From the NCBI GenBank assembly GCA_945957135.1, contig CAMFLK010000013.1, positions 1 to 32,910 of the forward strand: 32,910 nt of DNA. The letters are read 5' to 3'. The stretch comes from an uncultured Rhodospirillales bacterium (GTDB taxonomy: Bacteria; Pseudomonadota; Alphaproteobacteria; Acetobacterales; Acetobacteraceae). Below are positions 1 to 32,910 of the stretch, in pieces. The stretch's first letter is position 1, and each line of letters opens with the position of its first letter. A model generated the notes under the pieces. That model saw nothing but the letters and a program-made list of their open reading frames with translations, did not search any database and was not told where the DNA came from. A program made the translations under genes and the position numbers.

Positions 1-629
1 AATTTTTCCAGCAACACGTACCCTTCCCTCGGTCCCTCTCGGCGCCCCATGTCGGAAATGACTGCAGCAAATCGTTGTCTGGATATTTCCCGAAGCGCCT
101 CGTCGGTCGAGCCCGCGAGGGTGAACTTGAGACCAAAAGCCTCAAATGCTCGCCGCTCATGAATATTGTTGTTTGGTCGGTCATCCACCCACAGAACATG
201 ACTCCGCCAACCATCACCTTCCGTATAGCCAGAAGATGCAGCCTTCTGAACCACGTCCACAATGTCCTGTATGTCTTCCTGTGAACGAGGCTCCAGTGTC
301 TTCGTGGTCGCCACCGCAAGCGATGCTGCCGCGGAGAGTTGCATGCGTACCATGTCAACATAGTGTTGTTCGTCCTTGAAATCTGCCGGCGCGAACAGCT
401 TTCCCGTGTGATTGCTCACAAGCCAAGCGAAGACCAACAAAACAAGCACAGGAAAGATCACTAAAAAATATACGAGCGGCACCCGCTCAGCGGGGGTGAA
501 TGAGCCTGAAAACCCCGTGACGAGCGCGGCGAATCCGTAAACGAGGACGATGAACAGAGCGATGATACCGAGAGGATTGCGCGCCAGACTTGTTGCTGTT
601 TGCCCGAACCCCTGCACATCCCCATCCAT
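1..629 (-). CDS. Membrane-anchored receiver-like (REC) protein, C-terminus cut by window edge
   Basis: The frame reads without a stop from ATG at 629 to base 1, giving 209 codons, so the C-terminus lies outside the window. An AAGGAGG ribosome site sits about 9 nt before the ATG. Two hydrophobic segments (about residues 20-38 and 50-71) are followed by a linker and, from about residue 143, a response-regulator-like fold: HVLWVDDRP carries the acidic pair D149/D150, and FAAVISDMG carries D193 at the phosphoacceptor position, followed by an E-GY-LL stretch. The DDRPNNN motif belongs to a group of stand-alone REC-like proteins, not to classical DNA-binding regulators. No output domain is visible before the edge. 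It starts 35 nt after the stop of the RAMA-like gene, so the two are probably one operon. The role is unknown; membrane signalling or a defence function is inference only. The coding call is firm; the function is not. Confidence 0.85.
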   Translation of the reverse strand, partial: MDGDVQGFGQTATSLARNPLGIIALFIVLVYGFAALVTGFSGSFTPAERVPLVYFLVIFPVLVLLVFAWLVSNHTGKLFAPADFKDEQHYVDMVRMQLSAAASLAVATTKTLEPRSQEDIQDIVDVVQKAASSGYTEGDGWRSHVLWVDDRPNNNIHERRAFEAFGLKFTLAGSTDEALREISRQRFAAVISDMGRREGPREGYVLLEK

Positions 630-664
630 CGTCGCGCCCCCTCCTTCCCGGCCGAAATAAGGGC

Positions 665-1114
665 CTACTTGCGCCTACGCCGCGCCACCTCTGAGCGAAA
701 TTTCGAGATCGATCGCCATCTGTCTGCGCCTGGTAGCTGCGCTTCCCAATAGTTCCAGCCATTGAGCGATACGCCAGCCAGCGCGCTTGCCGCCGCCGAT
801 GGGCTGCTATAGCGCGCTCCGTTTACGAGCCAACTTCCGCTCTCGATCGTGCCGTTGAAGGCCTTGCCATTGTACGACATCCGCAACCGCGTTCCTGCCG
901 GCAATGTCGCTCCCTTTGCGGTCCAGCCGCTACCTGAATCGTCATTCGACGACGAGTTGCTCGCTGTCGCTAGTCGCGGTGAGTGCGATGGCAAGCCTGC
1001 CTCCGCCCGCAGGATGTCGTTATATGTCTGATCGAATGAGATGCGCTTGCCTTCGAGCCAGCGATTGACCTCCACGTCGATCTCAATTTGCCGGTACTGC
1101 ATTGCAGCCTCCAT
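665..1114 (-). CDS. SeqA-N/RHH-like plus RAMA-like domain protein
   Basis: This is a small protein of 149 residues, or 145 if it starts at the ATG at 1102, which has GGAGG 5 nt upstream; the ATG at 1114 has GAAGG 7 nt upstream. Residues 6-41 (IEIDVEVNRWLEGKR, then NDILRAEAGL) resemble the N-terminal dimerisation segment of SeqA and ribbon-helix-helix proteins: a short strand, two helices and the NDILR pattern. A Ser/Asn-rich linker (42-65) leads to a segment (66-140) with LPAGTRLRM, SPSAAASALAG, NGWNYWE and a closing W-S-LR-like stretch. That pattern matches the RAMA domain, which is named for its association with restriction enzymes and methylases and is thought to sense modified DNA. The tail is very basic (RRRRK). 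It is upstream of, and probably co-transcribed with, the membrane REC-like gene. Domain assignments are by eye. The function, perhaps a DNA-binding reader or autorepressor, is inference. Confidence 0.8.
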   Translation of the reverse strand: MEAAMQYRQIEIDVEVNRWLEGKRISFDQTYNDILRAEAGLPSHSPRLATASNSSSNDDSGSGWTAKGATLPAGTRLRMSYNGKAFNGTIESGSWLVNGARYSSPSAAASALAGVSLNGWNYWEAQLPGADRWRSISKFRSEVARRRRK

Positions 1115-1145
1115 TCACGAGCCTTCCGACGGCTATCTGATGATC

Positions 1146-1177
1146 CTAATTACTAATTTATCTAATTGAAATAGTAA
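1146..1177 (-). promoter_or_regulatory. AT-rich control region with three CTAATT repeats
   Basis: An AT-rich stretch just upstream of the RAMA-like gene contains CTAATT three times in the same orientation, at 1146, 1153 and 1162. It also holds an inverted repeat TTACTA/TAGTAA (1150-1155 and 1172-1177). The region begins 32 nt before the ATG at 1114, where a promoter and operator would be expected. No clean -35/-10 pair could be fixed. Short direct repeats are the usual target of ribbon-helix-helix repressors, so autoregulation is a reasonable guess. Confidence 0.4.
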
Positions 1178-1531
1178 ATACAGAAACGCAGATCGGCGCA
1201 GGGACACGCGGCAAGATGGAAGGCCGACCATCCGCGCGGCACAGCGCTCAAGGACCGCAGGCCCGCCGTCAAATCGATCCGCGATCAAGGCCAGGGCTAT
1301 GCGGGGCGAGTGCCCGCCACGCTCGAAAGCTACGGCTATCAGACTTTCAGGTCAGCAATGGCGCGGAAGTTTGCTGCATTCGCCCGCCAGCAAATGCGAA
1401 TCGCTGACGGCAGCTATCGGCGAGGGCGCGAACGGCGAGGACCGCATCATCGGATCGAACACCAATCCGCAGCACGCACTCGCGACCGCCGTGCGCGTGC
1501 GACCAACCACATTCACAGTTCTGTTGCGAAA
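1178..1531. other. Gene-poor stretch beside tRNA-Glu, possible coding relic
   Basis: No intact gene is supported here. A plus-strand frame is open from about 1178 to 1588 but has no start until a GTG at 1310 and runs into the tRNA on the opposite strand. Parts of it look protein-like (for example TLESYGYQTFRSAMARKF), and a second plus-strand frame carries AAIGEGANGEDRIIGSNTNP nearby, as a frameshifted gene remnant would. I do not recognise either. The position next to the 3' end of a tRNA gene fits debris from an integrated element, but no integrase motif is visible. Confidence 0.25.
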
Positions 1532-1607
1532 TGGCGTCCCGTAGGGGATTCGAACCCCTGTTACCGCCGTGAAAGGGCGGTGTCCTAGGCCTCTAGACGA
1601 ACGGGAC
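1532..1607 (-). tRNA. tRNA-Glu(UUC)
   Basis: Read on the minus strand, the gene has the acceptor stem GTCCCGT/ACGGGAC, a D-arm with TCGTCTAGAGG, the anticodon stem CCGCC/GGCGG enclosing CTTTCAC (anticodon TTC), and the T-arm CAGGGGTTCGAATCCCCT. The discriminator base is G, and CCA is encoded at the 3' end (bases 1532-1534 of the plus strand). The cloverleaf is complete, so the gene should be functional. Its 3' end faces the low-GC region to the left. Confidence 0.97.
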
Positions 1608-1643
1608 GAGGCAGGTGGCGCGTTCCATACAATCTCCGCCGCC

Positions 1644-1660
1644 GGGGGGCTAGCCCCCTT
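1644..1660 (-). terminator. Palindromic hairpin after the sugar-acid operon
   Basis: A perfect 14-base palindrome, GGGGGCTAGCCCCC (1645-1658), lies 23 nt past the stop of the last gene of the minus-strand operon and 37 nt before tRNA-Glu. It could form a short, very stable hairpin, but no U-run follows, so it would be a weak or atypical terminator. Confidence 0.35.
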
Positions 1661-1681
1661 TGGCCAGTGCAGGGCGGCCGT

Positions 1682-2821
1682 TCAGGTATAGCCGGTGGAG
1701 CCGTCCGGGCGGCGGGGCAGCTTGCGTTCCCAGTGGATGTAGTCGTCGGTTTCCAGCGCCTTGGCGTCGATCTCGATGCCCCAGCCGGGGCGGTCCGGGC
1801 GCAGTTGCAGATAGCCGCCTTCGGGGAAATAGGGATCGGCGGCCCAGCTGCATTCTTCCGGCAGCTTGTATTCCAGGATCTTGAAGTTGGGCTGGGCGGC
1901 GGAGAAATGCAGGTTCACGGCGGTGGCCAGCGGGCCCATCGGGTTGTGCGGCGCCACGGTCACGTAATGCGCCTCGGCCAGGGCGGCGATGCGGCGCATT
2001 TCCGCCAGGCCGCCGACCACGCAGATATCCGGCTGGATGATGTCGGCCCCGCCGGCGGCGAGCAGGGCGAGGAATTCGAAGCGGGAATACAGGCACTCCC
2101 CGGTGGCCAGCGGCGCCTTCAGCTGGCTGCGCAGGCGGCCCCAGGCGGGGATGTGCTCGGGGCGGATCGGCTCCTCGAAGAACAGCGGGTCGTGCGGGGC
2201 GAGGGCGTTGCCGAGCTGGATGGCCTGGTAGGGCTCGAAGATCTTGGCGTGCGCGTCGAAGGCGAATTCCCAGTCCGACGGGCTGATCGCGCGCAGCTGG
2301 CCGAAATACTCGCCCGCGGCGGCGCAGAGATTGCCCCAGCGCCCGGCATGCAGGTCGCGCCGGTAGGGGCTCAGCTTGAAGGCGGTGAAGCCGTAGCGGG
2401 CGTTCAGTGCCTGGGTGCGCTCCAGGCACTCGCGCGGGTCGGGCGCGGTGTACACGCCGCAATACACGCCCACCTTGTCGCGCACGTTGCCGCCCAGCAG
2501 CATGTACACGGGCAGGCCGGCGGCCTTGCCGGAAATGTCCCACAGCGCGTGCTCGATGGCGGTGATGGCGGCCAGCCCGATGGCGCCGGGCGGGAAGCGG
2601 CTGGATTGCAGCAGCTTCTGGTAGATGAACTCCACCCGGCGCGGGTCGATGCCCTCGATCTGCGGGTAGAGGTAGTCCAGCAGCGGCACCAGCGCCCAGT
2701 CCGGGCCGTGGTTGTAGGCCTCGCCCCAGCCGCTGATGCCCTCATCCGTGTCGATGCGCACCAAGAGGCGCGGCCGGTCGCCCACACGCTGCATGAAGCT
2801 GCGCAGGCCGGTGATCTTCAT
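1682..2821 (-). CDS. Galactonate dehydratase-like enolase-superfamily enzyme
   Basis: A 379-residue mandelate racemase/muconate lactonizing family protein. The N-terminal capping domain (about 1-115) is followed by a barrel with the expected residues: K149 in FKLSP, D189 and H191 in FDAHAK, E216 in FFEEP, E242 in TGECLYS and H292 in APHNPMGP. The Asp-x-His arrangement and the late APHNPxGP histidine follow D-galactonate dehydratase (Asp183/His185/Glu209/Glu235/His285 in the family reference), so an acid-sugar dehydration giving a 2-keto-3-deoxy acid is likely. The exact substrate cannot be read from sequence. The ATG overlaps the stop of the ATPase gene by 4 nt (ATGA), making this the last gene of the transporter operon and translationally coupled to it. 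Longer frames that extend the start upstream are ruled out by that overlap and by the normal family start MKI. Confidence 0.93.
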   Translation of the reverse strand: MKITGLRSFMQRVGDRPRLLVRIDTDEGISGWGEAYNHGPDWALVPLLDYLYPQIEGIDPRRVEFIYQKLLQSSRFPPGAIGLAAITAIEHALWDISGKAAGLPVYMLLGGNVRDKVGVYCGVYTAPDPRECLERTQALNARYGFTAFKLSPYRRDLHAGRWGNLCAAAGEYFGQLRAISPSDWEFAFDAHAKIFEPYQAIQLGNALAPHDPLFFEEPIRPEHIPAWGRLRSQLKAPLATGECLYSRFEFLALLAAGGADIIQPDICVVGGLAEMRRIAALAEAHYVTVAPHNPMGPLATAVNLHFSAAQPNFKILEYKLPEECSWAADPYFPEGGYLQLRPDRPGWGIEIDAKALETDDYIHWERKLPRRPDGSTGYT

Positions 2822-4509
2822 GGGGCGGCCTCCGCGACCAGGGAGCGGTGGGCGGGGTCGGCCTCCGGCACCGCGGCCAGCAGGCGCTGGGTGTAGGGCA
2901 TTTGCGGGCGGGCGCAGATGTCGTCGGCCGCGCCGATCTCCACGATCTCGCCACGATGCATCACCGCGATGCGGTTGCAGAAATAGCGGATCACCCCGAG
3001 ATCGTGGCTGATGAAGATGAAGCTGAGGCCGAGCTTGGGCTGAAGCTCCAGCAGCAGGTCGAGGATCTGGCCGCGCAGCGTCACGTCCAGCGCCGAGGTG
3101 GCTTCGTCGGCGATGATCAGCCGCGGGTCGAGCGCCAGCGCGCGGGCGATGACGATGCGCTGGCGCTGGCCGCCGCTGAAGGCGTGGGGGTAGCGGCTGC
3201 CGCAATCGGCCGGCAGCCCGACGCGCACCAGCAGTTCGCGCACCCGCTGCGACAGGGCCTTGCCGCTGAGCAGCCCGTTCACCAGCAGCGGCTCGCCGAT
3301 GCACTGCTCCACCGTCATGCGTGGGTTGAGCGAGGCGAACGGGTCCTGGAACACCATGCGGATTTCGCGATGCACCGGCCGCAGCCCGTCGCGATCGAGC
3401 TGCACCAGGTCGCGCGTGGCGCCGTCACGCATGCGGTAGCGCACGGAGCCGCCGGTGGGTTGCAGGATGCGGATGAGGCAGGAGCCGATGGTGGTCTTGC
3501 CCGAGCCGCTCTCGCCGACGATGCCGAGATTCTCGCCCTCGTACAGGTCGAAGCTGACGCCGCGCACGGCATGGGTGGGCGGCTTGGGCGGGCGGAACAG
3601 CGAGGCCTGGGCGGGGTAGGTCATGGTCAGGTCGCGCACTTCCAGCACCGGCGCGCCGGCGGGCACGGAGGGGCGCGCCGGCGGGGCGGCCATGCCAAGC
3701 TTCTTCGCCGCGTCCAGCAGCTTCACCGTGTAGGGATGCTCGGGCCTGGCGAACAGCGTCTGCACCGGCGCGTGCTCCACCACCGCGCCATGGTACATCA
3801 CCAGCACGTCGTCGGCGATCTGCGCCACCACGCCCATGTCGTGGGTGATGAACAGCACGGCCAAGCCGGCCTCGTCCTGAAGTTTCTTGATCAGGCGCAG
3901 GATTTCCGCCTGGGTGGTGACGTCGAGCGCCGTGGTCGGCTCGTCAGCGATCAGCACCTTGGGGTGGCAGGCGAGCGCCATGGCGATCATGGCGCGCTGG
4001 CGCATGCCGCCGCTGAACTCGAAGGGGAAGCGATCGACGGCGATTTCCGGCGAGGGGATTTCCACCTGGCGCAGCAGCTCCACCGCCCGCGCCCGGGCGG
4101 CGCGACGGTCGGCCAGCCCATGCGCCACCAGCCCCTCGGCGATCTGCCAGCCGATCTTGTGGATGGGGCTGAGCGAGGTCATCGGCTCCTGGAAGATCAT
4201 GGCGATGTCGCGCCCGCGCAGGGCGCGCATCCTGGCACCGCGCGGCGGCAGCTTGGCGATGTCCACGGCCTGGGCCGACGGGTCGGGCCGGTAGAGGATT
4301 TCGCCGCCGACGATGCGGCCGGGCGTGCCGACGATCTGCAGGATGGAGCGGGCGGTGATGCTCTTGCCGCTGCCGCTCTCGCCCACGATGCACAGGGTGC
4401 GGCCGGGTGCGAGGGTGAAGCTGACGTCATCGACGGCCTTCACCGTCTCCCGCCCCACGGGGAACCAGGTGCGCAGGTTGCGCACGTCGAGGATCGGTTC
4501 AGTGGGCAT
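2818..4509 (-). CDS. Dipeptide-class ABC transporter, fused double ATPase
   Basis: 563 residues containing two complete DppD/DppF-type nucleotide-binding domains in one chain, as in GsiA and YejF. The first half has the P-loop GESGSGKS (43-50), signature FSGGMRQR (165-172), Walker B VLIADE (185-190) and a TTALD D-loop. The second half has the P-loop GESGSGKTT (about 332-340), signature FSGGQRQR and Walker B LIIADEATSALD. Both halves look competent for ATP hydrolysis. The protein would sit on the cytoplasmic face and power the two permeases encoded upstream. The start overlaps the preceding permease gene by 11 nt. The substrate class is not determined by this subunit; the flanking sugar-acid enzymes suggest a carbohydrate acid, not a peptide. 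Confidence 0.95.
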   Translation of the reverse strand: MPTEPILDVRNLRTWFPVGRETVKAVDDVSFTLAPGRTLCIVGESGSGKSITARSILQIVGTPGRIVGGEILYRPDPSAQAVDIAKLPPRGARMRALRGRDIAMIFQEPMTSLSPIHKIGWQIAEGLVAHGLADRRAARARAVELLRQVEIPSPEIAVDRFPFEFSGGMRQRAMIAMALACHPKVLIADEPTTALDVTTQAEILRLIKKLQDEAGLAVLFITHDMGVVAQIADDVLVMYHGAVVEHAPVQTLFARPEHPYTVKLLDAAKKLGMAAPPARPSVPAGAPVLEVRDLTMTYPAQASLFRPPKPPTHAVRGVSFDLYEGENLGIVGESGSGKTTIGSCLIRILQPTGGSVRYRMRDGATRDLVQLDRDGLRPVHREIRMVFQDPFASLNPRMTVEQCIGEPLLVNGLLSGKALSQRVRELLVRVGLPADCGSRYPHAFSGGQRQRIVIARALALDPRLIIADEATSALDVTLRGQILDLLLELQPKLGLSFIFISHDLGVIRYFCNRIAVMHRGEIVEIGAADDICARPQMPYTQRLLAAVPEADPAHRSLVAEAAP

Positions 4510-5611
4510 GGGGGTCGGCCGCGTCGCGCAGCCCGTCGCCGAGGAAGTTCAAAGCCAGCACGGTGATCGCCACCGCCGCGCCGGGCAGCAGCAGCCAGGG
4601 GGCGGAGGCGATGGACTGCACGTTCTGCGCCTCCTTCAGCAGCGCGCCCCAGCTGATCGCCGGCGGTTGCAGGCCGAGGCCGAGAAAGGACAGCGAGGTC
4701 TCCGCCAGGATCATCATGGGAATGGCCAGCGTGACGGAGGCGATGATGTGGCTGGTCAGCGAGGGCAGCATGTGGCGGAAGATGATGCGCTTCTGCGAGC
4801 AGCCGTCGAGCCAGGCGGAGGTGACGAAGCTGTCCGACCGCAGCTGGAGGAATCGCCCGCGCACCACCCGCGCCAGCTCGGTCCAGCCGATCAGCGAGAT
4901 GATGACGGTGATGGTGAAATAGATGGCCATCGGCGGCCAGTCCTTCGGCAGGGCGGCGGCGAGGGCGAGCCAGATGGGAATGGTGGGCAAGGAGATGATG
5001 AACTCGATCACCCGCTGCACGAACCAGTCGATCCGCCCGCCGTAATAGCCCGAGAGGCCGCCGAAGGTGATGCCGAGCATGAGGCTGACGGTGACGCCGA
5101 CGAGGCCGATGGACAGCGAGGCGCGGGCGCCGTGGATGATGCGGCTCAGCACGTCCCTGCCCTGCCGGTCGGCCCCCAGCAGGAACACCATGTCGCGCGG
5201 GTTCTCCGGGCCGAACAGGTGCAAATTGCCGGGGATGAAGGTCCACATGTCGTAGCCGTCGCCGCGCACGAACCAGTGCAGGTAGATGCGGCGGCTGGCG
5301 TCCGGCACGAAGCGCGGCTCCAGCGTCACCGGGTCGCGCGCCAGGCGGAAGGCGTTGACGTAGGGACGCAGCGCCCAGCCGCCGTCGGAATCGTCGATGA
5401 AATGGATAGCCTGCGGGGGGTGGAACACCAGCCGCGCGTTGCTGCGGTCGGGGTTGAAGGGGGCGATGAACTCCGCGAACAGGGCGATGGTGTAGAGCAG
5501 CACCATCACCACCAGCCCGAACATCGCCAGCTTGTGCCTGCGGAATCGCAGCCAGGTGAGCTTGGCCTGGGACGCGGTCTCGAGCCCGCCATGGGTCAGC
5601 GTGGCGCTCAT
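4499..5611 (-). CDS. DppC-type ABC transporter permease
   Basis: A 370-residue inner-membrane permease of the DppC/OppC family. After a cytoplasmic N-terminus (LRFRRHKLAMFGLVV) and the first membrane helix comes a periplasmic insertion of roughly 100 residues. The hallmark LGADRQGRDVLSRIIHGAR and five further hydrophobic helices follow. The EAA-like coupling loop is near TSAWLDGCSQKRIIFRHMLP, and the C-terminus has SFLGLGLQPP and NFLGDGLRD. The long loop makes it larger than the usual 300-residue DppC and resembles the YejE-like and carbohydrate branches of this family. The ATG at 5611 overlaps the upstream permease stop by 4 nt (ATGA). Longer frames starting inside the neighbour are not supported. 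Confidence 0.94.
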   Translation of the reverse strand: MSATLTHGGLETASQAKLTWLRFRRHKLAMFGLVVMVLLYTIALFAEFIAPFNPDRSNARLVFHPPQAIHFIDDSDGGWALRPYVNAFRLARDPVTLEPRFVPDASRRIYLHWFVRGDGYDMWTFIPGNLHLFGPENPRDMVFLLGADRQGRDVLSRIIHGARASLSIGLVGVTVSLMLGITFGGLSGYYGGRIDWFVQRVIEFIISLPTIPIWLALAAALPKDWPPMAIYFTITVIISLIGWTELARVVRGRFLQLRSDSFVTSAWLDGCSQKRIIFRHMLPSLTSHIIASVTLAIPMMILAETSLSFLGLGLQPPAISWGALLKEAQNVQSIASAPWLLLPGAAVAITVLALNFLGDGLRDAADPHAH

Positions 5612-6591
5612 TGGAAGCGGATCCGCGGATCGAGCAGGGCGAGGAGAATGTCGGAGACCAGCGTACCGATCACCGTCAGCGTGCACATCAGCAACAGGAA
5701 GGCTCCGGCGAGATACTGGTCCTGTCCGAGCAGCGCCTGGAGCAGCACGGGGCCGGCGGTGGGCAGGTTCAGCACGATGGAAATGATGACGGAGCCGGAC
5801 ACCAGGTTCGGCAGCACCCAGCCGATGGTGCTGACGAACGGGTTGAGCGCGATGCGGATGGGGTAGCGCACCAGCAGGGTGAACTCGCTCAGCCCCTTGG
5901 CCCGGGCGGTATCGACATAGGGCTGGTGCAGCTGGTCCAGCAGGTTGGCGCGCATGATGCGGATCAGGCTCGCGGCCCCCCCGGTGCCGAGGATCACCAT
6001 GGGAATCCACAGATGCTTGGCCAGATCGACCACCCGCGCCCAGCTCCACGGCGCATCGACGAAGGGCGGCGAGAACAGGCCGCCGACATCGGCGTGGAAG
6101 ACGGAGACGCCGACATACATCAGCACCAGCCCCATCAGGAACCCCGGCACGGCGAGGCCGACGAAGCCGATGAAGGTGAAGATGTAGTCGCCGATCGAGT
6201 AGCGCCGCACGGCGGAATAGACGCCGATGGGCAGCGCCACCGCCCAGGTGAACAGCAGGGTGGAGGCGGAGAGCACGAAGGTGAGCCCCATGCGCTCGCC
6301 GATCAGGTTCACCACCGGCTGCTGCCACTGGAAGGAGTAGCCGAAATCGCCGACCACCACGCCGCTGATCCAGTCCCAGTACTGAATCCAGATCGGCTGA
6401 TCGAGACCGTAGCGCTGGCGCATGCTGGCCATCATCGCGTCGTCCACGGTCTCGCCGGCCGCGGCCAGGGCGGCCGCGTAGTTCTGCACGAAGTCACCGG
6501 GCGGCAGCTTGATCAATGCGAACACGGTGATCGAGACGAGGAAGATGAACGGTATCATCCCCGCCAGCCGCCGCACGATGAACCTCCCCAT
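5608..6591 (-). CDS. DppB-type ABC transporter permease
   Basis: A 327-residue inner-membrane permease with the family N-terminus (MGRFIVRRLAGMIPFIFLVS, then LPPGDF), about six membrane helices and the coupling motif YVDTARAKGLSEFTLLVRYP. The C-terminal region includes GSVIISIVLNLPTAGPVLLQ, typical of DppB/OppB/YejB. It starts 4 nt after the stop of the binding-protein gene and ends in an ATGA overlap with the DppC-type gene, so it should be made in step with its partner. It forms the heterodimeric channel with that partner. Confidence 0.94.
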   Translation of the reverse strand: MGRFIVRRLAGMIPFIFLVSITVFALIKLPPGDFVQNYAAALAAAGETVDDAMMASMRQRYGLDQPIWIQYWDWISGVVVGDFGYSFQWQQPVVNLIGERMGLTFVLSASTLLFTWAVALPIGVYSAVRRYSIGDYIFTFIGFVGLAVPGFLMGLVLMYVGVSVFHADVGGLFSPPFVDAPWSWARVVDLAKHLWIPMVILGTGGAASLIRIMRANLLDQLHQPYVDTARAKGLSEFTLLVRYPIRIALNPFVSTIGWVLPNLVSGSVIISIVLNLPTAGPVLLQALLGQDQYLAGAFLLLMCTLTVIGTLVSDILLALLDPRIRFQ

Positions 6592-6595
6592 GCGG

Positions 6596-8494
6596 CTAGG
6601 GCGCGAAGTAGTATTGCTGGAGCAGCGTCGGCGCCGGGGTCGGGTAGTCCCAGGCCAGCGGGATCTTGTCCGGCACGTTCATCAGCTTCTTGCTGCGGAT
6701 GCCGAAGGTGGTCACGGCCTGCACCGTCCCCATCACCTCGAACCCATCGGCCGCGAGGTCGAGGATCTGGCGGAACTCGCGATCGGCGTCCGCCTGGGTG
6801 TGGGCCTGCTTCACCTGGTCCCACAGCGCCATGCGCTTCTTCATGCTGTCGCTCGGCTCCTCGCCCGACTTGCCGCCGGTGGAGTACCATTTCACCCAGG
6901 GGATGCTCTGCCGGCTGTCCAGCGTGTGGGTGGCGATCAGCGCGCGCGGATCGAGCATCGGCTGCAGGCCGCCAGGCACGGCGTAGGTGCCGATGTCGTA
7001 ATCGGCGTTCTGCGCGCGCTCGTAGTACAGCGAGCGTTCCATGGTGTTGATGCCGACATCGATGCCGACCTGGGCCCATTGCTTCTTGATCAGCTCGGCC
7101 GTGTCGATGGCGGCGGTGTCCACCACCATCGCGTCGATCTGCAGGAACAGCTTCTCGCCGGAGGGAGTCAGGCGGAAGCCCTTGCCGTCGCGCTTGTCCA
7201 GGCCCAGCCCGTCGAGAATCTTGTTGGCCTGGGCCACGTCGTGCTGGGTGTACTGCGTGCCGAGCTTCTCGTTGTAGAAGCGATCCGCCGGCAGCGGGCC
7301 GACCTGCCAGGGCTTGCCCTGCCCGAGGAAGACGATTTCGTTGATCTCGTCACGATCGGTCGCGAGCGACAACGCGCGGCGAAGGTCGCGGTTGCGCAGC
7401 CATTCGCGGGTTTTCGGGTTCTTGGCGGACTGGTTGAACCACAGCGCCATGGCCGAGCTGTCGGCCGGCGGCATTTCCTGCAGCACGTAGCCGCCCTCGG
7501 CGGCATGCTGGGCCAGCACCGGCTTGTTGTTGATGGTGTTGATGTGCCGCACCATCAGGTCGAGCTGCCCGCCCATCGAGGCGAGCACGATCGCCTGGAT
7601 GTCGCTGATCACCTTGAGGTTCAGCGTGTCGATATAGGGAAGCTGGTTGCCGGCGGTGTCCACCTGCCAGAAATACGGGTTGCGCCGCAGCACCACCTGG
7701 CTGGCGCCGCCGGTATAGGGGGTCTGGATCACCCACGGGTCCATCACCGGCTTGTCCGGATTGCCCCAGCGTGCGGGGATTTCGATGTCGCCGCATTTCT
7801 GGCGGAACAGCGTGGCCCAGCTGGTCTGCTTGCTCTCGGCGAGCAGCTTCGCCACGTCCGGGTTGTAGTTGGGCATGAACTGCTTGCAGTAGTGCTTGGC
7901 ATACAGCGTGGGGTGCTGCCCCAGCGGCGTGGCCAGCAGCTCCGGCAGGCGCAGGTTGGGGGCGGCGGAAATCAGCTTCACCGTGCTGTCGTCGATCTTC
8001 TCGGCGCGCAGCACCTTGCCGCCGACGACGTATTGCGAAGGCGGCGAATCGAAGAATTCCTTGTTGGGGAACAGCTCGTTCACCACGAAGGTGATGTCGT
8101 CGGCGGTGAACGGCGCGCCGTCCGACCATTTGGCGCCCTTGCGCAGCTTGAAGGTGTATTCGGTGGCGTCGTCATTCACAGTCCAGCTTTCGGCCAGGTT
8201 GGGAATGGCCTTCGAGAAGGTCATGTCCCACCGCGTCAGCCCCATGTTGCCGACCAGGCGGAGGATGCCGTTATGGTCGGAATCCCCGCGCACCGCGGAG
8301 CGCAGCGTGCCGCCGTAGCGGCCCACGCTCTGCACCGGCTTCACCACTTCCGGCTGGTCCGGCAGGCGCTGCGCCAGCGGCGGCAGCTTGCCCTGGCCGA
8401 CCAGCGCCGAAAGCTGCGGCGCCTCCTTGTAGTCGGCCGCATAGGCCGCGCCGCCCGCCACCGCGAAGGCCGCGGCCACCACCCATTTGAACAT
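6596..8494 (-). CDS. Family 5 extracellular solute-binding protein
   Basis: A 632-residue periplasmic binding protein of the DppA/OppA class. A signal peptide ([19 protein letters not shown], probably cut after AYA near residue 19) precedes the mature protein. Family hallmarks are [32 protein letters not shown], the FFDSP region and [13 protein letters not shown]. At over 600 residues it belongs to the large branch that includes YejA and the alpha-galactoside binder AgpA of Sinorhizobium, so a carbohydrate ligand has precedent. It would deliver substrate to the permeases encoded directly downstream. The ATG at 8494 follows a GGGGAGG site by 6 nt. A weak promoter-like sequence lies in the 104 nt gap before it, so it may be expressed more strongly than the rest of the operon. 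Confidence 0.94.
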
Positions 8495-8561
8495 TCCGCC
8501 CTCCCCGTTTTCGCCTTGCCGACGGCCTTCCGCGACCGCTTATGGTAACGCAATCATCGAC

Positions 8562-8592
8562 GCTATAGCGCAGATTTCGCGCAGCCGGTCAA
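8562..8592 (-). promoter_or_regulatory. Weak promoter-like site and palindrome before the binding-protein gene
   Basis: On the minus strand TTGACC (8592-8587) is followed after 19 nt by TATAGC (8567-8562), a -35/-10 pair with long spacing. The -10 lies inside the perfect palindrome CGCTATAGCG (8561-8570), which could be an operator. It lies between the UxuA-like gene and the binding-protein gene and could provide an internal start for the transporter. The evidence is sequence resemblance only. Confidence 0.3.
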
Positions 8593-8598
8593 GCAGTA

Positions 8599-9600
8599 TC
8601 ACCCGGCCGGTTTCTCCGCCACCGGCTTGATGCGCAGCGCGTTCAGCGCGCCGATGATGTAGCCGTAGCAGAAGGCGAAGGCGGTGCCGCTGGGGTCGCG
8701 CCCGTCGATCGTCGGCACATGGTCGGGCATGATCATGTAGGGGTAGCCGACCTCGTGGTACACCTCCAGCGAGCGGGCCATGTCCATCACCCCGTCATCG
8801 GGGAAGGATTCCATGAAGTCCAGCTTGCGGCCGATGATGTTGCGGAAATGCACGTTGAACAGCTTCCCGCGCGTGCCGAACCAGCGGATGATGTCGAAGA
8901 TCTCGCCGGCCGGGTCGTCCAGCATCTCGCCCACCGTGCCCTGGCAGAAATTCAGCCCGTGATAGGGGCTCTCGTGCATCTGCACGAAGCGCTTCAGCCC
9001 GTCCACCGTGCCCAGCACCCGCGTCACCCCGCGATAGCCGGGCGGCGTGTAGGGGTCGTGCGGGTGGCAGGCCAGCCGCACCTTGTTCGCGGTGGCCACC
9101 GGTACCACGCGGGCGAGGAAATAGTCGATCCGCTCCCAGTTCTCCGCCTCGCTCACCACGCCGGCGATGGTGGGCGGCGCGTCGGGGTCGGCCTTGGCCC
9201 AGCGGAAGGTGGAGTTGCGCGAGCCGCCGCGGCCCAGCTCGGTCTCCGTGCGGGGGATGCCGATGATGTTCATGTTGTATTTCGCGGCGGGAATCCCCGC
9301 CTTGGCCAGCCGCTCGATCAGCGCGCAGATACTGTCGATCTCGCGGTCCCGCTCCGGGCTCTTTCCCATCAGGATGTGCGGGCTGTGCTGCTCCTCGATC
9401 GGGCGGGAGGACATGGGGATCTGCACCATGTCGAGCGACAGGCCGAAGGATTCGATGTGCTCGCGGTGGCGGATCAGCTGCTCCAGCGTCCAGTGATGCG
9501 GGTTGCCCGGCGGATCGACGCAGACATGGGTCACGCCCAGCTGCGCCCACATGCGGTAGTCGTCGTCGTCGCGTGGGTTGATCTGCGTGCCGACGTGCAT
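8599..9600 (-). CDS. Mannonate dehydratase (UxuA)-like protein
   Basis: A 333-residue TIM-barrel protein of the mannonate dehydratase family, which converts D-mannonate to 2-keto-3-deoxygluconate. The signature NVHFRNI, then FMESFPDDG and MPDHVP, is clear. Likely metal ligands are H179 (in ACHPHDP), C219 (NFCQGT), H251 (VHFRN) and D293 (MPDH), matching the His/Cys/His/Asp set of the family. It is about 60 residues shorter than E. coli UxuA and lacks the usual WRWYGP start, so its substrate may differ. The ATG at 9600 has GGAGG 6 nt upstream. As first gene of the operon that also encodes the importer and a galactonate-dehydratase-like enzyme, it likely acts on the imported sugar acid. Confidence 0.88.
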   Translation of the reverse strand: MHVGTQINPRDDDDYRMWAQLGVTHVCVDPPGNPHHWTLEQLIRHREHIESFGLSLDMVQIPMSSRPIEEQHSPHILMGKSPERDREIDSICALIERLAKAGIPAAKYNMNIIGIPRTETELGRGGSRNSTFRWAKADPDAPPTIAGVVSEAENWERIDYFLARVVPVATANKVRLACHPHDPYTPPGYRGVTRVLGTVDGLKRFVQMHESPYHGLNFCQGTVGEMLDDPAGEIFDIIRWFGTRGKLFNVHFRNIIGRKLDFMESFPDDGVMDMARSLEVYHEVGYPYMIMPDHVPTIDGRDPSGTAFAFCYGYIIGALNALRIKPVAEKPAG

Positions 9601-9637
9601 CGCGTCCTCCTGTCTTGACCGTTCGCCCCTGGCGTCC

Positions 9638-9664
9638 TCCGATGATGGGAGCGATCACATCGGA
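9638..9664. promoter_or_regulatory. Inverted repeat in the divergent sugar-acid promoter region
   Basis: In the 87 nt between two divergent sugar-acid genes, TCCGAT (9638-9643) and ATCGGA (9659-9664) form an inverted repeat with a 15 nt spacer. The outer flanks partly continue the symmetry (GCGTCC on the left, GGACGC on the right). This is a candidate operator for coordinated control; no regulator gene is present in the window. Confidence 0.35.
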
Positions 9665-9687
9665 CGCGCAAGCGGGGGAAGTCGGCC

Positions 9688-10836
9688 ATGAAGATCACCG
9701 AAATCAAGGTGCGGGTGTTCACCCATACCAGCCGCCAGATGAAGGACAGCGACGGCCATTCCCATCCCGGCCCGCCGCGCCGGGTGCGCCAGGCGCTGCT
9801 GAGCGTGATCTGCGACGACGGCAGCGCGGGCCACTGCTTCGCGCCGACCGAGGCGGTGCGCCCCTCGCTGATCAAGGACTTCGTCGAGGTGGTCCTGCTC
9901 GGCCAGCACCCGTTCGACCGCGAGAAGCTGTGGCAGGGCCTCGCCCATTGGCAGCGCGGCAGCGGTGCCCAGCTCACGGACCGCACGCTGGCCATCGTCG
10001 ATCTCGCGCTGTGGGACCTCGCCGGCCGCAAGCTCGGCGTGCCCGTTTACAAGCTCATCGGCGCCTATCGCGACAAGGTGCCGGCCTATGGCAGCACGAT
10101 GTGCGGCGACGAGATCGCCGGCGGCCTCGCCACCCCGGAGGATTACGGCCGCTTCGCCGAATGGCTGATCAAGCGCGGCTACAAGGCGATCAAGCTGCAC
10201 ACCTGGATGAAGCCCGTCTCCTGGGCGCCGGACCCGCGCATGGACGTGCGCGCCTGTGCCGCGGTGCGCGAGGCGGTGGGGCCGGACGTGCCGCTGATGC
10301 TCGACGCCTATCATGGCTACAGCCGCAGCGAGGCGCTGTGGCTCGGCCGCGAGCTGCAGAAGCTGAACTATGCCTGGTACGAGGAGCCGATGAACGAAGC
10401 CTCGATGAGCTCCTACGCCTGGCTCGCCGCCAATCTCGACATTCCCGTCATCGGTCCGGAAACCGCGGACGGCAAGTTCCACACCCGCGCGGAATGGATC
10501 AAGGCCGGCGCCTGCGACATCAGCCGGGTGGGCGTGCACGACGTGGGCGGCATCACGCCCAGCCTGAAGACCATCCACCTCGCGGAATCCTTCGGCATGG
10601 ACTGCGAGGTTCACGGCCATGGCGCCGCCAACCTCACGCTCTGCGCGGTGCAGCGCAACGGCCATTGGTACGAGCGCGGCCTGCTGCACCCGCATCTGGA
10701 CTACGACATCGTGCCCGAATACCTGAACAGCCCGCCGGATGCCATGGACGCGGAGGGCTTCGTCCATCTCTCCGACAAGCCGGGCATGGGCGAGGACATC
10801 AATTTCGACTATATCGACGCCAATCTGGTCACCTGA
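9688..10836 (+). CDS. Mandelate racemase/enolase-superfamily sugar-acid dehydratase-like
   Basis: 382 residues with the two-domain enolase-superfamily layout. Probable metal ligands are D206 (LMLDAYHGY), E232 (WYEEP) and E258 (GPET). The general-base position on the second barrel strand reads K169-L-H171 (IKLHTW) instead of the common K-x-K. A histidine pair is at H309/H311 (VHGHGAANL). This places it in the mandelate racemase subgroup, most of whose members dehydrate acid sugars, but not in a class I can name. It is divergent from the operon that encodes a different enolase-superfamily enzyme, and the two share an 87 nt control region, so they probably act on related substrates. A GGGGAAG site precedes the ATG. 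Confidence 0.9.
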   Translation: MKITEIKVRVFTHTSRQMKDSDGHSHPGPPRRVRQALLSVICDDGSAGHCFAPTEAVRPSLIKDFVEVVLLGQHPFDREKLWQGLAHWQRGSGAQLTDRTLAIVDLALWDLAGRKLGVPVYKLIGAYRDKVPAYGSTMCGDEIAGGLATPEDYGRFAEWLIKRGYKAIKLHTWMKPVSWAPDPRMDVRACAAVREAVGPDVPLMLDAYHGYSRSEALWLGRELQKLNYAWYEEPMNEASMSSYAWLAANLDIPVIGPETADGKFHTRAEWIKAGACDISRVGVHDVGGITPSLKTIHLAESFGMDCEVHGHGAANLTLCAVQRNGHWYERGLLHPHLDYDIVPEYLNSPPDAMDAEGFVHLSDKPGMGEDINFDYIDANLVT

Positions 10837-10860
10837 GCCCGCGCCGGGCAGGAGCGCCGC

Positions 10861-11778
10861 ATGGCCGCCCAACGCATCTCACGCCGCGGCTTCCTGCTCG
10901 CGGCCGGTGGCAGCCTGCTGCCGCTGGCGCCGGCGCAGGCGAAATCCCCCACCCTGCCCTTCCTGCTGGTGGGCGATTGGGGGCGTGAGGGGGCGGACAA
11001 GCAACGCGAGGTGGGGGCGCAGATGGGCCGCACGGCCGAGGATATCGGCAGCCGCTTCGTCGTCTCGGTCGGCGACAATTTCTACGAGAACGGCGTGCGC
11101 GGCGTGGACGACAAGCAATGGGCGGAATCGTTCGAGGCCATCTACAGCGCGCCCTCCTTGCAGACCCCCTGGCACGTGCTGCTCGGCAACCACGACTACC
11201 GCGGCAGCGTCGCGGCGCAGCTGGACTACGGAAAGACCTCGCCGCGCTGGCGCATGCCCGCGCGGTATTTCCAGACCAGCCAGCGCCTGCCCGACGGCAC
11301 GACGGTCGATGTCTTCTGCCTGGACACCTCGCCCTTCCTGTCGATGTATCGCGGCACCAAGGTGGACATCACCGGGCAGGACACCGCCGCGCAGCTCGCC
11401 TGGCTCGACCGGGCGCTCGGCGAGTCCAACGCGAAATGGAAGATCGTCATCGGCCACCACCCGCTGTTCACGGTCAGCGGCGGCAAGCACGACCAGCCGG
11501 AGCTGATCGCCCAGGTCGAGCCGCTGCTTCGGAAGCATGGCGTGAAGATCTACATCAACGGCCATGTCCACAATCTCCAATATCTGGAGAAGGGCGGCAT
11601 CCACTTCGTCACCAACGGCGCCGGCTCGCAGACCGAGCGGGTGAAGGCGGCCAAACCCGGCCAGTTCAGCGACGACAGCCATGGCTTCATGGCCGTGGAC
11701 CTCTCCGCCGATCAGTTCGCCTTCCGCTTCATCTCCGATGCGGGAACGGAGCTGTTCGCCCAGTCCATCCCCGCCTGA
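10861..11778 (+). CDS. Tat-exported purple acid phosphatase-like metallophosphoesterase
   Basis: 305 residues. The N-terminus has a twin-arginine motif (SRRGFLLAAGG) and an APAQA cleavage region near residue 27, indicating folded export to the periplasm. The body carries the calcineurin-like metal motifs in order: GDWG (D39), GDNFY (D72, Y75), GNHDY (N110, H111), GHHP and GHVHN. The GDNFY tyrosine is the one that gives purple acid phosphatases their colour, and the single-domain length fits the small tartrate-resistant type. It probably releases phosphate from organic esters. It starts 24 nt after the preceding dehydratase gene with an AGGAG site, so it may be co-transcribed. It converges with the following amino acid permease gene, with 1 nt between the stops. 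Confidence 0.92.
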   Translation: MAAQRISRRGFLLAAGGSLLPLAPAQAKSPTLPFLLVGDWGREGADKQREVGAQMGRTAEDIGSRFVVSVGDNFYENGVRGVDDKQWAESFEAIYSAPSLQTPWHVLLGNHDYRGSVAAQLDYGKTSPRWRMPARYFQTSQRLPDGTTVDVFCLDTSPFLSMYRGTKVDITGQDTAAQLAWLDRALGESNAKWKIVIGHHPLFTVSGGKHDQPELIAQVEPLLRKHGVKIYINGHVHNLQYLEKGGIHFVTNGAGSQTERVKAAKPGQFSDDSHGFMAVDLSADQFAFRFISDAGTELFAQSIPA

Positions 11779-11779
11779 C

Positions 11780-12442
11780 CTACCCGGCCGCCAGCCGCTT
11801 CTCGTAGAGTTGGGCCAACAGCGTGGTCGGGAACAGCAGCGCGAAATAGACGACAGCCACCACGGTGTACACCTCCAGCGGCCGATACGTGTCCGCCGTG
11901 ATCAGCTGGCCCTGGTACAGCAGGTCCGGCACCGCGATGGTGGAGACCAGCGAGGTGTTCTTCAGCTGGATGATCGACTGGTTCATGAAGGGCGGCACCA
12001 TGCGCCGCATGGCCTGGGGCAGCACCACCAGCCGCATCATCGGCCAGCGCCGCAGCCCCAGCGCGCGCGCCGCGTCCCACTGCCCGCGCTCGATGGAGAT
12101 GATGCCGCCGCGGAAAATCTCCGCGTAGAACGCGCCGGTATAGAGCGACAGCACCGCCGTCGCCGCGACCACCGCCGGGATCTGCACGTTCAGGATCACC
12201 GGCAGCGCGTAGTAGAACCACACGATCTGCACCAGCAGCGGCGTGCAGCGGAAAATCTCGATGAAGCCGATCAGCGGCCAGTTCACCAGGCGCGAGCGCG
12301 ACAGGCGGGCGAGCCCGATGAGCAGGCCGACGATCAGCCCCAGCAGGATGGTGCCGAACGTATAGGCGAGCGTGACTTCGACACCGGTGACGAACAGCGT
12401 CCGGTAGCGCCACAGCGTGGCGAAGCTCCACTCATATCCCAT
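11780..12442 (-). CDS. Polar amino acid ABC transporter permease (GlnP/HisM type)
   Basis: 220 residues, a typical length for the family. It contains a TLAYTFGTILLGLIVGLLIGL helix region, the FRCTPLLVQIVWFYYALP motif that marks polar amino acid permeases, and the coupling loop DAARALGLRRWPMMRLVVLP. It follows the family 3 binding-protein gene by 3 nt. It is the last gene of a long minus-strand operon whose only ATPases are the LivF and LivG type. No HisP/GlnQ-type ATPase accompanies it, which is unusual. It could work as a homodimer with an ATPase borrowed from elsewhere, for example the one at 27132-27899. Confidence 0.93.
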   Translation of the reverse strand: MGYEWSFATLWRYRTLFVTGVEVTLAYTFGTILLGLIVGLLIGLARLSRSRLVNWPLIGFIEIFRCTPLLVQIVWFYYALPVILNVQIPAVVAATAVLSLYTGAFYAEIFRGGIISIERGQWDAARALGLRRWPMMRLVVLPQAMRRMVPPFMNQSIIQLKNTSLVSTIAVPDLLYQGQLITADTYRPLEVYTVVAVVYFALLFPTTLLAQLYEKRLAAG

Positions 12443-12445
12443 CGA

Positions 12446-13288
12446 TCAGAACTGGAGATTGTCGGGAATGTCCTCGGGCTTCGCGCCGGTCATCTTGATG
12501 CCGTTGACCATCCATTCGCGAATCTGCCCGGTGCCGCGGTTCATGGCGATCCAGGCATTCACCACCTCCACGAAGCGGGTGTCCGTCTCGCGCCGCACGC
12601 CGATGCAGCTCGGCAGGGCCACGGTCGGCTCGCCCAGCACGCGGTAGGTGCCCAAAGCGGGGTTCTTGGCCAGCGCGGTGATGCCGAGCAGGGCGGCGAG
12701 AATGTCCACATCCGCCCGTCCGCCCTGCATGGCCAGCAGCGCCTCGTCGCGCGTCTTGAAGGCGGTGATAGTGGATTTGGGCGCGAAGCGCCGCGCGGCG
12801 GTTTCCTGCAACGAGCCGATATCCACCACCACCCGCACCTCGGGCTTGTTGATGTCGCCCCAGGTCTTCGGCTCGAATCCCTTGCGGGCCAGCGCGCCGA
12901 ACGGGTGGATGATCACCGGATCGGTAAAGCGGATCGACAGCGCCCGCGTCGGCGTGGGATTCAGCGCGAAGGCGATGTCCACCTTGTTGGACTGAAGGTC
13001 GAGCACCGAATTGCCGTAGGTGGACTCGACATATTCCAGCTTGGCCTCCCACACCTTGGCGATATCCGTCGCCATGTCGATGCAGGCGCCGGACCATTCG
13101 CCGGTGGCGATGTCCTTGCGGAAGAAGGGCAGTTCGCCCGGCAGGGCCGCGACGCGGATCACCTTGGTGCGGCTGACCCGCTCGAACGTGCTCTCGGCGC
13201 CCTGCGCCTCCGCTCGGCCGATGAACAGCGCCGGTGTGGCGAGTGCGCCGATCGCCGCCATGCCGCGGCGTGAAAATCCCTTTGCCAT
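12446..13288 (-). CDS. Family 3 solute-binding protein (polar amino acid type)
   Basis: 280 residues from the ATG at 13288. An AAGGA site 6 nt upstream favours this start over the GTG at 13303. The N-terminus is Tat-like or Sec-like (SRRGMAAIGALATPALFIG, cut near RAEAQ). The mature protein has the family 3 pattern: RVAALPGELPFF, WSGACIDMATDIAKVW, LQSNKVDIAFALNPTPTRA, and a ligand-binding second lobe with DIGSLQETAARRF and GGRADVDILAA. It binds a ligand in the periplasm for the permease encoded 3 nt downstream. The start lies 12 nt beyond the LivF stop, so it is part of the liv-type operon, an uncommon mixture. Confidence 0.93.
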   Translation of the reverse strand: MAKGFSRRGMAAIGALATPALFIGRAEAQGAESTFERVSRTKVIRVAALPGELPFFRKDIATGEWSGACIDMATDIAKVWEAKLEYVESTYGNSVLDLQSNKVDIAFALNPTPTRALSIRFTDPVIIHPFGALARKGFEPKTWGDINKPEVRVVVDIGSLQETAARRFAPKSTITAFKTRDEALLAMQGGRADVDILAALLGITALAKNPALGTYRVLGEPTVALPSCIGVRRETDTRFVEVVNAWIAMNRGTGQIREWMVNGIKMTGAKPEDIPDNLQF

Positions 13289-13299
13289 GCTCGATCCTT

Positions 13300-13987
<688 letters not shown>

Positions 13988-14001
<14 letters not shown>

Positions 14002-14710
14002 AGCGGTCGCCCAGATAGGCGCGGATCACCTCGGGATTCTTCACGATCTCCTCGGGCCGGCCGATGGTCAGCACCCGGCCGAGATTGAGCACCACGGCGC
14101 GGCCGACCAGCGGCAGCACCACCTCCATCACATGCTCCACCATGATCACCGTCACGCCCCGCGCCCGCACGTCGCGGATCAGTTGCACGCCCGATTGCGC
14201 CTCGGTCGGCGTCAGCCCGGTGAGCATCTCGTCGAGCAGCAGCAGGCGCGGCTGGGTGGCGAGCGCCCGGGCCACTTCCAGCCGCCGCTTCTCGGGCGGC
14301 GACAGCGACCAGGCCGGCCGGCCGGCGCGCGGGGCCAGGCCGCAGAACTCCAGCACGTCCCCCGCCGCCGCCATGGCCGCGCGGCTGGTGCGGTGGCGGG
14401 CGAAGGCGCCCACCATCACGTTCTCCAGCACCGTCATGGAATCGAAGCTGCGCACCACCTGGAACGTACGGGCGATGCCGGCCTCGGCACAGGCCACCGG
14501 GCCGAGGCCGGAGATGCGCCGCCCATCCAGCAGGATCTCCCCCGCGTCCGGCGTCACCTCGCCGGAAATGGAGTTGAACAGCGAGGTCTTGCCCGCCCCA
14601 TTCGGCCCGATCAGGCCGAGAATCTCACCCTGCTCCACGACGAAGGAGATATCGACATTGGCCGCCACGCCGCCGAAGGACTTGCTGAGACCGCGCACCT
14701 CAAGCAGCAC
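13988..14710 (-). CDS. livG: Branched-chain amino acid ABC transporter ATPase LivG
   Basis: 240 residues with a GTG start. It has P-loop GPNGAGKTS, the LivG mark GIARTFQVVRSF (Q-loop), Walker B LLLLDEMLTGLTPTE and the switch histidine in MVEHVMEVV. The C-loop reads LSPPEKRRLEVARAL, without the GG of the standard LSGGQ. LivG proteins often diverge here, so it is probably still active as the partner of LivF. It overlaps LivM by 11 nt. Confidence 0.94.
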
Positions 14711-15683
14711 GGGCCCGCTCCCTGCGCCGGCCCAGCAGGCTCACCAGCCCCTGCGGCCGGGCCAGCGCGACCACGACGATCAACGCGCCATACAGCATCA
14801 GGTCGAATCCCCGCCCGGAGCCCCCGAGATAGGAGCGGCTGAGTTCGCTGACCGGCATCAGCACCGCGGCACCGACCACCGGCCCCCACAGCGTGCCCAC
14901 GCCGCCGAGCACCGCCGGCAGCGCGATGAGGATGGAGAACTGCCCGCCCAGCACGCTTTCGGGGTCGATATAGCCGACATACTGGGCGAAGATCGCGCCA
15001 CCCAGCCCGGTGAAGAAGCCGCTGATGGCGGCGGCCGCCATCTTGCTGGCGAACACCCGCACCCCCAGCGAGCGCGCGGCCACCACGTCGTCGCGCACCG
15101 CCCGCCAGGCGAAGCCCCAGCGCGAGCCCTCGATCAGCCAGGCCGCGAACCAGGCGGCGGCGGCGAAGGCGAGCGTCACGTAATGGTAGGGCAGCTTCTG
15201 GGTCTTGAACTGCAACGCCAGCCAGGAATCGCCCTTGAACGGCACATACACGCCCGTGGCGCCTCCGACATAATCCCAGTTGAGGAACAGCAGGTAGCCG
15301 ATCTCCCCGACCACCACGGTGGCGATGGCGTAGTAATGGCCGGACAGGCGGAAGCACGGCCAGCCCACCAGCAGGGCCAGCAGCCCACCCACCGCGCCGC
15401 CCACGAACATGCCGATCAGCGGCGGAAACCCGGCATTGACGAACAGCAGCGTCGCCACATAGGCGCCGGCGCCGAAATACAGCGCATGGCCCAGCGAAAT
15501 CTGCCCGCAATAGCCGCCGAGGATGTTCCAGGCCTGGGCCAGCCCGGCGAACAGCAGGGTGATGATGATGAGGTTGCGCGTGTACACATCGGCGATCGGC
15601 AGCGGCAGCACCGCCAGCGCCGCGAGAACGACCGCCCCGGTGATCAGCTCGCGCCGCCGGCGCGCAAGGATGCCGTTCTCCAC
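14700..15683 (-). CDS. livM: Branched-chain amino acid ABC transporter permease LivM
   Basis: 327 residues with a GTG start that shares one base with the LivH stop (TAGTG). It is a multi-pass membrane protein with the family motif AWNILGGYCGQISLGHALYFGAGAY (positions about 51-75), the cytoplasmic WRAVRDDVVAARSLGV coupling segment and the closing GRGFDLMLYGALIV. It forms the heterodimeric channel with LivH. Confidence 0.94.
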   Translation of the reverse strand: MENGILARRRRELITGAVVLAALAVLPLPIADVYTRNLIIITLLFAGLAQAWNILGGYCGQISLGHALYFGAGAYVATLLFVNAGFPPLIGMFVGGAVGGLLALLVGWPCFRLSGHYYAIATVVVGEIGYLLFLNWDYVGGATGVYVPFKGDSWLALQFKTQKLPYHYVTLAFAAAAWFAAWLIEGSRWGFAWRAVRDDVVAARSLGVRVFASKMAAAAISGFFTGLGGAIFAQYVGYIDPESVLGGQFSILIALPAVLGGVGTLWGPVVGAAVLMPVSELSRSYLGGSGRGFDLMLYGALIVVVALARPQGLVSLLGRRRERARAA

Positions 15684-16558
15684 TACAATTTCCCGAACAG
15701 GCCGCGCGGGCGGACCATCAGCACCACGAGATAGATGCCGAACACGCCGATCTGCTTCCAGGCCGGCTCGAACAGCGCCGCCGTCACCGCTTCCACCTCG
15801 CCGATCAGGATGCCCGCCACCAGCGCGCCGAGCATGCTGCCGAAGCCGCCGAGGGCGACGGTGACATAGGCGATCAGCGCGAAGGAGGTGCCGACATTGG
15901 GGTTGACGTAATAGAACCCCGCCAGCATCGCGCCGGCGATGCCCACCGTGGCGCAGCCCAGCGCCCAGCCGAGCGCGAAGATGCGGTCACGGTCGATGCC
16001 GATCAGTGCCACCGCCTCGCGATCCTCGCGCGTGGCCTCCAGCGCCCGGCCGAACTCGGTGCGGGAGACGGCGAGCAGGGCGGCGAAGGCCAGCAGGCAC
16101 ACCACGCCGGCGGCGAGTTGCGGCAACGGCAGGAACACGCCGGCGAGGTTCACCGAGCGATCCGCCAGCCAGTGCCCCGTCACGCTCTTGAACTCGCCGC
16201 CGAAGGCGAATTGCGCGGCCCCGCGCAGGAAGATCGCGAGGCCGAAGGTGACGAAGATCTGCACCATGCCGCGGTTGAACTGCACCGACAGCGCCCGCGC
16301 GATCAGCCCGCGATAGATCGCCATCCCCGCGCCGAACAGCAGCAGCGCCACCACAGGCATCAGCAGCAGCGGGTCGGCGCCGCTGACCCCGCGCAGCACG
16401 AACACGGCGAACATGGCGAGCATCAGCAGCTCGCCATGGGCGAAGTTCACCACGTCCATCAGGCCGAAGATGAGGCTGAGCCCGGCCGCGACCAGTGCGT
16501 AGATCAGCCCCATCAGCAGGCCCCCGACCAGGACCTGCGCGAGTACGTCGGCCGTCAA
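15683..16558 (-). CDS. livH: Branched-chain amino acid ABC transporter permease LivH
   Basis: 291 residues, multi-pass, with the LivH marks GLIYALVAAGLSLIFGLMDVVNFAHGE near the N-terminus and LEATREDREAVALIGIDRDR in the coupling loop, ending LMVRPRGLFGK. The only start that keeps the normal family N-terminus is TTG at 16558, which directly follows the TAG stop of the binding-protein gene in the same reading frame. Translation must either reinitiate at this TTG or read through the TAG. No convincing ribosome site is seen before it. Confidence 0.92.
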   Translation of the reverse strand: MTADVLAQVLVGGLLMGLIYALVAAGLSLIFGLMDVVNFAHGELLMLAMFAVFVLRGVSGADPLLLMPVVALLLFGAGMAIYRGLIARALSVQFNRGMVQIFVTFGLAIFLRGAAQFAFGGEFKSVTGHWLADRSVNLAGVFLPLPQLAAGVVCLLAFAALLAVSRTEFGRALEATREDREAVALIGIDRDRIFALGWALGCATVGIAGAMLAGFYYVNPNVGTSFALIAYVTVALGGFGSMLGALVAGILIGEVEAVTAALFEPAWKQIGVFGIYLVVLMVRPRGLFGKL

Positions 16559-17800
16559 CTACGTGCCCACGTTCCACACCGCCTCGGTCGCCGCGAGGTC
16601 GAACGGCCACACGGTGTGCCAGGTGCCGCCGCCGAGCTGCACGATCACCGGGTTGGACAGGGTGTTCTGCCCGTTCTCGTCGAACTTGATGCCCTTCCAC
16701 GGCATGATCAGGCTCGCGCCCGGCACGTCGCTGGCCTTCAGCGCCGCCTGCAACGCCGTGTTCTTGATGCTGCCTGCGCGGTTGATGGCATCCGCCAGGA
16801 ACATCAGCGCGGTGAACTGGCGGGACGTGTTGTCGTTCATGTCCTTGTTGTTGCGCGCCTTGTAGGCGGCGTTCACCGCGGGGATGGCCGGGCGCAGCTT
16901 CACCGCGTCCGGCGCGAAGCTGCTGCGGCTCATCACCCCCTCGGCCAGCGCGCCAGCGCCGGAGACGAAGGCGGGTTCCTGGAAACCCGCAGCCTGGGCC
17001 ATCACCGCCTTGGGCCGGTAGCCGATCTCGTTCATCGCCCGCATGATCAGGATGGCGTCCGAGGTGTAGGACGAGGGCATCAGCACGTCGCCATTGGCCG
17101 ATTTCAGCTTTTGCGCCTCGGTGGACAGCGAGGGCGAGTTGGCGACGTATTTGATGTCCGCCGCCACCGCGATCCCCGCCTCCTGCGCCATGCGGCGCTG
17201 CACGCCGGCGCTGTCGGTGCCGAAGATCGAGTTTTCGTAGAACAGCGAGACGGATTTCACCGGACGCCCGGTCTTGGCCGCGATGTCCTTGTAGAAATCG
17301 AACATCGCCTTGGTGAACATCTCGTCGTGCGGGCCGGGGCGGAAGAACCATTTCAGCCCGCGCTGGGTCAGGCTCGGCGAGGAATTGTCGGCGGAGATAT
17401 AGGGGATCTCATAGCGCTCGGTCACCTGGCTGATCGTCGCCGCGGTGGCGGAGGTGTAGCTGCCGATGATCGCGACGGTCTTCTCCTGGGTGATCAGCCG
17501 CTCCGCCTCGGCACGCGCCTTCTGCGGGTCGTTCTGGCTGTCGGCGAAGACCAGCTTCACCTTGGCCCCGCCCAGCCTGTCCAGCCCGCCCCCCTTGGCC
17601 ATCAGCGTGTCGATGGGCGGGGCGGCGCCGTTGATGAGGTCGGCGGCCAGCTCATAGGCCACCTTGGCGTCCAGCCCGACCTGCGCGCCGTTGCCGGTCA
17701 GCGGATAGACGAGGCCGATCACCACCTCCTCCGCCGCCCGCGCGGCACGGGCGGACAGGGCGAGCGCGCCGGCGGACAGCATCAGCGTACGACGATTCAT
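16559..17800 (-). CDS. Branched-chain amino acid type solute-binding protein (LivK family)
   Basis: 413 residues. The signal peptide MNRRTLMLSAGALALSARAARA is followed by the periplasmic family 6/Leu-Ile-Val binding fold: IGLVYPLTGNGAQVGLD, an AIIGSYTSATAATISQVTERYEIPYIS region, FFRPGPHDEMF and SLFYENSIFGTDSA. The length is usual for the amide/urea and aromatic-compound branch as well as for amino acids, so the ligand is open. It is the first gene of the operon, in the same frame as livH and separated from it by a single TAG. Confidence 0.93.
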   Translation of the reverse strand: MNRRTLMLSAGALALSARAARAAEEVVIGLVYPLTGNGAQVGLDAKVAYELAADLINGAAPPIDTLMAKGGGLDRLGGAKVKLVFADSQNDPQKARAEAERLITQEKTVAIIGSYTSATAATISQVTERYEIPYISADNSSPSLTQRGLKWFFRPGPHDEMFTKAMFDFYKDIAAKTGRPVKSVSLFYENSIFGTDSAGVQRRMAQEAGIAVAADIKYVANSPSLSTEAQKLKSANGDVLMPSSYTSDAILIMRAMNEIGYRPKAVMAQAAGFQEPAFVSGAGALAEGVMSRSSFAPDAVKLRPAIPAVNAAYKARNNKDMNDNTSRQFTALMFLADAINRAGSIKNTALQAALKASDVPGASLIMPWKGIKFDENGQNTLSNPVIVQLGGGTWHTVWPFDLAATEAVWNVGT

Positions 17801-17947
17801 CGATAAGTCTCCCTCTTCCGGGCGCCGGCCGGCTTTGCCGGTTCAAGCACGCCCCATGCCATTCCCTGCGGTGCAGCATGCACGCCCTTTCGCATGCGGC
17901 AAGATGGCGGGATTGCGATTCCCGCGCGGCGATGCTGCGATGGCCCG
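17801..17947. other. Divergent spacer between the liv operon and the hydrolase gene
   Basis: This spacer should contain the promoters of both flanking genes, but no clear -35/-10 pair was found. A small hairpin CCGGC-ttt-GCCGG lies near 17828-17841. The palindrome GCATGC occurs twice, at 17876-17881 and 17892-17897, 16 nt apart. Confidence 0.3.
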
Positions 17948-18814
17948 ATGGAAGGCCCGAGTTCGCGCAGCTTCGTCTCCCAGCGGCTGCGGCTGCACTA
18001 CATGGATTGGGGCAACCCGGACGCCCCGCCGCTGGTGCTGGTGCATGGCGGGCTCGACCATTGCCGCAACTGGGACTGGGTTGCCCAGGAGCTGTGCAGG
18101 GACTGGCACGTGATCGCGCCGGATCTGCGCGGCCATGGCGACAGCGAATGGACCAGCGACGGGCACTACCCGATGGCCGGGTTCGTCGCCGACCTCGCCC
18201 AGCTCATCCATCAGCAGGTGGAAGGCCCGGTCAACCTGATCGGCCACTCGCTCGGCGGCAATATCTGCCTGCGCTATGCCGGGCTCTACCCCGATTCGGT
18301 GCGGCGGCTGGTGGCGATCGAGGGGCTGGGCCCCTCCCCCGCCATCCTGGCCGAACGCGCGGCCAAGGGCACGGCCACGCGGCTGCGCGACTGGATCGCC
18401 CAGAAACGCGCCCTCGCCGCCCGCCAACCCCGCCACTACGCGACCCTGGAGGAGGCGGTGGCACGCATGCGGGCGCAGAACACGCATCTCTCGGCGGAGC
18501 AGGCCGCCCACCTCACCTGGCACGGGGTGAACCGCAACGAGGACGGCAGCTACGGCTGGAAATTCGACAACTACGTGCGCGCCCGCCCGCCCGAGGATAT
18601 GCCGCAGGCCGACCTGCACGCCTTGTGGGCGGCCATCACCTGCCCCGTGCTGCTGGTCTGCGGCCAGGAAAGCTGGGCGACCGACCCGAACGAGGACGGG
18701 CGTGCGGCGTATTTCCGCAACGCGCGCGTGTCGTCCTACGCGCGCGCCGGCCATTGGGTGCACCACGACCGGCTCGCGGATTTCCTGGTGGAAACAGCTT
18801 CCTTCCTGGACTAG
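17948..18814 (+). CDS. Alpha/beta hydrolase
   Basis: 288 residues from the ATG at 17948; an in-frame ATG at 17894 would add 18 residues of poor quality. It has the oxyanion region LVHGGLDHCRNWD, the PDLRGHGDSEW motif, nucleophile S101 in GHSLGGN and the catalytic histidine H269 in AGHWVHHD. The cap region (about 140-220) is rich in charged residues. There is no signal peptide, so it is cytoplasmic. The reaction is ester, lactone or C-C hydrolysis on an unknown substrate. It converges with the sulfotransferase-like gene with a 10 nt gap. Confidence 0.92.
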   Translation: MEGPSSRSFVSQRLRLHYMDWGNPDAPPLVLVHGGLDHCRNWDWVAQELCRDWHVIAPDLRGHGDSEWTSDGHYPMAGFVADLAQLIHQQVEGPVNLIGHSLGGNICLRYAGLYPDSVRRLVAIEGLGPSPAILAERAAKGTATRLRDWIAQKRALAARQPRHYATLEEAVARMRAQNTHLSAEQAAHLTWHGVNRNEDGSYGWKFDNYVRARPPEDMPQADLHALWAAITCPVLLVCGQESWATDPNEDGRAAYFRNARVSSYARAGHWVHHDRLADFLVETASFLD

Positions 18815-18824
18815 GCCGGCAGGC

Positions 18825-20273
18825 TCACCCCTGGCCGGCGGGCAGGCCCTCCGGCGGCCCATCGCGATAATGGGCGATGAACTCGGGGATGAAGCGGAAA
18901 ATCTCCTCCTCCGACATCGTCGCGTCCGGTGCTTCCCTGGGATATTTCCAGCCGGTGTCGCCGAACAGCGCGGGGCTCGCGGGGAACCAGCGGGCGCGCA
19001 CCGCCTCGTTGATCTCGGCGAACTGCGCCATGAACGCCTCGACCTGGTGGCGCGACGGCGCCACGCCCTGGCCGGGGAAGCGCTCGCGCAGGAAGCGGCC
19101 CAGCCGGGCGCGGGTCTCGGCGGACACGCTGGCCCGGCCGAGGGCGCCGTAGAAGCGCAGCAGGAAGCGCTGGGCGAATTCCGAGACATTGTTGTTCTGC
19201 GTCGCCGGACGCGCGAATTCCGCGGCGTCCAGGCCCAGATGCCGCATCGCGTCGTCGATGACGTTGCCTTCCGCCAGCGTCCGTCGCTCAAATATGCGCG
19301 GCGCCATCGCCGCCTCGCCGAACACGCGCGCCCAGCGATCGAGCAGCGTCGCGTAGTCGAAATAGCCGGGCTTGGCGAAGACGTGTCTCGTATAGTCCGC
19401 CGGTGGGGGCACGGGCGGCAGCTTCTCGATATCGGTGACGCCGTCCAGCACGAACATGCCGTACAGGCTGATGGCCATCTCGCTCTGCGGCCGCAGGTAG
19501 CAGACGACCTGGTACGACTCGCAGAACGGATCGAGGAACGCCTTGGCGTGCGCCACGGACGCATCCGTGTCCAACCGGCTGTGGCCGTGCTCGGTGGAGA
19601 TCAGCAGCGTGTCGCAGCATCGCGGTGCCGCCGCCACCTCCTCGGCGAAGGCACGGAAGGTCGCGCGACGATAGGCCAGCAGCCGGTCGAGATCGTGGAT
19701 GCCCGCCTCCTGCCGCAGATCGTCGCGAAACCGCCGATCGTCCATCGCCGCCACCGCGAGACGGCTGTGGTTGAGCTGCCCCTGCCCGGCAAGGGGCGCC
19801 AGGGTCAGCGGCACGAACACGCCCTGCCCGGCGAGCCGGTCCCGGTTGAGGGCCAGGAAGGCCTGCAGGCTGGTGGTGCCGGTCTTCTCCGTGCCGATAT
19901 GCAGGATGCACCGGCGGAAACGCCGGCGCGGCGCCGGCCGCGGGTCGGCGTAGAGGTCGGTGGGGGTGACGCGGCTCAGCGGCTGGCGGGTGCCGGCGCG
20001 GAACACGTAGCCGGTGCCCTGCACTTCCAGGCGCAGCGCGGCGACGTCGCGCTCGGTCAGCCCTTCCGGCAGGGCGGCGTGGAAGGCGCAATGCCCGTCG
20101 CCGCGGCCGGCCTCGCGCAGATCGCCGCGGAACCGGTCGGCGACGACGTGACGCAGGAATTGCTCGCCGCAGAAGATGTCGAGCTCCGCCCGGCGTTCAG
20201 GCGCGGCGGGAAACACCGCCCAGCCGGCGACCATGGACGCGCTGCATCTGTCCAGGGACCCGTTGAACTCCAT
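18825..20273 (-). CDS. Sulfotransferase-like protein with N-terminal accessory domain
   Basis: 482 residues from the ATG at 20273; a longer frame to 20417 adds 48 residues without family character. Residues 1-100 form a small domain seen in front of glycosyltransferases and sulfotransferases (GWAVFP, then FRGDLREAGRGDGHCAFHAALPE). Residue 122 onward begins ILHIGTEKTGTTSLQAFL, the loop that binds the phosphosulfate of PAPS in sulfotransferases, with K130 in it. Later VVCYLRPQSEMAISLYG resembles the 3'-phosphate binding arginine region. Many proteins of this type modify surface polysaccharides. The acceptor is unknown, and activity is inferred from the loop only. Confidence 0.85.
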   Translation of the reverse strand: MEFNGSLDRCSASMVAGWAVFPAAPERRAELDIFCGEQFLRHVVADRFRGDLREAGRGDGHCAFHAALPEGLTERDVAALRLEVQGTGYVFRAGTRQPLSRVTPTDLYADPRPAPRRRFRRCILHIGTEKTGTTSLQAFLALNRDRLAGQGVFVPLTLAPLAGQGQLNHSRLAVAAMDDRRFRDDLRQEAGIHDLDRLLAYRRATFRAFAEEVAAAPRCCDTLLISTEHGHSRLDTDASVAHAKAFLDPFCESYQVVCYLRPQSEMAISLYGMFVLDGVTDIEKLPPVPPPADYTRHVFAKPGYFDYATLLDRWARVFGEAAMAPRIFERRTLAEGNVIDDAMRHLGLDAAEFARPATQNNNVSEFAQRFLLRFYGALGRASVSAETRARLGRFLRERFPGQGVAPSRHQVEAFMAQFAEINEAVRARWFPASPALFGDTGWKYPREAPDATMSEEEIFRFIPEFIAHYRDGPPEGLPAGQG

Positions 20274-20288
20274 GCCGCCGGCAACCGT

Positions 20289-20312
20289 CCATGCGCGTGT
20301 ATGCACGCATGG
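20289..20312 (-). promoter_or_regulatory. Inverted repeat upstream of the sulfotransferase-like gene
   Basis: CCATGCG (20289-20295) and CGCATGG (20306-20312) form a perfect 7-base inverted repeat around CGTGTATGCA, 16 nt before the ATG at 20273. A CATTAT -10-like hexamer lies directly upstream on the minus strand. It may be an operator or a 5' leader hairpin. Confidence 0.35.
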
Positions 20313-20429
20313 ATAATGCAACCACAGGCTGCTCGTCTCGCTCGGCGATGTAACAGTTCTTGTCGCGAACGGCGTTGCTTCGTCGTTCGGCGCGCCGGCG
20401 GCCAAACCGGCGCGCAAGGCCGATCGAAA

Positions 20430-21230
20430 TCAGCTGCCGACCTTCAGCGTCGCCACCAGCCCGCGCAGGCAGGCGAGCACGGAAAGCGGGGTGAGCCGGC
20501 CGGTGCGCGGGTTGGCCGCGCTCGGCACATTCTCCACGGTCATGGTCAGCCGCGCCGCCTCTGCCTCGACACGGATGGTGTGGATGTTGCGGTCCACGCC
20601 GGGGTCGGCCCAGATGCGCACCTGGGTGCGGATGGGGCCGATGCCGGCCAGCGCCAGGGCGGCGGCGACGTTCACGTTGGCGGGGAAGCCCGCGGCGGCG
20701 TCGAGCGCATTGCCCTCGAAGATGCAGGTGGGTTCGCGCACCGCGAGCACGTCGATGCCGTTCTGAACGAGATAGGGCGCGCCCACGAGCCCGCCGGGCG
20801 GCTTGCGCGTCTCGATGGTGACGGAGTCCACCCTTCCCTCCGCGCAGGCGCGCACCGCGTCGAGCCCCAGCAGCGCGCCGGTGGGCACGATGATGCGCGC
20901 GCCACTGGCCCGGGCGGCTTCCACCAGATGCATGCGCGGCAGCAGGGCGCCGACGGAGCTGGGCACGAAAATCCGCCCGGCGGCGATGGCCGGGGCCGCG
21001 ATCGATTCGAAGGCGGCGGCGGGGGCGGCCTCCACCACGATGTCGGCCTGGGCCAGTTCGGCGACGGACACGACCGAAGGCGGAGTGGCGAAGCCGGCGA
21101 CGCGGTCGCGCGCCTTGGCCGGATCGCCGGCGGCGACGGCGACAAGACGCAGCCCGTCCACTCCGGCATCCAGCGCCCGGGCAAGGTGCATGCCGATGGC
21201 GCCCAAGCCGGCGATGGCGACGGTATGCAT
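20430..21230 (-). CDS. L-aspartate dehydrogenase-like protein
   Basis: 266 residues from the ATG at 21230; the longer frame would start inside tRNA-His. It has the nucleotide-binding motif VAIAGLGAIGMHLARAL at the N-terminus and the aspartate dehydrogenase pattern: IFVPSSVGALLP, IIVPTGALLGLDAV, GFPANVNVAAALALAGIGP and a D-N-H segment (ADPGVDRNIHTI). The family oxidises L-aspartate to iminoaspartate/oxaloacetate with NAD(P) and can feed NAD synthesis. It is cytoplasmic. Unusually, the ATG is only 15 nt from the CCA end of tRNA-His on the same strand, with no ribosome site in between. Confidence 0.9.
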   Translation of the reverse strand: MHTVAIAGLGAIGMHLARALDAGVDGLRLVAVAAGDPAKARDRVAGFATPPSVVSVAELAQADIVVEAAPAAAFESIAAPAIAAGRIFVPSSVGALLPRMHLVEAARASGARIIVPTGALLGLDAVRACAEGRVDSVTIETRKPPGGLVGAPYLVQNGIDVLAVREPTCIFEGNALDAAAGFPANVNVAAALALAGIGPIRTQVRIWADPGVDRNIHTIRVEAEAARLTMTVENVPSAANPRTGRLTPLSVLACLRGLVATLKVGS

Positions 21231-21245
21231 ATCAGAAGGGGGAAC

Positions 21246-21322
21246 TGGGGCGAACGACGGGGCTCGAACCCGCGACATCCAAGACCACAACCTGGCGCTC
21301 TACCAGCTGAGCTACGTCCGCC
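21246..21322 (-). tRNA. tRNA-His(GUG)
   Basis: Read on the minus strand: G-1, acceptor GCGGACG paired with CGTTCGC (one G-U), D-arm GCTCAGCTGGTAGAGC, anticodon stem CCAGG/CTTGG around TTGTGGT (anticodon GTG), T-arm with GGTTCGAGCC, then C73 and encoded CCA. G-1 opposite C73 is the classic bacterial histidine identity element. The 5' end is 37 nt after the aminotransferase stop; a small CGGGA/TCCCG hairpin lies in that gap (21324-21338). Confidence 0.97.
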
Positions 21323-21359
21323 ATCGGGAAAGGCTCCCGCGATTCCAGTGGCGCGCCGT

Positions 21360-23209
<1,850 letters not shown>

Positions 23210-23292
23210 CCGCCGAGAGTTATCACGGGGCCGCGCGGGGCGGTTCCGGTTCATCGCGCTTCTGCGCGAGCTGACGAGGGAAACCGAGGACG

Positions 23293-24732
23293 ATGGCGAA
23301 AAAGGCCGGCACGAGCGCGGGGAGCGGCGCAGTCGAGAAAGTGCTCGACATGATGAAGGAGAACGGGGTCGAGTATGTCGATCTGCGCTTCACCGATCCG
23401 CGCGGCAAGTGGCAGCACACCGCCCAGCACATCTCCACCATCGGCGAGGACGCGTTCCGCGACGGGATCATGTTCGACGGCTCGTCCATCGCCGGCTGGA
23501 AGGCGATCAACGAGTCCGACATGATCCTGATGCCCGACGCGGAAACCGCGGTGATGGACCCGTTCTCGGCCAAGCCGTCGCTGGTGCTGTTCTGCGACAT
23601 CTATGAGCCGTCCACCGGCCAGGGCTACAACCGTGACCCGCGCAGCACCGCCAAGAAAGTGGAATCCTACCTGAAATCCACCGGCATCGGCGACACGCTG
23701 CTGGTCGGCGCGGAAGCCGAGTTCTTCATCTTCGACAGCGTGCGTTTCGGCACCGGCGGCAATTTCGGCACCTACCAGATCGACAGCATCGAAGGCCCCG
23801 GCTCCAACCTGAAGGACTATCCGGAAGGCAACATGGGCCACCGCCCGGTGGTCAAGGGCGGCTACTTCCCCGTGCCGCCGGTGGACAGCGAGAGCGACCT
23901 GCGCGCCGAGATGCTCTCCACCATGGGCGAGATGGGCCTGCCGATCGAGAAGCACCACCACGAGGTGGCGCAGTCCCAGCACGAGCTGGGCACCCGCTTC
24001 GGGCCGCTGGTGACCATGGCCGACCAGATGCAGATCTACAAATACTGCGTCCACAACGTGGCCCACAGCTACGGCAAGACCGCCACCTTCATGCCCAAGC
24101 CGATCTATGGCGACAACGGCACCGGCATGCACACCCACATGTCCATCTGGAAGGCGGGCAAGCCGCTGTTCGCCGGCAACGGCTATGCCGACCTGTCGGA
24201 GATGTGCCTGTATTTCATCGGCGGCATCATCAAGCACGCCAAGGCGCTGAACGCCTTCACCAACCCCAGCACCAACAGCTACAAGCGCCTGATCCCCGGC
24301 TTCGAGGCGCCGGTGCTGCTGGCCTACTCGGCGCGCAACCGCTCCGCCTCCTGCCGCATCCCCTACACGACCAGCCCGAAGGCCAAGCGTGTGGAAGTGC
24401 GCTTCCCCGATCCGTCGGCCAACCCGTACCTGGCCTATTCCGCGCTGGCCATGGCCGGGCTCGACGGCATCAAGAACAAGATCCATCCCGGCGACCCGAT
24501 GGACAAGGACCTCTACGACCTGCCGCCGGAGGAGCTGAAGGACATCCCCACCGTCTGCGGCTCGCTGCGCGAGGCGCTGGGGGCGCTCGCCGCCGACCAC
24601 GACTTCCTGCTGGCCGGCGACGTGTTCAGCAAGGACCAGATCGAGAGCTATATCGAGCTGAAGTGGAGCGAGGTGTACCGCTTCGAGCACACCCCGCACC
24701 CGGTCGAGTTCGAGATGTACTACTCGGTCTGA
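23293..24732 (+). CDS. glnA: Glutamine synthetase type I
   Basis: 479 residues of the dodecameric bacterial GSI type, making glutamine from glutamate, ammonia and ATP. Motifs in order: FDGSSIAGW near 61-69, metal-binding EAEFF (about 141), [11 protein letters not shown] (221-231), the ATP region [10 protein letters not shown] (275-284), NRSASCRIP (349-357) and the adenylylation site Y408 in DLYDLPPEE. Presence of the tyrosine indicates GlnE control and the beta subtype. The N-terminus is about ten residues longer than in E. coli. It follows glnB by 83 nt with a GAGGA ribosome site and is probably transcribed from the same sigma-54 promoter. A hairpin terminator follows. Confidence 0.98.
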
Positions 24733-24753
24733 CCGAGGAGTCCGCCTGCGCGG

Positions 24754-24786
24754 AGCCCCGCCCCTCCCTCGGGAGCGGCGGGGCTT
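24754..24786 (+). terminator. Hairpin terminator after glnA
   Basis: AGCCCCGCC-c-CTCCC-tc-GGGAG-c-GGCGGGGCT makes a stem of about 14 bp with one internal mismatch, 21 nt after the glnA stop. The following sequence is U-rich only in part (TTCGTATATTT). It probably ends the glnB-glnA transcript. Confidence 0.75.
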
Positions 24787-24855
24787 CGTATATTTGCAAC
24801 CGCGTGACAATCGCCTAGCGTTCGCCGCGACGTAATAGCGTTCAGGGAGTTTCAC

Positions 24856-25701
24856 ATGATCCGTCTCGCCCGCACCCTCGCGGCGTGCGCCGTGCTCGCC
24901 TTGGCACCCGGCCTGGTTCAGGCCAAGGAATGGAAGAAGGTGGTCATCGCCACCGAAGGCGCCTACGCGCCCTACAACATGCACGCCCCGGACGGCACGC
25001 TGATCGGCTTCGAGATCGACCTGGCGAAGAACCTCTGCGAGCGCGCCAAGGTCACCTGCGAGTTCATCGCGCAGGACTGGAACGGCATCATCCCCGGCCT
25101 CACCGCCGGCAAATACGACGCCATCATGTCCGGCATGAGCATCACGCCGAAGCGCATGGAGGTGATCGCCTTCACCCGCAACTACTCCCAGGCGCCCACC
25201 ACCTTCGGCGTGCTGAAGAACGGCCCGCTGGCCACGATGCCGATGAACGACGCGCGCGTCTCGCTCGACGACAAGGCGCAGGTGGACGCGATGGTCGCCG
25301 CCCTCACCCCGGTGCTGAGGGGCAAGATCGTCGCCGCCCAGGTCTCCACCATCCAGGCCGACCTGCTCAACACCTATTTCAAGGGCGTGGTCGAGCTGCG
25401 CACCTACCCCACCACCGAGGAGCACGACCTCGACCTCCAGGCCGGGCGGGTGGACGCCCTGCTCGCCTCCTCCGCCCAGCTGCGCGGCACGATCGAGAAG
25501 AAGGGCGGCGAGGTGATGAAGACCGAGGGCCCGCTGATCACCGGCGGCCTGCTCGGCAAGGGCACCGGCATCGGCCTGCGCAAGTCCGACACCGACCTCA
25601 AGGAGATGTTCGACGCCGCCATCGACGCCGCCATCAAGGACGGAACGGTGAAGGCGCTGTCGATCAAATGGTTCAAGACGGACATCTCGCCCGCGTCCTG
25701 A
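24856..25701 (+). CDS. Family 3 solute-binding protein (polar/basic amino acid type)
   Basis: 281 residues with a Sec signal peptide (MIRLARTLAACAVLALAPGL, cut near VQA). The mature protein begins VVIATEGAYAPYNMHAPDG and carries FEIDLAKNLCERAKV, DWNGIIPGLTAGKYDAIMSGMSITPKR (family hallmark) and a C-terminal GIGLRKSDTDL region. The pattern is that of histidine, lysine/arginine/ornithine, and octopine/nopaline binding proteins. It leads a four-gene operon with two permeases and an ATPase. A GGGAG site lies 8 nt before the ATG, and the gene starts 70 nt after the glnA terminator. Confidence 0.94.
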   Translation: MIRLARTLAACAVLALAPGLVQAKEWKKVVIATEGAYAPYNMHAPDGTLIGFEIDLAKNLCERAKVTCEFIAQDWNGIIPGLTAGKYDAIMSGMSITPKRMEVIAFTRNYSQAPTTFGVLKNGPLATMPMNDARVSLDDKAQVDAMVAALTPVLRGKIVAAQVSTIQADLLNTYFKGVVELRTYPTTEEHDLDLQAGRVDALLASSAQLRGTIEKKGGEVMKTEGPLITGGLLGKGTGIGLRKSDTDLKEMFDAAIDAAIKDGTVKALSIKWFKTDISPAS

Positions 25702-25720
25702 TCCGCCGAGGCGCGCGCGG

Positions 25721-26446
25721 GTGGACCTGCTGATCGACTACGTCACGCTGATCGGCTTCGGGCCGACCGGCTGGGGCTGGCAGCTCGCCCGCGCGACCTT
25801 CCTGACCATTTCCGTCTCCGCCTGCGCCTATCTCGCCGGCCTGGTGTTCGGCACGCTCGGCGCCTGGGGCAAGCTCTCCGCCAGCCGCGCCGCGCATGGC
25901 GTGACCGACGCCTACACCACCATCATCCGCGGCGTGCCCGACCTGCTGGTGATCTACCTGTTCTATTTCGGCGGCAGCACGGTGATGACCAAGCTGGGCC
26001 AGATGTTCGGCGCCAGCGGCTTCTGGGGGCTGAACGGGTTCATGGTCGGCGTGCTCGCGGTCGGCGTGGTCTCCGGCGCCTACCAGACGGAGGTGCTGCG
26101 CGGCGCCTTCCTCGCCATCCCCAAGGGCGAGATCGAGGCGGCGCGCGCCGTGGGCATGGGGCGGCTGCTGATGCTGCGGCGGATCATCGGGCCGCGCGTG
26201 CTGCGCTTCGGCCTGCCGGGCATGGGCAATGTCTGGCAGCAGGTGCTGAAGGAATCCGCCCTCATCTCCGTCACCGGCCTCGCGGAGATCATGCGCCAGA
26301 TCCATATCGGCGCCGGCTCCACCCACCAGCCCTTCGATTTCTACGTCACCGGCTTCCTGCTCTACCTGGCACTCACCACCGTCTCCGGCCAGCTCTTCCG
26401 CTGGGCGGAGGGCTGGACGCTGGTGCCCGAACGGCGGGCCGCCTGA
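25721..26446 (+). CDS. Polar amino acid ABC transporter permease (HisQ/OccQ type)
   Basis: 241 residues with a GTG start 19 nt after the binding-protein stop. It has the helix-rich ATFLTISVSACAYLAGLVFG start, the family motif IIRGVPDLLVIYLFYFGG and the coupling loop EAARAVGMGRLLMLRRIIGP. The HisQ/ArtQ branch fits better than GlnP because of VPDLL in place of TPLL. Its TGA overlaps the ATG of the next permease by one base (TGATG). Confidence 0.94.
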   Translation: MDLLIDYVTLIGFGPTGWGWQLARATFLTISVSACAYLAGLVFGTLGAWGKLSASRAAHGVTDAYTTIIRGVPDLLVIYLFYFGGSTVMTKLGQMFGASGFWGLNGFMVGVLAVGVVSGAYQTEVLRGAFLAIPKGEIEAARAVGMGRLLMLRRIIGPRVLRFGLPGMGNVWQQVLKESALISVTGLAEIMRQIHIGAGSTHQPFDFYVTGFLLYLALTTVSGQLFRWAEGWTLVPERRAA

Positions 26447-27135
26447 TGGATTTCGATTTCCTCGGCGACACCATGATGAAGCTGCTGGCGGGCGTGCCGC
26501 TCACGCTGCAGCTCACCGCCATATCCGTCGCGATCGGCGCGGCGCTGGCCATCCTGCTCGCCGTGCTGCGCGCGGTGTCGCGGCCCGGCGAATATTTCGT
26601 GCGCTTCTACGTGTTCTGCCTGCGCGGCACGCCGCTGCTGCTGCAGATCTTCCTGATCTATTACGGCCTCGGCCAGTTCGCCTTCGTGCGCGAGAGCATC
26701 CTGTGGCCGTTTCTGCGCCAGCCCTACTGGTGCGCCATCCTCGCGCTGTCGCTCAACACCGCGGCGTATGGTTCGGAGATCGTGCGCGGCGGCCTGCAAT
26801 CCGTTCCGGCCGGCGCCATCGAGGCGGCGCGGGCGGCGGGCATGTCGAAGCTGCTGATGTATCGCCGCATCATCCTGCCGCTCGCCCTGCGCCAGGCCCT
26901 GCCCGCCTACGGCAACGAGATGGTGATCATGGTGAAATCCACCTCGCTCGCCAGCATCGTCACGCTGATGGAAGTCAGCGGCATCTCCTACGCCATCATT
27001 TCCGAAACCTATCGCGCGCTGGAGGTCTTCCTGTGCGCCGGGAGCATCTACCTGGTGATCAACTTCCTCATCACCCGCGCGGTGGCGGCGGTGGAATACC
27101 GGATCACCCCGCATCTGCGGCCCGTTTCCACATGA
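26446..27135 (+). CDS. Polar amino acid ABC transporter permease (HisM/OccM type)
   Basis: 229 residues with VPLTLQLTAISVAIGAALAI, the CLRGTPLLLQIFLIYYGLGQF motif and the coupling loop EAARAAGMSKLLMYRRIILP. It is the partner of the HisQ-type permease in a heterodimeric channel. It overlaps the ATPase gene by 4 nt (ATGA). Confidence 0.94.
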   Translation: MDFDFLGDTMMKLLAGVPLTLQLTAISVAIGAALAILLAVLRAVSRPGEYFVRFYVFCLRGTPLLLQIFLIYYGLGQFAFVRESILWPFLRQPYWCAILALSLNTAAYGSEIVRGGLQSVPAGAIEAARAAGMSKLLMYRRIILPLALRQALPAYGNEMVIMVKSTSLASIVTLMEVSGISYAIISETYRALEVFLCAGSIYLVINFLITRAVAAVEYRITPHLRPVST

Positions 27136-27899
27136 ACCTCGCCGTCGCCGTCACCGACCTGCGCAAGAGCTTCGGGCGCAACGAGGTGCTGAAGGGCGTG
27201 TCGCTGGCCGCGCGCGAGGGCGAGGTGATTTCCATCATCGGCGCCAGCGGCTCCGGCAAGTCCACCCTGCTGCGCTGCATCCCCATGCTGGAAGTGCCCG
27301 ATGGCGGCGAGGTGGCGATCGCCGGCGAGACCATCCGCATGCGCGAGCGCCACGGAAGGCGCGAACCCGCCGACGCCGCCCAGGTCAACCGCATCCGCGG
27401 CGAGCTCGGCTTCGTGTTCCAGACCTTCAACCTCTGGGCGCACATGACGGTGCTGCAGAACGTCATCGAGGCGCCCGTCCACGTGCAGAAGCGCCCGCGC
27501 GCCGAATGCGTGGCCGAGGCGCGGGACATCCTGGAGAAGGTGGGGCTCGGCGAGAAGCTGGACGCCTACCCCGCCCATCTCTCCGGCGGCCAGCAGCAGC
27601 GCGCCGCCATCGCCCGGGCGCTCGCCATGCGCCCCAAGGCGCTGCTGTTCGACGAGCCGACCTCCGCGCTGGACCCCGAACTGGTCGGCGAGGTGCTCAG
27701 GGTGATGCGCGCCCTGGCCGCCGAGGGCCGCACCATGCTGATCGTGACGCATGAGATGGGCTTCGCCGCCGAGGTCTCCACCCGCGCCGTGTTCCTCGCC
27801 GATGGCCGCATCGAGGAGGAGGGTCCGCCCGCCCAGGTGTTCGGCGACCCGCTCACCGAACGCTGCCGCCAGTTCGTCGGCCGCCACCTCAACCGTTGA
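27132..27899 (+). CDS. Polar amino acid ABC transporter ATPase (HisP type)
   Basis: 255 residues with P-loop GASGSGKST, Q-loop FVFQTFNLWAHMTVLQNV, signature LSGGQQQRAAIARAL, Walker B ALLFDEPTSALDPE and switch VTHEMGFA, all intact and characteristic of HisP/GlnQ. The ATG lies inside the stop of the HisM-type gene. Longer frames extending into that gene are shadows. It is the only polar amino acid ATPase in the window, and so a candidate partner for the orphan permease at 11780-12442. Confidence 0.96.
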   Translation: MNLAVAVTDLRKSFGRNEVLKGVSLAAREGEVISIIGASGSGKSTLLRCIPMLEVPDGGEVAIAGETIRMRERHGRREPADAAQVNRIRGELGFVFQTFNLWAHMTVLQNVIEAPVHVQKRPRAECVAEARDILEKVGLGEKLDAYPAHLSGGQQQRAAIARALAMRPKALLFDEPTSALDPELVGEVLRVMRALAAEGRTMLIVTHEMGFAAEVSTRAVFLADGRIEEEGPPAQVFGDPLTERCRQFVGRHLNR

Positions 27900-27920
27900 T
27901 CCCAGTGGCCGGGCCTGGGA

Positions 27921-27937
27921 TTCTCCGCCCGGGAGAA
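27921..27937 (+). other. Hairpin covering the ribosome site of the DUF4239 gene
   Basis: TTCTCC-gcccg-GGAGAA forms a 6-bp stem with a 5-base loop. Its 3' arm is the only SD-like sequence for the start at 27949, 11 nt upstream of the ATG. Folding would hide the ribosome site, so translation may be conditional or weak. Confidence 0.35.
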
Positions 27938-27948
27938 GCCGATTCGCC

Positions 27949-28728
27949 ATGCCGAGCACCGAGGCCATGACCGCCGAAATCGTCGCCGCCGCCACGCTGC
28001 TGGCCCTGTTCCTGGGCGGGCTGCTGGGCATGCGGCTGCGCACCCGCCTGCCGGAGACCCATCTGAGCAGCGAGACCAAGGACGTCGTGCGCATCTCCAT
28101 GGGGCTGATCGCCACCATGTCCGCCCTGGTGGTCGGCCTGCTGCTGTCCAGCGCGCGGGTGTCGTGGGACGCCAAGTCCACGCAGTTCAAGGACCTGTCC
28201 GCCGGCGTCCTGCAACTGGACCGGGAGCTGGAGCTGTATGGCCCATCGACCGCGGCGATCCGCGCCAAGCTGCGCGAGACCGTGGAGAACAGCTACCGCG
28301 CGATCTGGCTGAACCCCGGCGATGCCGCGGCCAAGATCGGCAACCGGGCCGCCGGCGTGCCGTTCCGCATGATCTTCCAGCTTCTCACGGCGCTGGAGCC
28401 GGCCAATGACGCGCAGCGCTGGCTGAAGACCAAGGCGCTGGACGATCTGGAAAGCCTGTCGCGCGGGCATTTCCTGCTGCTGGAGCAGGTGGAGGGCTCG
28501 GTGCCGATGCCCTTCCTGGTGGTGCTGATCGTCTGGCTCGCCCTGCTGTTCGCGAGTTTCGGCCTGTTCGCGCCGACCAACGCGGTGTCGGTGGTCGCCC
28601 TGCTGCTGTGCGCCGCCTCGGTGGCCGGGGCGATGTTCCTGATCCTGGAGATGGACACGCCCTTCCACGGGGTGATGCGCATCTCGCCGGACCCGCTGCT
28701 GCGGGCGATGATGCTGTTGCAGCCGTAG
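27949..28728 (+). CDS. DUF4239 family membrane protein
   Basis: 259 residues. Four hydrophobic segments (about 8-28, 46-66, 187-207, 210-233) flank a soluble middle part with a likely helical stretch (75-180). The end has LILEMDTPFHGVMRISPDPL, the conserved DUF4239 pattern. The family is widespread and uncharacterised, with a distant bestrophin-like relation proposed, so an ion channel role is only a guess. It lies 49 nt after the ATPase gene on the same strand and could share its transcript, though the function need not be linked. An alternative ATG is at 27967. The long frame reaching back to 27751 overlaps the ATPase gene and is not used. Confidence 0.85.
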   Translation: MPSTEAMTAEIVAAATLLALFLGGLLGMRLRTRLPETHLSSETKDVVRISMGLIATMSALVVGLLLSSARVSWDAKSTQFKDLSAGVLQLDRELELYGPSTAAIRAKLRETVENSYRAIWLNPGDAAAKIGNRAAGVPFRMIFQLLTALEPANDAQRWLKTKALDDLESLSRGHFLLLEQVEGSVPMPFLVVLIVWLALLFASFGLFAPTNAVSVVALLLCAASVAGAMFLILEMDTPFHGVMRISPDPLLRAMMLLQP

Positions 28729-28796
28729 GCCCGCGCGCGCGGCATGCCCCGGACGACCCCGAGCACAGCGCCCCCCTCGCGGAAGGCGCGGCGCGA

Positions 28797-29942
28797 TCAG
28801 GCCTTCAGCGCCCGCCGCGCGACGCTCGCGAAATAGGTCGCCGCCGCCGGCAGGATGGCGTCGTTGAAGTCGTAGCGGTCGTTGTGCAGATCCTGGCCCT
28901 CGCCCGCCGGGCCGTTGCCGATCCACACGAAGGCGCCGGGCTTCTCGTGCAGGAACCAGGAGAAATCCTCGCCGGTCATCGCCGGGCGCATGTCCCGCCG
29001 CACCGCCAGCCCCGCCCCGGTACAGGCCTCGGCGACCATGTCGGCCTCCGGCCTGGTGTTCACCGTGGGGCCGATGCCGTGCTGGATGGTCACCTCCGCC
29101 TGCATGCCGAAGGTGGCGGCCACGCCGTCGGCCACCCGGCGCAACGCCTCGTCCACCAGGTCGCGCACCTCCGTGCGGTAGCTGCGGCAGGTGCCGCGCA
29201 TGGTCACCGTGGAAGGAATCTGGTTGGCCGCGTGCCCGCCCTCGATGGCCCCGATGGTCACCACCGCGGCGTCCAGCGGATCGACGTTGCGGGCCACGAT
29301 GGATTGCAGCGCCACCAGCACATGCCCGGCCGCCACCATCGGGTCGCGCGTCAGGTGCGGCAGCGCGGCATGGCCGGACAGGCCCTTCATGACGATCTCG
29401 ATCCGCCCGCCCGCCGCCATCACCGGCCCGTCATGCACCATCACCGTGCCGGCCTCGAGCCCCGGCCAGTTGTGGAAGGAGAACACCCGCTCCATCGGAA
29501 AGCGCTGGAACAGCCCGTCGCCGATCATCGACTTCGCGCCGCCGCCGCCCTCCTCGGCCGGCTGGAACACCAGCTGCACCGTGCCGGTCCAGCTCGTGTC
29601 GGCCATCAGCAGCGCGGCGGCGCCGAGCAGGCTGGTGGTGTGGCCGTCATGCCCGCAGGCATGCATCACCCCGGGCGTGGCGGAGGCATAGGGCAGGCCG
29701 GTGGTCTCCAGGATCGGCAGCGCGTCCATGTCCGCGCGCAGCCCCACGCTGCGATTGGACTGGCCGCGGCTGATGGTGGCCACCACCCCGTTGCCGCCCA
29801 CCCCGGCGGTGAAGGGAACCCCGAGTTCACGCAGCCGTTCACAGACGAAAGCCGCGGTCCTGGTCTCCTGCAGCGACAATTCGGGGTTCGCGTGCAGGTG
29901 CCGGCGCCACCCGGTCAATGTGTCAGCGAGGGTCTTTTCCAT
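28797..29942 (-). CDS. M20 family amidohydrolase (hippurate hydrolase/N-acyl amino acid type)
   Basis: 381 residues from the ATG at 29942; a GTG at 29960 would add six. It has the M20D marks: WRRHLHANPELSLQET, LRADMDALPI, and metal ligands C96 and H98 in HACGHDGH, E130/E131 in QPAEEGGGGA, H157 in FSFHNWP, and a late His in LHNDRYDFND. The dimerisation lid (about 180-290) contains SGHAALPH. It removes acyl groups from amino acids or hydrolyses related amides in the cytoplasm. It converges with the DUF4239 gene and lies near the amino acid importer, so it may process imported N-acyl amino acids; this is inference. Confidence 0.93.
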   Translation of the reverse strand: MEKTLADTLTGWRRHLHANPELSLQETRTAAFVCERLRELGVPFTAGVGGNGVVATISRGQSNRSVGLRADMDALPILETTGLPYASATPGVMHACGHDGHTTSLLGAAALLMADTSWTGTVQLVFQPAEEGGGGAKSMIGDGLFQRFPMERVFSFHNWPGLEAGTVMVHDGPVMAAGGRIEIVMKGLSGHAALPHLTRDPMVAAGHVLVALQSIVARNVDPLDAAVVTIGAIEGGHAANQIPSTVTMRGTCRSYRTEVRDLVDEALRRVADGVAATFGMQAEVTIQHGIGPTVNTRPEADMVAEACTGAGLAVRRDMRPAMTGEDFSWFLHEKPGAFVWIGNGPAGEGQDLHNDRYDFNDAILPAAATYFASVARRALKA

Positions 29943-30111
29943 GGGCGGCGAGCATTCCACCGATAAGCCCGCCGCGCCATACCCTGTCGCCGTCCCGTCA
30001 TATGATCCGGCGGCAAAGTTTTTTCATAAGCGCCTCATTCTGCCGTTATCTCGCCACGACTTCCGTGCAAGCTCCGCCCGTTTCAAGTCGCGTGGCTATT
30101 CCGGAGGTCCC

Positions 30112-31638
30112 ATGAACCGCCTCGTCGTCGTGTCCAACCGCGTGCCGCTGCCCTCCGCCGGGCAGTCCGCCGGCGGGCTTGCGGTTGCGCTCGACGGGCT
30201 GATGGAGAAGCGCGGCGGGCTGTGGTTCGGCTGGAGCGGCAAGGTGGCCGAAGGGCCGGGCGCGGCGCTCGCCCAGGTGGAGAGCGCGGCCGGCGTCGAT
30301 TATGCCACGATCGATCTGACCCAGGACGAACACGACAGGTATTACAACAACTTCTCGAACGGTGTTCTCTGGCCGCTGCTGCACACCATGCCGGAGATGA
30401 TGAAGTTCGACCGGCGCGACGCGCGCGTCTATCGCGAGGTCAACGCCCGCTTCGCCGCCTCGCTGCACCCGCTGCTGCGCCCGACCGACGCGGTGTGGGT
30501 GCACGACTACCACCTGCTGCCGCTGGCCGCCTGCCTGCGCGCGCGCGGCGTGAAGAACCCGATCGGCTTCTTCCTGCACATCCCCTTCGCGGGGCCCGAC
30601 GTGCTGGCCGCCGCCCCGGAAGTCGCCGCCCTGGTGCGCGACATGCTCGCCGCCGACCTGATCGGCTTCCAGACCGACAACGACGTGGCCAATTTCGCCG
30701 CCGCCGCCCAGCAGCTGGCCGGCGCCACCCGCCTCTCGGCCAACGCGCTGCAATTCGGCGGCCGGCGCATCAAGCTCGGCGCCTTCCCGGTGGAGATCGA
30801 GGCGCACGGCTTCGCCCGCACCGCCGCGCGCATGATCTTCTCGGCCGGCGGCGAACGCCTGCGCCGCAGCCTGGAAGGCCAGCAGCTCATCCTCGGCGTG
30901 GACCGGCTGGACCCCACCAAGGGCCTGCTCCAGCGCCTCGCCGGGCTGCGCACCCTGCTGACAAGGCACGAGGAGCTGCGCCGCCACGTGACCATGCTCC
31001 AGATCGCCGCCACCTCGCGCAAGGACGTGGACAGCTACCGCACCCTGCGCGCGGCGCTGGACGCCGAGGCCGGCAGCCTCAATGCCGATCTCGGCGACCC
31101 CGACTGGCAGCCGCTGCGCGTGGTCTCCCGCGCCGCAGACCGCGCCGCCGTGGCCGGCTACATGCGCCTCGCCCGCGTCGGGCTGGTGACGCCGCTGCGC
31201 GACGGCATGAACCTGGTGGCCAAGGAATTCGTCGCCGCCCAGGACCCCGAGGACCCCGGCGTGCTGATCCTCTCCCGCTTCGCCGGCGCCGCCCGGCAAC
31301 TCACCGACGCGCTGCTGGTCAACCCGCACGACCCCGACGCCATGGCCGAGGCGATGAACCAGGCGCTGCGCATGGACGTCACCGAGCGGCGCGAACGCTG
31401 GCGCAACCTGTGGGCCGCGATCGCCGACCGCACCCCGGTGCTGTGGGGCCGCAGCTTCGTCGCCGCCCTGCTGCGCACCACCACCCCGATGGTCCGCCCC
31501 ACCCGCCAGCAGCCGCATTTCGCGCCGGCCGCGACCTTCCCGGCCGACAACGTGGTGGCCCTCCCCCAAGCGCGGATCGAGACGCGGATCGGCCGGGTGG
31601 AGCTGGAGACGCCCACGGAGCGGCGCCGGCTGAACTGA
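30112..31638 (+). CDS. otsA: Trehalose-6-phosphate synthase (OtsA)
   Basis: 508 residues, GT20 family, starting MNRLVVVSNRVPLPSAGQSA with a GGAGG site 5 nt before the ATG. It matches E. coli OtsA along its length: GGLAVAL, GLWFGWSGK, YYNNFSNGVLWP, WVHDYHLLPLA, GFFLHIPFAGPDVL, LIGFQTDND, the VDRLDPTKGL loop (usually DYSKG) and GLVTPLRDGMNLVAKEFVAAQ with LSRFAGAA. It makes trehalose 6-phosphate from UDP-glucose and glucose 6-phosphate. The C-terminal 40 residues are extra and low in family character. No otsB phosphatase gene is in the window; a glycosyltransferase follows 1 nt after the stop. The extended frame back to 29701 overlaps the M20 gene and is rejected. Confidence 0.96.
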   Translation: MNRLVVVSNRVPLPSAGQSAGGLAVALDGLMEKRGGLWFGWSGKVAEGPGAALAQVESAAGVDYATIDLTQDEHDRYYNNFSNGVLWPLLHTMPEMMKFDRRDARVYREVNARFAASLHPLLRPTDAVWVHDYHLLPLAACLRARGVKNPIGFFLHIPFAGPDVLAAAPEVAALVRDMLAADLIGFQTDNDVANFAAAAQQLAGATRLSANALQFGGRRIKLGAFPVEIEAHGFARTAARMIFSAGGERLRRSLEGQQLILGVDRLDPTKGLLQRLAGLRTLLTRHEELRRHVTMLQIAATSRKDVDSYRTLRAALDAEAGSLNADLGDPDWQPLRVVSRAADRAAVAGYMRLARVGLVTPLRDGMNLVAKEFVAAQDPEDPGVLILSRFAGAARQLTDALLVNPHDPDAMAEAMNQALRMDVTERRERWRNLWAAIADRTPVLWGRSFVAALLRTTTPMVRPTRQQPHFAPAATFPADNVVALPQARIETRIGRVELETPTERRRLN

Positions 31639-31639
31639 G

Positions 31640-32875
31640 TTGCCGGCGGCAGGCGCTCCCCGCGCGCCGGTCCTGCTCATCGCCTACCACTACCCGCCGG
31701 AGAACACGATCGGCGCCGCCCGGCCGGCCCGCTTCGCCAAATATCTCGCGCGGCGCGGCCATGCCGTGCAGGTGGTCGCCAACCAGGGGGATGGGGCGAC
31801 GGCGGATGGGGTGGCCCGCGTGCCGGCGCCGGGGGCTCGGCCGGGCTGGGCGAGCCGGGCGCTGCGGCTGATCACCCGCTACGCCCTGCCCTATGATGAC
31901 CGGCTGGACTGGGCGCCCCACGCCATCCGCGTCGGCGACCCGTTCTGCCGGCAGCGCCCGGTGATCCTGTCCACCCATCCGCCGGTGGCCACCCATTTCG
32001 CGGCGCTGGCCCTGAAACGCCGCCACCGCCTGGCCTGGATCGCCGATTTCCGCGACCCGATCATGGCCGGCCACCCCAAGCGCACCGGCTGGCGGGCCGC
32101 GGTGCTCGACCGGGTGATGGAACGGCTGATCTTCCGCCATGCCGACCTGATCATCGCCAATACCGAGGCGGTGGGGCGGCTATGGGCGGACCAATACCCC
32201 CGATGGCGCGACAAGATCACGGTGATCTGGAACGGGTTCGACCCCGAGGACGGGCTGGCGCCGCTGCCGCCCTGCGGCCGCGCGCGGCGGGAGATCGCCC
32301 ATGTCGGCGTGATCTATGGCGGCCGCAGCCCCGCCCCGGTGATCCGCGCGCTGGACCGGCTGATCGCCGCGGGCACGCTGGTCCCCGACTCGATCCGCCT
32401 GCGCCTGCTCGGCCCGGTGAAGAACGACGCGCTCGCCCCGGTGGCGGATGCCCGCACGCGGCTGGAAGCGGCCGGCGCGCTGGCAGTGGAAGACCGCATG
32501 GCGCCTCGGCAGGAGGCCCTGACGGCGACGCTGGCCGCCGACATCCTGCTGCTGCTGGAACTCAACGCCGCCGACGAAACCGCGGTGCAGCTGCCCGCCA
32601 AGATATTCGAATACATCCGCGCCTGCCGCCCCATTCTGGCGATCACCCCACCCGACTCGGTCACCCGCACGGTGCTCGCCCAATCCGGCGTGCCCCATCT
32701 GTGCCTGTCCCCCACCGAACCACCCGAACGCTTCGACGCCGCCCTGGCCACCTTCCTCGCCACCCCACCCGGCCCGATCGCCCCCTCCCCCGCCTTCCTC
32801 GCGACATTCGACGCGGCCCGGCAAACCGAGGCCCTGGCGGAAGCGATCGACCGCCACGCCCGCCGGCAAACGTAA
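31640..32875 (+). CDS. Glycosyltransferase, family 4-like
   Basis: 411 residues with a TTG start, the first usable start in the frame, 1 nt after the otsA stop. The N-terminus has VLLIAYHYPPENTIGAARPARFAKYLARRGH, the typical GT4 opening (first Rossmann lobe). Next come ILSTHPPVATHFAALALK, WIADFRDPIMAG, ADLIIANTEAVGRLW and VIWNGFDPEDG. The second lobe has HVGVIYGGRSPAPVIRAL and the nucleotide-sugar region QLPAKIFEYIRACRPILAI. It probably transfers a sugar during surface polysaccharide or glycolipid synthesis. The tight coupling to otsA raises the possibility of a trehalose-related acceptor. A stop is present at 32875, so the gene is complete. Confidence 0.88.
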   Translation: MPAAGAPRAPVLLIAYHYPPENTIGAARPARFAKYLARRGHAVQVVANQGDGATADGVARVPAPGARPGWASRALRLITRYALPYDDRLDWAPHAIRVGDPFCRQRPVILSTHPPVATHFAALALKRRHRLAWIADFRDPIMAGHPKRTGWRAAVLDRVMERLIFRHADLIIANTEAVGRLWADQYPRWRDKITVIWNGFDPEDGLAPLPPCGRARREIAHVGVIYGGRSPAPVIRALDRLIAAGTLVPDSIRLRLLGPVKNDALAPVADARTRLEAAGALAVEDRMAPRQEALTATLAADILLLLELNAADETAVQLPAKIFEYIRACRPILAITPPDSVTRTVLAQSGVPHLCLSPTEPPERFDAALATFLATPPGPIAPSPAFLATFDAARQTEALAEAIDRHARRQT

Positions 32876-32910
32876 ATCCCCCCGATTTGGGCTTGGTAAG
32901 GAAGCGTGTT
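32876..32910. other. Window end, nothing identified
   Basis: 35 nt follow the glycosyltransferase stop. No hairpin, promoter or start codon with a ribosome site is seen. Confidence 0.5.

Follow-up and report, generated by a model that had tools for sequence, protein, structure and literature searches.

The start of the window, by which we mean the whole stretch of 32,910 nucleotides analysed here (contig C13, which belongs to a 4.4-Mb draft genome of an uncultured Rhodospirillales bacterium), is probably the tRNA-proximal edge of an acquired island with two independent cargo genes. The first of these, gene 1, encodes a SeqA-like protein in which a SeqA-N-like segment is joined to a RAMA domain (SeqA_N-RAMA), and the second, gene 2, a membrane pseudo-receiver with two membrane helices (2TM-receiver). 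As a pair the two genes are ordinary, and it is as two separate protein families that they are interesting. The coordinates of all features are collected in Table 1.

Table 1. Features at the island edge, with the evidence on which each call is based.
Feature	Position	Strand	Details and basis
2TM-receiver gene (gene 2)	1..629	(-)	ATG at 629; 3' part cut off by the contig end (base 1)
Receiver-like domain, first half	3..197	(-)	residues 145-209, VLWVDDRPNNN ... SDMGR
Membrane helix 2	408..494	(-)	residues 46-74; hydropathy and helix in homologue model
Membrane helix 1	510..578	(-)	residues 18-40; hydropathy and helix in homologue model
Gap with gene 2 Shine-Dalgarno (GGAGG)	630..664	(-)	35 nt; sequence
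SeqA_N-RAMA gene (gene 1)	665..1102	(-)	145 aa from ATG at 1102; ORF call and RAMA Pfam match
RAMA domain	671..925	(-)	residues 60-144; Pfam PF18755 and model
SeqA-N-like (ribbon-helix-helix type) segment	971..1102	(-)	residues 1-44; SeqA_N family, PDB profile and model
tRNA-Glu(ttc)	1532..1607	(-)	island side below 1532, at the tRNA 3' end; G+C step

The G+C content of positions 1-1530 is 57.5%, as against 68-69% across the rest of the window, and this low-G+C stretch abuts the 3' end of the tRNA-Glu gene. The 3' end of a tRNA gene is the usual place for an integrated element, and the drop in G+C together with the abutting tRNA thus fits the island edge proposed in the first-pass annotation. 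The contig stops at base 1, which leaves the remainder of the island, and an integrase if there is one, out of view. Between gene 1 and the tRNA (1115-1531) there is no convincing gene, and this interval is probably a remnant of the island or of an element. On the other side of the tRNA, positions 1682-10836 look by eye like an ordinary catabolic cluster, with two genes of the enolase superfamily (mandelate racemase type), a dipeptide-type ABC transporter and a TIM-barrel gene. A candidate second att copy was rejected: the match, on contig C348, is a tRNA-Glu(ctc) gene in its own right and no att duplicate. A scan of the locus with the sigma-70 consensus, which says little for this organism, found no promoter.

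Open reading frames and sequence agree with the earlier observation that gene 2 lies on the same strand, 35 nt downstream of gene 1, and in this island a single transcript may cover both. This arrangement, the Shine-Dalgarno sequence on each gene and the island location all favour a model in which a sensor of DNA state works jointly with a membrane signalling protein, the two making up a surveillance or defence pair. We nevertheless regard this model as very improbable, given that the genes are adjacent in no other surveyed locus of either family. First, the RAMA-family profile found nothing across 46 2TM/receiver neighbourhoods, with flanks of up to 8 kb. Second, the 2TM-receiver profile, applied near 15 RAMA loci, matched only in the window. 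Third, in 20 viral loci neither profile found the other gene of the pair. Fourth, no fusion of gene 1 and gene 2 domains occurs among 72 receiver proteins and about 25 RAMA proteins, and among 299 genomes of the order only that of the window has a strong match to both genes. Overall, within flanks of mostly 3 to 8 kb and on contigs some of which are short, no RAMA relative was found near the gene 2 homologues (about 50 loci) and no receiver near about 25 SeqA_N-RAMA genes. Adjacency, which had been set in advance as the test of a conserved surveillance or defence pair, was therefore found only in the window, and that claim of the first-pass annotation falls. The two cargo genes thus stand together here by local coincidence, or form a recent operon at most. 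The immune sense that had been given to it is lost for the pair and survives in part for each gene separately.

Gene 1 was listed as an open reading frame of 149 aa (665-1114, from an ATG at 1114); from the sequence, the ATG at 1102 is judged the better start, with the arrangement GGAGG-CTGCA-ATG placing GGAGG five bases upstream. The RAMA family (PF18755) matches the window protein with an E-value of 5.5e-8 and 33.2 bits, about 2 bits under the gathering score of 35.2 bits, and is matched by 12/13 proteins when the window protein is aligned with its relatives from viral contigs. SeqA_N does not match the window protein alone: its signal appears with relatives only, in 9/13 proteins of the same alignment (best E-value 1.4e-6) and in 6/15 of the plasmid and genome set, and a search of the host genome with this family gave no signal at the window locus. 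A profile of the family built without the window protein recognises the first 45 residues of that protein (E 7e-5, with Z set to 100000). When the family profile was compared with all PDB sequences, the SeqA entries 1XRX and 3FMT came out as the top two (with E-values of 0.013 and 0.13), both matches being confined to residues 1-44.

Fold comparison led to the same assignments. A template-free AlphaFold2 model of the gene 1 protein (pLDDT 82) matched the RAMA domain of mouse MPND (7YDT, Z 9.0 over 75 residues, rmsd 2.2; 7YDW, Z 8.9) and that of CcrM (6PBD, Z 8.0), and its residues 3-37 matched the SeqA N-terminus (1XRX) over 35/35 residues, with Z 3.9 and rmsd 1.9; folds ranked below these three had Z of 2.9 or less, the value of 2.9 being that of the next unrelated fold for the RAMA region. 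The SeqA match covers few residues at a low Z, and so rests on the agreement of sequence and structure rather than on Z alone. Profile search and fold comparison thus agree with the earlier proposal of a SeqA-N/ribbon-helix-helix-like segment joined to RAMA, and with its description as a SeqA-style architecture carrying another reader module. The C-terminal DNA-binding domain of SeqA had no Pfam match in this protein, where residues 60-144 are RAMA. A nuclease domain, the criterion for Type IV restriction, had no match in its 145 aa either, and PADLOC found in gene 1 no core gene of a system, with matches only to the C-terminal tail of the candidates PDC-S14 and PDC-S57.

A few N-termini of the gene 1 family are also matched by VAPB_antitox and DUF7557, and the RAMA domain contacts the DNA backbone in the CcrM and MPND structures (PMC9963953). 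Both facts are compatible with an autoregulatory repressor of the antitoxin or Arc type, in which the RAMA-like part would add non-specific DNA affinity only. We consider this unlikely, as SeqA_N matches better and more often (the 9/13 given above) and no toxin partner recurs among the surveyed loci.

Relatives of gene 1, with similarity over the full length, were found on plasmids, in other genomes, on viral contigs and in one Rhizobium phage. The family recurs on phages, plasmids and islands; its N-terminus is strongly conserved (IEIDFDVHKxIExER...DxLRRLLxL). No neighbour defined as a sequence family recurs around gene 1 in the surveyed loci. The survey that denied the pair its conservation did, on the other hand, place RAMA relatives several times beside adenine methyltransferase or restriction genes: a D12 methylase lies upstream (L170), an N6_N4 methylase 48 nt downstream (L171 and L172), a BsuBI/PstI nuclease and an Eco57I methylase adjoin the gene (L163), HsdM/HsdS are divergent from it on a Rhizobium plasmid (L046), and a DNA adenine methylase adjoins it in the Rhizobium phage RHph_X2_26. 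Methylase neighbours were counted at 6/26 RAMA loci and, in a control count made partly by eye, at 2/45 2TM loci (p 0.045, or 0.09 once two near-identical loci are merged). This excess is weak and only suggestive.

A further explanation is that gene 1 is a SeqA-like phage or plasmid regulator which binds hemimethylated sites and times the replication or packaging of the element; the sites would be made by the host CcrM (GANTC) or by an element-encoded methylase. The union of SeqA_N with RAMA speaks for it, as do the presence in the host of a CcrM-like adenine methyltransferase that ends in a RAMA domain (G000 contig C2, 23186-23485; L186) and the position of the gene in phages, between primase and methylase or terminase genes. 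It is weakened by the dispute over the methylation dependence of RAMA (PMC9963953, PMC11037411) and by the sporadic distribution of gene 1, which argues against a host cell-cycle factor. On the one side, a 2024 paper considered bacterial RAMA fusions as candidate sensors of N6-methyladenine (6mA; PMC11037411); on the other, one study found that the RAMA of MPND binds DNA without a preference for 6mA (PMC9963953), so that the word reader may be wrong for gene 1. Overall, we hold this explanation to be quite possible, albeit short of an even chance. The broader reading that we prefer is that gene 1 encodes a small oligomerising DNA-binding protein, with an N-terminal multimerisation segment of the ribbon-helix-helix type, a flexible linker and a C-terminal RAMA. 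Such a protein most likely binds duplex DNA, in a manner that either depends on adenine methylation or acts on it, and would thereby regulate or shield the DNA of its mobile element. A search of the available literature found no description of SeqA_N joined to RAMA, and public annotation labels relatives of gene 1 DUF2924 or DUF4357, without mention of SeqA_N.

With regard to gene 2, hydropathy, profile search and fold comparison bear out the earlier description of two membrane segments and a DDRP-type receiver. Only half of the receiver is present in the window, which begins at the contig end, and the missing 3' end of the gene was not found on another contig. Full-length homologues are of about 256 aa, in which Response_reg is matched with E-values down to 7.6e-13 (L054), and a model of the full-length Lysobacter homologue (L083) matched known receivers with Z 18.4 over 118 residues, so that the modelled receiver fold of the family is clearly CheY-like. 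The absence of an output domain, also claimed before, is unreadable in the window for the same half receiver, yet nearly all full-length homologues do end after the receiver; one relative, L063, continues into an HNH nuclease.

The closest relatives of gene 2 (62-67%) are in a Lysobacter MAG, Deltaproteobacteria, Planctomycetes and Acidobacteria, as compared with 43-46% for Neoroseomonas of the host's own family. That closer relatives are found in other phyla and classes than in its own family points to horizontal transfer. No recurrent partner of gene 2 was found in the surveyed loci, PADLOC gave no match for the 2TM-receiver, and many such genes have no defence-like neighbour. Apparent neighbour clusters around the 2TM gene were rejected as shadow frames of that same gene.

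Among 26 homologues of gene 2, both Asp residues of the acidic pocket are invariant and 25 retain the phospho-acceptor Asp; Ala mostly occupies the Thr/Ser site, and none of the homologues has Lys at the Lys site. The same pattern holds for 72 receiver segments of all architectures, where the acidic pair is kept, the Asp is present in 70/72, Thr/Ser is replaced by Ala in 61/72 and there is no conserved Lys; these segments were chosen by their first eight residues, whose conservation is accordingly no evidence. By its sequences, the gene 2 family is one of pseudo-receivers under the published definition, namely, a receiver fold in which one or more of the five catalytic residues (DD, D, T/S and K) are missing (Bourret et al. 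2025, PMC12632262). For the window copy this status rests on its relatives, as it ends before the Thr/Ser and Lys sites. The fold, the acidic pocket and the conserved Asp would also suit an ordinary orphan response regulator of a two-component system, anchored in the membrane. To this we give a low probability, as the conserved Thr and Lys are lost, no kinase recurs nearby in the surveyed loci, and the same module is fused to effectors of the immune type.

These fusions emerged from a scan of 84,980 species genomes, which returned 80 loci with gene 2-type matches in many phyla. The same receiver is found C-terminal to TIR domains (about 14 by eye, two of them confirmed by Pfam), to SIR2 (L117), to a caspase domain (L116) and to DUF4062-like domains (six by eye, with one weak Pfam match; L109, L112, L113, L119, L120 and L121, mostly from Firmicutes MAGs), as well as behind single-helix N-termini. 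One of the DUF4062-like proteins, from L109, matches the candidate defence protein PDC-S60. By eye, the receiver occurs twice in a protein of 1802 aa (L133:6102-11510), which also has GAF-like stretches and is caspase-like at its C-terminus.

In L063:564-2978, a TIR_2/ThsB-like gene and an Mrr nuclease come after the fusion of 2TM-receiver to HNH nuclease, which from the sequence makes this short contig a candidate compact defence locus. A DUF4062 gene comes after the 2TM-receiver gene in L083, and on a viral contig (L174:7246-8624) a TIR gene of the CAP12/Pycsar type overlaps the start of the 2TM-receiver gene. The E. coli copy (WP_000433086.1) is flanked by yfgI and guaA and has an AAA_15 ATPase and the remnant of a transposase next to it, and this block recurs at the end of predicted prophages (L175-L178). 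In one P2-like prophage (L180), the position between integrase and ogr is taken by a 2TM protein whose C-terminus differs; the published defence hotspot of P2 lies between gpA and gpQ (PMC9122126), and L180 is hence not counted as hotspot evidence. Two further proteins carry the two-helix N-terminus of the 2TM-receivers on a nuclease-like C-terminus (L058:5107-6027, with a NERD match, and L059:4531-5400, with an AAA/OLD-like TOPRIM ATPase gene nearby) and may represent a family of membrane-anchored nucleases.

We favour the view that gene 2 encodes a membrane-anchored pseudo-receiver, which is most likely the regulatory part of an immune-type effector, because other proteins carry the same module behind TIR, SIR2, caspase-like and DUF4062 domains. 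Its state would be changed by a signal other than classical phosphotransfer from a histidine kinase, and its output would be either the membrane helices themselves or a partner enzyme encoded adjacently. It is tempting to go further, and to see in the LWVDDRPxNN pseudo-receiver the common trigger of a large effector family, and in SeqA_N-RAMA proteins element-borne analogues of SeqA that read adenine methylation. In such a scheme 2TM, TIR, SIR2, caspase-like, DUF4062 and HNH parts would be interchangeable immune outputs of an as yet undescribed family, released when a shared signal outside the phosphorelay, for instance a nucleotide, is sensed. We put this forward as a speculation that is somewhat doubtful as a whole.

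The two families are of interest beyond this island. SeqA_N-RAMA proteins are a compact test case for the reading of adenine methylation by bacterial RAMA domains, a property that is disputed for the eukaryotic MPND. If the effectors with pseudo-receivers are anti-phage, a sensor module common to many effector types would have been identified; and since an intact homologue of 256 aa exists in E. coli, the activation of kinase-free receivers would then be directly testable.

TIR domains such as those of Thoeris ThsB and of the CBASS and Pycsar effectors are fused to or adjoin gene 2-type receivers, whereas gene 2 of the window lacks such a domain and showed no cyclase in its vicinity. The gene 2 family shares with other pseudo-receivers (PMC12632262) the receiver fold with catalytic residues missing, and differs from them as a coherent subfamily with the signature LWVDDRPxNN, SDMGR, FIYAGSN and GxTN, carried on immune-type effectors. 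For conflict systems, Aravind and colleagues describe receivers that work without a kinase, and put forward switching in response to nucleotides (PMC8195603). Like the gene 2 module, these receivers, including cREC, are found among effectors; in that work they are predicted to be nucleotide-responsive switches (PMC8195603, PMC7824862). The gene 2 family fits the idea of a nucleotide-responsive, kinase-free receiver as set out there (PMC8195603). The match to cREC (PF20274) is weak, with an E-value of 0.0046 in the E. coli homologue, and the consulted sections of both papers hold no description of the 2TM form or of the TIR, SIR2 and caspase fusions of this receiver.

Gene 1, for its part, resembles SeqA of E. 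coli (1XRX, 3FMT) in having an N-terminal multimerisation segment of about 35 residues, a linker and a C-terminal domain that contacts DNA, and differs from it in that this last domain is a RAMA instead of the SeqA C-terminal fold, and in being sporadic and borne by mobile elements. Proteins of the DUF2924 and DUF4357 families have a RAMA-related stretch in common with its C-terminal half, which both match below threshold in Pfam. The gene 1 RAMA shares its fold with those of CcrM (6PBD) and MPND (7YDT, 7YDW) across about 75 residues (Z 8.0-9.0); in CcrM and MPND RAMA is joined to a methyltransferase and to a deubiquitinase, respectively, whereas in gene 1 it is joined to a SeqA-N-like segment.
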